Shown: one piece after another, positions 1-64,000 of the stretch
Layout of the letters: each line of letters begins with the position of its first letter
Numbering within the stretch: the stretch's first letter is position 1
NCBI GenBank assembly: GCA_903917565.1
Contig: CAIXBB010000005.1
Location: forward strand, 62,001-126,000
Direction of reading: 5' to 3'
Length of the DNA stretch: 64,000 nucleotides
Origin: an uncultured cyanobacterium
Lineage (GTDB): Bacteria > Cyanobacteriota > Cyanobacteriia > PCC-6307 > Cyanobiaceae
Made by a program: the position numbers and the translations under genes
The notes under the pieces: model-generated
What the model saw: only the letters and a program-made list of their open reading frames with translations
What the model was told of the DNA's origin: nothing
The model's database searches: none

Positions 1-465
1 ATGCTCGCCAATGGCGGCCGGCTGGTGAGCCCCCACATCACCCGCGGCCTGCGTTCCGGGGATGCGCTGGCCAGCTCCACCCCAGCGTCGGGGGTGCAGT
101 TGCTCGATCCGCCGGTCACGCGAACGGTCCTCGACTGGATGGAAACGGTGGTGCAGAACGGCTCCGGCAAGGGGATGAAGATCCCCGGGTATCGGATCGC
201 CGGCAAGACGGGCACGGCCCAGAAGGCCCGCAACGGGGTGTACATCCCCGGTGCCAGGATCTGCAGCTTCGTGGCGATCCTGCCGGCGGACGATCCCGGC
301 TACGTGGTGCTGGTCGTGGTGGACGAACCCCAGGGCGGCAGTGCCTACGGCTCCACCGTGGCCCTGCCGGTGGCCCGCCAGATCGCCGAAGCCCTGCTGG
401 TGATCGAGAAGGTGCCCCCCAGCAAACCGATCGTCAAAGCAAACAGGGCCGCCACTCCTTCCTGA
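1..465 (+). CDS. ftsI: FtsI-type penicillin-binding protein (transpeptidase), C-terminal part only
   Basis: This is the C-terminal end of a class B penicillin-binding protein that cross-links peptidoglycan at the septum. The window opens inside the gene, so the first ATG is internal and the membrane anchor, dimerisation domain and catalytic SxxK and SxN motifs lie upstream. What is visible is the transpeptidase KTG box (GKTGTA, about residues 68-73 of the fragment), the strand FVAILPADDPGYVVLVVVDEP typical of the family, and a short basic tail. A transaldolase gene follows on the same strand. FtsI (PBP3) is preferred over the elongation-type PBP2, but the fragment alone cannot separate them. 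Confidence 0.85.
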   Translation: MLANGGRLVSPHITRGLRSGDALASSTPASGVQLLDPPVTRTVLDWMETVVQNGSGKGMKIPGYRIAGKTGTAQKARNGVYIPGARICSFVAILPADDPGYVVLVVVDEPQGGSAYGSTVALPVARQIAEALLVIEKVPPSKPIVKANRAATPS

Positions 466-577
466 ATCCGCCGCCTGAATCGGACCCTGTCCTCATTCCC
501 ACAACCCCGGTGCCTTCCCGTGGGCGGCCGTGGCTAGCGTCCTCACCAGAAGACATCGCGCCCGACACCGTTCCACG

Positions 578-1747
578 ATGGCCAACCTTCTCGAACAACT
601 GGCCGCCATGACCGTGGTCGTGGCCGACACCGGCGACATTGAGGCGATTCGCCAGTTCACGCCGCGGGATGCCACCACCAACCCGTCCCTGATCCTGGCC
701 GCAGCCCAGATTCCGGCTTATCAGGAGCTGATCGACCGCTCCCTGCGCGAATCCCGTGGGGTGATCGGCGGCGAGGCCCCGGCCGAGGAGGTGGTGCGGG
801 AGGCCCTCGACGAGATCAGCGTCACCTTCGGCAAGGAGATCCTCAAGATCGTCCCGGGCCGGGTCTCCACGGAGGTGGATGCTCGCCTCAGCTACGACAC
901 CGAGGCCACCATCACCAAGGCCCGCAAGCTGATCGGCCTCTACGCCCAGGCGGGGATCGGGACCGACCGGGTGCTGATCAAGATCGCCTCCACCTGGGAG
1001 GGCATCAAGGCGGCGGAGGTTCTCGAACGCGAAGGGATCCACTGCAACCTCACCCTGCTGTTCGGCTTCGCCCAGGCCGTGGCCTGCGCCGAGGCGGGCA
1101 TCACCCTGATCTCCCCCTTCGTGGGGCGCATCCTCGACTGGTACAAGAAATCCACGGGTCGCGAGAGTTACCCAGGGGCGGAGGATCCCGGTGTGCTCTC
1201 GGTCACACGGATCTTCAACTACTTCAAGACCCACGGCTATGGCACCGAGGTGATGGGGGCCAGCTTCCGCAACCTCGACGAGATCGTCGAGCTGGCAGGC
1301 TGCGACCTGCTGACCATCTCGCCGACCCTGATGGACCAGCTGCGTCAGAGCGAGGAGCATCTGGAACGGCGCCTTGATGCCGCCCATCCGGGCGCGAGCG
1401 AGGCCAGGATCCACCTCGACGAGGCCGCCTTCCGGACGATGATGGAGTCCGACCCCATGGCCAGCGAGAAGCTCGATGAGGGCATCCGCGGCTTCTCCAA
1501 AGCCATCGAAACCCTGGAAGGCCAGCTGGCCCACAGACTCGCGGTGATCGAGGGCGGGGCCGCCTTCACCCACGCAGTGCATGAGATCTTCCTGCTCAAC
1601 GACCTGGACGGTGACGGCTGCATCACCCGCGAGGAATGGCTCGGCAGCGATGCCGTCTTCGATGCCCTCGACACCGACAACGACGGTCGTCTGGCTCCGG
1701 AGGATGTGCGCGGCGGCCTGGGGGCTCCGCTGGCGATCAGCCGCTGA
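578..1747 (+). CDS. tal: Transaldolase with C-terminal EF-hand pair
   Basis: Transaldolase of the pentose phosphate pathway, moving a dihydroxyacetone unit between sugar phosphates. The protein is about 389 aa from the ATG at 578. An upstream GTG at 530 would add a basic leader unlike the family, so the start MANLLEQL is preferred. The N-terminal 320 residues are a normal transaldolase, with [10 protein letters not shown] near the start and the Schiff-base lysine in [11 protein letters not shown] (about K135). The last 50 or so residues carry two EF-hand loops, [13 protein letters not shown] (from about residue 342) and [13 protein letters not shown] (from about 365), with acidic residues at calcium-coordinating positions. 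Transaldolase-EF-hand fusions are known in picocyanobacteria. Calcium control of the enzyme is inference. Confidence 0.95.
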
Positions 1748-1823
1748 ACTTCAGAACTCCGGCCCATTTCTTGATCAGATGTTCACCTTGATGGGCAAAG
1801 ATGGGGCCCCTCCCCGTTGACGA

Positions 1824-2213
1824 ATGGCTCACACCGTCCATGCCCTCGACACCATGCGCGCCCTCGCCGACAAAGGTGAGGTGAGGGATATCGAGGCCGG
1901 ATCCGTCATCTTCCAGGCCGGTGACGCCGGCGACTGCATGTTCGGTCTGCTGGAGGGAACGGTGCGCCTCAGCTGGAACGGTGATGCGGGCCAGGAGGAC
2001 ATCCAGGCCGGTGACGTCTTCGGGGCTGGGGCCCTGGTCACAGCGGACCACCGCCGCTATGGCAATGCCACGGCGCTCACCCCCTGCAGGCTGCTGGTGA
2101 TGAACCGCGAGAAGTTCCTGTTCGCCGTCCAGGAGGCGCCCATGTTCGCCATTGAGCTGCTGGGCTCCGTCGACCAGCGCATGCGGGACCTCAAGGGGGT
2201 GACCCGCCCCTGA
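1824..2213 (+). CDS. Small cyclic-nucleotide-binding-domain protein (Crp/Fnr-like sensor half)
   Basis: A 129-aa protein made almost entirely of a cupin-like cNMP-binding domain: the series AGSVIFQAGDAGDCMFGLLEGTVRL, then GDVFGAGALV and a phosphate-cassette-like region YGNATALTPCRLLVM match the Crp/Fnr sensor fold. The canonical cassette arginine-serine pair of true cAMP receptors is not obvious, and there is no room for the usual C-terminal winged helix, so this is not a complete transcription factor. The partner, if any, must be another protein. It lies 76 bases after the transaldolase gene on the same strand. The family fold is reasonably sure; ligand and role are unknown. Confidence 0.75.
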   Translation: MAHTVHALDTMRALADKGEVRDIEAGSVIFQAGDAGDCMFGLLEGTVRLSWNGDAGQEDIQAGDVFGAGALVTADHRRYGNATALTPCRLLVMNREKFLFAVQEAPMFAIELLGSVDQRMRDLKGVTRP

Positions 2214-2245
2214 GGCTGTTCCGCCCTGGCTGCGGCCCTGGCCGC

Positions 2246-3385
2246 TCAGCCCCGCTGGAACAGCAGCCGCCGGATCACCCGCTGGGCGATCTCCCCGTAC
2301 CCCATCTCCCCGGAGAGGATCTGGGCGATGCGCTGGGGGGCGGTGGGCCGCTTGATGCCGAGCTGATAGCCCACCCGGGGCACCCGGTAGAACACCTGGG
2401 CGATGCGTTTGCCCCAGGCCATCGAATCGCCCCAGGCCTCGCGCATGCGCAGGCTGTAGTGCTCCAGGGCAGGGCCATCGCCATCCAGCCAGCGATCGAG
2501 GGCCGCGGCCGCTTCACAGCCGCTCAGCAGCGACGGGCGCAGGCCCTCGGCCAGGAAGGGATCACAGAGCGAGGCGGCGTCGCCGACCGCCACCAGGCCC
2601 TGGCCGTGCAGGGCATGGTGGCCGTTCCAGAGCCGCAGCTGGCCGTGGCGCCGGTCGCCTGCGGCCTCGGGCAGCCCCAGGCTGGGCAACAGGGCAGAGA
2701 GCACCGCCTCGCTGTCCGCCTCCTGCTGGCCAACGAAGGTGCCCACCCCGATGCTGTAGCCCCCCTGCCGGGGAAACACCCAGCAGAAGCCGTGGTGCAC
2801 CAGGCCGAACTCGAAGCGGGCCATGTCGGCTGGGTCGGGATCCGCCGTCACCTCCACCGAAACGGTGGCCGCGAAGCGGGGACGGGGCGGGCCCAGGCCG
2901 AGGGGCGCCGCGAAACGGGAGGCGGAACCATCGGCGATCACCACGCCCCTGGCCCGCAGCGGCCCCTCGCCCGGAACCGACACCTCCCAGAGGCCATCGG
3001 CGCAGCGCTCGATCCGCTCGGCCCTGCAGCCATGGCGCAGCTTGCAGCCCGCCTCGACGGCCTGCTCCGCCAGGAAGGCATCGAGCACGCTGCGGCGCAC
3101 GATCCAGAAGGGAGCCGCCCCCGGCAGCTCCGCCGTCACCGGATCCTGCAGACACCAGGTGAACCGCACGCGGCGAATCACCTGATCCACCGTGGGGGCG
3201 AGATCGAAGGGGAACCAGCGTTGCACCGACGCTGCCATGCCGCCGCCGCAGGGTTTGGAACGTCCCGGGGCCTGGGCCTCCAGCAGGATCACGCGGCGGC
3301 CACGGGCGGCCAGATGGAAGGCCGCCGCGCCGCCGGCCGCCCCGGCGCCCACGACGATCACATCGGCATCGGCGGTGCCGCTCAC
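2246..3385 (-). CDS. FAD-dependent oxidoreductase, geranylgeranyl-reductase family
   Basis: A 379-aa flavoprotein. The N-terminus has the Rossmann FAD site [18 protein letters not shown] followed by an acidic strand end (LLEAQ), then the CGGGM motif seen in geranylgeranyl reductases, and a second FAD-contacting segment [18 protein letters not shown] near residue 275. That arrangement is typical of the ChlP/geranylgeranyl reductase superfamily, which reduces isoprenoid double bonds with NADPH. It is shorter than the dedicated chlorophyll-synthesis enzyme ChlP (about 400-450 aa), so it is probably a paralogue of unknown substrate. Its ATG overlaps the frr stop by 4 bases (ATGA), so pyrH, frr and this gene probably form one transcript. 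Confidence 0.8.
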
Positions 3386-3921
3386 ACCTTGAGGATGTCG
3401 GCTTCCTTCTCCGCCAACTTCTTCTCGAGCTCGGCGATGTAGCGATCGGTCAGCTTCTGGACCTTCTCCTGCTCGTCATGGCTCTGGTCCTCGGAAAGCT
3501 CACCGTCCTTCTCCAGCTTCTTGATCCGGTCGACGCCCTCGCGGCGGAGGTTGCGCAGACCCACCTTGCCCTCCTCGGCGTACTTGGCCGCGAGCTTGCA
3601 GAGCTCCTTGCGACGGTCCTCGGTGAGGGGCGGGATGTTGATGCGGATCAGGCGGCCGTCGTTGTTGGGGGTCAGGCCCAGATCACTCATGGCGATCGCC
3701 TTCTCGATCAGCGCCATGGAGCCCCGGTCGAAGGGCTGGATCTGGATCGTCTGGCCGTCGGGGGTGGAGATCGTCGCCAGTGACTTGAGGGGCGTATCGG
3801 CTCCGTAGTACTCGACGCTCAGCTTGTCGAGCAGGGAGGGGTTGGCCCGTCCGGTGCGGATGGTGTTGAAGGTGCGCTGGGTGGCTTCCACCGACTTGCG
3901 CATGCTGGCTTCGAGATCCAT
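3382..3921 (-). CDS. frr: Ribosome recycling factor
   Basis: Ribosome recycling factor, which with EF-G splits post-termination ribosomes. At 179 aa it is close to the family norm of about 185. The sequence begins [21 protein letters not shown] and contains the diagnostic [28 protein letters not shown] and the coiled-coil end [23 protein letters not shown]. It lies 26 bases downstream of pyrH on the same strand, a classic bacterial pairing, and its stop overlaps the start of the FAD oxidoreductase gene. No unusual features. Confidence 0.98.
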
Positions 3922-3947
3922 GGCAGGTGAAGGGCAGGGGGGGAGGG

Positions 3948-4667
3948 TCAGCGGGGGGGCGCCGGCACGATGCGGGTGCCGATCGGTTCACCGGCGACCG
4001 CCCGGCCGATGTTGCCCGAGCCGAAAAGATCGAAGACCACGATCGGGATGGCGTTGTCCTTGCACAGGGCAATGGCGGTGCTGTCCATCACCTCCAGCTC
4101 GCCGCTGAGCACATCAAGGAAGGTGAGGGTCTCGTAGCGGACCGCGTCGGAGTGCTTGGCGGGGTCCTTGTCGTAGACGCCGTCCACCTTTGTGGCCTTG
4201 AAGATCACATCGGCATTGATCTCCGCGGCCCGCAGGGCGGCGGTGGTGTCGGTGGTGAAGAAGGGATTGCCGCAGCCGGCCCCGAAGATCACCACACGCC
4301 CCTTCTCCAGGTGACGGATGGCCCGGCGGCGGATGTAGGGCTCAGCCACCTCCTGCATGGAGATGGCGCTCTGGACACGGGTCGGCACACCGACCCGTTC
4401 GAGACCATCCTGCAGGGTGATGGCATTCATCACCGTGGCCAGCATGCCGACGTAGTCGGCCGTGGCCCGGTCCATCCCCGCTGCCGAACCTTTCAGGCCC
4501 CGGAAGATATTGCCGCCGCCCACGACGATCGCCAGCTGGGTGCCCCCGGCCACCACCTCGACCACATCCTTGGCGATCGACTGGACGATGGCGGGATCGA
4601 TCCCATACCCCTGGCCCCCCATCAGTGCTTCACCGCTGAGTTTGAGGAGAACGCGCCTGTAGGCCAT
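3948..4667 (-). CDS. pyrH: UMP kinase
   Basis: Uridylate kinase, phosphorylating UMP to UDP in pyrimidine nucleotide synthesis. The protein of 239 aa starts [18 protein letters not shown] at 4667; a longer reading from 4715 adds 16 residues unlike the family and was rejected. Amino-acid-kinase-family motifs are present: LKLSGEAL at the N-terminus, [10 protein letters not shown] around residue 60, [15 protein letters not shown] near 140 and the Asp-rich segment [13 protein letters not shown]. It leads the pyrH-frr-oxidoreductase cluster on the minus strand and is divergent from the small gene at 4768. Confidence 0.97.
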
Positions 4668-4767
4668 CGACTCATTCGATCGGCCGAACAGTAGCAACCC
4701 TCCCCGCGGCACCACCAGTTGCCCGCAGCTCCGTCACCCGCTTCACTGCCCCAAAGGAGCACCCGCC

Positions 4768-4953
4768 ATGGCGATCGAGCAGCCCGGACCCCGCAGCAGC
4801 GATGTGATGGCCCGCCTGACGCTCTCGGCCATGGATCGGGCCAGCGGCAGCCCCGGTTTCTGGTGCGAGCCCGAGGTGCACCGCGCCCTGCTGGTCAGCG
4901 GGCTGTCGGTGCTGGTGTGCGGCCTCGCCCGACTGCGGGACGACCTGGGTTGA
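4768..4953 (+). CDS. Small hypothetical protein (61 aa)
   Basis: A 61-aa reading frame beginning MAIEQPGPRSSDVMARLTLS with a good Shine-Dalgarno sequence, AAAGGAG, 9 bases before the ATG. It has no transmembrane segment, but a moderately hydrophobic stretch (ALLVSGLSVLVCGLARL) sits near the C-terminus. It fills the space between the divergent pyrH and the convergent cobO. The ribosome site and lack of overlap with another gene argue that it is real. I recognise no family and assign no function. Confidence 0.6.
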   Translation: MAIEQPGPRSSDVMARLTLSAMDRASGSPGFWCEPEVHRALLVSGLSVLVCGLARLRDDLG

Positions 4954-4977
4954 TCCCGGTCGCTTCAGGGTTCGCCT

Positions 4978-5679
4978 TCAGTATTCGATGCCCGCCTGGG
5001 CCTTCACACCCTGCTCCCGGAACGGGTGGCGCACCGCCTTCATCTCCGTGACCAGATCGGCCCGCTCCAGCAGAGCCGCCGGGGCGCCGCGGCCGGTGAG
5101 GGCCACATGGGTGAGCGGCGGCCGCAGGGCGAGCCCTTCAAGCACCTGGTCAGGGTCGAGATAGCCCAGCTTGAGGGCCACGTTGATCTCGTCGAGCACC
5201 ACCAGCTTGCGGTCGGCGTCGGCGAGGTAGGCCCGGGAGCGCTCCCAGGCGCTCTGCACCAGCTGACGGTCCCGTTCCCGGTCCTGGGTCTCCCAGGTGA
5301 ACCCCTCGCCCAGGGCATGCCAGTGGAGCGCCTCGCCGAACCGTTCCAGGGCCCGGGCCTCCCCCGGCTGCCAGCCGCCCTTGATGAACTGCACCACCGC
5401 CACGTGCTCGCCATGGCCCAGGGTGCGCAGCACCAGGCCCAGGGCCGCCGTGGTCTTGCCCTTGCCCTCGCCGGTGAACACGAGCACCAGACCCTTCTCC
5501 AGATTCCGCTCCCCCACCCGCTGCTGCTGCACCTCCCTGCGGCGCTGCATGCGGCGCCGATAGGCCTCCTGGTCGACCTCGGGGGCCAGATCGCCTCCCG
5601 GGCCCAGCTCCTCGGCCTGGCGATCCAGGGCCAGGGCCCCATCTGGCGCAGCTGGGGTCGTGGAGGCGATCGCCGTCAT
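4978..5679 (-). CDS. cobO: Cob(I)yrinic acid a,c-diamide adenosyltransferase
   Basis: Corrinoid adenosyltransferase (CobO/BtuR type), which transfers the 5'-deoxyadenosyl group of ATP to the cobalt of cobyrinic acid diamide or cobalamin. The protein is 233 aa. The P-loop GEGKGKTTAALG is at about residues 70-81, followed by VVQFIKGGW and the acidic strand LVVLDEINVALKLGYL characteristic of the family. The end, RHPFREQGVKAQAGIEY, is also typical of BtuR/CobO proteins. An N-terminal extension of about 60 charged residues precedes the catalytic core. This fits pseudocobalamin synthesis in picocyanobacteria. The next gene upstream on the same strand is the integrase-like gene, 62 bases away. Confidence 0.95.
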   Translation of the reverse strand: MTAIASTTPAAPDGALALDRQAEELGPGGDLAPEVDQEAYRRRMQRRREVQQQRVGERNLEKGLVLVFTGEGKGKTTAALGLVLRTLGHGEHVAVVQFIKGGWQPGEARALERFGEALHWHALGEGFTWETQDRERDRQLVQSAWERSRAYLADADRKLVVLDEINVALKLGYLDPDQVLEGLALRPPLTHVALTGRGAPAALLERADLVTEMKAVRHPFREQGVKAQAGIEY

Positions 5680-5741
5680 CGGAAGCGGTGTTGGTTTGGG
5701 GCACTCTGGCGGAACCCCGACGCCCCGGGCGGCCCCGAGCC

Positions 5742-6917
5742 TCAGGAGGCCCGCAGGCGGGCCAGGGCGGTGTCGACCGCCTGCTGCTGATCGCGGCGCG
5801 TGATCCAGTGGTGGTAGGTGCGGGTGTGGATCGCCACGGAGTGGCCCATCATCCGGGCCGCGACCGTGTCGGGCAGGCCGATGTGGATCGTGCGCACGGC
5901 CCAGGCATGGCGCAGGTCGTAGGGGGTGATCGGCAGCCCGTAGCGGCGAAACTGCTCCGCCACCCGCCGGCCCACCTGCTGCAAGGTGGTGCGGCGCAGG
6001 TCGGTGCAGACCACCGGCAGCCCGACGCCGTGTTCAGCCAGGGTCTCGAGGCCGAACCGTTCCACCCAGTCGGGCTGGAACGGCCACACCTGGTGCTCGC
6101 CGGTCTTGCTGGTGGGCAGCACCCGCAGCACCCTGTCACCCCCCGGCACCAGGGCGGAGAGGTCGCAGAAGAACACCTCGTGGTTGCGCAGTCCGTACGT
6201 GGCCATCAGGCCGTAGGCCAGGCGCCAGCGGGGGTTGGGGATGGCCTGGACGAGCTCCAGGATGCGGGCATCGCTGGGCAGACCCCGGAACCGGGCCACA
6301 TGCAGGCCATAGCCGCCACTGCGCTCGCTCCAGTCGGCCGGGAGCGGCAGCGCCAGGTGGCGGGCGAGGGCCCCCAGGGCGATGCCGCACTGCTGGCGGC
6401 TGCGGCTGGCCAGGGGGTAAGTCTCCAGCACCCGCTCCAGCAGGGGAGCGTCAACAACCGCTGCGCCATGGGCAGCGGCGGCCACCGTCTCCAGACGCCG
6501 CAGGTAGGGCCGGTAGGCGCCGCTCCAGGTGCTGCGGCTGCCCGCGGGCCGGCGGCGGCGGCGGGGATCGGCGAAGAAAGCGGCCTCAAAACCGGCCAGC
6601 AGCGGCCCCGGTCCCAGCGCCTCAGGAGGTGTCTCCGTCGGGGGAGGGGGTGGGGAGGCCGGGGTGGCCGGACGACGGCGCCAGGGCTCCCAGCGGAAGG
6701 TGCCCTGCTCCACCGCCTGGCACACCCGGACGAGCTGGTCGAGGGCAGCGGCCACGCCGGTCGGGGTGGCCGGCAGCCCCAGGCTGATCCGCTGCACGGG
6801 CCGCGCCGCGGAGCCCTTCGGACAGGGCAAGGGGCCGCGCAAGCCCAGCCGATGCTGGCGGATCTCCAGTCGCAGGCCGGTGCCCGCGGCCGCCAGACGT
6901 CGGTTTTCCTGCCGCAC
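5742..6917 (-). CDS. Tyrosine-recombinase (phage-integrase family) protein
   Basis: A 391-aa site-specific recombinase-like protein. The N-terminus resembles integrase arm-binding domains ([19 protein letters not shown], then [13 protein letters not shown]). The catalytic half shows the first arginine in GLRNHE, the beta-hairpin lysine in LPTSKTGEH, the second arginine in YDLRHAW, MMGHS, and the nucleophile tyrosine in RTYHHW. The residue before DLR, usually histidine in the HxxR motif, is tyrosine. No tRNA, attachment repeat, excisionase or phage gene flanks it: cobO is downstream and hemH is divergent. Related picocyanobacteria carry an integrase-family gene in the same cobO-hemH setting, so a resident chromosomal recombinase is more likely than a fresh insertion. 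Target site unknown. Confidence 0.85.
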
Positions 6918-7129
6918 CAGAGCCGCCGGGTCGCCACAGGCTGCGGCACCGACCTCAAAACCGGGATCGGCTGGTGATGGCAGGGCGGCCGGAACGATGG
7001 CTCGGCAGGCGGGGACCTGAGCCGGAACCTACCCGTACCATCCCCAGGCCGCCAGGGTGCGGTTCGGTGCCCAGGCGGGCGCCCGCCGGTGGGGAGGCGG
7101 CGTTACGCTCAGCCTTTCTGATCGAAGGC

Positions 7130-8305
7130 ATGGCCAGGGTCGGCGTGCTGCTGCTGAACCTCGGCGGTCCGGAACGGATCGAGGATGTCGGGCCTTTCCT
7201 CTACAACCTGTTCTCCGACCCGGAGATCATCCGCCTGCCCACGCCGGCGTTGCAGAAGCCCCTGGCCTGGTTGATCAGCACCCTCCGCAGCGGCAAATCG
7301 AAGCAGGCCTACCGCTCGATCGGCGGCGGTTCCCCCCTGCGCCGCATCACCGAACAGCAGGCCAGGGAGCTGCAGAGCCACCTGCGCCAGGAGGGGGTCG
7401 ATGCCACCACCTACGTGGCGATGCGCTACTGGCATCCCTTCACCGAATCGGCCGTGGGCGACATCAAGGCCGACGGTGTGGAGGAGGTGGTGGTCCTGCC
7501 CCTCTACCCCCACTTCTCGATCAGCACCAGCGGCTCCAGTTTCCGCGAACTGCAGCGGTTGCGCCAGGCCGATCCGGCCTTCCGGCGGCTGCCGATCCGC
7601 TGCATCCGCAGCTGGTACGACCATCCGGGCTACATCAACGCCATGGCCGGGCTGATCGCCCGGGAGGTGCGCGCCTCCGGCACGCCGGAAGCGGCCCACA
7701 TCTTCTTCAGTGCCCACGGGGTGCCCAAGAGCTACGTGGAGGAGGCGGGCGATCCCTACCAGCAGGAGATCGAGGCCTGCGCCGCCCTGGTGATGCAGCG
7801 ACTCGAGCAGTTGCTGGGCCATCCCAATCCCTCCACCCTCGCCTATCAGAGCCGGGTGGGACCGGTGGAATGGCTCAAGCCCTACACCGAGGATGCCCTG
7901 CGCGAGCTGGGGGAGCAGGGCATCAAGGAGCTGGTGGTGGTGCCGATCAGCTTCGTCAGCGAACACATCGAGACCCTCGAGGAGATCGACATCGAGTACA
8001 GGGAGATCGCCACCGAAGCCGGCATCACCCACTTCCGCCGGGTGCCCGCCCTCGACACCGATCCCACCTTCATCGAGGGCCTTGCCGACCTGGTGCAAGA
8101 AGCCATGGCGGGCCCGGAGGTGAACCTCGACATGGCGGCCCAGCTGCCCAAGAAGGTGAAGCTCTACCCCCAGGACAAATGGGCCTGGGGCTGGAACAAC
8201 AGCTCCGAGGTGTGGAATGGTCGACTGGCGATGGTCGGATTTTCCGCTTTTCTGCTGGAATTGCTCACCGGTCAAGGCCCCCTTCATGCCCTCGGACTGC
8301 TCTGA
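7130..8305 (+). CDS. hemH: Ferrochelatase with C-terminal chlorophyll-binding-like domain
   Basis: Ferrochelatase inserts ferrous iron into protoporphyrin IX in the last step of haem synthesis. The start [20 protein letters not shown] at 7130 matches the family; an upstream in-frame start would add 52 unrelated residues. Catalytic landmarks are [13 protein letters not shown] and [19 protein letters not shown]. The protein is 391 aa because it carries the cyanobacterial/plastid extension: a linker and a single hydrophobic helix with the CAB motif, starting at about W362 with [10 protein letters not shown]. In other cyanobacteria this tail helps anchor the enzyme to membrane and link haem to chlorophyll supply. 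The M23 gene starts 20 bases before the hemH stop. Confidence 0.97.
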
Positions 8306-8900
8306 TCGCCCCAGGCGTCCCCGGTTGCGGGGCCGTTCGCTGCTGATCGCGGCGACCCTGGGCCTGAGCAGCCAGGGACTGCCCGCCGAAGCCCGCTACG
8401 CCAGCCTCTGGGGCCGGGGCGCGTTTCCGGTGGCGACGTTCGCGGGATACACGAGCGGTTTCGGCATGCGCTCCCATCCCCTGAGCGGCGACGTCAGACC
8501 CCATTACGGCATCGACATCGCCGCACCTATGGGGTCGCCGATCCACAGCTGGTGGACAGGAACGGTGAGCGAGGTGATCGTCGACGGCGGCTGCGGCAAC
8601 GGCCTGGTGATCCGTTCCGGCAGCTACGAGCACATCTACTGCCACCTCAGTGGCCAGGCCGGCAACGGGGTCTACCGCAGCGGCGGCATCCTGCTGCAGG
8701 TGGGCCAGAAGGTGGCCACCGGTCAGTTGATCGCCCACGTCGGCCTGACGGGCAGCACCACCGGCCCCCACCTGCACTGGGGCATGCGCTACCGGGGCGC
8801 CTGGATGGACCCGGCCAGAGTGTTGCGGGCCATGGCGGAGAGCCGCCGCCAGCCCAACCCAATCCCCCTCCAGAGACCTACCCTGGATGTCTTCCGCTGA
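8286..8900 (+). CDS. Secreted M23-family metallopeptidase
   Basis: A LytM/M23 peptidase-like protein of about 204 aa, predicted to act on peptidoglycan outside the cytoplasmic membrane. The ATG at 8286 lies inside the end of hemH; a basic stretch followed by a hydrophobic run ([19 protein letters not shown]) looks like a signal peptide. The zinc-site motifs are [11 protein letters not shown] (HxGxD) and GPHLHWGMR (HxH). There is no LysM or coiled-coil region, so it is a minimal single-domain enzyme. Both zinc motifs look intact, so it is probably active. The overlap with hemH suggests translational coupling. Confidence 0.9.
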
Positions 8901-8996
8901 TGGTGTCCAGACCGTTGCCCGGAACCATGCCCTTCGGGTGCTCCGGTCTTCCATCCTGACGACCGCTTTCCCCTTCGCCAGTCCCCAGCCGCAGCC

Positions 8997-10898
8997 GTGA
9001 CGATCACGCCCCTTCCCCCCGCCACAGCCGCCGCAGGGCACCCAGCCGCCGCAGGGAACTCAGCCGTCGCAGTGGGGGCCCAGGAGGCGTCGGCTCCGAT
9101 GCGGGTGAGCGGGGGCTACGCCCTGATGGATGCCCTGCACCGCCACGGGGTGAAGCACATCTTCGGCTACCCGGGCGGCGCGATCCTGCCCATCTACGAC
9201 GAACTCCACAAGGCCGAATCCCGGGGCTGGCTGAAGCACATCCTGGTGCGTCACGAGCAGGGTGGCACCCACGCCGCCGACGCCTACGCCCGTGCCACCG
9301 GCAAGGTGGGCGTCTGCTTCGGCACCTCCGGCCCCGGCGCCACCAACCTGGTCACCGGCATCGCCACCGCCCAGATGGATTCGGTGCCGATGGTGGTGAT
9401 CACCGGGCAGGTGCCCCGGGCCGCGATTGGCACCGATGCGTTCCAGGAAACCGACATCTTCGGCATCACCCTGCCGATCGTCAAACACTCCTGGGTGGTG
9501 CGCGATCCGGCCGACATCGGCCGCATCGTGGCGGAGGCCTTCCTGATCGCCGCCAGCGGTCGCCCCGGCCCGGTGCTGATCGACGTGCCCAAGGATGTGG
9601 GTGCCGAGGAATTCGACTACACACCGGTGGCCCCGGGGTCGGCGGTCCCCTCCGGCTTCAAGCGCCCGCCAGCCCCCAGGCCAGAGGCCATCCGGGCGGC
9701 CCTGGCGCTGATCCTCCAGGCCCGTCGCCCCCTGCTGTACGTGGGTGGTGGCGCCATCGCCTCAGACGCCCACGGCGAGGTGCACCAGCTGGCGGAACGG
9801 TTCCGCCTGCCTGTCACCACCACCTTGATGGGCAAGGGGGCCTTCGACGAAAACCATCCCCTGGCGGTTGGCATGCTGGGCATGCACGGCACCGCCTATG
9901 CGAATTTCGCCGTCACCGAGTGCGATCTGCTGATCGCCGTCGGGGCGCGCTTCGATGACCGGGTCACCGGGCGGCTGGACAGCTTCGCCCCTCGGGCCCA
10001 GGTGATCCACATCGACATCGATGCGGCCGAAGTGGGCAAGAACCGGGTGCCCGAAGTGCCGGTCGTCTCCGATGTCCGGCTGGCCCTCGAGGCCCTGCTG
10101 CAGGCCTCGGTCGGCGAAGGCTCCAACCGCCGCACCGATGCCTGGCTGGAGCGCATCGACACCTGGAAACATCATTACCCCCTGGTGATCCCCCAGCCCA
10201 TCGGGGACATCGCCCCCCAGGAAGTGGTGATCGCCCTTAGGGAGCTGGCCCCCGAGGCGTTCTTCACCACGGATGTGGGCCAGCACCAGATGTGGGCCGC
10301 CCAGTTCCTGCGCAACGGACCCCGTCGCTGGATCAGCAGCGCCGGCCTGGGCACGATGGGCTTCGGCATGCCCGCCGCCATGGGGGTCCAGACCGCTTTC
10401 CCCGACGAGCGGGTGATCTGCGTGGCGGGTGACGCCAGCATCCTGATGAATATTCAGGAACTGGGCACCCTCAGCCAGTACGACCTGCCGGTGAAGGTGG
10501 TGGTGATCAACAACGGCTGGCAGGGCATGGTCCGCCAATGGCAGGAAAGCTTCTACGAAGAGCGCTATTCCAGTTCCGAGATGACCGGCGGCATGCCCGA
10601 CTTCCCAGCCCTGGCAGAGGCCTTCGGTGTCAAGGGCATCGGCATCACCGACCGGACCCAGCTGCGCTCCGGCCTCGCAGAGGCCCTGGCCCACCCCGGT
10701 CCGGTGTTCGTCGATGTGCGCGTCCGGCGCAACGAGAACTGCTACCCGATGGTGCCCCCTGGAGCCAGCAACGCCCAGATGGTGGGTCTGCCCAGCCATC
10801 CCGAACTCGCCATCGACACGATCCGCCAATGCAACGCCTGCGGCAGCACCACCGCCAGCGCCCACCTCTTCTGTCCCAGTTGCGGGGCCAAACTCTGA
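8997..10898 (+). CDS. ilvB: Acetolactate synthase large subunit with C-terminal zinc-ribbon-like tail
   Basis: Thiamine-diphosphate-dependent catalytic subunit of acetolactate synthase, first common step of valine, leucine and isoleucine synthesis. The 633-aa protein starts at a GTG (8997) and has about 35 Ala/Gly-rich residues before the conserved core. Visible motifs are [15 protein letters not shown], the catalytic glutamate in [28 protein letters not shown], and the ThDP site [12 protein letters not shown]...VINN. The extreme C-terminus is unusual: cysteines at about 612, 615, 626 and 629 form two CxxC knuckles, like a rubredoxin-type zinc ribbon. Two genes for small exported or membrane proteins follow. 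Confidence 0.96.
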
Positions 10899-11236
10899 CC
10901 CTTCTAGGGGTCCTGCTGGCCCTGCTGATCGTCTGGCCCGGAGCAGCAGCAGCGGCGGAAGTCTTCCAGGTGCGCAGCGGCACGTTGCTGCAGGTGGGCG
11001 ATGGAAACCGCAGCTACGCCGTGGAGCTGGCCTGCATGGAACTGGTACAGGGTCACGAGGTGGAGGCGACCACCTGGCTGCGGCAGGCCCTGCCCCGCCG
11101 CACCAAGGTGAATCTGCGCCCCATGGGGCAAAGGGACGGCACCCTCCTGGCCCAGGTGAGCCTGCTCTCCAGCGGCGACGACATCGCCAGAGGCCTGATC
11201 GGTGCTGGCCTGGCCCAGGCGGAGTCCTGCCCATGA
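10829..11236 (+). CDS. Exported SNase-like (thermonuclease-fold) small protein
   Basis: About 135 aa from the ATG at 10829, which overlaps the end of ilvB in another frame; a TTG at 10880 would give a shorter signal peptide and is an equal alternative. A strong signal peptide ([21 protein letters not shown]) is followed by an OB-fold-like region with features of staphylococcal-nuclease relatives: a strand rich in [17 protein letters not shown], then [19 protein letters not shown] and the end [21 protein letters not shown]. The catalytic Asp/Arg/Glu set of true thermonucleases is not apparent, so a degenerate, probably non-nucleolytic member is likely. Its stop overlaps the next start (ATGA). 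Confidence 0.7.
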
Positions 11237-11436
11237 GCCTCAACCGCACCGCCAAGGGCATCGTGCTGGTGCCCACCCTGCTGCTCGGCGGGGCCTTTCT
11301 GGCTGCTGGCACCTGGATGGAGGGCCCGGCCGCCGCCAACCGTGGCCTGGCCCTCAGCCTGGGGGGAATCCTGATGGGAGCGGGTCTGCTGGCCCAGCTG
11401 TTGCCCGAACCCGGCCCGCCCCCCTCCGACCCCTGA
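11233..11436 (+). CDS. Small membrane protein (67 aa), DUF3188-like
   Basis: A 67-aa protein with two predicted membrane helices, GIVLVPTLLLGGAFLAAGTW and a second starting LALSLGGILMGAGLLAQLL, separated by a short polar turn and ending in a proline-rich tail. The ATG overlaps the stop of the SNase-like gene (ATGA), so the two are translationally coupled. Size, two-helix layout and position resemble the small cyanobacterial DUF3188 proteins, but I cannot confirm that from sequence alone. Function unknown. Confidence 0.7.
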   Translation: MSLNRTAKGIVLVPTLLLGGAFLAAGTWMEGPAAANRGLALSLGGILMGAGLLAQLLPEPGPPPSDP

Positions 11437-11542
11437 GGCCTGTGGCGTCGGGCGCCGCCCACCAGGACCCATGGGCGAAGGTCACAGCCTGCTGCCGTTG
11501 ACGGGCGGCGGCTCCAGAGTTGGGGCCGTCAGGGCGAAGGGG

Positions 11543-13993
<2,451 letters not shown>

Positions 13994-14018
13994 TCAGGCC
14001 TACCGCGACCTCTCCCTT

Positions 14019-14222
14019 TCAGCAGGGGACTTCGCCGCCGAGCTGTGCCACGGGGCGGCGGGCCAAGGGCTGGCCAGCGGAACCTGACCAGAGGCGCCAG
14101 AGCAGCACGGCGTGGGCGCTGCAACGCACCACGCAGAGGGCCGCCAGACCCATGCAGAGGGGACAGTGAGCCAGACCCATCAGAACTCCGGCCCCAACCG
14201 CGATCAGCTTCCACCATGGCAC
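14019..14222 (-). CDS. Possible small membrane protein (67 aa), doubtful
   Basis: A 67-aa frame starting with GTG on the minus strand between ppsA and the FAD dehydrogenase gene. It has a hydrophobic N-terminal helix and a CPLC pair (AHCPLCMGLAALCVV), followed by an amphipathic, then Ala/Arg-rich tail. An AGGAGG lies directly against the GTG, too close for a standard ribosome site. In G+C-rich DNA hydrophobic spurious frames are common. It is listed because the 281-base gap holds nothing else I can name; coding is uncertain. Confidence 0.28.
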   Translation of the reverse strand: MPWWKLIAVGAGVLMGLAHCPLCMGLAALCVVRCSAHAVLLWRLWSGSAGQPLARRPVAQLGGEVPC

Positions 14223-14274
14223 CTCCTGCGGCGCCGTGCCCTAGAACGCCAGCAGACCCCTGCCCGCGCCGTCC

Positions 14275-15972
14275 GTGCTGCGCCTCAGCGAGCTGAAGTT
14301 GCCGCTCGATCACAGCGACGCCGATCTGGAGGCGGCCATCACCCAGCGGCTGCGGCTGGCGCCCGGTGAACTGCGCAGCCACCAGCTGGTGAAACGCAGC
14401 GTGGATGCCCGGCGGCGTGGAGCCATCGCCCTGGTGTACTGCCTCGACCTCGATCTCGAGGCCGGCGCCAGGCGCCGCCTCCTCCGCCGCTTCGCCGGCG
14501 ACCCCCACCTGCGCCAGGCCCCGGACAGCCGTTACCGGCCCGTGGCCCGGGCCGACGGGAGCTCCCAGGCGCTTCGCCCGGTGGTGGTGGGCGCCGGCCC
14601 CTGCGGCTACTTCGCCGCCCTGCTGCTCGCCCAGATGGGTTGGCGGCCCCTGCTGCTGGAGCGGGGCAAGGTGGTGAAGGAGCGCACGGCGGACACCTTC
14701 GGCTTCTGGCAAGGACGACGCCCCTTCGATCCCGGCTCCAATGCCCAGTTCGGTGAGGGGGGCGCGGGCACCTTCTCCGACGGCAAGCTCTACAGCCAGG
14801 TGAGCGAAGACCCCGCCTACATCCGCAAGGTGCTGGAGGAGCTGGTGGCCGCAGGGGCCGACCCCGAAATCCTCACCCTCCATCACCCCCACATCGGCAC
14901 CTTCAAGCTGGCCACGGTGGTGCGGGGCCTGCGGGCCAGGATCGAAACCCTGGGCGGCGAGGTCCGCTTCGGCCAGCACGTGGTCGAACTGCTCCTGGGG
15001 GACGGGTGCGACAGGCAGCTGACAGGTGTGCGCCTGGCCGACGGCACGGCCATCGCCACCCGGCATCTGGTGCTGGCGCCGGGCCACAGCGCCCGCGACA
15101 CCTTCCTGATGCTGCACGACCTGGGGGTGGCCATGGAGCCGAAACCCTTTGCCATCGGGGTGCGGATCGAGCATCCCCAGGCCCTGGTCGACCAGGCCCG
15201 CTGGGGGGAGGCCGCCGGCCATCCTCGCCTCGGACCCGCGGAGTACAAGCTGGTGCATCACTGCAACGGGGAGACCGCCGGCCGCAGTGTCTACAGCTTC
15301 TGCATGTGTCCCGGCGGACTGGTGGTAGGCGCCACCTCGGAGGAAGGCTGCGTCGTCACCAACGGCATGAGCCAGCACTCCCGCCGGGAACGCAATGCCA
15401 ACAGCGGCCTGGTGGTGCCCGTGAGCCAGGAGGACCTGGCTCCCTACGGGCAGCCGGGGGGGGAGGCCCTGGCCGGAATCGCCTTCCAGCGGCACTGGGA
15501 GCAACAGGCCTTCCACTCCGGCGGCGGTGACTACCGGGCACCGGCCCAGTGGCTGGGGGATTTTCTGGCGCGTCGAACCAGCCAGGAGGCGCCCCCGGGA
15601 TCGGTGGAGGGGTCGTACCGACCCGGCCTCCGCTTCGGCAGCCTCGATGGCTGCCTGCCGGACTATGTCCTTGAGGCGATCCGGGAGGCCCTGCCGGTCT
15701 TCGCCCGCCGCCTCCCTGGCTATGGGATGGAGGGCGCCGTGCTCACCGGCGTGGAGACCCGCACCTCCTCGCCCCTGCGGTTGAAGCGTCACCCGACGCG
15801 GCTCGAAAGCCTGAACACCCCGGGACTGTTCCCGGCGGGGGAAGGGGGGGGGCATGCGGGCGGCATCCTCTCGGCAGCGGTCGACGGCATCAAGGTGGCG
15901 GAGGCGGTGGCCCTCAGCCTTTGCGCGCCGCCGCTGCCTGGGACACCACCCCACTCCACTGAACGGCCTTGA
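14275..15972 (+). CDS. FAD-dependent dehydrogenase (COG2509 type)
   Basis: A 565-aa flavoprotein starting at GTG (MLRLSELKLPLDHSDADL). The N-terminal 100 residues form a small alpha/beta domain typical of this family, and the FAD fold then begins at about residue 102 with VVVGAGPCGYFAALLLAQMGWRPLLLERG. Further landmarks are GSNAQFGEGGAGTFSDGKLYSQ, LAPGHSARDTF and the end FPAGEGGGHAGGILSAAVDGIKVAEA. The set matches uncharacterised FAD-dependent dehydrogenases found across cyanobacteria and plants. Substrate unknown. Its 3' end overlaps the convergent pgeF gene by 59 bases. Confidence 0.88.
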   Translation: MLRLSELKLPLDHSDADLEAAITQRLRLAPGELRSHQLVKRSVDARRRGAIALVYCLDLDLEAGARRRLLRRFAGDPHLRQAPDSRYRPVARADGSSQALRPVVVGAGPCGYFAALLLAQMGWRPLLLERGKVVKERTADTFGFWQGRRPFDPGSNAQFGEGGAGTFSDGKLYSQVSEDPAYIRKVLEELVAAGADPEILTLHHPHIGTFKLATVVRGLRARIETLGGEVRFGQHVVELLLGDGCDRQLTGVRLADGTAIATRHLVLAPGHSARDTFLMLHDLGVAMEPKPFAIGVRIEHPQALVDQARWGEAAGHPRLGPAEYKLVHHCNGETAGRSVYSFCMCPGGLVVGATSEEGCVVTNGMSQHSRRERNANSGLVVPVSQEDLAPYGQPGGEALAGIAFQRHWEQQAFHSGGGDYRAPAQWLGDFLARRTSQEAPPGSVEGSYRPGLRFGSLDGCLPDYVLEAIREALPVFARRLPGYGMEGAVLTGVETRTSSPLRLKRHPTRLESLNTPGLFPAGEGGGHAGGILSAAVDGIKVAEAVALSLCAPPLPGTPPHSTERP

Positions 15973-16747
15973 CCCGATCGCGGCGCCAGGAATGGAACAG
16001 CAGCGGTTCGGCCACCGTGCAGAGCGGGCAGAGGGAAATCCTCTCCGGCGCCAGGCCCTGCCGCTCCAGCTGCAGCGCCGTGGCCCGGCGGATGTCCAGC
16101 CGATCCCGGCCGGGGTCCGGATCCAGCAGCAGGGCACCGCAACGTTCGAGATCCGTCAGGGCGCTATCCGGCACGGCGGCACTGTCGCCGGCCTCCATGG
16201 CGGCCGCCACCTGCAAGGTGACGGAGCGCTCCACCTGGTAGCGGATGCCGTCCACGGCCGGCCCAAGCGCCACCAACAGCTGCTCCCGACAGGCCCCGTC
16301 CGCCACCAGCGCCTCAATCGCCACCGGCACGATCCTCGCCACGACCCCACGCCAGCCGGCGTGGCAGGCGGCCACCCGGCCGCCGGCGGGGTCGACGATC
16401 AGCACCGGGGTGCAGTCGGCGCCGCACACCCAGAGGCTCTGGCCACCGCCATCGCTGCGCAGACCATCGGCTTCCGGCCAGGGGGCCCGCTCGGCCGCGC
16501 CGGCGGTGAGCACCAGGCGGCCATGCACCTGGCGGGTGCGATGCACGCTCACACCGGCACTGATCGCCCCGGCCAGCTCCTCCGGCTGGCGGCCCTGCCA
16601 CTGGCGGGTGAAGAAGCCGTGCTCAAAGCCGGCCAGCAGGTCGCACTGCAGGTAGTAGCCGCCGTAGGTGCCCACCCAGGTCCAACCGGGGAGGTCGTTG
16701 AAGCCCGCATCAGGCCGCTCGAAGGGGGGATCGAGCGCCTCAGCCAT
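15914..16747 (-). CDS. pgeF: Peptidoglycan editing factor / multicopper-oxidase-like purine nucleoside phosphorylase
   Basis: YfiH/LACC1-family protein of about 277 aa from MAEALDPPFERPD at 16747. Members have been described as copper-dependent laccases, purine nucleoside phosphorylases and, in E. coli, peptidoglycan editing factor. Family motifs are clear: FEHGFFTRQ, HRTRQVHG, CGADCTPVLIVDP, AACHAGWRGVVARIV, and the metal-site end ISLCPLCTV. The annotated start lies inside the last codons of the upstream Tab2-like gene (8-base overlap), so the two are co-translated. Its 3' end overlaps the convergent FAD dehydrogenase gene. Confidence 0.9.
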   Translation of the reverse strand: MAEALDPPFERPDAGFNDLPGWTWVGTYGGYYLQCDLLAGFEHGFFTRQWQGRQPEELAGAISAGVSVHRTRQVHGRLVLTAGAAERAPWPEADGLRSDGGGQSLWVCGADCTPVLIVDPAGGRVAACHAGWRGVVARIVPVAIEALVADGACREQLLVALGPAVDGIRYQVERSVTLQVAAAMEAGDSAAVPDSALTDLERCGALLLDPDPGRDRLDIRRATALQLERQGLAPERISLCPLCTVAEPLLFHSWRRDRVKAVQWSGVVSQAAAARKG

Positions 16748-17624
16748 CCGGCAGATCCCGCAGCAGCCAGAAGCCTTCGAGGGCCGGCGCCTCCTCGCTT
16801 GCCTGGATGGCGATGAATTGCAGGCCACCGGCCCGCTCCCGGGCCTCCGCCAGGGCAACACTGGCCAGCCGCGCTTCCTCCTCCGGCAGGCGGGCCAGGA
16901 TCCAGCGGTCCTCGAGGCCGGCCTCCAGCACCAGCTGACCGGCGCAGACCTCCAGCCGCGTCGGCTCCAGGCCGGACAGCCAGCCGGCGATGGCCAGGGC
17001 CCGCCGGCGGCTGAACAACCGGATTCCAGGGACGGGGGTAGCGGGATCCACCAGGTCGGGCAGGGCCACCAGGCCGGGGAAAGCGATCTCCCAGCCGCCG
17101 GCTTCGGCCAGGGTCGCGGCACTGAGGGTGGCCCAGCTCCAGTTATCGCCCCGGGCCGCCTCCGGCAGGGGCAGCGCCACGGGCGGAATCGGCTGGGGTG
17201 GGGGGGCCAGGGGACCGGCCATGTAGCCCGGCTCCTGGGGATAGACGGTCGCCTGTCGCTCCCGCAGCCACTCCACCAGTCCGTAGCAGCGCCGGCTCGG
17301 CACCAGCTCCAGCCCAAGCCCTTCGGCGGCCCGCTGCACCATGGCCCGCATCGACCCACGCCAGCAGCGCAACCGCCGTGGCGGGCCGTAGCCCTGCTCG
17401 GCGGCGGCCTCCATGGCCGTTTCAATCGCCCCGCGCAACCACTGGGAATTGACGCTGGCCGCCGGGCACGCCATCGACCAACGAAAGGCGGCCGGGGCCG
17501 GCTGCAGTCCTGCGGTGGTGCAGATCAGCAGCTCCCAGCGCTTTTTGCCATCAGCCTCCAGGATCGGCCTGGAGTAATAGTCGAGTTCCCAGTCAGGGCC
17601 AGGCGCCTGCAACGCTACGCTCAT
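16740..17624 (-). CDS. Tab2/Atab2 family RNA-binding protein
   Basis: A 294-aa protein beginning MSVALQAPGPDWELDYYSRPI. The WELDYYSRPI opening, WELLIC, the phrase RCWRGSMRAMVQRAAEGLGLELVPSRR and the C-terminal SEEAPALEGFWLLRDLPDG are hallmarks of the Tab2/Atab2 (DUF1092) family. In algae and plants these proteins bind leader RNA of photosystem mRNAs and promote their translation, notably psaB; the cyanobacterial homologues are thought to serve photosystem synthesis. The gene is bracketed by an S1-domain gene (4-base overlap upstream) and pgeF (overlap downstream), forming a compact three-gene unit with an RNA-binding theme. Confidence 0.88.
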   Translation of the reverse strand: MSVALQAPGPDWELDYYSRPILEADGKKRWELLICTTAGLQPAPAAFRWSMACPAASVNSQWLRGAIETAMEAAAEQGYGPPRRLRCWRGSMRAMVQRAAEGLGLELVPSRRCYGLVEWLRERQATVYPQEPGYMAGPLAPPPQPIPPVALPLPEAARGDNWSWATLSAATLAEAGGWEIAFPGLVALPDLVDPATPVPGIRLFSRRRALAIAGWLSGLEPTRLEVCAGQLVLEAGLEDRWILARLPEEEARLASVALAEARERAGGLQFIAIQASEEAPALEGFWLLRDLPDG

Positions 17625-18910
17625 CCTGCGTCCTGTTCCTGCTGACGCAGCAGCGAGCGGGCTCGGTGGGCCCGGTCCTCGGCCTCGGCCATCACGGTGT
17701 CCTTGGCGATCAACAACTCCCCGGCGGGACCTTCGAGCAAGGCGGTGTTGAGGGCGATGCGGCCCCGGGCGGGGTCGATGGCGGTGATCAGGGCCTTGAT
17801 GGGCTCCCCCTGCTGGAAGGCCTCCCTCAGGTCGCGCAGGATGCCCCCGGTGATACAGGAGTGGTGCAACAGGCCGCTGACGCCGCCCAGATCGACGAAA
17901 TAGCCGTAGGGCTTGATCGATGCCACATGGCCTTCCACCAGCTGCCCCACCTCCAGGGTCGCGAAGCGGGCAGCGGTGGCGGCCCGCTTCTCGGAGAGCA
18001 CCAGCTTGCGGGTCTCGGCATTCACCTCCAGGAAGGCGACCCCCAGGGTCTGGCCGACGAGGGCTTCGTGGTTCTCACCCTCGTTGAGCTGGGAGCGGGG
18101 GATGAAGCCGCGCAGCCCCTCCAGATCGCAGGTGACGCCGCCACGGTTGAAGCCGCTCACCTTGACCTGCACCACCTTGCCCTCCTTCTCCAGCTGGCGC
18201 ACCTTCTCCCAGCTTTGGCGCAGGGCGAGGGCACGGGCGCTGATGGTCACCATGCCATCGGCGTTCTGCTCCCGGGTGACGAGCACCTCGATCGGCAACC
18301 CCTTGGGGAAGCGCTCCTTGAGATTCGTGATCACCCCGAGGCCGCACTCGCCCTTCGGCATGAAACCGGGGGCCTTGCCGCCGATATCCACATAGACGCC
18401 GTCACTCTCCATGCCGATCACCACCCCCTTGACCACCTCACCGGTGGTGCCGACCGGAGCGTTCTCATCGAGGGCAGCGAGGAAGGCCTCCTCATCGAAA
18501 TCGAAGTCATCCACCGTGCGGGCCTGGCGTGAGGCCGCGCCAGGGACGGCCCCGTCACCGGCGGAGCCGCGGGGGACCGCAGCCGACGAACCGGCGCGGC
18601 GATCCGATGCCGGTCCGAGCAGGTCGGCCATGGTGAGGCCTTCGAGGCCACCCATGCCGAAGCGGTCCTCGTCCGCTGGGGGGGACGAGGGCGGGCGCAG
18701 CGGCGGCGCGGCAGGGCTCGACGTCGCTGCGTTCGACGCGGCTGGAGCGAGGGGCGCTTCCGCCGCCACCTCCTCCTCCTTCTTGATCATCAGCACCTGG
18801 GGGGGCTTGCGCAGCGGCACAGGGGCCGACCCGGAAGGCCTCGCCGGCGGCATGGGGCGCTGGGCGGGGTTCCGGGGCTGACGCGGCGCGGGGTTGCCGG
18901 TTCCTGCCAT
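17621..18910 (-). CDS. rps1b: S1-domain RNA-binding protein (ribosomal protein S1-like, Rps1b/Nbp1 type)
   Basis: About 429 aa from MAGTGNPAPRQPRN at 18910; a longer frame from 19027 lacks any similarity and is rejected. The first 150 or so residues are low-complexity (Pro/Ala/Arg-rich) and probably disordered. Three S1 (OB-fold) RNA-binding domains follow: VVKGVVIGMESDGVYVDIGGKAPGF, then VKVSGFNRGGVTCDLEGLRGFIP, then VEGHVASIKPYGYFVDLGGVSGLLH. Three S1 units fit the short cyanobacterial S1 proteins rather than the six-domain S1 of E. coli. Such proteins bind mRNA leaders and the 30S subunit. Its stop overlaps the Tab2-like start by 4 bases. The symbol is by likeness only. Confidence 0.85.
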   Translation of the reverse strand: MAGTGNPAPRQPRNPAQRPMPPARPSGSAPVPLRKPPQVLMIKKEEEVAAEAPLAPAASNAATSSPAAPPLRPPSSPPADEDRFGMGGLEGLTMADLLGPASDRRAGSSAAVPRGSAGDGAVPGAASRQARTVDDFDFDEEAFLAALDENAPVGTTGEVVKGVVIGMESDGVYVDIGGKAPGFMPKGECGLGVITNLKERFPKGLPIEVLVTREQNADGMVTISARALALRQSWEKVRQLEKEGKVVQVKVSGFNRGGVTCDLEGLRGFIPRSQLNEGENHEALVGQTLGVAFLEVNAETRKLVLSEKRAATAARFATLEVGQLVEGHVASIKPYGYFVDLGGVSGLLHHSCITGGILRDLREAFQQGEPIKALITAIDPARGRIALNTALLEGPAGELLIAKDTVMAEAEDRAHRARSLLRQQEQDAG

Positions 18911-18981
18911 GGAGGTCCTCAGCGAAGCACGGGGCTCCACACTGTACGAACCACCCGCTGAGGCCAGTCCTCCCACCGCCG

Positions 18982-19788
18982 ATGCCCCCCAGCACCGAGC
19001 GACGTCTCGCCAGCCTGAGCTGGACAACGGTGCGTGAGCAGGCGGCCCGTCCGGGAAGCACGGTGGTCTGGCCGTTCGGTGCCATCGAGCAGCACGGCCC
19101 CCTGCTGCCCCTGGGCACCGATGCCCTGTTCGCTGAGCGGGTGGCCGAGACGGTGCTGGAACGGCTCGACCCCGACCTGCCGATCTGGCGGCTGCCGCTG
19201 CAGAGCATCGGTTTCTCGCCGGAGCACCTGGGTTTCCCTGGGACCCTCAGCCTCCCGGCCGATCTGGTGATTGAGCTGGTGCGTTCCGTGGGCAGGGGGA
19301 TCGCGGCGGCGGGCTTCCAGCGGCTGGTGCTGTTCAACGCCCATGGCGGCCAGATCGGCCTGCTGGAGGCGGCGGCGCGGGAGCTGCGGGTGCTGGAACC
19401 CGCCCTGGCGGTCCTGCCCTGCTTCCTCTGGCGAGGCGCCGATGGCCTCGCGAACCTGATTCCCGAACCCGAACGCAGCACCGGACTGCATGCCGGCCTG
19501 GCCGAGACCAGCCTGATGCTGTTTCTGGAGCCGGCCACGGTCGGGGCCCTGCCCGCCGCCGACGGACTCGACCCCTCACCGCCCCCCCCCACAGGCTGGA
19601 GCCTGGAAGGGGCCTGCCCCTGTTCCTGGCGCACGGAGGAACTGAGCGCCAGCGGCGTCATCGGTGATCCCGGTGGCGCCAGCGAGGACCTCGGCCGCAA
19701 GCTCTTCCTGCGCCTGGTGGGCAGCTGGGAGCGGCGCCTGGACGCCCTGGTGCGCAGCGGCTGGCCACCGACTTCCGGCAGACCATGA
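18982..19788 (+). CDS. Creatininase-family amidohydrolase
   Basis: A 268-aa protein of the creatininase/MftE superfamily of metal-dependent amidohydrolases. Conserved pieces are [19 protein letters not shown] (metal-binding Glu, His, Asp), [18 protein letters not shown] and the second metal-site segment [18 protein letters not shown]. All the usual metal ligands appear present. Creatininase itself is unlikely in an autotroph; homologues act in riboflavin and F420-related or cofactor pathways, and the cyanobacterial substrate is unknown. The ado gene begins 35 bases after this one ends if its conserved start is used, so they may be co-transcribed. Confidence 0.85.
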
Positions 19789-19823
19789 CTAAAGTCGTTG
19801 GATTGCCTGAGCCTGCTGGTCCC

Positions 19824-20567
19824 ATGCCCACCCTCGAAACCACCACGTCCGTCGATTCCGCGTTGGATCCATCGGGCGGCCCGTTCGAGGGGAGTGAGCT
19901 TCCCGACTTCAGCACCGCCACCTACAAGGACGCTTATAGCCGCATCAACGCGATCGTGATCGAAGGCGAGCAGGAAGCCCATGACAACTACATGTCCCTG
20001 GGGACACTGCTTCCCGACCAGGCCGAGGAGCTGGCCCGCCTGGCCCGCATGGAGCTGAAGCACATGAAGGGTTTCACCGCCTGCGCCAACAACCTGGGCG
20101 TCACCGCCGACATGCCCTTCGCCCAGGAGTTCTTCTCCCCCCTGCGCAACAATTTCCAGGCAGCCCTCCAGGACGGCAAGGTAGTCACCTGCCTGCTGAT
20201 CCAGGCCCTGCTGATCGAAGCTTTCGCCATCTCGGCCTACCACATCTACATCCCCGTGGCCGATCCATTCGCCCGCAAGATCACCGAGGGGGTCGTCAAA
20301 GATGAATACACCCACCTGAACTACGGCCAGGAATGGCTCAGGGCCCACCTTGAGGAGTCCCGCGCCGAACTGGAGCAGGCCAACCGCGACAACCTTCCCC
20401 ACGTGCGCCGCATGCTCGATCGGGTCGCCGCCGATGCCGCCGTCCTTCACATGGAGAAGGAAGACCTGATCGAGGATTTCCTGATCGCCTACCAGGACGC
20501 CCTCACCGACATCGGCTTCACCCCTCGGGAGATCGCCCGCATGGCCGCCGCAGCGCTGGTGGGCTGA
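19824..20567 (+). CDS. ado: Aldehyde deformylating oxygenase
   Basis: Ferritin-like diiron enzyme that converts fatty aldehydes to alkanes/alkenes plus formate, the last step of cyanobacterial hydrocarbon synthesis. About 247 aa from [11 protein letters not shown]; an ATG at 19785 would overlap the creatininase gene and lengthen the variable N-terminus. Diiron ligands are visible in [13 protein letters not shown], in [13 protein letters not shown], and in [12 protein letters not shown], with the intervening helix [18 protein letters not shown]. The aldehyde-supplying reductase gene follows by 82 bases, and accA comes next, so the three form a natural pathway cluster. Confidence 0.97.
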
Positions 20568-20649
20568 GCAGCCCGCTCACGCTCACCGGGGGAGGATGTA
20601 GCGTCGGCGACATCCGGCCCCGCCTCCGCCGCCGCTTTCTCCTCCCTGC

Positions 20650-21699
20650 ATGTTCGGCCTGATCGGTCATTCCACCAGCTTCGAGTCGGCACGCAACCTG
20701 GCGCGAAGGCTCGGTTTCGAGGAGTACGCCGAAGGGGATCTGGACATGTGGTGCAGCGCCCCCCCCCAGGTGGTGGAGAGGATCAGCGTCACCAGTCCCA
20801 CGGGCAAGCGCATCGAGGGGGCTTATATCGATTCGGTGTTCGTACCCGAGATGCTGAGCCGCTTCAAGACGGCCAAGCGCAAGGTGCTGAACGCCATGGA
20901 GCTGGCCCAGAAGAACGGCATCGACATCACCGCCCTGGGCGGCTTCACTTCGATCATCTTCGAAGACTTCAAGCTGCTGCGGGAACAGCAGGTGCGTGCC
21001 ACCACCCTGGACTGGCAGCGCTTCACCACTGGCAACACCCACACCGCCTGGGTGATCTGCCGCCAGGTGGAAGACAACGCCCCACGGCTGGGCATCGACC
21101 TGCATCGGGCGAAGGTGGCGGTGGTGGGCGCCAGCGGCGACATCGGCAGTGCCGTCTGCCGTTGGCTCTCCCAGCGCACCGGCGTTCAGGAACTGTTGCT
21201 GGTGGCCCGCCGTCCTCAGCCGCTGGTCGATCTGCAGGAGGAGTTGGGCGGTGGCCGCATCCTTTCGATGGAAGACGCCATGGCCGAGGCGGACGTGGTG
21301 GTCTGGGTCGCCAGCCTGGCCCAGGCCAGCAGCATTGATCCCAGCCGGCTGCCCCGTCCCTGCCTGATGATCGACGGCGGCTACCCCAAGAACCTGGACA
21401 CCAGGGCCGCCGGCGACGGCATCCACGTGCTCAAAGGTGGCATCGTCGAATTTGGTTCCGACATCGGCTGGCAGATGATGGGAGCGGCGGAGATGGCCAA
21501 TCCCCAACGCCAGATGTTCGCCTGCTTCGCCGAAGCGATGCTGCTGGAGTTCGAAGGCCTGCACACCAACTTCAGCTGGGGCCGCAACAACATCACCCTT
21601 GAGAAGATGGATCTGATCGGTGCCGCCTCCCTCCGCCACGGTTTCCAGGCCCTGGGCCTGGAGAGTCCGGCACCGGTCCCCAGCCTTTCTTCCACCTGA
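20650..21699 (+). CDS. aar: Long-chain fatty acyl-ACP reductase (aldehyde-forming)
   Basis: Acyl-(acyl-carrier-protein) reductase, 349 aa, reducing fatty acyl-ACP to aldehyde with NADPH to feed the adjacent deformylating oxygenase. The start [18 protein letters not shown] is the family start, and the NADP-binding Rossmann motif [18 protein letters not shown] is near residue 160. Other conserved parts are [26 protein letters not shown] and GFETLG-like ends modified here to [10 protein letters not shown]. Together with ado it marks hydrocarbon (mainly C15/C17) production as in nearly all cyanobacteria of this type. Confidence 0.97.
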
Positions 21700-21716
21700 T
21701 CCCCGCCTCTTTGCCC

Positions 21717-22706
21717 ATGGCCCGCCGCGTCCTGCTGGACTTCGAGAAACCACTGGTGGAGCTGGAGGAGCAGATCGAGCAGATCCGCCAGCTGGCCCGC
21801 GATTCCGAGGTCGATGTGAGCCAGCAGCTGCTGCAGCTGGAAACCCTCGCCAGCCGCCGCCGCCAGGAGATCTTCAGCTCCCTCACGCCCGCCCAGAAGA
21901 TCCAGGTGGCCCGCCACCCCCAGAGGCCCAGCACCCTCGACTACATCCAGGTCATCACCGATGAGTGGATCGAGCTGCACGGCGACCGCCGCGGCAACGA
22001 CGACCGCGCCCTGGTGGGCGGAGTGGGCCGCATCGGCGACCAGGCCGTGGTGCTGCTCGGCCACCAGAAGGGCCGGGACATGAAGGAGAACGTGGCGCGC
22101 AACTTCGGCATGGCCTCGCCCGGTGGCTACCGCAAGGCGATGCGGCTGATGGACCACGCCGACCGCTTCCGCCTGCCGATCTTCAGCTTCATCGACACCC
22201 CCGGGGCCTACGCGGGGGTGAGGGCCGAGGAGGAGGGCCAGGGAGAGGCCATCGCCGTGAACCTGCGGGAGATGTTCCGCCTGCGGGTGCCCATCATCGC
22301 CGTTGTGATCGGTGAGGGGGGCTCCGGCGGAGCCCTCGGCATCGGAGTGGCTGATCGGCTGCTGATGTTCGAGCACAGCGTCTACACCGTGGCCAGCCCC
22401 GAAGCCTGTGCCTCGATCCTCTGGCGGGATGCGGCCAAGGCCCCCGCCGCCGCCGAGGCGCTGCGCATCACCGCTACTGATCTTCTGCAGCTGGGGCTGG
22501 TGGATGCCCTGCTGAAGGAACCCTCCGGGGGCAACCACTGGGCGCCCATGCAGGCCGCCGAAACGCTCCGTCAGGCCCTGCTCAGCCAGCTCGCCGAACT
22601 CCAGGCCTGCGGCGAATCCGCCCTGCTGCAGGCCCGCTACGCCAAGTTCCGGCGCATGGGTCAGGTCCTGGAGGGGGCGGCGGCGGATCCCGCCCACGCG
22701 CCGTAG
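21717..22706 (+). CDS. accA: Acetyl-CoA carboxylase carboxyltransferase subunit alpha
   Basis: Alpha subunit of the carboxyltransferase half of acetyl-CoA carboxylase, transferring CO2 from biotin to acetyl-CoA to form malonyl-CoA. About 329 aa from [20 protein letters not shown]; a TTG six bases earlier is in frame but less likely. Typical segments are [58 protein letters not shown] (broken here for length) and the oxyanion-site run [17 protein letters not shown]. It lies 17 bases after aar, so fatty-acid precursor supply and hydrocarbon formation are probably co-expressed. Confidence 0.97.
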
Positions 22707-22731
22707 GGTTGTCCCCCTGCCCGTTGGCCCT

Positions 22732-23442
22732 TTGCCCGCCGCCCTGATCACCGGTGCCTCCCGCGGCATCGGTGCCGCCACTGCCCGCCGCTTCGCCGCC
22801 GAGGGCTACGACCTGCTGCTGGTGGCCCGCGGCAGTGCCGACCTGGATGGGCTGGCCGAGGAACTGCGGGAGATGGGCCGGCGCGTCGAAACCCTGGCCC
22901 TCGACCTGGCCCAATCAGAGGCCATCCCGACGGCGATGGCGGAGCTGCTCGGCCGGGGCCTGATCCCTTCGGTGGTGATCAACAACGCCGGTGCCGCCTG
23001 GACCGGCCCCCTGGCGGCCATGCCCATCGAGCGCTGGCAGTGGCTTCTGCAGCTCAACCTCACCAGCGTCTTCCAGGTCTGCCTGGCGGTGCTACCCGGC
23101 CTGCGCCAGGCCGGGGGCGGTCGGATCATCAACGTCAGCAGCCATGCGGCCCGCCATGCCTTCCCCGACTGGGGGGCCTACTGCGTCAGCAAGGCCGCCC
23201 TGGCCTCCTTCAGCCGCTGCCTCGAGGCGGAGGAGCGCGCTTCCGGCATCGTGGTGAGCACCCTCACCTTGGGGGCGGTGAATACACCTCTCTGGGACAG
23301 TGAAACCGTCCACAGTTCCTTCGACCGACGTGCCATGCTTTCAACGCAGCAGGTGGCCGATTCCCTGCTCTACCTTGCGCGGCAACCCCACAGCCAGACG
23401 GTTGAGGACCTCACCCTGATGCCAGCCGCCGGAGCCTTCTAA
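22732..23442 (+). CDS. Short-chain dehydrogenase/reductase
   Basis: A 236-aa NAD(P)-dependent SDR-family oxidoreductase beginning at TTG (22732); no ATG is available before the essential nucleotide-binding motif. It shows TGASRGIGAATARRF, the structural NNAG, and the catalytic serine and YxxxK in NVSSHAARHA and YCVSKAAL. It resembles FabG-like reductases but lacks features that would fix the substrate. It starts 25 bases after accA, so it probably shares the ado-aar-accA transcript, and a lipid-related substrate is a reasonable guess. Confidence 0.88.
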   Translation: MPAALITGASRGIGAATARRFAAEGYDLLLVARGSADLDGLAEELREMGRRVETLALDLAQSEAIPTAMAELLGRGLIPSVVINNAGAAWTGPLAAMPIERWQWLLQLNLTSVFQVCLAVLPGLRQAGGGRIINVSSHAARHAFPDWGAYCVSKAALASFSRCLEAEERASGIVVSTLTLGAVNTPLWDSETVHSSFDRRAMLSTQQVADSLLYLARQPHSQTVEDLTLMPAAGAF

Positions 23443-23450
23443 CCCCCCCC

Positions 23451-24191
23451 ATGACATCCACCCTCCCCAACGGCCTCAGCGCCCGTCAGGCCGCGCCCGT
23501 CACGACCCCCATTTCCGTCAGCCTGCGGATCCGCGAGCGACTGCAGAAGGAAGGGGTGCCATTTCTGGCCAACGACAACATCTCCGACCATCTGCGCGAA
23601 GGTGAGCTCGACCAGCTGGAGATTGAAGTGGCCGGCAAAGTGCGCGAACTGCTGCGCAGCCTGGTGATCGATATCGATAACGACCACAATACCGAGGAGA
23701 CGGCCGAACGGGTGGCCAAGATGTATCTCCACGAGGTGTTCAAGGGCCGTTATCACGAGCAACCCAAGATCGCCAGCTTCCCCAACGTGAAGCAGCTCGA
23801 TGAGATCTACACCGTTGGCCCCATCTCCATCCGCTCCGCCTGTTCCCACCATCTGGTGCCCATCCTCGGCAATTGCTGGATCGGGATCAAACCCGGCGAG
23901 CGGGTGATCGGTCTGTCGAAGTTCTCACGGGTGGCCGACTGGGTCTTCTCGCGGCCCCACATCCAGGAGGAAGCCGTGATCATCCTGGCCAACGAGATCG
24001 AGCGACTCTGTGAGCCCCTCGGCCTGGCGATCCTGGTCAAGGCCCAGCACTACTGCATGAAGTGGCGCGGCGTGAAGGAACCCCAGACCAGCATGGTGAA
24101 CTCCGTGGTGCGCGGTGATTTCCGCCACGACCCCAGCCTCAAGCAGGAGTTCTTCGAACTCGTGCGTCAGCAGGAATCGTTGCTGAACTGA
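23451..24191 (+). CDS. folE: GTP cyclohydrolase I
   Basis: Converts GTP to 7,8-dihydroneopterin triphosphate, the first step of folate and pterin synthesis. The protein of 246 aa has a divergent 50-residue N-terminus and then the conserved core: ETAERVAKMYLHEVF, the zinc site with Cys and His in RSACSHHLVPILGNCWIGI, GLSKFSRVADWVFSRPHIQE, and the third zinc ligand in AQHYCMKWRGVKE. All catalytic residues appear intact. It follows the SDR gene by 8 bases, ending the ado-to-folE run. The opposite-strand exported-protein gene converges on it. Confidence 0.97.
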   Translation: MTSTLPNGLSARQAAPVTTPISVSLRIRERLQKEGVPFLANDNISDHLREGELDQLEIEVAGKVRELLRSLVIDIDNDHNTEETAERVAKMYLHEVFKGRYHEQPKIASFPNVKQLDEIYTVGPISIRSACSHHLVPILGNCWIGIKPGERVIGLSKFSRVADWVFSRPHIQEEAVIILANEIERLCEPLGLAILVKAQHYCMKWRGVKEPQTSMVNSVVRGDFRHDPSLKQEFFELVRQQESLLN

Positions 24192-24206
24192 GCAGCGGAC
24201 TGGCGC

Positions 24207-24746
24207 TCAGGATCCAGGTCGGGCCATGACCGGCCCCACCACCTGGGACACACTTCGCTGGCTGCCGCTGGAGGTGGGTATCGCCACCACCACCATCACC
24301 TGGTAGGCCACGTCCGCCGTGGTCAGGGCATAGGTGGGGCCACTGGCCCCCTGGATCAGCTGCCAGTTGCTCCGGCCAGGGGCCAGGCGGTACCAGTGGA
24401 AGGCGGTGGGGGGCAGGGCGGCCAGCCCATCACCCATTGCCGTGGCTTGCAGAAGCGCTCCCTGACGGGCCTCCCCCTGCAGCAGCAGCTGGTTGAGCCC
24501 GGCGATCCGCTGCTCCACCGCCCCCTCGATCCGCTGATCCCCTGAGATCTCCTGGCGCAACAGCCGGATCTGCTGCTGGGGGTCGGCCGTGATCCCCGGC
24601 ACGCACTGGATCGTTCCCTGCACCAGCTGACAGCCCACCAGATCCTGGGCTTTCAGGCCTGGAACCCCTGGCCCCGTCACCAGCAGCAGGGTCAGCGGTA
24701 AGGCGCGGCGGAGGAAGGCCAAGAGGGGGTCAGGGGTTGACTGCAC
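24207..24746 (-). CDS. Exported protein of unknown function
   Basis: About 179 aa if read from a GTG at 24746, or 171 from a TTG at 24722; both precede a signal peptide (FLRRALPLTLLLVTGPG, then GLKAQ). The mature part has two cysteines near its start (VGCQLVQGTIQCVPG), a glutamine/arginine-rich amphipathic region (LRQEISGDQRIEGAVEQRIAGLNQLLL) and a beta-rich C-terminus. The gene is convergent with folE with a 15-base gap and lies just downstream of trpF on the same strand. I recognise no family. Codon use and a clear signal sequence support a real gene; the start is uncertain. Confidence 0.65.
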   Translation of the reverse strand: MQSTPDPLLAFLRRALPLTLLLVTGPGVPGLKAQDLVGCQLVQGTIQCVPGITADPQQQIRLLRQEISGDQRIEGAVEQRIAGLNQLLLQGEARQGALLQATAMGDGLAALPPTAFHWYRLAPGRSNWQLIQGASGPTYALTTADVAYQVMVVVAIPTSSGSQRSVSQVVGPVMARPGS

Positions 24747-24777
24747 CGATCCTGGACCCGGCAGCGTCAAACGCCCA

Positions 24778-25437
24778 TCAACCGGCGTGGGATCCACGCA
24801 CCGTCGCCACCAGGGCCGCAACCAGCGCCAGGTTCTTGACGCCGGGGCGATCCTCCAGGGAACTGGAGGCATCGAGACCATCGGGGTGGAGCCGGGCCAG
24901 CAGTTCGGCCGCCGTCTCGGGTCCGACGCCGCCGGCCAGCCACCAGGGTGAGGCCGGGCGGAAGCCCTCCAGCCAGGCGGTGGGGATCCGGTGCCCGGTG
25001 CCCCCCAGCTGGCCGGGCTGCCAGGCATCGACCAGGAGGGCCTCCACCACCCCGGCGTAGGCGGCCGCCCTCTCCAGATCCTCGGGGGTGCGCACCCTCA
25101 GGGCCTTCCAGAGGCGGACATCCAGCCGCTGGGCCAGTTCACGGCAGCGCTCCACGCTCTCGTCCCCATGCAGCTGGACCACCGCATGGCCCCGCCCCAT
25201 GGCGAGCTCCTCCAGCTGGTCGTCGGTGGGATCGGCCACCACCAGCACGCCGAAACAGTCGCCGCCTGCGGCCATCGCCGTGAACAGGTCGGGCCGATGG
25301 GCCGGCGGCACGAAGCGAGGGGAGCTGGGCACCGCGATGACGCCGATGGCATCGACCCCCAGGGCCGCGATGGCGGTGGCCTGGGCCGGCTCCCTGAGCC
25401 CACAGATCTTCAGCAGCGGAGAGGAAACCAGAAACAT
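24778..25437 (-). CDS. trpF: Phosphoribosylanthranilate isomerase
   Basis: TIM-barrel isomerase of tryptophan synthesis, converting phosphoribosylanthranilate to its ribulose form. The protein of 219 aa opens with the diagnostic LLKICGLREPAQA (catalytic cysteine about residue 12), has GVIAVPSSPRFV, VVQLHGDES, and the phosphate-binding end LAGGVGPETAAEL followed by GLDASSSLED (general acid aspartate) and PGVKN. All catalytic positions are present. It is divergent from the site-2-type protease gene. Confidence 0.96.
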   Translation of the reverse strand: MFLVSSPLLKICGLREPAQATAIAALGVDAIGVIAVPSSPRFVPPAHRPDLFTAMAAGGDCFGVLVVADPTDDQLEELAMGRGHAVVQLHGDESVERCRELAQRLDVRLWKALRVRTPEDLERAAAYAGVVEALLVDAWQPGQLGGTGHRIPTAWLEGFRPASPWWLAGGVGPETAAELLARLHPDGLDASSSLEDRPGVKNLALVAALVATVRGSHAG

Positions 25438-25504
25438 CTCGACCGGGCTGCCTTTCTAGGATGGGACGCACAACTCCGGCCCTGGCCGGAACTCTGCCCG
25501 GACG

Positions 25505-26815
25505 GTGCCCGTGGGTGAAGGCTGGCAACTGCTCACGATCCGCGGCATCCCCCTGCGCATCCACCCAAGCTGGTTCGTGATCCTTCTGCTGGCCACCCTG
25601 GGGTTCCAGCAGCAGTACGCCCTCAGCCTCCGCGGCCAGATCGGCCCGGCGGCGCTCTGGGCCGTGGCCCTGGTCACCTCCCTGGCCCTGTTCGTCTCCG
25701 TGCTGCTGCACGAGCTGGGCCATTCCCTGGTGGCCCTGCGCCAAGGGGTGAAGGTGAAAAGCATCACCCTCTTCCTGCTGGGGGGAGTGGCCAGCGTGGA
25801 ACGGGAATGCTCCACCGCCCGCGGCGCCCTGATGGTGGCGGCGGCGGGTCCGGCGGTGAGCCTGGTGCTGGGAATCGGCCTGCTGGCCTCCACCCACGCC
25901 GCCAGCCACCTGACCCCTGTCCTGGGGCAGGTGGTGGAACGGCTCGGCGCCCTCAACCTGATCCTGGGGCTGTTCAACCTGCTGCCCGGACTGCCCCTGG
26001 ATGGGGGTCTGATCGTCAAGGCCCTGGTCTGGGAGTTTTCCGGCAGCCAAAGGCGGGGCGTGGAGGTGGCCAATGCCTGCGGCCGTTTCCTGTCGCTGCT
26101 CGCCGTCGGGATGGGCACGGTGCTGCTGCTTCGGGGTGGCGGCATCGGCGGGGCCTGGCTGATCCTGCTGGGTTGGTTCGGCCTGGGGGCGGCCCGCAAC
26201 CAGAAGCAGATGCTGGTCGTCCAGCAGGCCCTCAAGGATCTCAAGGTCAAGGATGTGGCCCAGAGACGCTTCCGGGTGCTGGAGGCCGACACCAGCCTGC
26301 GGGAGCTGAGTCGGATCCGCCTGGGCACCGCCCCGCCGATCACTGAGGCCGGCGACGGCACCCCCCCTGCCGGCAACGACGCCAACGGCCCTGCGGACTG
26401 GCTGCTCGTCTGCGACAGGGGCCGCTGGCAAGGCGTCATCGACGACGGCCCCCTCCAGGCTCTGCCGGTGCAGTGCTGGGACACCGAACGGGTGGGCAGC
26501 CATCTGCAGCCCCTCTCCAGCCTGCCATCGATCCCGGAATCGGCCCCGCTCTGGCAGGCCGCTCTCCAACTCGAAGACGGCAATCACCAGCGGCTGCTGG
26601 TGCTGAGTCCCGCCGGACTGCCCTGCGGCACCGTGGAGCGGCCCGAACTGGGGGATGCGGTGCTGAAGAAGCTGGGCCTGCGGCTCCCCGCCAATCTGCT
26701 CTCCGCCGCCCGGCGTGAGAACGGCTACCCCCTCGGCATGGCCCTCGGTCAGGTGGCCCGCGGCATGGTCAGCTCCGGGGATGTTTCCCCGCTCACCGAC
26801 AAGGCGGGTCGATAA
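25505..26815 (+). CDS. Site-2-protease-type (M50) membrane metallopeptidase
   Basis: A 436-aa integral membrane zinc protease of the S2P/SpoIVFB class. It starts with a GTG (25505) or possibly a second GTG two codons later. The zinc motif HELGH (about residues 69-73) sits in the second helix and the third ligand is in NLLPGLPLDGG in a later helix. Five or six membrane segments occupy the first 230 residues. The C-terminal 200 residues are soluble, resembling paired CBS-like repeats (VKDVAQRRFRVLEADTSL). Homologues cut transmembrane regulators; the target here is unknown. Its end overlaps the convergent lipoyl-ligase-like gene by 67 bases. Confidence 0.88.
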   Translation: MPVGEGWQLLTIRGIPLRIHPSWFVILLLATLGFQQQYALSLRGQIGPAALWAVALVTSLALFVSVLLHELGHSLVALRQGVKVKSITLFLLGGVASVERECSTARGALMVAAAGPAVSLVLGIGLLASTHAASHLTPVLGQVVERLGALNLILGLFNLLPGLPLDGGLIVKALVWEFSGSQRRGVEVANACGRFLSLLAVGMGTVLLLRGGGIGGAWLILLGWFGLGAARNQKQMLVVQQALKDLKVKDVAQRRFRVLEADTSLRELSRIRLGTAPPITEAGDGTPPAGNDANGPADWLLVCDRGRWQGVIDDGPLQALPVQCWDTERVGSHLQPLSSLPSIPESAPLWQAALQLEDGNHQRLLVLSPAGLPCGTVERPELGDAVLKKLGLRLPANLLSAARRENGYPLGMALGQVARGMVSSGDVSPLTDKAGR

Positions 26816-27585
26816 CACAACAGACGGGCAGCGATCGCGGCCAAGGCCCCAGGGCCGAGGGGCACGACCTCGCCGGCGCTTCCCTCCAGCGGGGGCAGCC
26901 AGCGCGCCGCCGATCGATACAGATGGTGCTCCAGGTCCTCTCCGGCCAGCGGCAGGGGATCGAGCTCCGGAGGGTCGCCGCCGAACACCTCCCGCCAGAG
27001 GGCGGGGCAGGGGTCCAGCTGAATCGAGCCATGCTGCAGCAGATGACCGCCGCGCCAAAGCTGGGCACTGCCCACCCGCTTGGCGCCGTTGGCGTGCACT
27101 AGGTCGGCGGCGGTGCTGGTGGCGAAGCAGCTGCTGCGCTGCAGGCTGGCCGCCTGGCTACCTCCCAGAAGAGGCTGGCCCATGGCCGCGAAGGCTTCAA
27201 CGAGCCAGGCGAGGGCCCGGCGATAGACCTCAGAGCGGGTTCCCTGCGGCCGGGGCCACACCAGGGCATAGGTGAGATCGCCACCGTGAAGCACGGCCCG
27301 GCCGCCACTGGGCCGGCGCACGAGATCCAGGCTTCCCTGCCGGACCAGATCGCACCAGTGGGGCTCCAGACGCCGCTGGTGCCAGCCCAGGGAGAGCGTC
27401 GGCCGCATCCAGCTGTAGAGACGAAAGGCCGGCGCAGGAATCGCTTCAGAGGCGGGGTCCACCGCCGCCTGGCCATCCAGCAGCCAGGCATCGGTGGCCA
27501 TCTGCCAGTCTCCGCCGAGGCAGCACGACTGGATCCAGCGAACCGGCACTGCCGGCTGGAAGGATGGGGCAACCTGCGTTGTCAT
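26749..27585 (-). CDS. Lipoate-protein-ligase-like (BPL/LplA/LipB family) protein
   Basis: About 278 aa from MTTQVAPSFQPAVPV at 27585. The central region follows the biotinyl/lipoyl ligase family: RPSGGRAVLHGGDLTYALV corresponds to the lipoate-binding RxxGGGxVxHxxG region, and NGAKRVGSAQLWRGGHLLQHGSI to the lysine-bearing segment of LplA-type enzymes. It probably attaches lipoyl or octanoyl groups to dehydrogenase subunits or glycine-cleavage H protein, but relaxed members of the family exist and the substrate is inferred. It overlaps the S2P gene at the 3' end and is divergent from the TauE/SafE gene with 20 bases between start codons. Confidence 0.8.
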   Translation of the reverse strand: MTTQVAPSFQPAVPVRWIQSCCLGGDWQMATDAWLLDGQAAVDPASEAIPAPAFRLYSWMRPTLSLGWHQRRLEPHWCDLVRQGSLDLVRRPSGGRAVLHGGDLTYALVWPRPQGTRSEVYRRALAWLVEAFAAMGQPLLGGSQAASLQRSSCFATSTAADLVHANGAKRVGSAQLWRGGHLLQHGSIQLDPCPALWREVFGGDPPELDPLPLAGEDLEHHLYRSAARWLPPLEGSAGEVVPLGPGALAAIAARLLCYRPALSVSGETSPELTMPRAT

Positions 27586-27605
27586 GACCTCTGACCCCCA
27601 AGCCG

Positions 27606-28418
27606 ATGGCAACGACCCTGATCTGGAGTCTGCTGCCTCTGTTGCCCTTCGGACTGGTGGCCGGCCTGCTCTCGGGGCTGCTGGGCATCGGCGGTGGGCT
27701 GATCTTCTCCCCCGTGCTGCTGCTGCTGGGCCTGACGCCCCACCAGGCCCTGGCCACCAGCACCCTGGCGATCGTGCCCACCACCCTCGGGGGCAGCATC
27801 GCCCACGTCCGCAGCGGCAGGCTCACCTGGACGGGGACGGTGGCGATCGCGGCCGGTGCCGCCGTCAGCGGAGGACTGTTCAGCCACATGGGCCAGGGCC
27901 TCCCCGGCTGGCAGCTGATGAGCCTGCAGGCGGGGCTTTATGTCCTGCTCACGGTCATGGTCAAGCCCCGCAGCAAGCTGGCCCAGGCGAGCCGGGAGCA
28001 GGAGCCCCAACCCTTCGCCCTCGCCCTGGTGGGGGCCCTGGCGGGGGTGGCGGCAGGCCTGCTGGGGGTGGGCGGCGGCCTGGTGATGGTGCCTGTGATG
28101 GTGGGGGGGCTGGGGATGTCGGTCCATGGGGCGGTTCGGTACAGCACGCTGGCGGTGCTGGCCTCCTCCTGCAGTGCTTCGCTGGCGTTCCTGGCCGACG
28201 GCAGGGCAAATCCGCTGATCGGGCTCGTGCTCGGAGGCACCGCGGCCCTGGCGGCCCAGTGGTCCGCCAGGCGGCTCGATCGGGTCCCTGAGGAACGGCT
28301 GGTCTGGATGCTACGGGCCATCACCCTGGTACTGGCGCTGGACAGCGGCCGCCGCGCCGTGGGCCTGTGGTTCGAGGCTCAGGGGATCACGCTCCAGAAA
28401 CCCGGGTCCAGCTCGTAG
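27606..28418 (+). CDS. TauE/SafE family membrane permease
   Basis: A 270-aa membrane protein with seven to eight hydrophobic helices and two internally similar halves, each with the family signature: GLLSGLLGIGGGLIFSPVLL in the first and AGVAAGLLGVGGGLVMVPVM in the second. TauE/SafE proteins are thought to export sulfite, sulfoacetate or other organosulfur anions. Substrate here is unknown. The gene's start is 20 bases from the divergent ligase gene and its end overlaps the convergent crr6-like gene by 40 bases. Confidence 0.88.
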   Translation: MATTLIWSLLPLLPFGLVAGLLSGLLGIGGGLIFSPVLLLLGLTPHQALATSTLAIVPTTLGGSIAHVRSGRLTWTGTVAIAAGAAVSGGLFSHMGQGLPGWQLMSLQAGLYVLLTVMVKPRSKLAQASREQEPQPFALALVGALAGVAAGLLGVGGGLVMVPVMVGGLGMSVHGAVRYSTLAVLASSCSASLAFLADGRANPLIGLVLGGTAALAAQWSARRLDRVPEERLVWMLRAITLVLALDSGRRAVGLWFEAQGITLQKPGSSS

Positions 28419-28864
28419 CCGAGGACGGCGGCCATCTGTCCCAGGTTGGCGCGGCACTCGATCCCCCCCGCAGCGGCCCAGTGGTCGAGAAGGAACAGGC
28501 GATGGGTGATCCATAGCTCCAGGCTCTCGGGGGCGAAGCGGATCCCCTCGGTGGCGCTGAAGCCATGGGGGAGCAGCATCGCCACATGGCGGGTGAGCTG
28601 CCCCCCGCTGCGCTCCAGCACCAGGGGCAGCCAGGGATGGAACGCATCGGCCCGCAGACTCCACAGCCGCAGCTCGGGAATCTCCGAGAGTTCGCGGGGA
28701 TCCTCCGCCCCCCGGGGCCAGTCGAAGTCGATCGGCAGTCCGCTGGCGGCGGTGAGCAGCTCGGCCGGCGCCAGCAAGGCCAGACTCGCCAGGGGGGAGA
28801 GATCGAGCCGGCGCACCTGATCGGCGGAGACCTTCAGGGGCTCGGAGCAGGGTGGAAACGCCAT
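28379..28864 (-). CDS. crr6: Crr6-like NDH-1 (NdhI) maturation factor, DUF1817
   Basis: A 161-aa soluble protein from MAFPPCSEPLK. The body matches what I recall of the DUF1817/CRR6 family: EIPELRLWSLRADAFHPWLP, then ARHVAMLLPHGFSATEGIRF-like text (split here), then PESLELWITHRLFLLDHW. In plants and cyanobacteria CRR6 is needed for assembly of the NdhI subunit into NDH-1. That fits a genome with NDH-1 CO2-uptake complexes, and psaM, transcribed in the opposite direction, is immediately next to it. Recognition is from memory of the family; an alignment would settle it. Its end overlaps the TauE/SafE gene. Confidence 0.72.
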   Translation of the reverse strand: MAFPPCSEPLKVSADQVRRLDLSPLASLALLAPAELLTAASGLPIDFDWPRGAEDPRELSEIPELRLWSLRADAFHPWLPLVLERSGGQLTRHVAMLLPHGFSATEGIRFAPESLELWITHRLFLLDHWAAAGGIECRANLGQMAAVLGYELDPGFWSVIP

Positions 28865-28955
28865 CAAGAGCTGTGACAGGGCAGGGTCGCGGGCTGGACC
28901 GTAGCTCGTGATGGCCGAAGAATGGGTCCGTCAAACTCCATTCACCGTCAAGGAT

Positions 28956-29060
28956 ATGGTCACCCCGATCAACCAAGCCGAAGTGCTGATCGCCCTCGTC
29001 GTGGCGGCCCATGCCGGCGTCCTGGCCGTGCGTCTCTGCTTCAGCCTCTACAAAGCCTGA
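28956..29060 (+). CDS. psaM: Photosystem I subunit XII
   Basis: A 34-aa single-helix membrane protein: MVTPINQAEVLIALVVAA is followed by HAGVLAVRLCFSLYKA. The phrase HAGVLAxRLxxSL is shared with picocyanobacterial PsaM as I recall it from Prochlorococcus. PsaM lies at the monomer interface of photosystem I and supports trimer formation. The gene is too short for default gene callers. It is divergent from the crr6-like gene, 91 bases away, which is likely to hold both promoters. Alternatives among 30-40 aa photosynthetic peptides (PetM, PsbY, NdhP) fit less well. Confidence 0.82.
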   Translation: MVTPINQAEVLIALVVAAHAGVLAVRLCFSLYKA

Positions 29061-29262
29061 AGCTCCAGGGGCTGCGCCCTTGGCAAGGGGCGAACTGGCT
29101 GCTACAAGCGAAGGGCTCGCAGCCTTTCCTCAGGTGCGCCAGACCCAGACCCATCCTTCCCCGCGCCAGTCTTCCGCTGCAAGCCGCTCCACGGGCCGAA
29201 TGGATGGGGCCCGGCTCACTGTCGAGTCCCCCCGTTACTCTGCCGAAGCCGGAGGGTATGGC

Positions 29263-30674
<1,412 letters not shown>

Positions 30675-30773
30675 GTGGATGGCCAGCCCACTGGCATTGC
30701 TTCGGATTCTTCTGATTCAGACGGATCCCTGGCTTGAGAGGCTAATAGTCATCCAGTACCGCCCTCGGAGTTG

Positions 30774-31382
30774 ATGGCCCGCACGCTGCGCTGGGGACTT
30801 GGGCTGCTGCTGATCGCCAGCCTGGCCATCGGCGCCTTCCTCTTCCTGCCGTTCCGATCCTGGTTACCCGGCGGAACGGTGGCCAATGTGCCCAAGAGCG
30901 AGGTGGTGAACGGCACCGCGTTCAACCGTCTGTTCCCGCACCCGGAGCCAGGGGAACAACTGGTGTTCACCCAGGAAAAACGCGGCTTCAGTGAGGCCAG
31001 GCTCAAACAGGGCGACCAGGTGAAGGCCCTGCTCGCCATTTCCGACGTCACCACCGCACCGTCGGCACGCAACAAGTTCGATGGCAGCGAATCCCTCCTG
31101 CAGGGCTGGCCGCTGGTGGAACAGGGAGCCCAGGCCAGCGCCCTGCTGGTGGCCGACCGCTTCCAGGTGAAGGTGATCGGCCAGGGGGCAGGGCTCGACG
31201 TCGAGCAGCGTCATGAGTTGATCGGTCAGTTCAACCTCAAAGGTCTCGCGGCCCTCCAACCAACTCGTGCCCCCAGGGCGGCGCTGCCCGCCGGGGAGCA
31301 GAAGCCCGTGAATCTGCCGATGCCCGAGGTCAGGCGGGAAGCCGCCCAGTCCGTTCCTTCCGTTCTGGAGCCCGCCGCATGA
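30774..31382 (+). CDS. Membrane-anchored protein of unknown function, paired with next gene
   Basis: About 202 aa from MARTLRWGLG (a TTG just before it is in frame). The N-terminus is a basic-hydrophobic anchor (GLLLIASLAIGAFLFLPF) with the rest predicted to be outside the cytoplasm. The globular part has FNRLFPHPEPGEQLVFTQEKRGFSEA, a sequence with hydrophobic/charged alternation, and the C-terminus is proline/alanine-rich and probably disordered. The stop overlaps the next ATG by 4 bases, so the two proteins are likely partners. No family recognised. Confidence 0.72.
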   Translation: MARTLRWGLGLLLIASLAIGAFLFLPFRSWLPGGTVANVPKSEVVNGTAFNRLFPHPEPGEQLVFTQEKRGFSEARLKQGDQVKALLAISDVTTAPSARNKFDGSESLLQGWPLVEQGAQASALLVADRFQVKVIGQGAGLDVEQRHELIGQFNLKGLAALQPTRAPRAALPAGEQKPVNLPMPEVRREAAQSVPSVLEPAA

Positions 31383-32263
31383 GCACCGTTCTCGAGCGCC
31401 TCGACCGCCTGCCCCGACGCAATCTGACGGTGCTCGCCATCAAGGGCATCAGCACCCTGGTGCCAGGCGGCTGGCACAACATCACCAGTGCCGATGAGCT
31501 GATCGCTGATGTGATGGGCAGCAACGATCCCGAACTGATCCGTCAGGTGCGGGCCCGGGCCGACGAGCTGAGCCAGGCCCGCCACGAGGGCTATGGCCGT
31601 GCCCTGAGCCTTTACGACGCGGTCAATCGTTCCCAGAAGGCCGCCGGTGGCCTGCGGGTGCTGGCCAGCATCGGCGGTGCCCTTCCCCTGGTGAAGCGGG
31701 TCGCCAATCTCACTCCCACCAGCGACACCCTGCAGGCGGTGGATCTGAGTCTGAAGGTGGCCGCCGAAATGCTGGCCTTCACCCAGGTGAACGGCCTGCC
31801 GGGCGACAGCTTCGGTGATTTCGCCGCCGCTCTGAACGAGTACGCGGGTGAGGCCCGGGTGCGCATGGCTGCCCTCATCTGCTTCGATGCCCTGCTGCCC
31901 CTGGGCGATCAGGCTCTGGAGCGGCTGGACACGCTGCTGGGAAAAGCCGGCAAGGGGGATCTGCGCCAGCTGCCCGCCTATGCCGGCATGGCTTCCATGC
32001 TTCCAGGCCGTGGCGATGACGCCCATCTCGGCTTCCTCCGCCAGGGTGTGGACCAGTGGCTGGGCTGGGCGGGAGGTTTCGTGGGCCAACTCGGCCTCAC
32101 CGGCCAGAAGGCGGTGCGGGCCCTGGAGACCACCCTGGGCCCCTGGCAGGGGGGGTTTGAGCAGATGGCCACGTTCCTCGACGCCTTCACCGACACCTAC
32201 CAGCACACGGGCGTGCAGGCGGTGGCTCGCCGGCTGGTGGAGCGGGCGGCCGCAGAAATCTGA
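31379..32263 (+). CDS. Soluble protein of unknown function (294 aa)
   Basis: A largely alpha-helical 294-aa protein: MSTVLERLDRLPRRNLTVLA, then a stretch ELIADVMGSNDPELIRQVRARADELSQARH-like (shortened here), ending in a leucine-rich amphipathic tail ARRLVERAAAEI. There is no membrane helix of convincing length; a moderately hydrophobic patch (LRVLASIGGALPLVKRV) occurs near residue 97. It is translationally coupled to the preceding membrane-anchored gene. I recognise no domain. The por-(unknown pair)-mntP order places it near chlorophyll and metal genes, which is only a weak hint. Confidence 0.72.
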   Translation: MSTVLERLDRLPRRNLTVLAIKGISTLVPGGWHNITSADELIADVMGSNDPELIRQVRARADELSQARHEGYGRALSLYDAVNRSQKAAGGLRVLASIGGALPLVKRVANLTPTSDTLQAVDLSLKVAAEMLAFTQVNGLPGDSFGDFAAALNEYAGEARVRMAALICFDALLPLGDQALERLDTLLGKAGKGDLRQLPAYAGMASMLPGRGDDAHLGFLRQGVDQWLGWAGGFVGQLGLTGQKAVRALETTLGPWQGGFEQMATFLDAFTDTYQHTGVQAVARRLVERAAAEI

Positions 32264-32305
32264 AGGTTGCAGCCTGGTGGCACAGTGAGGCCCCAGAGGC
32301 AACTC

Positions 32306-32857
32306 CTAGATCGACAGCATCTTGATTCCCAGCACGATCAGCACCAGACCGGCCAGCATTTCCACCTTGCTGCCCAGCTGTCCGGAGAGCCTGCGCGCCA
32401 GGAACAGGCCCAGATAGGTGGAAACGAAGGCCCCTAGACCAATGGCCGTGGAGTAGATCCCGATGGGCTTATTCACAATCCCAAGGGATACACCAACCCC
32501 CAGCGAATCAATACTTGTGATGGCGGAGACAAACAGAATCCGCCAGGGTCCGTGCACTCTCACCCCCGGCTCCTGGCCCCCTCCATCGTGCTGATCCCTG
32601 TAGGCCGTCCAACACATGTGGCCCCCCACCGCCACCAGCAGCGCGAAGGCCACCCAGTGGTCATAATCCATGATCAGGTTGCGGGCGACGCGGCCGAGCA
32701 GAAATCCGATCGCCGTGGCCAGCCCTTCCGACAGGCCCGAACTCAGGGCAAAGAACAACGCCCGTCGCCAGGAGAAGTGCCGGAATCCCAGGGCGATGGC
32801 CGCAGAGAAGGAATCCACACTCAGGACCGCCGTGAACAGCAGCAACTCCAGGATCAT
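32306..32857 (-). CDS. mntP: MntP-type manganese efflux pump
   Basis: A 183-aa membrane protein with six helices in two repeated halves, each carrying the family acidic signature: VLSVDSFSAAIALGF in the first and SAITSIDSLGVGVSLG in the second. The paired Asp residues are the metal-conduction site described for MntP/DUF204. The family exports Mn2+ from the cytosol. In an oxygenic phototroph this may manage the Mn needed for the water-oxidising complex, which is inference. The gene lies between the convergent unknown gene and chlL, with 42- and 75-base gaps; upstream leader hairpins typical of Mn riboswitches were looked for and not seen. Confidence 0.88.
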   Translation of the reverse strand: MILELLLFTAVLSVDSFSAAIALGFRHFSWRRALFFALSSGLSEGLATAIGFLLGRVARNLIMDYDHWVAFALLVAVGGHMCWTAYRDQHDGGGQEPGVRVHGPWRILFVSAITSIDSLGVGVSLGIVNKPIGIYSTAIGLGAFVSTYLGLFLARRLSGQLGSKVEMLAGLVLIVLGIKMLSI

Positions 32858-32932
32858 GCCGCAGGCGCTGGGGTGTTGAGCCTAGCGACACCTCTGGAGC
32901 ACGATTCCGGCTGACTCAGCAAGGCCGCGCGT

Positions 32933-33901
<969 letters not shown>

Positions 33902-33909
33902 TCAGATCG

Positions 33910-33930
33910 GATCCCGGCTGTCCGGGGATC
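33910..33930 (-). other. Hairpin between chlB and chlL
   Basis: Inverted repeat with arms GATCCCGG (33910-33917) and CCGGGGATC (33922-33930, one extra G), loop CTGT. It lies in the 116-base gap between the chlB stop and chlL start. There is no run of T after it, so a processing or attenuation role is more likely than full termination. Its left arm and loop closely match the hairpin after cbbS at 44218. Confidence 0.6.
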
Positions 33931-33960
33931 ACGCAAACCGAAACATCGCCGGAGAGGCCC

Positions 33961-35619
33961 TCAACGGCTGAAGTGGGCCTTGGCGTCGTAGAGGGCTTCG
34001 GCATCAATGCGCTCCAGGCCCCGCTCCCGGGCGAAGGCTTCGGTGTTCTTGCGCACCTTGCCCCGCACGAAGAAGGGGATCTTGGCGAGTTCCGCCTCCC
34101 CATCCGCTGTCCAGAGGCTCTCAAGCGCCTCCCGCACGGCGTCGGCGGCCGTGATGGTGCCAGGGGCCAGGTCAGGGGCAGCAGCAGGGCCCTCGGCAGT
34201 CGCCTCGGGCTCACCCGCCCCCGCCGCCGCAGGGGCGCCGTCGCCCAGGTGGCTGCGATGGCCGTCGACGAACTCGAAGTCGTGGCGGAACATGCCGATC
34301 AGATGCTCCTCCAGACCCATCATCAGCGGGTGCACCCAGGAATCGAAGATCACATTGGCCCCCTCCCAGCCCATCTGGGGGGAGTAACGGGCCGGCACGT
34401 CCTGCACGTGCAAGGGGGCGCTGATCACGGCACAGGGGAGACCGAGCCGCTTGGCGCTGTGGCGCTCCATCTGGGTGCCGAGCACCAGCTCCGCCGCCGC
34501 CTCGCCCATGGCCTTCTCCACCGCGAGATAGTCGTCGGTGATCAGGGCCTCCAGCCCCAGCTCGGCGGCGGCGGCCCGCACCTCCCTGGCCTGCTCGCGG
34601 CTGTAGCTGCCCAGGCCCACCACCTGGAAGCCGAGCTCCCGGGAGGCGATCCGGGCGGCGGCGATGGCATGGGTCGCATCTGCGAAGATGAACACCCGCT
34701 TGCCGGTGAGGTAAGTGGAATCGACGGAGCGGGAATACCAGGGCAGCCGGGAGCGGCGCTCGGCCTCACTCGGTTGCCCCTCAACGGCTTGCAGATCGGC
34801 CGGAAGCTCAAGGTCGAGCACACCATGGAGCTCCCGCAGGAAGGCGGCGGTGGCGCCGATGCCGATCGGCACCGTGCGCACCACCGGGGTGCCGAAGCTG
34901 CGCTCCAGCCAGCTGCACACCGGGCCCGCCACCTCCATATAGAGGCAGACGTTGGCATCGGCCGTGGGGATGCGGACCAGATCGGCGGGCCGGGCCCCCA
35001 GCGGGGCTACCACCGCCACATCGATGCCGTGCTCCCCGAGCAGCCGGGTGATCTCCAGCACGTCGTCCCGGCAGCGGAAGCCCAGCAGGCTGGGGCCCAG
35101 CAGGTTGACCCGGGGCCGGCGGCCCTCCTGGCGCCAGCGGGAAGGGGAAGGCCTGGGGGTGCCCGGCGCAGGCAACTGGCTCTTCAGCAGGGTGCGGACC
35201 AGCTGGTAGAAGGTTTCCGCCGCTCCCCAGTTCTCCTTCTTGGAGTAGGCGGGCAGTTCCAGGTTCACCAGCGGCACCCCCAGATTCATACCCCCGGCCA
35301 GGGCGCCTGGCTGGTCCTGGATCAGCTCGGCCGTGCAGCTCTCCCCCACCAGCAGCGCCTCGGGCTGGAAGCGCTCGACGGCCTGGCGGATCGAGCGCTG
35401 CACCAGCTCGGCAGTGTCGCCGCCCAGATCCCTGGCCTGGAAGGTCGTGTAGGTGACGGGGGGTCGCAGGCCGCGCCGCTCGATCATCGTGAACAGCAGG
35501 TCGGCATAGGTGTCGCCCTGGGGAGCGTGGAGCACGTAGTGCACCCCCTCCATGGAGGTGGCGATGCGCATGGCGCCCACGTGGGGGGGGCCTTCGTAGG
35601 TCCAGAGGGTGAGTTCCAT
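33961..35619 (-). CDS. chlB: Light-independent protochlorophyllide reductase subunit B
   Basis: ChlB, one half of the catalytic NB component of dark protochlorophyllide reductase, related to nitrogenase MoFe protein. About 552 aa from [20 protein letters not shown]; a longer reading from 35787 runs into chlN and was rejected. Family segments include [17 protein letters not shown], the cysteine-containing [32 protein letters not shown] and, at the C-terminus, [20 protein letters not shown]. The N-terminal Asp and Cys positions used for cluster and substrate binding look intact. It starts 7 bases after the chlN stop; chlN-chlB-chlL is one probable operon. Confidence 0.98.
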
Positions 35620-35626
35620 GGGGGTT

Positions 35627-36928
<1,302 letters not shown>

Positions 36929-36998
36929 TTAGCGGGGCGGATGGGGTCCGCGGCCGACTGCGTTACATCTTTTCGGGATCGTGTCCGGATTCCAGCGC

Positions 36999-37502
36999 TC
37001 AGAGGCGGCGGCGGAAACCCTCACTGAAACCCACGCTGCGATCGTCGCGATCCCCATCGGCGCTCCGGCTGAGCCTCCAGACGTTGCGCCCCAGGCGACG
37101 GGCCGTGAGTCCACCCCGCTCGACCACAGGTGCCCCAGGCCGGGCCCCCATCAGCTGGGCCACCTCCGCGGTGCTCAGGGGGGCGCCGGTGCGGATGGCC
37201 AGGTCGGTGGTCTCGAGCCGCTGGCGAAGGCCGGCCAGATCGACCGGGTGGTCCGCTTCGCCGGGCTCCTTCCAGTCGGCGAAGCCGTGGGCGCCGACGC
37301 TGCCCATGCGCCGCATCAGACCGAGGCCGATGAAGGCGAGGGCCTGCTCCGGTCGCACCCCCTCATCCAGCGCCCGGGTGATCCATTCAGAGACGGTGTC
37401 CTGATCCAGGGAGGGACGCAGCGGATGGGTCTCACCCGTCACCCCGGTGGCCGGGGATCCGCTGGAGGGAGAAGGGGCGGAAGCGGTGCGCCGGGTGGTC
37501 AT
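36999..37502 (-). CDS. Hypothetical protein with possible helix-turn-helix C-terminus
   Basis: A 167-aa protein from MTTRRTASAPSPSSG. The first 30 residues are Ser/Thr/Pro-rich. The middle is helical (EWITRALDEGVRPEQALAFI). The C-terminal 55 residues, LSTAEVAQLMGARPGAP through GLTARRLGRNVWRLSRS, resemble a MerR/excisionase-like helix-turn-helix, so a DNA-binding role upstream of the chlNBL operon is possible but unproved. It is on the same strand as chlN with a 73-base gap, so it may be the first gene of that transcript. Confidence 0.6.
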   Translation of the reverse strand: MTTRRTASAPSPSSGSPATGVTGETHPLRPSLDQDTVSEWITRALDEGVRPEQALAFIGLGLMRRMGSVGAHGFADWKEPGEADHPVDLAGLRQRLETTDLAIRTGAPLSTAEVAQLMGARPGAPVVERGGLTARRLGRNVWRLSRSADGDRDDRSVGFSEGFRRRL

Positions 37503-37622
37503 GGTCGCGCCTGTGAAGGATGTACCGGAAGGTATCGGTTGGCTTCGGTCCTGCAAGGGTCCCCGGGCTCTGAAGCCCGCCTACAGCACAATCAATTCAG
37601 GACTGATCCTTCCCCCCATGGC

Positions 37623-38640
37623 GTGCACTGCCGAGTGCCTCCATTCAGTGCCTCCCCGTTGTCACCATGGACCGTTCTCTCCATCGGCCCTGCGAACATT
37701 CCCCCCTCCCAGGCCCGGTTTGAAACGCCATCAACCCAGGGGAAGCCGATAGAGATCGCACCCGGTGTGTGGTAGGTGGGGCTGAGGCTGGCCAACGACC
37801 ATTTCCAGTGCCACACCTATTGCATCGCCAACGGCTCAGACGGGGTGCTGATCGATCCGGGCTCACCGCTCACCATCGAAGGGACCCCGACATCTGTGCC
37901 GCCCTGCCCAGGCTGTTGGAGGTTCTGAAACGCCCTGACGTGCAGGTGGTGACGCAGTGGCAGGCCAATACCCTGATCCATCACTACGGCCAAGGGGTTT
38001 CCACCAACCTGGTGGAGCAGCACAGCTGGTGCCTGCCCCTGCAAGGGGATCGCCACCCGGCACGGCCACCTCATCCCCGCCACCATCGTTGATGAGGTGT
38101 TCAGCGCCCTGGGCGCCATGGACTGCGGCGTCTACTGCCTCGCCGATGCGGACACGGACCTGAAGCGCCTGCTCCACATCGCCGAACCCCGACTGGCACC
38201 ACATCTGCCTGCTGGGCCGTCCCGCCATGGTGCTGGCCCTGCGGGGCGATGGCACGGAGCAGCCCTTTGATCCCGACATGGAGCGGAGGCTGAGGGACTT
38301 CGCCGAATCCATGCGCCCCTGGGTGGACAACCTTCTGCAGGATCAATGGGACGCGAAGGAGAAGGCCGCCCTCAACACCGCGGCTTTCTCCGATTCGCTC
38401 GGGGACTGGCCAACCGGCGGGCCCTTGAAGCGGAGAAGCTGGCGGGAAGCTATTCCCTGATTGAACTGGATCTCGAGGGGCATGCCCCCAAGGGCCGCCT
38501 CTCCGTCAGCCTGGGGGTGAGCACCCAGTCACCCCAGTTGACATCTGACTTCTCCCAGGTGATGGGGCTGGCCGATCAGGCGCCCTATGCCGCCAAAGGA
38601 GCCGGCCGTGACCGGGTCAGTGCCGCCGACAGTCCTGCCG
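37623..38640 (+). pseudogene. Decayed ODP/metallo-beta-lactamase-fold plus GGDEF gene
   Basis: Broken remains of one gene. Frame a: KPIEIAPGVW, a TAG stop at 37773-37775, then VGLRLANDHFQCHTYCIANG and DGVLIDPGSPLTIEG, typical of the N-terminal strand of oxygen-binding diiron (flavodiiron-like) domains. Near 37883 the reading frame changes and a block is missing, giving DPDICAALPRLLEVLKRP. Further changes of frame occur near 38046, 38190 and 38400. The last piece, GLANRRALEAEKLAG, then RLSVSLGVSTQ and GLADQAPYAAKGAGRDRVSA, is the start and end of a GGDEF domain whose active-site centre is deleted. No intact reading frame spans it. Confidence 0.8.
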
Positions 38641-38797
38641 CGGGCAGCCGCCAGGACGGAGCACCCCCGGGGGCGAACCACCCGGGAGTACCCTCCAGAT
38701 CCGGCCTGTCCTTTACGGCGGCCAGGGATCCCGGCGCTTCAACGACCCCGGTGATCGCAACGACCGACCATTCCGGGAGTAGGCGCCTGGCGCCGTG

Positions 38798-39598
38798 ATG
38801 GATCCGCAGACTGCCCGTTCCTTCCTTCGCGACGACCGGTCGGACGCCAGGAGACGGGCAGCGAGCCTGCGCATCACCGGCACCGATGTGAGCGGCGAGG
38901 CCTCCGGGGCCAGCTGCGTGATCACCACCGACAGCGAAGGCCGGCGCCTGGAGCGCCAGTCCAGCCACGTGCAGTCGATCGAACTGCGCACCTACGTCTT
39001 CCTGGATTCCCTCCAGCCCCAGCTGGCGTCCTACATGGGCACGGTGTCCCATGGCTTCCTGCCGATCCCCGGCGATGCCTGCCTCTGGCTGGAGGTGTCG
39101 CCGGGGATGGCGGTGCACCGGGTCACCGACATCGCCCTGAAGGCCAGCACGGTGCGACTCGGCCAGATGGTGGTGGAGCGGGCCTTCGGCTCCCTGGCGC
39201 TTTACCACCGGGATCAGAGCAACGTGCTCCACTCCGGTGACGTGGTGCTGGAGGCCATCGGCAGCCGGGTGGAGCTGCGCAGCCGCTGTGAGGTCACCTG
39301 GACCGAGATCATCCGGGCGATCACACCCGACCATGCCGTGCTGATCAACCGCCAGAACCGCCGCGGCTCGATGATCCAGGCCGGCATGAGCATGTTCATC
39401 CTCGAGACCGAGCCCGCCGGCTACGTGCTGATCGCCGCCAACGAAGCGGAGAAGGGCTCCAACATCACCGTGGTCGACGTCAAGGCCGTCGGAGCCTTCG
39501 GCCGCCTCACCCTGGCCGGCAAGGAGGGCGACGTGGAGGAGGCAGCCGCCGCTGCGATGCGCGCCGTGGCCCAGATCAACGCCGGCTCCAGGGCCTGA
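38798..39598 (+). CDS. csoS1D: Carboxysome shell protein CsoS1D (tandem BMC)
   Basis: About 266 aa from [13 protein letters not shown]; a GTG one codon earlier is in frame. Two BMC-like folds are seen in series: [20 protein letters not shown] to [21 protein letters not shown], and [21 protein letters not shown] to the end. CsoS1D forms a pseudohexameric trimer whose large central pore can open or close, thought to let RuBP and other larger metabolites through. It sits at the front of the carboxysome locus, separated from it by the oppositely transcribed rdgB. Confidence 0.93.
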
Positions 39599-39614
39599 TC
39601 GCTTCCGGGGCCGC

Positions 39615-40211
39615 TCAGTCCAGGCCCAGCAGACGTTTCAGATCCGGTGCCATCGCCCTGGCGGCTTTGCCGCGGCTGCCCAGGCGGCTCCTGAGATGCT
39701 CCCCCATGGCGGCATAGCTGCAACCGGCTTCGCGCACATGGAAGATCGGGTCATAGCCGCCGCCGTGGCCCGAGGGCTCCCGCAGGATCAGGCCACGACA
39801 GATCCCCTCCGACTCCAGCACCACCGCACCGGATGGATCGGCCAGGGCCATGGCGCTCACGAATACGCCACCGCGGTAGAGGGAGTCACCCAGCTCCCGC
39901 AGCAGCCGGTGGATCCGCTCGTGGTCGGTGGGGGCGTAGCGGGCCGAATGCAGTCCGGGACGGCCATCGAGGGCATCCACCTCCAGGCCCGAATCGTCGG
40001 CCAGCGACCAGCAGCCGGTGAGGGCCGCCACGGTGGAGGCCTTCAGGCGCGCATTCTCCGCATAGGTGAGGCCTGTCTCCTCGATCTCCAGATCCTTCGG
40101 CTGCCGCCTGACCTCCAGATCCGCCGCTGCAAGCATGGCCGTGATCTCGGCCACCTTGTGGGGATTGCCGCTGGCGATCACCAGCACAGGCTGGGAAGGG
40201 GGGAGGGACAA
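39615..40211 (-). CDS. rdgB: Non-canonical purine NTP pyrophosphatase (RdgB/HAM1)
   Basis: House-cleaning enzyme hydrolysing ITP, dITP and XTP. Read from a TTG at 40211 it is 198 aa, the family length; starts further upstream (to 40349) give a proline-rich leader with no similarity. Motifs: IASGNPHKVAEI at the N-terminus, LEIEETGLTYAENARLKA, the acidic SLADDSGLEVDAL with HSARYAP, and SGHGGGYDPIF. It is the only gene inside the carbon-concentration locus with no known carbon role; the same placement next to carboxysome genes (ham1) is known in alpha-cyanobacteria. Confidence 0.9.
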   Translation of the reverse strand: MSLPPSQPVLVIASGNPHKVAEITAMLAAADLEVRRQPKDLEIEETGLTYAENARLKASTVAALTGCWSLADDSGLEVDALDGRPGLHSARYAPTDHERIHRLLRELGDSLYRGGVFVSAMALADPSGAVVLESEGICRGLILREPSGHGGGYDPIFHVREAGCSYAAMGEHLRSRLGSRGKAARAMAPDLKRLLGLD

Positions 40212-40357
40212 ACCGGGCCCACGGGGGGCCCCATTGTGGTGCAGAAAGGTGGGCTGGGCGGTGGAGGGGCGGGGCAGGACGGGTTGAACATTCCACCCCC
40301 GGAGAACTCCAGGGTTCCTGCCCCGGCCGGACGATAGGGAATTCGCCACCGATCGGA

Positions 40358-40407
40358 CGAAACGGGGGCAACGTTGCGCGACCGGTGACGGTCGCCAGAC
40401 GGTTTCG
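40358..40407 (+). promoter_or_regulatory. Nested inverted repeat upstream of sbtA
   Basis: Outer arms CGAAAC (40358-40363) and GTTTCG (40402-40407) enclose an inner hairpin GCGACC (40378-40383) - GGTGAC loop - GGTCGC (40390-40395). The structure lies 39-88 bases before the sbtA ATG in a 234-base gap shared with the divergent rdgB. It could be an operator or a leader RNA fold. sbtA is known to respond to inorganic carbon limitation, so a regulator site here would make sense, but no known consensus was recognised. Confidence 0.4.
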
Positions 40408-40445
40408 CCCCTAGGTTGCCTCCACCCACTGGGCCCCGGAGGGCG

Positions 40446-41480
40446 ATGCAGTCGAGCCTGGTCCTACAGAACCTGCTCTCCGCGCCGGTGCTGTTCTTCT
40501 TCCTGGGCATCCTCGGCGTGCTGGTGGGCTCCGACCTGGAGATCCCCTCCCCGCTGCCCAAACTGTTCTCCCTCTACCTGCTGCTGGCCATCGGCTTCAA
40601 GGGCGGCATGGAGCTGGCCCACAGCGGCCTCGGCCCCCAGGTGCTGCTGACGATCGGGGCGGCGGTGACGATGTCACTGCTGGTGCCGCTGACCAGCTTC
40701 CTGCTGTTGCGTCTGCGCCTGGATGGCTACAACGCCGCCGCCATCGCGGCCTCCTACGGCTCCATCAGTGCTGTCACCTTCATCACCGCCGAGAGCTTCC
40801 TCAATGTCCTCGAGGTGAACTTCGACGGCTTCATGGTGGCGGCCCTGGCTCTGATGGAATCGCCGGCGATCGTGGTGGGGGTGATCCTGGCCAAACTCTC
40901 GGCCCCTGCAGACGATGTGGAGACCCCAGGGGATCAGGAGAATGGAGGGGATCAGGAGAATGGAGGCACCAGTCTGCGCTGGCGGGAGGTGCTCCAGGAG
41001 GCCTTTCTCAACGGCTCCGTCTATCTGCTGATCGGCAGCCTGGTGATCGGTTACGTGGTGGCCGCCTTCAGCCCGGCGGGGCTGGAGAAGATGGATCCTT
41101 TCACCGAAAAACTGTTCTACGGAGCCCTCTGTTTCTTCCTGCTCGACATGGGCATCGTGGCGGCGCAGCGGCTGCGGGACCTGCGGCAGACGGGGGCCTT
41201 CCTGATCGGCTTCTCCCTGCTGGCCCCCCCTGTGCACGCCCTGGTGGGGCTGCTGGTGAGCGCCATGCTGGGCCTGGGTCAGGGAAACACCCTGCTGTTC
41301 ATGGTGCTCTGTGCCAGCGCCTCCTACATCGCCGTGCCGGCGGCCATGCGCATGACCGTCCCCCAGGCCAACCCCAGCCTGTACATCTCCACGGCCCTGG
41401 GTCTCACCTTCCCCTTCAATGTGGTGATCGGAATTCCTCTCTACATGGCGCTGACCCGACACTTCATCCCCGTCGGCTGA
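40446..41480 (+). CDS. sbtA: Sodium-dependent bicarbonate transporter
   Basis: SbtA imports bicarbonate with Na+, using the membrane gradient, and builds the cytosolic HCO3- pool for carboxysomes. About 344 aa from MQSSLVLQNLLSAPVL; ten to eleven membrane helices in two inverted halves. Characteristic parts are FFFLGILGVLVGSDLEIP, YLLLAIGFKGGMELAHSG, ASYGSISAVTFITAESFL and LTFPFNVVIGIPLYM. The central cytosolic loop (about residues 150-185) is short and contains two identical copies of GDQENG. sbtB follows by 47 bases, forming a two-gene unit. Confidence 0.96.
   Translation: MQSSLVLQNLLSAPVLFFFLGILGVLVGSDLEIPSPLPKLFSLYLLLAIGFKGGMELAHSGLGPQVLLTIGAAVTMSLLVPLTSFLLLRLRLDGYNAAAIAASYGSISAVTFITAESFLNVLEVNFDGFMVAALALMESPAIVVGVILAKLSAPADDVETPGDQENGGDQENGGTSLRWREVLQEAFLNGSVYLLIGSLVIGYVVAAFSPAGLEKMDPFTEKLFYGALCFFLLDMGIVAAQRLRDLRQTGAFLIGFSLLAPPVHALVGLLVSAMLGLGQGNTLLFMVLCASASYIAVPAAMRMTVPQANPSLYISTALGLTFPFNVVIGIPLYMALTRHFIPVG
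40929..40966 (+). repeat. 18-bp perfect tandem repeat inside sbtA
   Basis: Two exact copies of an 18-base unit (GGGGATCAGGAGAATGGA) at 40929-40946 and 40947-40964 plus two bases of a third. It adds six residues (GDQENG) in frame to the cytosolic loop of SbtA, giving residues 162-173. A slippage-prone site, likely variable between strains. Confidence 0.92.
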
Positions 41481-41527
41481 GCCCGGGCCCACGCCATCCC
41501 TCGCCAACCCTCTTCTGCCCCGACACC

Positions 41528-41809
41528 ATGAAACGAATCGATCTGTTTCTCAGCGAACGGGAGTTGAACCGGGTCTGCAAGGCCATCACCGCGGCCGGGG
41601 CCAAGGGCTATTCGGTGATGCGGCACGTCACGGGCATGGGGCCGTCCGGGGAGATCTCCGAAGGGATGGACTTCAGCGGGCTGGGGGCCAATGCGCACGT
41701 GGTCGTGTTCGTGGAGGACGCCCTGCTGGCGGCCGTGGGCAAGGCCCTGAGGCCCCTGCTGAAGCGCTACGGCGGGGTGGGCTTCGTCTCGAGCGCCGAG
41801 CCCCTGTGA
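41528..41809 (+). CDS. sbtB: PII-like regulator of SbtA
   Basis: SbtB is a PII-like trimer that binds adenine nucleotides, including cAMP, and gates SbtA. This 93-aa version starts MKRIDLFLSERELNRVCKAI and has the PII core with GAKGYSVMRHVTGMG (T-loop region) and AHVVVFVEDALLAAV. It ends FVSSAEPL, without the C-terminal Cys-containing R-loop found in Synechocystis SbtB, as in the SbtB of Cyanobium. It follows sbtA and a terminator-like hairpin follows it. Confidence 0.92.
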   Translation: MKRIDLFLSERELNRVCKAITAAGAKGYSVMRHVTGMGPSGEISEGMDFSGLGANAHVVVFVEDALLAAVGKALRPLLKRYGGVGFVSSAEPL

Positions 41810-41829
41810 GCCGAGGTGCCAGCAGAGAT

Positions 41830-41848
41830 CAAGCAAAGCTTGCTTTTT
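41830..41848 (+). terminator. Terminator-like hairpin after sbtB
   Basis: Perfect 6-bp stem AAGCAA (41831-41836) and TTGCTT (41840-41845), loop AGC, followed by a short T run (41846-41848). It lies 21 bases after the sbtB stop and separates sbtAB from the carboxysome operon. The stem is A+T-rich for this genome, so termination may be leaky. Confidence 0.6.
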
Positions 41849-41917
41849 GTGTTCCACTGATCAGATGCCCTTATCTGCCGATCGCGAAACCTTGATGGCC
41901 GCCGGGCTGCCAATCGC

Positions 41918-41987
41918 TTGACGGAGGGTTTGACGGAGGAGCAAGGTTGCACACGAACATTCCACCCCCCTCCTCCAGGAGCAGGTA
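41918..41987 (+). promoter_or_regulatory. Candidate promoter and leader of the carboxysome operon, with direct repeat
   Basis: TTGACGGAGG occurs twice, at 41918-41927 and 41930-41939, 12 bases apart. TTGACG matches a -35 hexamer, and GAACAT at 41955-41960, 19 bases after the second copy, is a weak -10 candidate. AGGAG at 41977-41981, seven bases before the csoS1 ATG, is the ribosome site. The gap 41849-41987 contains nothing else I can name. The repeats may also be a regulator binding site; no CbbR-type T-N11-A pair was established. Confidence 0.4.
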
Positions 41988-42299
41988 ATGGCAAACGAAA
42001 CCATGGGCATCGCCCTCGGCATGATCGAGACACGCGGTCTGGTCCCCGCCATCGAAGCGGCAGACGCCATGACCAAAGCCGCCGAAGTGCGCCTCATCGG
42101 TCGCGAATTCGTCGGTGGCGGCTACGTGACCGTCCTGGTGCGGGGTGAAACCGGTGCCGTGAACGCTGCCGTCCGCGCCGGCGCCGATGCCTGCGAGCGC
42201 GTGGGTGACGGCCTGGTGGCCGCCCACATCATCGCCCGTCCCCACCGTGAAGTGGAGCCGGCGCTGAACAGCAGCTTCGGCCTGGGATCGAAGGACTGA
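41988..42299 (+). CDS. csoS1: Major carboxysome shell hexamer CsoS1
   Basis: A 103-aa single-domain BMC protein: MANETMGIALGMIETRGLVPAI, KAAEVRLIGREFVGGGYVTV, GETGAVNAAVRAGADACERV and the end HIIARPHREVEPALNSSFGLGSKD. It forms hexamers that tile the facets of the alpha-carboxysome shell; the pore loop includes FVGGGY. First gene of the csoS1-cbbL-cbbS-csoS2 operon and, from its position, likely made in large amounts. A second gene, csoS1E at 48828, carries almost the same domain. Confidence 0.97.
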   Translation: MANETMGIALGMIETRGLVPAIEAADAMTKAAEVRLIGREFVGGGYVTVLVRGETGAVNAAVRAGADACERVGDGLVAAHIIARPHREVEPALNSSFGLGSKD

Positions 42300-42350
42300 G
42301 CGGTCCCGAAGACCCTCTGATTTTTCATCCGAACCCATCCGAACAATCCC

Positions 42351-43763
42351 ATGAGCAAGAAGTACGACGCCGGGGTCAAGGAGTACCGCGACACTTACTG
42401 GACTCCCGATTACGTCCCCCTCGACACCGACCTGCTGGCCTGCTTCAAGTGCACCGGCCAGGAAGGTGTGCCCAAGGAAGAGGTGGCTGCCGCCGTGGCC
42501 GCCGAATCCTCCACCGGCACCTGGTCCACTGTGTGGTCCGAGCTCCTCACCGATCTCGACTTCTACAAGGGCCGCTGCTATCGCATCGAAGACGTCCCTG
42601 GTGACAAAGAGTCGTTTTACGCCTTCATCGCCTACCCCCTCGACCTGTTCGAGGAAGGATCGGTGACCAACGTGCTCACCTCCCTGGTGGGCAACGTGTT
42701 CGGCTTCAAGGCCCTGCGTCACCTGCGTCTGGAAGACATCCGCTTCCCGATGGCCTTCATCAAGACCTGCCCGGGCCCTCCGAACGGCATCTGCGTCGAA
42801 CGCGACCGGATGAACAAGTACGGCCGTCCCCTGCTGGGTTGCACCATCAAGCCGAAGCTCGGCCTCTCCGGCAAGAACTACGGCCGGGTGGTCTACGAAT
42901 GCCTCCGCGGTGGCCTCGACTTCACCAAGGACGACGAGAACATCAACTCCCAGCCCTTCCAGCGCTGGCAGAACCGCTTCGAGTTCGTGGCCGAAGCCGT
43001 GGAACTTGCCCAGGAGGAGACCGGCGAGAAGAAGGGTCACTACCTCAACTGCACCGCCGCCACTCCTGAGGAGATGTACGAGCGGGCCGAGTTCGCCAAG
43101 GAACTCGGACAACCGATCATCATGCACGACTACATCACCGGTGGCTTCACGGCCAACACGGGTCTGTCGAAGTGGTGCCGCAAGAACGGCATGCTGCTGC
43201 ACATTCACCGGGCCATGCACGCGGTGATCGACCGCCATCCCAAGCACGGCATCCACTTCCGGGTGCTGGCCAAGTGCCTGCGCCTCTCCGGTGGCGACCA
43301 GCTGCACACCGGCACCGTGGTGGGCAAGCTCGAAGGTGACCGTCAGACGACGCTCGGCTTCATCGACCAGCTGCGGGAATCCTTCATCCCCGAAGACCGC
43401 ACCCGCGGCAACTTCTTCGATCAGGACTGGGGTTCGATGCCCGGCGTCTTCGCCGTGGCCTCCGGGGGCATCCACGTGTGGCACATGCCTGCCCTGGTCG
43501 CCATCTTCGGTGACGACTCCGTTCTCCAGTTCGGTGGTGGCACCCACGGTCACCCCTGGGGCTCCGCCGCCGGCGCCGCCGCCAACCGGGTGGCCCTCGA
43601 AGCCTGCGTCAAGGCCCGCAACGCCGGCCGCGAGATCGAGAAGGAAGGCCGCGACATCCTCATGGAAGCCGCCAAGCACAGCCCCGAGCTGGCCATCGCC
43701 CTCGAGACCTGGAAGGAAATCAAGTTCGAGTTCGACACCGTCGACAAACTCGACGTCGGCTGA
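42351..43763 (+). CDS. cbbL: RuBisCO large subunit, form IA
   Basis: Catalytic large chain of ribulose-1,5-bisphosphate carboxylase/oxygenase, 470 aa. The active-site lysine that is carbamylated lies in [12 protein letters not shown] (K193 here, equivalent to K201 of spinach), with the loop-6 lysine in [14 protein letters not shown]. The N-terminus [19 protein letters not shown] and linkage to carboxysome genes mark proteobacterial-like form IA, not form IB. Between this gene and cbbS lie 97 bases with a 9-bp hairpin. Substrate is CO2 produced by CsoSCA in the carboxysome. Confidence 0.99.
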
Positions 43764-43791
43764 GCCGACACCCGGTCCCATGCCTTGCCCC

Positions 43792-43822
43792 CGCTGACCG
43801 ACGGTTCACCCACCGGTCAGCG
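43792..43822 (+). other. Hairpin between cbbL and cbbS
   Basis: Inverted repeat with 9-base arms CGCTGACCG (43792-43800) and CGGTCAGCG (43814-43822) around a 13-base loop. It lies 29 bases after the cbbL stop and 38 before cbbS. No T run follows, so it probably marks RNA processing or protects the cbbL 3' end. Confidence 0.65.
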
Positions 43823-43860
43823 GAGCTGGGCTTCCCATCCCATTCCCCTCAAGGATCCCC

Positions 43861-44202
43861 ATGCCCTTCAAGAGCACCGTGGGTGACTATCAAACAGTCG
43901 CCACCCTGGAGACCTTCGGCTTCCTCCCGCCGATGACCCAGGACGAGATCTATGACCAGATCGCCTACATCATTGCCCAGGGCTGGAGCCCCCTGGTCGA
44001 GCACGTCCACCCCAGCCGCTCCATGGCCACCTACTGGTCGTTCTGGAAGCTGCCCTTCTTCGGTGAGAAGGATCTCGGGGTGATCGTGAACGAACTGGAG
44101 TCCTGCCACCGGGCCTATCCGGACCACCACGTCCGCCTCGTGGGCTACGACGCCTACACCCAGAGTCAGGGTGCCTGCTTCGTCGTGTTCGAAGGTCGCT
44201 GA
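43861..44202 (+). CDS. cbbS: RuBisCO small subunit
   Basis: Small chain of form IA RuBisCO, 113 aa: MPFKSTVGDYQTVATLETFGFLPP, MTQDEIYDQIAYIIAQGW and SMATYWSFWKLPFFGEKDLG are all family segments. The small subunit caps the L8 core and with the large subunit forms the site bound by the CsoS2 N-terminal repeats. It lies between two hairpin structures. Confidence 0.98.
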   Translation: MPFKSTVGDYQTVATLETFGFLPPMTQDEIYDQIAYIIAQGWSPLVEHVHPSRSMATYWSFWKLPFFGEKDLGVIVNELESCHRAYPDHHVRLVGYDAYTQSQGACFVVFEGR

Positions 44203-44217
44203 TCCAGCGTCCGCAAC

Positions 44218-44241
44218 GGATCCCGGCTGCTGCCGGGATCC
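44218..44241 (+). other. Strong perfect hairpin between cbbS and csoS2
   Basis: A perfect 10-bp stem, arms GGATCCCGGC (44218-44227) and GCCGGGATCC (44232-44241), with a TGCT loop, followed 6 bases on by TTTT. It is 15 bases after the cbbS stop and 32 before csoS2. It looks like a partial terminator or a stabiliser of the cbbLS message, allowing RuBisCO to be produced in excess over the scaffold and shell-vertex proteins. Confidence 0.8.
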
Positions 44242-44273
44242 ACCACTTTTGATCATCCATTCACGGGGCGGAC

Positions 44274-46649
44274 ATGGCCAGTACCACCAGTCGGGAAGCA
44301 GCTCTCGAGCGCCGCAAGGCCCTCACGAACGGCGGCAAGAAAGCCACCGCCCAGTTCATGTCCTCCCCGGGTCGCGTGCGCACGGCAGCCGATGCCAAGC
44401 GCAGTCGCACCGAAGCGGTGAGTCCCGCCCCGTCCGCGTCGGCCCCTGCCCCGGCTGCCGAACGCCTCGCCGCCGCCCCCCGTCGGGGTGCCTCCACCTC
44501 CCTGACCACCTCCTCCGTGTCCGGCCATCGCAGCAACGCCAAGCCGTTGGCGAACCCCAGCCGGAATCTGGTGCTGGAGCGCCGTGAAGCCCTCTCCCGC
44601 CGCGGCAAGCGCGCCGACACCTCCCGCGATCGCACCCGTCAGGAGGTGATGGGCGCCTCCAAACCCACCGCGCCCCCTTCCAGCCCCGTGGTGGCCGCCA
44701 GCACCAGCAGTTCCTCCGGCCTGGGGGCCTCCCTGGCGAACCGCAACGCCCGCAACGGCAACGGTGAGCGCCGCGGCGTCGCCAAGCGCACCGCCCAGCA
44801 CAACCCCAGCCGGGCCATCGTCATGGCCCGCCGCGAGGCCCTCTCCAAACGGGGCAAATCCGCCAGTGCCCCCACCAGCGCCGTCGCCGCCTCGGTGGCA
44901 CGCCAGTCGAACCCCGACATGAGCAGCCGCGAGCTGGCCCAGAAGGTGCGCGAACTGAAGTGCAAGGTGGGCTCCGCCGGCAGCTCCCGCAGCGGTGGCT
45001 CCCGCCCCACCGGCCCCCGGCGCGGCCAGGCCAAGATCGATGCCGCCGCCGATGCCCACTGGAAGGTGGGCGTGAGCGAGACGGTCCGGGGCCAGGTGGT
45101 CACCGGCACCCAGGCCAACCGTTCCCTCAAGACCACCGGCAACGAGGCCAGCACCTGCCGGCCGGTGACAGGCACCGAGTACCTGGGCGCCGAGATCTTC
45201 CGCACCTTCTGCCAGAGCGATCCCCCTCCGCTCCAGCCCGCCAAGGTGCGGGTGAGCGCCACCTCCCACGGCAACCGGGTCACGGGCAACGAAGTGGGCC
45301 GCTCCGAGAAAGTCACCGGCGACGAACCCGGCACCTGCAAGACCATCACCGGCACCGAATACATCTCCGCGAACCAGAGCGCCGCCTGGTGCGGCACCAC
45401 CAGCCCCTCCCCCCGCAAGGTGGGGCTCACCCGCACCACCGCAGGTCGGCCGGTCTCCGGGGTGATCGTGGAGCGCTCCGAGCGGGTCACCGGCAACGAG
45501 CCGGGCGCCAATCGCCAGCTCACCGGCACCCAGTATGTGGGTGACCAATCCGAGGTGCCAGGGCGCGCTCCCACCAAGGTCAGCAGCCTGCATACCCTGC
45601 GGGGCACCGGCATCACGGGCACCCACGTGGGCCGCAGTGAGCACGTCACCGGCGACGAGCCGGGCTCCTGCCGCCTGGTCACCGGCGACGAATACATCGG
45701 CACCCAGCAATTCGAGCAGTTCTGCGGCACCAAGCCGGCCCCGGAAGCCGCCAAGGTGGGCTTCAGCGTCACCAACAAGGCGATGGTGGTGAGCGGCACC
45801 CGCACCGGCCGTTCCGAGAAGGTCACCGGCGATGAACCCGGCACCTGCAAGGCCGTCACCGGCACGCCCTACGCCGGCATGGAGCAGGCCGGCACCTGGT
45901 GCTCCTCCGACCGGGTGGCCGAGATCCGCCAGCGCACCCCCGCCCGCATGGGCACCCCGGGACCGCGCCTCAGCGGCCTCCAGCCCGGCATCGGCGGCGT
46001 CATGACCGGCGCCGAGCGCGGTGCCTGCGAGGACATCACCGGCACCCCCTACATCGGTGGCGACCAGCTGGCTGAGGCCTGCGGCGCCGCCACCAGCCAG
46101 GACGCTGATTTCCCCCAGCCCCTCACCGGACAGCCCTGGCAGCAGTTCAGCGTCCAGTCCCCGGCCCGGGCGGCCCAGACGGCCCAGACCGCCCGCCAGC
46201 GGCCCGGTGGAGTCACCGGCAACAGCTACGAGCAGGGCAACCGCATCACCGGCCCCTTCGACATGGCCGCCGACAAGGTGACCGGCACTGAACAGTTCCG
46301 CTTCGACCGTCCCGGCCCCGAGCGGGTGCGCCTCCGCCAGCCTGCGGCGGCAGCTCCGGTGACTGTCGATGAGGACGCCCGTCCCACGTCCCGGGTGACC
46401 GGCGAAGGCATCTCCGCCGGCCTGAACATCACCGGCGACGACTGGGATCGGGGCAAGCACGTGACCGGCACCGAAGGGGCCTCTGCCCGTCGCCGCAACC
46501 CGAGCAGGCTTGGTCCGATGTCGGCGATGCCCGGCTTCCAGAACAAGCGCAACGAGGCCCTGCCCGAGCCCACCAACAAGATCACCGGATCCAGCGGCAG
46601 CACCAACTCCGGGTCCCTGATCACGGTCTCCGGCGGAGCCCGGGGCTGA
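44274..46649 (+). CDS. csoS2: Carboxysome assembly scaffold CsoS2
   Basis: Intrinsically disordered scaffold of the alpha-carboxysome, 791 aa. The N-terminal 260 residues hold four helical RuBisCO-binding motifs (ALERRKALTNGGKKA near 9, VLERREALSRRGKRA near 97, VMARREALSKRGKSA near 182, SRELAQKVRELKCKV near 214). The middle region (from about residue 263, 45063) holds five full repeats with the pattern KVG...VTG...VTGDEPGTC...TGTEY and a partial sixth, each with paired cysteines. The C-terminus (after 46120) has further ITG/VTG motifs for shell attachment. Only a long form is expected in cyanobacteria; a -1 frameshift site was not found. Confidence 0.97.
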   Translation: MASTTSREAALERRKALTNGGKKATAQFMSSPGRVRTAADAKRSRTEAVSPAPSASAPAPAAERLAAAPRRGASTSLTTSSVSGHRSNAKPLANPSRNLVLERREALSRRGKRADTSRDRTRQEVMGASKPTAPPSSPVVAASTSSSSGLGASLANRNARNGNGERRGVAKRTAQHNPSRAIVMARREALSKRGKSASAPTSAVAASVARQSNPDMSSRELAQKVRELKCKVGSAGSSRSGGSRPTGPRRGQAKIDAAADAHWKVGVSETVRGQVVTGTQANRSLKTTGNEASTCRPVTGTEYLGAEIFRTFCQSDPPPLQPAKVRVSATSHGNRVTGNEVGRSEKVTGDEPGTCKTITGTEYISANQSAAWCGTTSPSPRKVGLTRTTAGRPVSGVIVERSERVTGNEPGANRQLTGTQYVGDQSEVPGRAPTKVSSLHTLRGTGITGTHVGRSEHVTGDEPGSCRLVTGDEYIGTQQFEQFCGTKPAPEAAKVGFSVTNKAMVVSGTRTGRSEKVTGDEPGTCKAVTGTPYAGMEQAGTWCSSDRVAEIRQRTPARMGTPGPRLSGLQPGIGGVMTGAERGACEDITGTPYIGGDQLAEACGAATSQDADFPQPLTGQPWQQFSVQSPARAAQTAQTARQRPGGVTGNSYEQGNRITGPFDMAADKVTGTEQFRFDRPGPERVRLRQPAAAAPVTVDEDARPTSRVTGEGISAGLNITGDDWDRGKHVTGTEGASARRRNPSRLGPMSAMPGFQNKRNEALPEPTNKITGSSGSTNSGSLITVSGGARG
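45061..46085 (+). repeat. CsoS2 middle-region protein repeats
   Basis: Five complete units and one partial unit of about 50 residues each, beginning at about 45061, 45241, 45415, 45571, 45751 and 45946. Shared elements are K-V-(G/R) at the start, (V/I)TGN/DE(P)G, a Cys, TGTxY and a final C-G/S-T/S. The third unit lacks the conserved C-terminal Cys pair (GANRQLTG, GDQSEVPG). They are coding repeats, not DNA elements. Confidence 0.85.
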
Positions 46650-46655
46650 TCCCTG

Positions 46656-48191
46656 ATGCCCCGCCGCCCGGCCCCCACGATCCGTCCCCTTGCTCCCAGC
46701 GCCCCCCGGCGCCGGCCCGATGCTCCCGGCGGCACCGATCTCTCCCGGCGCCTGGCGGCCGTAAGGCTCGGCCAGGGGGCCTCCGGCCTGCATCCGCTGA
46801 CGGACAGCGCCGCCAATGCGGCCCTTGAACGCTATGACCGCGGCGTCAAGGACGCCTTCGATCGGATCGTGCCCGTGCTCAAGCAGCTGTCGGCCCTGCA
46901 GCACGAGGATGACTTCGTGGAGCGCGCCCAGGCGCTGGCACAGGCGGAGCTGGGTTTCAGCCTGCCGCTGCCGATCCTGGAGAAAGCCTGGGTCAGCCAA
47001 CTCGACATGCGCAGCCTGTTTGCCTGGTGCGTCTTCGAGACCTACGAACAGACCAGCGACGGCTTCTTCCGCGACGACCCCCTCCACGGCCAGCCGGGCA
47101 GTTCGGCTGCGGAGGAGTTCAACGCCTTCCTGCTCTCCTGCGGCTTCCACCTGCTGGATGCCACCCCCTGTGCCGACGGCCGCCTGGCCCATGCCTTCGC
47201 CTTCGCCCTGCGGCTGCCCTTCAGCTCGGTGCGCCGCAGGCCCCATGCCGGTGCCCTGTTCGATGTGGAGAACACGGTCAACCGCTGGGTCAAGACCGAG
47301 CATCGCCGCTACCGGGAGGGCGTTCCCAACTCCGCCCACGACGACACCCGTTACCTGAAGGTGGTGCTGTACCACTTCAGTTCCCTCGATCCGTCCCACG
47401 AGGGCTGCGCCGCCCATGGCAGTGACGACGCCCTGGCGGCCAGCTGCGGGCGACAACGGCTGATGGAGTTTCAGCAGGCGGTGGAGAACAGCTTCTGCTG
47501 CGGCGCCTCCGTCGACCTGCTGCTGCTGGGGATCGACACCGATACCGACGCCATCCGGGTGCACGTGCCAGGCATGGACGGCAGCACCCGTCTGGATCAC
47601 TGGCTCGATGCCGCCACGGTCTACGAGGCGACACGCCACCTTCACCCCGAGGAGGCCAGGCGCCGGATCGTTGAATTGACGACGGCGGCGGCGGCCAGCA
47701 CCCCCGATCCCGGCATGGTGCGCCTGATCGCCAGGCTGCTGGAGCACAACATCTCCCAGATTGACTATGTGCGCCAGTACCACCACGGCCACTACGCCGA
47801 TGCCGGCCATGCCGAGCGCTTCATCGGCGTGGGGATCGGCTTCAAGGAGATCCACCTGCGCAACCTCACCTACTTCGCCTACATGGACACCGTTGAGGAA
47901 GGGGCGCCGGACATGGACGTGGGGGTGAAGATCTTCAAGGGGCTGAACGTCTCCCGAGGCCTGCCGGTGCCCGTGGTGGTGCGCTTCGACTACAACGGCA
48001 AGGTGCCGGGAGCCCGGGAGCGGGCGGTGCGCCATGCCCACCGGGTACAGGAAGCGATCGAGAACCGTTACCCCGAGCTTTTTTCCCAGGGCCTGCTGCA
48101 TGCCCTCCTCACCGTGCGCGACCAGGAACGGCACACCCCCGCCGAGGCGGTAGGTTCCAGCATCAGCCTCACCACCGCAGGAGGGCACTGA
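46656..48191 (+). CDS. csoSCA: Carboxysomal carbonic anhydrase CsoSCA
   Basis: Beta-type carbonic anhydrase (formerly CsoS3), 511 aa, converting HCO3- to CO2 inside the shell. An Arg/Pro-rich N-terminus is followed by the helical domain and the catalytic domain. The catalytic set is seen as CADGR (C172, D174, R176) and HGSDDALAASC (H254 and a Cys at about 264), the expected Cys-His-Cys zinc ligands and Asp-Arg dyad. The degenerate C-terminal half (from VRDQERH) lacks these. It lies 6 bases after csoS2 and 2 before csoS4A. Confidence 0.95.
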   Translation: MPRRPAPTIRPLAPSAPRRRPDAPGGTDLSRRLAAVRLGQGASGLHPLTDSAANAALERYDRGVKDAFDRIVPVLKQLSALQHEDDFVERAQALAQAELGFSLPLPILEKAWVSQLDMRSLFAWCVFETYEQTSDGFFRDDPLHGQPGSSAAEEFNAFLLSCGFHLLDATPCADGRLAHAFAFALRLPFSSVRRRPHAGALFDVENTVNRWVKTEHRRYREGVPNSAHDDTRYLKVVLYHFSSLDPSHEGCAAHGSDDALAASCGRQRLMEFQQAVENSFCCGASVDLLLLGIDTDTDAIRVHVPGMDGSTRLDHWLDAATVYEATRHLHPEEARRRIVELTTAAAASTPDPGMVRLIARLLEHNISQIDYVRQYHHGHYADAGHAERFIGVGIGFKEIHLRNLTYFAYMDTVEEGAPDMDVGVKIFKGLNVSRGLPVPVVVRFDYNGKVPGARERAVRHAHRVQEAIENRYPELFSQGLLHALLTVRDQERHTPAEAVGSSISLTTAGGH

Positions 48192-48193
48192 CC

Positions 48194-48496
48194 ATGTTGA
48201 TCTGCCAAGTGGTCAAACCCCTCGTCTCGACCAATCGCATCCCCGATTTCGAGCACAAGCATCTCCAGGTGGTTCAGGACGGCAGCACCCAGAAGGTGGC
48301 CGTCGACGCGGTGGGCTGCATCCCGGGCGACTGGGTGATCTGCGTGGGCAGCTCGGCGGCCCGGGAAGCGGCAGGAAGCAAGTCCTATCCGAGCGATCTC
48401 ACGATCGTAGGGATCATCGACCACTGGGATCCCGACGCCGGCAAGGCCAGCCCGCCTCCGAGCAACACGCCCTCCACCCAGGGAGGTGCCGCCTGA
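48194..48496 (+). CDS. csoS4A: Carboxysome vertex pentamer CsoS4A
   Basis: A 100-aa BMV (pentameric) shell vertex protein: MLICQVVKPLVSTNRIPDFEH, QVVQDGSTQKVAVDAVGCIPGDWVICVGSS-like core and DLTIVGIIDHWD. It caps the twelve vertices of the shell. Its TGATGG end overlaps the csoS4B start (48496), so the paralogous pair is coupled. The last 15 residues are a proline/serine-rich tail. Confidence 0.95.
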   Translation: MLICQVVKPLVSTNRIPDFEHKHLQVVQDGSTQKVAVDAVGCIPGDWVICVGSSAAREAAGSKSYPSDLTIVGIIDHWDPDAGKASPPPSNTPSTQGGAA

Positions 48497-48747
48497 TGGA
48501 GATCATGCAGGTCACCGGTTCCCTGGTCTGCTCCCAGCGGGTCCCCGGCCTGGAGCACTGGAACCTGCGGGTGCTGCGCAGCACCAAGGGCAAGCTCAGC
48601 GTTGCGGTGGATCCCGTTGGCGCCTCACCCGGCAACTGGGTGTTCACCGCCAGCGGTTCGGCCGCCCGCTTCGCCAGCGGCAACCCGGAGACGCACACCG
48701 ATCTCACGATCGGCGGCATCATCGATTTCTGGGAGCCAGACGGGTAA
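48496..48747 (+). CDS. csoS4B: Carboxysome vertex pentamer CsoS4B
   Basis: An 83-aa paralogue of CsoS4A with the same fold: MEIMQVTGSLVCSQRVPGLE, AVDPVGASPGNWVFTASGSAAR and DLTIGGIIDFWEPDG. Closes shell vertices. It starts at the final base of csoS4A (ATGA-like overlap). The ADVAL-like lysines of CsoS4A are replaced by other residues, as usual for the pair. Confidence 0.95.
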   Translation: MEIMQVTGSLVCSQRVPGLEHWNLRVLRSTKGKLSVAVDPVGASPGNWVFTASGSAARFASGNPETHTDLTIGGIIDFWEPDG

Positions 48748-48827
48748 GCGCCGGGGGGTACCGCCTCCGGGCGGCCTGCCTCCTTTCGATCGCCTCCATT
48801 CCAGTTCCTCCTCCCCGCGCCCGTCCC

Positions 48828-49475
48828 ATGGCCAGCCGCACCCCCCGCACCGGTCCTGACGCCACTCCCATCCCGGCCACTCCCACGCAGCCGGCGGCCG
48901 TTCCACCGGCCGTGGCCCCTCCCACCGGGGGGCCAGCCGGCGGCGGCAGCCCACCGGCCCTGCCACCGGCGGGAGAGGCCAAATCGGTGGCCAACAAACC
49001 GGCGGCCGCCACCAGGGCCCCACGGGCGGCCCGCTCCACCGCGCCGGCCCGCCAGCCGCGCCGGACCCCCGCCACCACCGCCCGCTCCAGCGCCTCCAGC
49101 CCCAGCCGCCGCGGCAGCGGTGGCGCCGGCACCCCACCCACGACCCCCACTCCCCGTACCCCCCCCATGGCCCCCACCATCCACGGCATCGCCCTCGGTC
49201 TGATCGAAACCCGTGGCCTGGTGCCGGCGATCGAGGCGGCGGACGCCATGACCAAAGCAGCGGAAGTCACCCTGATCGCCCGTGAGTTCGTCGGCGGCGG
49301 CTACGTCACCGTCATGGTGCGCGGGGAAACCGGTGCCGTGAACGCGGCCGTGAGGGCCGGCGCCGATGCCTGCGAGCGGGTGGGCGACGGTCTGGTGGCC
49401 GCCCACATCATCGCCCGTCCCCACAGCGAGTTGGAGCCGGCCCTGGCGGCCTCCGGCGTCGGCCGCAGGGGCTGA
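48828..49475 (+). CDS. csoS1E: BMC shell protein with long N-terminal extension, CsoS1E
   Basis: About 215 aa. Residues 1-119 are a Pro/Ala/Thr/Arg-rich, presumably disordered extension with several RR pairs (ARQPRRTPATT, SPSRRGSGG). Residues 120-206 are a BMC domain that differs from CsoS1 at only about six of 87 positions. The ATG at 48828 is the first in-frame start after csoS4B that fits; longer reading into csoS4B is rejected. CsoS1E genes are known from some alpha-cyanobacteria. The basic, disordered arm could contact RuBisCO or nucleic acid; that is inference. It is followed after 5 bases by the ferritin-like gene. Confidence 0.88.
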   Translation: MASRTPRTGPDATPIPATPTQPAAVPPAVAPPTGGPAGGGSPPALPPAGEAKSVANKPAAATRAPRAARSTAPARQPRRTPATTARSSASSPSRRGSGGAGTPPTTPTPRTPPMAPTIHGIALGLIETRGLVPAIEAADAMTKAAEVTLIAREFVGGGYVTVMVRGETGAVNAAVRAGADACERVGDGLVAAHIIARPHSELEPALAASGVGRRG

Positions 49476-49480
49476 GCTCC

Positions 49481-49948
49481 ATGGACGCCGCCCATCCGCG
49501 CGTCCTCGGCTACCTGGGCCGCGCGTTGAGTCTCGAGCTGTCCGCCGTGCAGCAGTACATGACCCAGGCCTCCCTCGTGGAGCTCTGGGGCGAGGCCGAC
49601 GCCGCCGAACATTTCCGCCAGGAGACGGTCGAGGAGATGCGCCACGCCGAACGGCTGGTGCAGCGCATGCTCCAGCTCGGGGTGGCACCTGCCGCTTCCC
49701 AGCTGCGGCCGGTGAGCCACGCCGCCGATCTGGAAGGTCTGCTGCGCCTCGATACGGTCCTGGAGCAGGATCTGATCCAGCTCTACGCCGAAGCGATGCG
49801 CTTCTGCCTGCTGATCGGCGATGGCAACAATGAAGCCTTCTTCCGCGCGCTGCGGGACGAAGAACAGGACCATGGGGAAGCGCTCGCGGCTTGGCTTGAC
49901 CGCCTGGGCACCGCCCAGTCCAGGTCCCTGCAAAGGGCCACCTTCTGA
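49481..49948 (+). CDS. Ferritin-like protein in carboxysome operon
   Basis: A 155-aa bacterioferritin-type four-helix protein: MDAAHPRVLGYLGRALSLELSAVQQY, TVEEMRHAERLVQRML, DLIQLYAEAMRFCLL, and DEEQDHGEALAAWLDRLG. Metal-binding Glu and His positions (E of LELSAVQQY, E and H of EEMRHAE, E and H of DEEQDHGE) look intact, so a diiron centre is likely. A bacterioferritin-like gene is a regular member of alpha-carboxysome loci; its role there is unsettled (iron or redox control). It follows csoS1E by 5 bases and precedes ndhF4. Confidence 0.88.
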   Translation: MDAAHPRVLGYLGRALSLELSAVQQYMTQASLVELWGEADAAEHFRQETVEEMRHAERLVQRMLQLGVAPAASQLRPVSHAADLEGLLRLDTVLEQDLIQLYAEAMRFCLLIGDGNNEAFFRALRDEEQDHGEALAAWLDRLGTAQSRSLQRATF

Positions 49949-49962
49949 CGTCCCTCCCCCCC

Positions 49963-51807
49963 TTGCCGGACACCTTCCCCCTGTCGATCCAGCTCAGCTG
50001 GTTGATCCCCCTCTACGGGTTCAGCGGCATGGTTCTGTCGCTGCCCTGGGCGACGGGCTGGGTCCAACGCAACGGGCCCAGGCCGGCGGCCTATCTCAAC
50101 CTTCTGGTCACCCTGCTGGCGGTGCTGCACGGCAGCCTCGTGCTGCGCGCCGTGCTGGCCCTCGGCCCCCAGCACCTCGACATCGCCTGGTTCTCGGCAG
50201 CGGATCTGGACCTGCGCATCGGCTTCGATCTCTCCCTCACCAACCTGGCGGCCCTGGAGCTGGTCACCTTCATGAGCCTGGTGGGGCAGGTGTTCGCCCT
50301 GGGCTATCTCGACAAGGAATGGTCCCTGGCCCGCTTTTACGCCCTGGTGGGGTTCTTCGAAGGAGCCATGGCCGGGGTGGTGCTGAGCAGCAACCTGTTC
50401 ATGAGCTATTTCCTGCTGGAGATGCTCACCCTCTCCACCTATCTGCTGGTGGGTTTCTGGTACGCCCAGCCCCTGGTGGTGACCGCCGCCCGCGATGCCT
50501 TCCTCACCAAGCGGGTGGGGGATGTGCTGCTGCTGATGGGCGTGGTGACGCTCTCGGCCATGGCCGGATCACTGGAATTCAACGATCTCTACGCCTGGTC
50601 TGCAAAACAGACCCTGCCCGCTCTGGGGGCCACCCTGCTGGGCCTGGGGCTGATCGCCGGGCCGATGGGCAAATGCGCCCAGTTCCCGATGCACCTCTGG
50701 CTGGATGAAGCCATGGAGGGTCCGAACCCGGCCTCGATCCTGCGCAATTCCGTGGTGGTCACCTGCGGCGCCGTGGTGCTGCTGAAGGTGATGCCGCTGC
50801 TGCTGGTCTCCCCGGTGGCCATCGATGTGCTGCTGGCGGTGGGCACCATCAGCGCGGTGGGCGGGGCCCTGGTGGCCATCTCCCAGGTCGATCTGAAGCG
50901 GGCCTGCTCCTACTCCACCACCTCCTATCTGGGGCTGGTGTTCGTGGCCATCGCCCTGCAGCAGCCCTTCATCGCCCTGTTGCTGCTCTTTTCCCATGCC
51001 CTGGCCAAGGCGGTGCTGTTCATGAGCGTGGGCAGCGTCATCGCCACCACCAATTGCCAGGACCTCACCGAACTGGGCGGCCTGGGGTCCAGGATGCCCG
51101 CGACCACCACCGGATTCCTGGTGGGGGCGGCCGGTCTCACCGGCCTGCTTCCCCTGGGCTGCTTCTGGAGCTTCGGCCTGATGGTGGAGGGCCTGACCTC
51201 CAGGGCCCCGTTCTTCGCCGCCGTCGTGCTGCTCACCAACGGCCTGACGGCCCTGAACTTCACCAGGGTCTACCGCCAGGTGTTCATGGGGTCCCCCCAC
51301 CCCAAGACCCGCCGCACTCCCGAGGTGAACTGGCTGATGGCCCTGCCGATGGTGACCGTGTCTGTGCTGGTGCTGGTGACGCCCCTGGTGATGGCCCGCA
51401 TCGACAGGGTTCCCGGCATCGGTGCTTTCTCGAGTGTCACGGCCCTGGCGCTGGTGGGCAGCGGCCTGGCCGGCCTGCTGGCCGGCCGCCTGATCCCCCT
51501 CGACACCTTCTGGTCCCGCTCCGTGCTGGGGCCCCTGCGCGTCCTGCAGGACCTGCTCGCCTTCGACTTCTACACCGACAGGATCTACCGGGCCACGATC
51601 GTGGCCTTCGTGGCCGGCATGGCCAGGATCACCAACGGCTTCGACCAGCTGGTGGTGAACGGGCTGGTCAACCGCCTCGCAGACGTCTCGATGGCCTCGG
51701 CCGAAAGCCTCAAGCTGGGGGTGAGCGGCCGTCTGCAGTCCTACGTCTTCACCGTGGTGGCGGCGATCGTGCTGCTGGTGGGCAGCCTCTCCTGGCTGGG
51801 GGGCTGA
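49963..51807 (+). CDS. ndhF4: NDH-1 subunit NdhF4 (CO2-uptake complex)
   Basis: Membrane-embedded antiporter-like subunit of the NDH-1MS' CO2-uptake complex, 614 aa with 15 or so helices. It starts at TTG (49963) 14 bases after the ferritin-like gene; MPDTFPLSIQLSWLIP is the first helix. The helix 5-7 region FLTKRVGDVLLLMGV, then FPMHLWLDEAMEGPNPASILRN (shortened here), identifies the NuoL/NdhF family. With NdhD4 and ChpX it forms the proton-pumping, CO2-hydrating low-affinity variant. Placement directly in the carboxysome operon links CO2 uptake to carboxysome supply. Confidence 0.94.
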   Translation: MPDTFPLSIQLSWLIPLYGFSGMVLSLPWATGWVQRNGPRPAAYLNLLVTLLAVLHGSLVLRAVLALGPQHLDIAWFSAADLDLRIGFDLSLTNLAALELVTFMSLVGQVFALGYLDKEWSLARFYALVGFFEGAMAGVVLSSNLFMSYFLLEMLTLSTYLLVGFWYAQPLVVTAARDAFLTKRVGDVLLLMGVVTLSAMAGSLEFNDLYAWSAKQTLPALGATLLGLGLIAGPMGKCAQFPMHLWLDEAMEGPNPASILRNSVVVTCGAVVLLKVMPLLLVSPVAIDVLLAVGTISAVGGALVAISQVDLKRACSYSTTSYLGLVFVAIALQQPFIALLLLFSHALAKAVLFMSVGSVIATTNCQDLTELGGLGSRMPATTTGFLVGAAGLTGLLPLGCFWSFGLMVEGLTSRAPFFAAVVLLTNGLTALNFTRVYRQVFMGSPHPKTRRTPEVNWLMALPMVTVSVLVLVTPLVMARIDRVPGIGAFSSVTALALVGSGLAGLLAGRLIPLDTFWSRSVLGPLRVLQDLLAFDFYTDRIYRATIVAFVAGMARITNGFDQLVVNGLVNRLADVSMASAESLKLGVSGRLQSYVFTVVAAIVLLVGSLSWLGG

Positions 51808-51816
51808 TCCGGAACC

Positions 51817-53349
51817 ATGCTGAGCGCCCTGCTGCTGATTCCCTTCGCCGGTGGCCTCGGCCTGCTCTTCTGGCCGGGCGAGCTGTCCACTGAGCGCATC
51901 CGCCGTGCCGGCCTCGCTCTGCTGGTTCTGCAGTTGCTCTGGAGCCTGCGGGTGCTGCTGGCCTTCGACACCACCAATCCGGGCCTGCAGTTGCAGGAGT
52001 CTTTCGCCTGGGTGGACAGCATCGGCCTGGATTACCGGTTGGGGGTCGATGGCCTGGCCATGCCCCTGGTGCTGATCAACGCCGCCCTCACCCTGGTGTC
52101 GGCGATCTGCACCCGCGACCTCAGCCAGCGGCCTCGCCTCTACTTCGCCCTGCTGCTGGGGATCAGCGGAGCGGTGAACGGGGCCTTCCTTTCGGAGAAC
52201 CTGCTGCTGTTCTTTCTCTTCTATGAGCTGGAGCTGATCCCCCTCTGGCTGCTGATCTCCATCTGGGGCGGCGCCAACCGGGGCTATGCGGCCACCAAGT
52301 TTCTGATCTTCACCGCCGTCTCCGGGGTGCTGATTCTGGGCGCCTTTCTGGGCCTCTCGCTGTTCACCGGCCAGGTCGATTTCGGCATCCACATAGTGAC
52401 CACGGCCCAGCTGGGGATGGGCACCCAGCTGGCCCTGCTGGGGGCGCTTCTGATCGGCTTCGCCATCAAGATCCCCCTGGTGCCCTTCCACACCTGGCTC
52501 CCCGATGCCCACACCGAGGCCTCCACGCCAGTGTCGGTGCTGCTGGCGGGTGTGCTGCTCAAACTGGGCACCTACGGCCTGCTGCGCTTCTGCCTGGGGA
52601 TGTTCCCGGAGGCCTGGGCCCTGCTCGCGCCCGCTCTGGCGGGCTGGGCGGCGGTGTCGGTGCTGTATGGCTCCCTGGCGGCCATCGCCCAGCGGGACAT
52701 GAAGAGGATGGTGGCCTACAGCTCGGTGGGGCACATGGGCTACATCCTGCTGGCGGCGGCGGCAGCCACCCCCGTGAGCCTGCTCGGGGCCGTCTTCCAG
52801 ATGGTCAGCCACGGCCTGATTTCAGCCCTGCTGTTCCTGTTGGTGGGGGTGGTCTACCGCAAGACCCGCACCCGGGACCTGGAGGTGCTGCGCGGCCTGC
52901 TCAACCCCGAGCGGGGCCTGCCCTTCACCGGCACCCTGATGATCCTCGGGGTGATGGCCAGTGCGGGCATGCCAGGCATGGCGGGCTTCATCTCCGAATT
53001 CCTGGTGTTCCGCGGCAGCCTCGGCGCCTTCCCCCTGGCCACCCTGCTGTGCATGGTGGGCTCCGGCCTCACGGCGGTGTACTTCCTGCTGCTGGTGAAC
53101 CGGGCCTTCTTCGGTCGGCTGGCGGTGACCCCGCCCAGCGGCGATCCGGTGGCGGACTCCCGCCTGGAGGTGCGCCTGCCGGGCGTGGCCCTGCGCGAAA
53201 CCCTGCCCGCCCTCGCTTTGGCCAGTGGCGTGGTGGGCCTGGGGGTGCTGCCCTGGGGACTGGGCCGGCTCAGTGAACAGGCCACCACCGCCATGGCCCA
53301 GTTGCCGTCCCTGCTGGCGGCCCTCCAGGGCGGTGGGCTGGTGTCATGA
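51817..53349 (+). CDS. ndhD4: NDH-1 subunit NdhD4
   Basis: A 510-aa NuoM/NdhD-type antiporter-like subunit, beginning MLSALLLIPFAGGLGLLFWP. The signature VPFHTWLPDAHTEASTPVSV is present, along with the helix-5 glutamate in FFLFYELELIPLWLLI and the helix-7 lysine. It starts 10 bases after ndhF4 and its stop overlaps the start of chpX (ATGA). It is the second membrane subunit of the CO2-uptake NDH-1 complex. Confidence 0.95.
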   Translation: MLSALLLIPFAGGLGLLFWPGELSTERIRRAGLALLVLQLLWSLRVLLAFDTTNPGLQLQESFAWVDSIGLDYRLGVDGLAMPLVLINAALTLVSAICTRDLSQRPRLYFALLLGISGAVNGAFLSENLLLFFLFYELELIPLWLLISIWGGANRGYAATKFLIFTAVSGVLILGAFLGLSLFTGQVDFGIHIVTTAQLGMGTQLALLGALLIGFAIKIPLVPFHTWLPDAHTEASTPVSVLLAGVLLKLGTYGLLRFCLGMFPEAWALLAPALAGWAAVSVLYGSLAAIAQRDMKRMVAYSSVGHMGYILLAAAAATPVSLLGAVFQMVSHGLISALLFLLVGVVYRKTRTRDLEVLRGLLNPERGLPFTGTLMILGVMASAGMPGMAGFISEFLVFRGSLGAFPLATLLCMVGSGLTAVYFLLLVNRAFFGRLAVTPPSGDPVADSRLEVRLPGVALRETLPALALASGVVGLGVLPWGLGRLSEQATTAMAQLPSLLAALQGGGLVS

Positions 53350-54506
53350 GACCGATCCCCCGTTCCCCCAAACCGCCCCTCACCTACGGCGGCGGCCTGC
53401 CCTCCAGCAACGATCTGGTGGAGACGCTGCTGGCCGGACGCACCCTGCTGGCCGACACCCCCGACCACCTTTCTCAGGTGGTGGACGTGCTGGAGAGCTA
53501 CGGGGAGGTGCTGGATGCCTACAGCATCAATCTGATCTACCAGGCCGAGAAGCAGTTCCTGAATCCCTTCCCGGTGTTCCGCTTTCTCGATGGCGACCAC
53601 AGCCCGGCGAAGATCTGGCGCCACCTCCAGCACGACCGGATCAATTTCGAATATGCGGAGTACTGCCAGAAGTCGATGCTCTGGCACGGCACCGGTGGCC
53701 TCGATGCCTACCTCGACAGTGAGGCCTTCGCGGCCGACTGCGCCGCCATCGTGGCCCGCAAGACCCGCCGCGACCCCCTGCTGGCGGTCCTCAACCCCCT
53801 GTTTCCGCAGTTCCTGAGCGAACTGATCCGCTCGGCGGCCACCACCCATGCCCTCGGCCAGTTCTGGCGGGTGATGAGTGATCTGTTCATTGATCTGGCC
53901 CGGGCCGAGCGGGACGGGCGGGTGGGCTCGATCGCCGCGGTGGTCACCTTCCTGAAAGAAGGCCTGGTGGCGGCGGCCGGGGCAGCGATCACCTATGCCG
54001 TGGAGATCGGTGACACCCGGCTCTGGGTGCTGCCCCCCGAGGCGGGCCTCACCTTCCTGATGGATGTGGCCGTTCCCTATGTGGAGGCGGTGTTCCTGCG
54101 CGGCACCCCGTTCCTGGGCACCGTGTCCTTCAACGCCCAGGCCCAGCAGATCTCCCCCGACCAGGCCCAGTTCATGTACGGCGCCCTCTATGCCGACCCC
54201 CTGCCCACCATGGGCTCGGGGATCCCGCCCAGCCTGCTGATGCAGGACATGTACCGCCACCTGCCCGACCGCCTCCACCGGACGTACCGGGCCGGCATCC
54301 GCGGTGCCGGCGACGTGCGGGTGAAGATCTGCATGACCTTCCAGAAGGCGATGTTCTGCGTCACCAACGCGGCGATCGCCGGCACCTTCCCCCATCCGCT
54401 CGGCAGCGACGTCCCGGCGGAGCAGGCGGCCAACCGGGCCCACGCCGCCGCCTGGGCCGCCCGCCTCTGCGTGGCCCGCACCGACTGTCTCGACGATCCT
54501 GGCTGA
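53346..54506 (+). CDS. chpX: CO2 hydration protein ChpX/CupB
   Basis: Soluble, membrane-attached CupB/ChpX of the NDH-1MS' complex, 386 aa. It converts CO2 entering the complex to bicarbonate, coupled to electron transfer. Family text includes YGGGLPSSNDLVETLLAGR, FPVFRFLDGD, LVAAAGAAITYAVEIGDTRL-like central helix, and SGIPPSLLMQDMYRHLPDRL. Candidate zinc-binding His and Cys residues (HATALWHG region, LWHGTGG, FCVTNAAI) need an alignment to assign. Start overlaps ndhD4 by 4 bases; the acRAF gene starts 15 bases downstream. Confidence 0.95.
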   Translation: MRPIPRSPKPPLTYGGGLPSSNDLVETLLAGRTLLADTPDHLSQVVDVLESYGEVLDAYSINLIYQAEKQFLNPFPVFRFLDGDHSPAKIWRHLQHDRINFEYAEYCQKSMLWHGTGGLDAYLDSEAFAADCAAIVARKTRRDPLLAVLNPLFPQFLSELIRSAATTHALGQFWRVMSDLFIDLARAERDGRVGSIAAVVTFLKEGLVAAAGAAITYAVEIGDTRLWVLPPEAGLTFLMDVAVPYVEAVFLRGTPFLGTVSFNAQAQQISPDQAQFMYGALYADPLPTMGSGIPPSLLMQDMYRHLPDRLHRTYRAGIRGAGDVRVKICMTFQKAMFCVTNAAIAGTFPHPLGSDVPAEQAANRAHAAAWAARLCVARTDCLDDPG

Positions 54507-54521
54507 TCTAGGGTCGGGTCC

Positions 54522-54767
54522 ATGGACCAGCCTTGGACCCGACGGCCACGACCCGATCGGCTCGAGCGCCGCATCGAGTTTGACGACTACGAAGCCACCC
54601 GCACGTTCCTGGAGCGCCTGAACGGGCTATCGGAGCAGGAGGGCCGCTTCCCTGACATCAGCTTCGGGCGCACCTACGTGAACCTCACGGTGCGCGCAGA
54701 AGCAGATGAGGACGCCATCGGCGAACCGGAGGAAACCCTTGCCAGGGCCATCGATGGGCTTCTCTAG
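54522..54767 (+). CDS. acRAF: Alpha-carboxysome RuBisCO assembly factor (acRAF), pterin-dehydratase fold
   Basis: An 81-aa protein of the pterin-4a-carbinolamine dehydratase fold found in alpha-carboxysome loci: [40 protein letters not shown] and [19 protein letters not shown]. The pterin-binding histidines of true dehydratases are absent. Homologues act as chaperones in RuBisCO assembly (acRAF). Its end overlaps the start of cbbX by 14 bases, so assembly and repair factors are coupled. Confidence 0.88.
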
Positions 54768-55722
54768 CGACGACGCTGCCGATGGGGCTGGGGCGGCCCC
54801 GTCCCAGGGGTCGACGCTGGTGGACCTGCGGGCGGCCTACGACGCCGCTGGCATCAAGGAGGTGCTCGACCAGCTCGACCGGGAACTGATCGGCCTGCGC
54901 CCGGTGAAGGCCCGGATCCGGGAGATCGCGGCCCTGCTGGTGATCAACCGGGCCCGCACCCAGGTGGGGCTCGACACGGCACCCCCCAGCCTGCACATGT
55001 CGTTCACCGGCCGGCCCGGCACCGGCAAGACGACGGTGGCGGAGCGCATGTCGAAGATCCTGCACGGGCTCGGCTACGTCCGCAAGGGCCATGTGGTGGC
55101 GGCCACCCGCGATGATCTGGTGGGCCAGTACATCGGCCACACCGCCCCCAAGACCAGGGAGATGCTGAAGAAGGCGATGGGCGGTGTGCTGTTCATCGAT
55201 GAGGCCTACTACCTCTACAGACCCGAGAACGAGCGGGACTACGGCTCCGAAGCGATCGAGATTCTGCTGCAGGTGATGGAGAACAACCGCAACGATCTGG
55301 TGGTGATCTTCGCCGGCTACAAGGAGCGGATGGACATCTTCTACCAGAGCAACCCCGGCCTCTCCTCACGGGTGGCCAACCACATCGACTTTCCCGACTA
55401 CTCCGCCCCTGAGCTTCTGGCGATCGCCCAGCTGATCCTGGCGGCGGAAAACTACCGCTTCAGCCCGGAGGCGGGCGCGGCCTTCGCCGAGTACATCCAG
55501 CGCCGCATGCAGCTGCCCTTCTTCGCCAATGCCCGCTCGATCCGCAACGCCATCGACCGGGCCCGCATGCGCCAGGCCAACCGGCTGTTCAGCGGCATGG
55601 GCCAGGCCCTCACCAAGACGGACCTGATGACGATCGAAGCCGACGACATCACCGCCAGCAGGGTGTTCCACGGGGAAGTGGAAGGGTTGGATCCGGCCCA
55701 GCCCCTCTCCGGCGCCGGCTGA
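54754..55722 (+). CDS. cbbX: RuBisCO activase CbbX (AAA+)
   Basis: AAA+ ATPase that remodels inhibited RuBisCO, about 322 aa from [13 protein letters not shown] at 54754. Functional motifs are Walker [10 protein letters not shown], Walker [15 protein letters not shown], and the sensor/arginine finger area [10 protein letters not shown] and [16 protein letters not shown]. CbbX was found first in organisms with red-type form IC/ID RuBisCO, yet here it accompanies form IA, a pattern known in alpha-cyanobacteria. Final gene of the carbon locus; dnaA converges with only 3 bases between stops. Confidence 0.94.
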
Positions 55723-55725
55723 GGC

Positions 55726-57144
55726 TCAGCGGCGCTGGCGACAGGCGATCTGCAGCAGGTCCCGCACCTGCTGGACGCGACGCGCCAGGGCGGGATCGCT
55801 GGTGAGCCGTTTCTCCACCTGCTCCACCGCATACATCACGGTGGAGTGATCCTTGCCGCCGAAGGCTTCGCCGATGCGGGGCAGGGAAAGGTTGGTGTTC
55901 TGGCGCATCAGGTACATCCCCACCTGCCGTGACTGGCTGACGGCCCGCTTGCGGCTGGGGCTGAGCATCTCGTCGATCCGCACCTCAAACACCTCGGCCA
56001 CCTTCTCCAGCACCTGCTGGGGAGTGACTGCCACCTCATTGCCGACCGGATCGAGCATGGGCGCCAGCGATTCGACGGTCATCGGCAGGCCCGTGATCGA
56101 GGCGAAGGCCACGGCCCGGGTGAGGGCACCTTCGAGTTCACGGATGTTGGAGGTGAAGCGCCCGGCGATGTACTGGATCAGTTCCCGGGGCAGGGCCACC
56201 TGCTCGGCCTCCGCCTTCTTGTGCAGGATCGCCATCCGCGTCTCGAGATCGGGGATCTGGATGTCGGCGATCAGTCCCATCGAAAAACGGGAAATCAGTC
56301 GCTCCTGGAGCTTGGGAATCTGGCTGGGGGGCCGGTCGCTGGCGATCACGATCTGACGGCCGGCCTCGTGGAGGGCGTTGAAGGTGTGGAAGAACTCCTC
56401 CTGGGTGTACTCCTTGCCCTCGATGAACTGGATATCGTCCACCAGGATCAGGTCGGCGGCCCGGTAGCGATCGCGGAAGGCCTGCATCCCGTCCTTGCGG
56501 ATCGCCTGGATCAGGTCATTGGTGAAGGTCTCGGTGGAGACATAAAACACCCGGGCGTCCGGATCGATCTCCAGCCGGTAGTGGCCGATGGCCTGCATCA
56601 GGTGGGTCTTGCCCAGCCCCACACCGCCGCAGATGAACAGGGGATTGAACTCCCGGCCGGGGGCCTCGGCCACCGCCAGGGAGGCGGCATGGGCCATGCG
56701 GCTGTTGGCTCCGACCACGAAGCGGTTGAACACGTAACGGGTGTTCAGGGCCGCCCCGGAGCGCAGGGGGCCAGGCACCGTCCTGGCGCCCTGCGCCGAA
56801 GCCATTGCCGGACGCACGGGGGCCTCGACCGCCGGCACAGGGAACGTGCCGGTGGTCTCGCCGACGACCTCCAGGGGCCCGGCCAGGGGCTCGGCATCCG
56901 GGGCCACCTCCACCTCCACCCGCACCTGGCGACCGGCGTGCTCGCTGGCCACCGCGGCGATCATCACCAGGTAGTTCTTGCGCAGCCAGCCGCAGGCGAA
57001 GCTGTTGGGGGCCTCGAGGCGCAGCACGCCGTCGGCGAAGTCGCGGCAGCGGGCCTGACGGATCCAGGTCTCGTAGGTCGGTTTGCTGAGCCTGCCCTGA
57101 AGATCCTGGCTCACCCGGTGCCACAGCTGATCACCCTGCTGCAC
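55726..57144 (-). CDS. dnaA: Chromosomal replication initiator DnaA
   Basis: Replication initiator, about 472 aa. GTG at 57144 ([19 protein letters not shown]) is chosen as the start because it matches the DnaA domain I beginning. Domain III has Walker [11 protein letters not shown], Walker [10 protein letters not shown], and domain IV has the DnaA-box-binding [15 protein letters not shown]. Domain II is a short Pro/Ala linker. No cluster of DnaA boxes is apparent in the 91-base gap before degP, and dnaN is not next to it, as is usual in picocyanobacteria, so this is not evidently the origin. Confidence 0.97.
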
Positions 57145-57235
57145 CAGGAGCCCACGACGCGATGGCCGAATATAGGCATCCCGGGCCCTGTGATTCGTCT
57201 TTAATGAATCCTTCAGCGACGCCCGTCCCCCTCCG

Positions 57236-58363
57236 ATGGTCCAGCCCCGTTTCCTGTTCCGCCTCACCCTCCTGGCGGCCACGGCAGGCCTGCTGACCTC
57301 CTGCACCGGCACCCGTCTGGCCCTGCCGGGCCTGCGCCAGCCCGAGCAAGCCCCTATCAGCGATGCGGCTCCGGCGCCAACGCTGCAGCCCAGCAGTTCC
57401 GTGATCGTGGATGCGGTCGAGAAGGCCGGCCCGGCCGTGGTGCGCATCGACACGGTCAAACGTACCGTGAATCCCCTTGGCGGGATCTTCGGCCGGGGAC
57501 CGGCCATCCAGCAGCAGCAGGGCCAGGGATCGGGCTTCATCACCCGCTCCGACGGGGTGCTGCTCACCAATGCCCACGTGGTCGAGGGGGCCAACGAGGT
57601 GAGCGTGACCCTTCCCGACGGCCGCAGCTTCACCGGCAAGGTGCTGGGGGCCGACCCCCTGACCGACGTGGCCGTGGTGAGAGTGGTGGCCTCCAAGCTG
57701 CCGGTCGCCAGCCTCGGCGATTCCAACAAGGTCAGGCCTGGGGAACTGGCGATCGCCATCGGCAACCCCCTCGGCCTCGACAACACGGTGACGGCAGGGA
57801 TCATCAGCGCCATTCAGCGCACCAACGCCGTGGGTGAGGGCCAGCGCGTGCCCTACATCCAGACCGACGCGGCCGTGAACCCCGGCAACAGCGGCGGACC
57901 CCTGATCAACGACCGCGGCCAGGTCATCGGTATCAACACCGCCATCCGCCAGGCGCCCGGGGCCGGCCTGAGCTTCGCGATCCCGATCAACACCGCCCGC
58001 CAGATCGCCGCCCAGATCCTCGAGCGCGGCTATGCCAGCCATCCCTACATCGGGGTGCGCCTGCAGGCCCTCACCCCTCAGCTGGCCAAGGAGATCAACG
58101 CCACCACCAGCGAATGCCGACTGCCGGAGGTGAATGGCGTGGTGGTGGTGGAGGTGATGGCGAACAGCCCGGCGGCCCGGGGCGGGCTCAGGCCCTGCGA
58201 CCTGATCGAGAAAGTGGGCGCCAAGGCCGTCCGCAATGCCTCGGAGGTGCAGTTGGCCGTCGACCGGGGCCAGGTGGGCGAGCCGCTCGTCATCTCGGTG
58301 CAACGCAACGGTTCCAGGCAGGACCTCACCGTCCGCCCTGCCGAACTCCCGCACGAGGGTTGA
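57236..58363 (+). CDS. DegP/HtrA-type serine protease, lipoprotein-like
   Basis: A 375-aa trypsin-fold protease with one PDZ domain, the Deg/HhoA/HhoB type. The N-terminus has a signal peptide ending LLTSC, a lipobox, so the mature enzyme may be lipid-anchored and act on damaged exported proteins. The catalytic triad is H114 (TNAHVVEG), D144 (LTDVAVVRV) and S219 ([11 protein letters not shown]). The PDZ region runs from about residue 265 ([10 protein letters not shown]) to the end. A conserved PDZ ends in RPAELPHEG. It is divergent from dnaA. Confidence 0.93.
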
Positions 58364-58398
58364 GGCCGCCGAGGGGCCGGGGGACCGGACCACCCCAG

Positions 58399-59019
58399 TT
58401 GGTGATGCTGGCCCGCTGGCCGGCACCGGGGCGCTGCAAAAGCCGTCTCGTCCCCGGGGTGGGCAGGGCCAGGGCCGCCGCCATCCAGGCCCGCCTCACC
58501 CAGCACGGACTGGCCGCCGCGGCCCAGGCCCGCAGGGCCATGGCTCCTGGCGCTGATGGCCGTGGGACCGGACTTGAGCTGGTGCTGGCGACGAGTGGGC
58601 TGGGACCCAGGGCCGCGGTCCGCTGGGGCAGCCTGCTCGGCGTGGACAGGGTGGTGGAGCAGGGGAAAGGCAGCCTGGGGTTGCGGATGCAGCGTCAGAT
58701 CCTGCGCGGCTGCCGGGAGGGGGCGGCGGCGGTGGTGCTGATCGGCAGTGACCTGCCGGAGCTCGCGGCCGAGGATCTGCTGGAGGCGTTTCGGGCGCTG
58801 GAGCACACCGCCCTGGTGCTGGGCCCCGCCGGCGATGGGGGCTACTGGCTGATCGGCCGGCGTCGGGCGACACCCCAGGTGTTCACAGGGATCGACTGGG
58901 GCAGCGACCGGGTGCTGGCCCAGACCCTGCGGCTGGCGCTGCAGACCGGCCTGGGCACGGCCTTGCTGGCGGAGCGCCATGATCTCGATCGCCCCGCCGA
59001 CCTGGCCCACTGGCGATGA
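58399..59019 (+). CDS. Small glycosyltransferase (TIGR04282/DUF2064 type)
   Basis: A GT-A-like protein of about 206 aa, related to the DUF2064 family often linked to arsenosugar or sugar-nucleotide transfer. Motifs are MLARWPAPGRCKSRLVPG at the N-terminus, VVLIGSDLPELAAEDL (the DxD-like Asp pair reduced to SDLP) and LVLGPAGDGGYWLIG. Three adjacent in-frame starts (TTG 58399, GTG 58402, ATG 58405) are possible; TTG gives the family length. It overlaps the next glycosyltransferase by 4 bases. Substrate unknown. Confidence 0.82.
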   Translation: MVMLARWPAPGRCKSRLVPGVGRARAAAIQARLTQHGLAAAAQARRAMAPGADGRGTGLELVLATSGLGPRAAVRWGSLLGVDRVVEQGKGSLGLRMQRQILRGCREGAAAVVLIGSDLPELAAEDLLEAFRALEHTALVLGPAGDGGYWLIGRRRATPQVFTGIDWGSDRVLAQTLRLALQTGLGTALLAERHDLDRPADLAHWR

Positions 59020-59762
59020 GGCCGCCCCTGAGCGTGGTGATCGCGGCCCGCGACGAGGCCCTGGGCCTGCCGTGCCTGCTGGCGGATCTGGCCACGGCAC
59101 CCGAACTGGTGCGGGAGGTGCTGGTGGTGGATGGGGGCAGCCGGGATGCCACCCCGCGGCTGGCCGCTCTGGCGGGTGCCATGGTCCTCCACGACGGCAG
59201 AGGCCGTGGCGGGCAGCTGGCCGCCGGAGTGGCCCGCAGCGCCGGATCCTGGCTGTTGCTGCTCCACGGGGACGTGCGGCTGCCGCCGGGGTGGGCCTCG
59301 GCCCTCGCGGTGGCGATCGCCGCCGGCGAGAGCAGCGCCTGGGCCTTCCGGCTGCGCATCGCCGGCGACGACCCGGCCCTGCGCCTGGTGGAGCTGGCGG
59401 TGGAGCTGCGCAGCCGCTGGCGCCAGCTGCCCTACGGCGACCAGGGGCTGCTGCTGGGCAGGCGGCTCCATGACGCCGCCGGCGGGGTGGCTCCACTGCC
59501 GCTGATGGAGGATCTGGAGTTCGTGCAACGCCTGCGGCGCCAAGCCAGGATCGGCACGCTCTCCCTCGCCCTGCTGGTGAACGGCCGGCGCTGGCAACGG
59601 CTGGGGGTGTGGCAGACGGTGCTGGCCAATGCCCGGCTCAGGCGCGCCTGGCGCCACGGAACGCCGGTGGAGCGGCTGGCCGAGCGTTACTACCTCCCCA
59701 CCGCTCAGGGGGCATACCAGAAGGCACAGCGGCGCTGCAGCGGCTCCAGCTCCCAGCCCTGA
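59016..59762 (+). CDS. Family 2 glycosyltransferase (TIGR04283 type)
   Basis: A 248-aa GT-A glycosyltransferase: MRPPLSVVIAARDEALGLPCLL, VVDGGSRDATPRLAAL, LLLLHGDVRLPPGWA (the DxD region), and a YGDQGLLLGRRLHDAAGG acceptor-side motif. TIGR04283 members are paired with TIGR04282 members in arsenosugar gene sets, but the pair also exists widely in picocyanobacteria without arsenic genes, so the product is open. Its end overlaps the convergent acetyltransferase gene by 58 bases. Confidence 0.85.
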   Translation: MRPPLSVVIAARDEALGLPCLLADLATAPELVREVLVVDGGSRDATPRLAALAGAMVLHDGRGRGGQLAAGVARSAGSWLLLLHGDVRLPPGWASALAVAIAAGESSAWAFRLRIAGDDPALRLVELAVELRSRWRQLPYGDQGLLLGRRLHDAAGGVAPLPLMEDLEFVQRLRRQARIGTLSLALLVNGRRWQRLGVWQTVLANARLRRAWRHGTPVERLAERYYLPTAQGAYQKAQRRCSGSSSQP

Positions 59763-60175
59763 GCGGCGTAGAAGCCCACCACGTCGGGGTCGGCGAAGAG
59801 GGTCACCCGGTCGACCCCCATGGCCCGCAGCTGCTCGAGCACGTAGTCCATCAACTCCTTGCCCAGGCCGACGCCCTGGTAGCGGGGATGCACCGCCACG
59901 TCCCAGACGGTGGCCTCCACCACCCCGTCGCCGGTGCAGCGGGCGAAGCCCACCAGCCGCGGCAACCGGGCGTCATGGCGCCAGAGCCCCACCTGGAGGA
60001 GACTGTGCTGGAGGGCTTTGCGCACGCGCCTCACGGGACGGCGGCTCCAGCCGACCGCATCGCAGAGCGCCTCCAGCTCGATCAGGTCGATCGGGCGTGT
60101 CTGGCTGAGCACCAGTTCCAGGCTGGGATTGGGGGTGGCACAGAGCCTGTGCCCGGACCCGTAGAGATCGGTCAT
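59705..60175 (-). CDS. GNAT-family N-acetyltransferase
   Basis: A 156-aa GCN5-type acetyltransferase beginning MTDLYGSGHRLCATPNPS. The acetyl-CoA site is WDVAVHPRYQGVGLGKELMDYV (motif A, Q/RxxGxG/A) and the C-terminal VTLFADPDVVGFYAAQGWE is standard. It resembles the Ycf52-like cyanobacterial GNAT genes. Substrate unknown. Longer reading frames upstream to 60463 lack any similarity. Converges on the glycosyltransferase gene, overlapping by 58 bases. Confidence 0.88.
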   Translation of the reverse strand: MTDLYGSGHRLCATPNPSLELVLSQTRPIDLIELEALCDAVGWSRRPVRRVRKALQHSLLQVGLWRHDARLPRLVGFARCTGDGVVEATVWDVAVHPRYQGVGLGKELMDYVLEQLRAMGVDRVTLFADPDVVGFYAAQGWELEPLQRRCAFWYAP

Positions 60176-60353
60176 CAGCGGCAGGGTCTCGGGCACGGCG
60201 TGGGGGCTACGCGTTCTGAAGATCCTGACGGATGCAGGCCGGACTGCGGCAGGGTGGAGCCTCCACCCGGCGACCGTCCTGAGCGTCTCCTCCGCCAGCT
60301 CCGATTGGCCCCAGGCGGCTCCGGATCCGGCGGCGCCGGGATCCCCCCTGCTG

Positions 60354-61100
60354 GTGGGCGTGCATGGCTGGCTGCTGGCGGGCCGGCTGTGGCACCCCCT
60401 GAGGCGGGAACTGGCGCCGCGCTGGTCGCTGTGGTGCCCCGATCTGCCCGGTTTCGGCGGCACGGAGCGGCCCCGCGGGCTTCAGGCCAGCCTGGCCAGC
60501 TACGGCAGCTGGCTGGCCGAAGCCGCGCAACGGGAAGCCGCCGGCAGGCCATTGGTGCTGCTGGGCCACTCCCTGGGGGGAAGCCTTGCGCTGCACGCGG
60601 CGCCCCTGCTGGGGGAGCAGCTGCAGGGTCTGGTGCAGATCGCGGTGGGGGGCGGTGTGTTCCAGCCGCGCCCCTTCGCCCGGGTCCGCGGGGGAGGGGC
60701 CGCCTTCCTGCGCTGGCGGCCAGTCTGGGCAGCCCAGCTGCCCGGCACAGACGCCATCCGCAGCCCCCTGGTGGCCGACGGCCGCGCCGCTCGGGGGCTG
60801 CTGGCCTGCAGCACCAGCCGGGGCGCCGTTCGCCAGCTGCCCAGGCTCGCCGCCGAACTCAAGGTGCCCAGCCTGTGGATCTCCGGCAGCCGTGACCAGG
60901 TGATGCAGCCCCGCTACGTGCGCCACCTGGCCGGCTACTGTCCCGCCCACCAGCTGACGATCCTCAACGGGCTTGGGCACCTGCCGATGTGCCAGAAACC
61001 CCGCGAGCTGGCTGCCCTGATCGACACCTGGCTGGAGGATGACCTGGGCCTTCAGAGCGTGGCCAGTCCCTTTTCCTGCAGCTCAGCCAGCTGGGCATAG
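60354..61100 (+). CDS. Alpha/beta hydrolase (MenH/BioH-like)
   Basis: A 248-aa alpha/beta-hydrolase with HGWLLAGRLW (oxyanion strand), the nucleophile elbow LLGHSLGGSLAL, an acid in SGSRDQVMQP and the catalytic histidine in NGLGHLPMCQKP. GTG at 60354 is the first in-frame standard start, which truncates the first strand, so a nonstandard CTG start (60348 or 60351) is possible. Resembles enzymes such as MenH or BioH; biotin or menaquinone roles are unproved. Its end overlaps the convergent ABC exporter by 49 bases. The gap 60176-60353 holds no recognisable gene. Confidence 0.8.
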   Translation: MGVHGWLLAGRLWHPLRRELAPRWSLWCPDLPGFGGTERPRGLQASLASYGSWLAEAAQREAAGRPLVLLGHSLGGSLALHAAPLLGEQLQGLVQIAVGGGVFQPRPFARVRGGGAAFLRWRPVWAAQLPGTDAIRSPLVADGRAARGLLACSTSRGAVRQLPRLAAELKVPSLWISGSRDQVMQPRYVRHLAGYCPAHQLTILNGLGHLPMCQKPRELAALIDTWLEDDLGLQSVASPFSCSSASWA

Positions 61101-62851
61101 AGCCCCCCCGCAGCGCGCAGCTCGCGGTGGTTGCCCTCCTCGATCACACGACCGCGGCGCAGCACCAGGATGCGGTCGGCGGCTTCGACGGTGGCCAGCC
61201 GGTGGGCGATGACGATGGCGGTACGGCCGCTGAGCAAGGTTTCAAGATCCCGTTGCAGGGTGGCCTCCGTGGAAGGATCCATGAAAGCGGTGGCCTCGTC
61301 CATCACCAGGACGGAGGGATCGCGGATCGCCACCCGCGCCACGGCCAGCAACTGGCGTTCGCCGGAGGAAAGGTTGCCACCCCGCTCGCGCAGCTCGGTG
61401 GCCAGGCCATCCCCCAGCCGGCCCAGCAAAGGAGCGAGGCCGAGATCGCCGCAGAGGCGCTCCAGATCTGCCTCACTGATGGCGGCATCGAGGCGCAGGT
61501 TGTCGGCCACGTTGCCGCTGAACAGGAACGTGTCCTGCAGCACCACCCCCAGGCGCCGGCGCAGGGTGGCGATCGGCAGTTCGCGGATGTCGACCCCATC
61601 GAGACGGATGGTACCCTGCTGGGGTTCGTAGAGACGACAGAGCAGCCGGATCACGGTGGTCTTGCCTGATCCGGTGGGGCCCACGATCGCCACGTGCTCA
61701 CCGGGAGCGATGCGGAAGGAGAGATCGGTGAGGATCGGATCGTCGGGGCGGTAGGCGAAGGAGACGTTCTCGAACTCCACCTCCCCGGGGCTGAAGCGTT
61801 CCGCACCGGAAAGCACCGCGGCAGGGCTGCGCTGACTGGTGGGCAGATCGGCGATCTCGATCGGCTGCTCGAGCAGCTCTCCGATGCGCTCCACGGCGGT
61901 GAGGCCGCCTTGGATCTGGGTGAAGCGCTCCGCCAGCTGGCGCAGGGGATCGAACACCCGCTGGGAGAAGAGGATGAAGGTGGTCAGGGTGCCCAGCCCC
62001 ATCGCCCCGCCGGTGACCATCGCGCCGCCGAGGGCCAGCACCATCGCCACGGCCGCCAGGGCCACCCACTCGATGAAGGCCGAGATCGAGCTGTCGTAGA
62101 AGATCGTGCCGGTGACGGCCTGGCGATAGGCGTCGGTGGTGTGGGAGAAGCGCTGGCCGTTGACGGCCTCACGCCGGAACATCTGCACCACCTCCAGCCC
62201 CTGGAGATTCTCCTGGAGGTCGGCGTTGAGCTGGCCCAGTTCCTCCCTCACCCGGTAGTTGGCCTTGCGGTAGCGGCCCTGCAACCAGAGCACCCCGAGG
62301 GTCACGGGCACCTGGCTGGCCAGCAGCAGCAGCCCCAGACGCCACTCGATCGACAGCATGGTGAGGCCGATCACCAGCAGGGTGACCAGATCGGAGAGCA
62401 CCCCCACCGCGCCGCTGCCGAACACCTCCGCCAGGGCATCCACGTCGCTGGTGAGGCGGGTAAGCAGCTTGCCCACAGGCGTGCGGTCGTGGAAGCGGAG
62501 CGACAGGGCCATGGCGTGGCGGAACAGGTCGTCGCGAATGCGGGCGGTGAGCCGCTGCCCCACCACCTGCACGTTGTAGGTCTGGGTGCCCTGCAGGGAG
62601 AGGCGCAGCAGCACCGCCGCCAGGAGCAGCAGCACCAGCAGCCGCAGGGCCACGGGCACCGGCAGGGGGGCCAGCCAGGGAAGGACCTCCTCGCCCCTGA
62701 GCTTGGAGATCACCTGACCCACCAGCAGCGGCTGCACCGAAGCCGCCAGGGCGAGGGGGATCAGCAGCAGCAGGGACAGCAGCAAACGCTTGCGATCCTG
62801 ACCCAGGTAAGGAAGCAGGCGCCGCAGACGCTGCCCGTCGAGGCGGCTCAT
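61052..62851 (-). CDS. ABC exporter, fused permease-ATPase (MsbA-like)
   Basis: A 599-aa half-transporter with six membrane helices in the first 310 residues and a C-terminal ATPase. ATPase motifs: Walker [17 protein letters not shown]-loop [15 protein letters not shown], signature [13 protein letters not shown], Walker [13 protein letters not shown], His switch VIAHRLATV. It probably works as a homodimer exporting lipids or drugs; the cargo is unknown. The ATG overlaps the hisG stop (ATGA) so the two are co-transcribed. The 3' end overlaps the alpha/beta hydrolase gene. Confidence 0.94.
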
Positions 62852-63528
62852 CGGGCGGGCACCTGGACGGGCATCTGGACGGTGGCAACTCGCTCGACAA
62901 GCCCCTGGAGGGCCCCGTCATCGAGGCGCAGAGCCAGTGGATGGCCGATCAGCCGGGCCGTGCTGGTGAACAGATCCTCGATCGCGACCAGGCCGTTGTC
63001 CCGCAGGGTGCGCCCGGTGGCCACCAGGTCGACGATCGCCTCGGACATCCCCGTGATCGGACCGAGTTCCACTGAACCGGTGAGATGGATCAGCTCCACC
63101 GGCAGATCCAGCTGTTCGAAGAAGACTTCGGCGCAACGGGTGAACTTGCTGGCCACACGGCAATGGGCCGGCAGGTCGGCGGCCCGGCGGTAGCCGCTGC
63201 TCGCCTTGACCGCCACCGCCATGCGGCAGCCACCGAAGCCAAGGTCCACCAGCTGGGCGACAGGCAGCTGGTGCTCCCGCAGGACGTCGTATCCCACCAC
63301 CCCGAGCTGGGCCTGGCCGTAGGCCACATACACCGGCACATCGGCGTTGCGCACCAACAGGGCCCTGGCCATGCCGCAGCGGCTCGGCACCATCAGCAGG
63401 CGGTTGTCCTCCTCGAGAAGGGCGGAGAAATCCAGACCGGCGGCGAGGAAGCGGCGCACCGAATCCTTCAGCAGGGCACCCTTGGCCAGGGCGACGGTGA
63501 TCGGGGACCGCTGGCTGGCAGTGATCAT
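62848..63528 (-). CDS. hisG: ATP phosphoribosyltransferase, short form
   Basis: First step of histidine synthesis: ATP plus PRPP to phosphoribosyl-ATP. About 226 aa from [20 protein letters not shown]. It has the short-form catalytic region without the C-terminal regulatory domain, so the HisZ subunit is expected elsewhere. Diagnostic text: [36 protein letters not shown] and [16 protein letters not shown]. It overlaps the ABC exporter start and is divergent from gloB with 29 bases between their starts. Confidence 0.96.
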
Positions 63529-63557
63529 GGAACCAAGCAGCAACCTGAACTGTAACG

Positions 63558-64000
63558 ATGCCGGATCATGCCCAAGCCCGTTCAGCGACCCCGTTGCAGG
63601 TGGTGCTGCTGCCGGTGCTGCGGGACAACTATCTGTTCGTGCTCCACGACGGGCGGCAGGCGGCCGTCGTGGATCCGGCGGTGGCGGCCCCGGTGATCGC
63701 CTGGTTGAAGCAGCGAAATCTGGAGCTGGTGGCGGTGCTGCAGACGCACCACCACAGCGATCACATCGGCGGCACCCCCGGGCTGCTGCGGGAATGGCCC
63801 CTGGCGGAGGTGGTGGCGTCCATGGCCGACCGGGAGCGGATCCCCTTCCAGACCAGGGGTGTGGCGGGCGGCGATCGTTTCACGCTCCTGGGCCAGCCGG
63901 TGGAGGTGCTGGCGGTGCCGGGCCACACCCGCGCCCACCTGGCCTTCCACCTGCCCCTGCAGGGGGAACTTTTCTGCGGCGACACCCTGTTCGCCGGCGG
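63558..64000 (+). CDS. gloB: Hydroxyacylglutathione hydrolase (glyoxalase II), 5' part
   Basis: The first 147 residues of a metallo-beta-lactamase-fold hydrolase of the glyoxalase II family, which hydrolyses S-lactoylglutathione. The window ends in the gene, so its length is unknown. The start [20 protein letters not shown] is followed by [12 protein letters not shown], the dinuclear metal motif [26 protein letters not shown] and the strand [13 protein letters not shown]. The His pattern THxHxDH is intact, so catalysis is expected. Confidence 0.93.

Follow-up and report, generated by a model that had tools for sequence, protein, structure and literature searches.

The stretch analysed here, referred to as the window, comprises 64,000 nucleotides from an uncultured cyanobacterium of the Cyanobiaceae (GenBank assembly GCA_903917565.1, contig CAIXBB010000005.1, positions 62,001 to 126,000), whose nearest named relatives include Synechococcus and Cyanobium strains. 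On its forward strand it carries a cso operon that starts with csoS1 (41988..42299), the gene of the major shell hexamer, which was assigned by open reading frame, PF00936 and alignment and serves as our comparison gene, followed by cbbL (42351). Further downstream lie two pentamer genes recognized by PF03319, csoS4A (48194..48496) and csoS4B (48496..48747), named A and B from gene order, and the second of these is immediately 5' of csoS1E (48828..49475), a complete coding sequence whose open reading frame translates into 215 amino acids plus a stop codon. The locus is an ordinary CsoS1E ortholog, a protein already described in print.

The product contains a single PF00936 stretch (residues 122-198, E 1.5e-25), and its best solved match by both sequence and fold is 4ox8, the CsoS1 of MIT 9313. 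The NCBIfam CsoS1 model NF053791 scores it at 175.9 bits, above its cut-off of 166, and would, taken alone, call the domain CsoS1, so that the naming was decided by the N-terminal arm and the context. In alpha-cyanobacteria, CsoS1 starts at the domain and ends in Lys-Asp, a form from which the window protein departs by an arm of 119 residues and an RRG tail, while CsoS1D, a BMC-T protein, is distinguished by a tandem pair of BMC domains where CsoS1E of the window has one only. The CsoS1E proteins of Cyanobium sp. PCC 7001 and of other alpha-cyanobacteria likewise combine one PF00936 domain with an unstructured extension in a cso operon. The available passages of the two papers that treat them call this N-terminal extension unstructured or leave its function undefined, and they give its length as about 80 and 80-100 residues, against 119 here (PMC10689251, PMC4499774).

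The arm (48828..49184, residues 1-119) has a net charge of +12 and is made up mainly of Pro (28), Ala (25), Thr (17), Arg (12) and Gly (11), with Ser (10), Lys (2), Asp (1) and Glu (1) as minor residues. It holds RR pairs at 78 and 94 and an Ala-Leu-Pro, an instance of the [AV]LP motif counted among relatives below, at residues 44-46 (48957..48965, counted by hand). An in-frame ATG at residue 114 (49167..49169) aligns with the start codon of CsoS1, 6 residues ahead of the core of the BMC domain (49185..49445), which by alignment shares 81 of its 87 residues with CsoS1, and the protein closes with the C-terminal tail AASGVGRRG (49446..49472), which tail comparison assigns to an Arg-Arg-x end type. 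AlphaFold2, run on a 39-row alignment, assigns the arm no secondary structure, helix included, at block-mean pLDDT values of 48-59, and predicts the BMC fold with pLDDT of 85-90 over residues 121-180, followed by 78 and 69. A preliminary description of the locus, which had seen a near-identical CsoS1 domain behind a 119-residue disordered basic arm rich in Pro, Thr and RR pairs, was correct in these respects.

Over the core, CsoS1E and CsoS1 of the window agree at 81 of 87 residues and 85.4% of nucleotides, with the same codon at 53 of the 81 common residues. Such identity is not special to the window genome: in relatives, 87 of 88 rows span all 87 positions with 75 to 85 matches, the remaining row (L075) being a fragment that covers 48 positions only. 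Across 79 genomes, represented by 79 distinct sequence pairs that also underlie the codon comparisons between genomes given below, the core varies at 4 of 87 positions in CsoS1 and at 22 of 87 in CsoS1E. At core position 29, every one of the 79 CsoS1 has Arg and no CsoS1E does; core position 81 of CsoS1 is Arg in 78 genomes and Lys in one and never equals the residue of the same-genome CsoS1E, and the two paralogs have the same residue at 29 and 81 in 0/79 genomes. Thr at core 29 and Ser at core 81 replace the arginines of CsoS1 in the window, and positions 32 and 44 also mostly differ between the paralogs. Core residues 29-35 would be close to the pore, on the concave side of the hexamer, when the part of PMC10902431 at hand is combined with CcmK2 numbering, a placement that we kept out of the evidence.

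The residues reported for CsoS1A at the hexamer edge or in contact with CsoS2 are K29, A30, R83 and H79 (PMC10484944, in the sections available), which correspond to core 24, 25, 78 and 74 when numbered from the alignment. At these sites CsoS1E is conserved, with core 24, 74 and 78 invariant in the 79 genomes and core 25 mostly Ala (76 genomes), with Ser in the other 3. The earlier suggestion that a CsoS1-type domain would be able to co-assemble with CsoS1 is supported by this retention of edge and CsoS2-contact residues.

It had also been proposed that recent duplication or ongoing gene conversion made the two domains so alike. At the multi-codon residues shared by the window pair, the same codon is used in 52 of 80 cases, where codon usage alone would give 45.5 (z 1.55), and z exceeds 3 in 6 of the 87 rows of the codon-usage table (the codon-identity table has 88 rows, and some strains stand twice, under two locus ids). 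In the window clade, with 11 distinct genomes, codon sharing amounts to 0.647 in own pairs and 0.647 in mixed pairs (permutation p 0.45), compared with 0.881 for CsoS1 against CsoS1 and 0.802 for CsoS1E against CsoS1E. Taken over all 79 genomes, own pairs do share more codons than unmatched mixed pairs (0.543 versus 0.451, p 0.0002) and slightly so in a genus set of 21 genomes (0.614 versus 0.600, p 0.019), which would favor conversion. When mixed partners were limited to those within 0.03 in third-position GC, for which 71 genomes had enough partners, own pairs reached 0.555 and mixed pairs 0.548, the own value being the higher one in 33 of these 71. Because the excess nearly vanishes with this matching, base composition explains nearly all of it. 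A Sawyer-type runs test of silent sites detected no conversion tract in the window clade (global p 0.72) or in the other four sets (global p 0.20, 0.40, 0.34 and 0.43), and a pairwise p of 0.009 for L031 in the genus set is uncorrected for the number of genomes. The comparison of csoS1 and csoS1E DNA across related strains, which the preliminary description had put forward as a check, thus gives conversion no support in the window clade.

Trees and AU tests were based on 36 of the 79 genomes, hand-chosen for spread, plus 10 proteobacterial rows. CsoS1E of the window falls inside starred sets made of CsoS1E only, and a topology with CsoS1 and CsoS1E of the window as sisters is rejected (p 4e-9), which, with silent sites near the codon-usage expectation, leaves a recent duplication unsupported. 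The test does not reject a grouping of both proteins of six genomes from the window clade (p 0.09); in the free tree CsoS1E does not form one clade (3 changes), and a single-clade constraint is not rejected either (p 0.10). The likeness of CsoS1E to CsoS1 is most readily explained by an old paralog held under purifying selection, in view of the silent-site divergence, the residues at core 29 and 81 and the distinct C-terminal ends. It is not that of a fresh copy, which removes the duplication story, while an old, rare exchange between csoS1 and csoS1E is possible given the rows with z above 3, the own-pair excess and the p values of 0.09 and 0.10.

Among relatives, 140 rows labelled S1E yielded 98 distinct arms once identical arms had been merged and contig-end fragments omitted, the start of each arm being set at the first Met before A, T, S, P or V downstream of csoS4B. 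The proteobacterial rows L066, L086, L090, L097, L103 and L104 were excluded from the arm counts by hand, and proteobacteria as a further source of CsoS1E-like arms were rejected, the matches there being plain CsoS1 with its own start codon just ahead of the domain. Arm length ranges from 56 to 204 amino acids (median 116.5), and the net charge is positive in 98/98 arms, from +1 to +18 (median +11), with neither Trp nor Cys in any of them. RR is present in 73 of the 98 arms (shuffled mean 40), RS[ST] in 73 (shuffled 35), [AV]LP in 50 (shuffled mean about 6) and a VDV-like motif in 33 (shuffled 2), the rows here, as in the other counts, being related, so that they are not independent events. 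The arm types are mutually exclusive: 58 arms have Met six residues ahead of the core and no VDV, 33 have VDV and lack that Met, and 7 have neither. As the arm is poorly conserved in sequence, bulk charge may be the only property under selection, or may be a by-product of composition. The contig ends within the csoS1E arm in four genomes of the same genus (L011, L013, L014 and L025, from G226, G187, G090 and G268), and the region may therefore be difficult to assemble.

The C-terminal ends separate the paralogs as well. An Arg-Arg-x end is found in 96 of the 98 distinct CsoS1E and Arg-Gly-Gly in the other two, the last residue over all 98 tails being L, S, G, A, Y, K or M, whereas CsoS1 ends in Lys-Asp in 93/93 rows, a count that includes duplicates and omits one of 94 rows, cut by a contig end. 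CsoS1 (CsoS1A) accordingly shares 81 of 87 core residues with CsoS1E of the window and differs from it by having no arm, Arg at core 29 and 81 and the Lys-Asp end. The Arg-Arg-x end, the Lys-Asp end of CsoS1 and the constant basic charge of the arm are details new here, and what remains of value lies in these paralog-specific ends and in the hypothesis of an outward arm developed below; within the passages of the CsoS1E literature covered, which subscription papers mostly lie outside, there is no mention of the Arg-Arg-x end or of the arm motifs.

CsoS1E is widespread in small carbon-fixing cyanobacteria, and its function is not known in print. We give an even chance to the reading that it is an old, minor CsoS1 paralog whose domain is kept for tiling and whose arm and Arg-Arg-x tail form a basic patch on the outer, extralumenal side of the shell. 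As a hexamer-forming minor shell protein in the carboxysomes of alpha-cyanobacteria, long separated from its paralog CsoS1, it would have kept a near-identical domain because it tiles with, and perhaps mixes into, CsoS1 hexamers, as the conserved edge residues suggest. The N- and C-termini of CsoS1A are described on the concave side, toward the cytoplasm (PMC10938918), and shells as concave-out (PMC10484944), each in the portion of the paper available; with the same topology, the arm and the Arg-Arg-x tail of CsoS1E would exit on the concave, cytosol-facing side. Arm and tail could then give the outer surface a patch that is flexible and strongly basic and that might dock or space something outside the shell rather than cargo of the lumen. 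Because the CsoS1A termini face the cytosol, the arm is more likely to act outside the shell than on cargo, and it probably points outward; against this, the CsoS1E hexamer could be inverted, or the arm could reach inside. PMC10902431, in part, mentions the speculation that outward-facing ends lacking order adjust shell-cargo as well as shell-shell contacts. In purified carboxysomes of Cyanobium PCC 7001, all nine building proteins were detected by mass spectrometry, according to the accessible text of PMC10689251, which speaks, from another strain, against an absence of CsoS1E from purified carboxysomes.

A different emphasis, which we consider doubtful though worth weighing, would make CsoS1E a specialist of the border between hexamers and pentamers, with the changes in the domain being what matters and the arm secondary. 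CsoS1E has been found to co-evolve with CsoS4A/B and argued on that ground to sit beside pentamers (excerpts of PMC10689251), and such adjacency, with csoS1E placed immediately 3' of csoS4B in the window, would explain why CsoS1E is retained without assigning a role to the arm. Co-evolution is, however, hard to assign between near-identical paralogs, and the changes at core 29, 81, 32 and 44 differ from the edge residues K29, A30 and R83 given in the part of PMC10484944 at hand.

An arm directed into the lumen and binding cargo there, be it Rubisco, CsoS2 or carbonic anhydrase, seems unlikely to us. The preliminary description had suggested that the arm could hold cargo, a role that the cytosolic termini of CsoS1A, the concave-out shells and the arm sequences themselves make less likely. 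CsoS2 likewise has a long basic disordered segment, and mixing CsoS2 with CsoS1 produces turbidity ascribed to its basic N-region (PMC4499774, where covered), but CsoS2-N-like patterns (RR-x-AL, RR..GK) occur in 0/98 CsoS1E arms, a weak observation that amounts to a lack of enrichment, since shuffled arms give just about 0.6 in 98. Two of the 98 arms contain the shell-binding motif [IV][TS]G, fewer than the roughly 12 in shuffled arms, and no helix is predicted. As a positive control, RR..AL, RR..GK and [IV][TS]G, patterns that we simplified ourselves, match 3, 3 and 23 times in CsoS2 of the window. A precedent for an inward arm is the N-terminal domain of PduB, reported as interior-oriented and involved in shell-cargo contact (PMC10902431, in the passages available).

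A more specific version of the outward arm, which we regard as a long shot, would turn CsoS1E into a built-in device for positioning carboxysomes or keeping them from clumping, an outward brush that holds them to the nucleoid or another surface, with the VDV and ALP motifs for docking. A hexamer made entirely of CsoS1E would present six arms and six Arg-Arg-x tails. The ground for this reading is the absence of McdAB from alpha-cyanobacteria stated in the available parts of PMC8262871 and PMC12918739, and how carboxysomes are spaced without McdAB is a question on which the arm and tail may bear. McdB, by the available account in PMC12918739, is disordered like the arm and would share with it a location outside the shell if the topology proposed above holds; the CsoS1E arm differs in being fused to the shell, and the conserved C-terminal Trp reported for McdB has no counterpart in the 98 arms, which lack Trp, or at the 98 tail ends.

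It is likewise improbable that csoS1E is translated into both a long form with the arm and a short one without it, the latter started from the ATG at residue 114. Of the 98 arms, 58 have a Met precisely where CsoS1 starts, whereas Met makes up 0.14% of residues elsewhere within arms, and the median rank of the pyrimidine fraction before the internal ATG, taken within each of these 58 arms, is the 95th percentile. The Met is nevertheless missing in 40 of 98 arms, including all 33 of the VDV type, and it may be a relic of an ancestral start or a structural residue as well as a second start. A Shine-Dalgarno-like motif precedes 0/58 internal ATGs, as it does 0/98 main starts of csoS1E, with 6/98 at a control place in the arm, so that the motif does not discriminate between the two starts. 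The csoS1E leader, at 48798-48827 in the window, is without such a motif at 98/98 loci, and 34 of 61 distinct csoS1 leaders have one.

Least credible of all, and very improbable, is an account in which csoS1 and csoS1E owe their likeness to a recent duplication or to gene conversion that is still going on. It has the high protein identity, the unmatched own-pair excess, the six rows with z above 3 and the uncorrected L031 value on its side. For the window genome it is largely refuted: silent sites agree about as often as codon usage predicts, own and mixed pairs do not differ in the clade and hardly differ over the 71 GC-matched genomes, five of five global runs tests have p above 0.19, core residues 29 and 81 are never common to both paralogs, and the window pair is rejected as sisters.

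In the family, 283 of 300 searched genomes match the query, CsoS1 being included in this count, and a genus group designated g17 (1.6-1.7 Mb) has csoS1 only in 23/23 searched genomes. The available text of PMC4499774 reports that csoS1E was not found in high-light strains, and we infer that g17 is this published high-light group. The Arg-Arg-x tail was also considered as a required partner of the Lys-Asp tail of CsoS1, a pairing rejected because the 23 g17 genomes without csoS1E all retain the Lys-Asp end. Their CsoS1 tail (L159 and L161-L182) reads GNG(E/D)FLGQKD, with one added acid relative to GNGNFLGQKD, which among related forms is the most frequent in the remaining rows.

A search of the window genome with PF13614 returned six matches, among which we take MinD, Mrp and ChlL to be present. 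L154 and L156 of this genome are MinD/ParA-like ATPases with the P-loop RGGTGKSN and lie on contigs other than that of the cso operon. Next to csoS1E, 5 bases after its stop, a ferritin-like gene (PF00210) occupies 49481-49948; its bacterioferritin model match is below the cut-off and its EncB match is weak and likewise sub-cut-off. At the other end of the operon, 5' of csoS1, 40416-41809 encodes a membrane protein and a small PII-like protein, which we take to resemble SbtA and SbtB.
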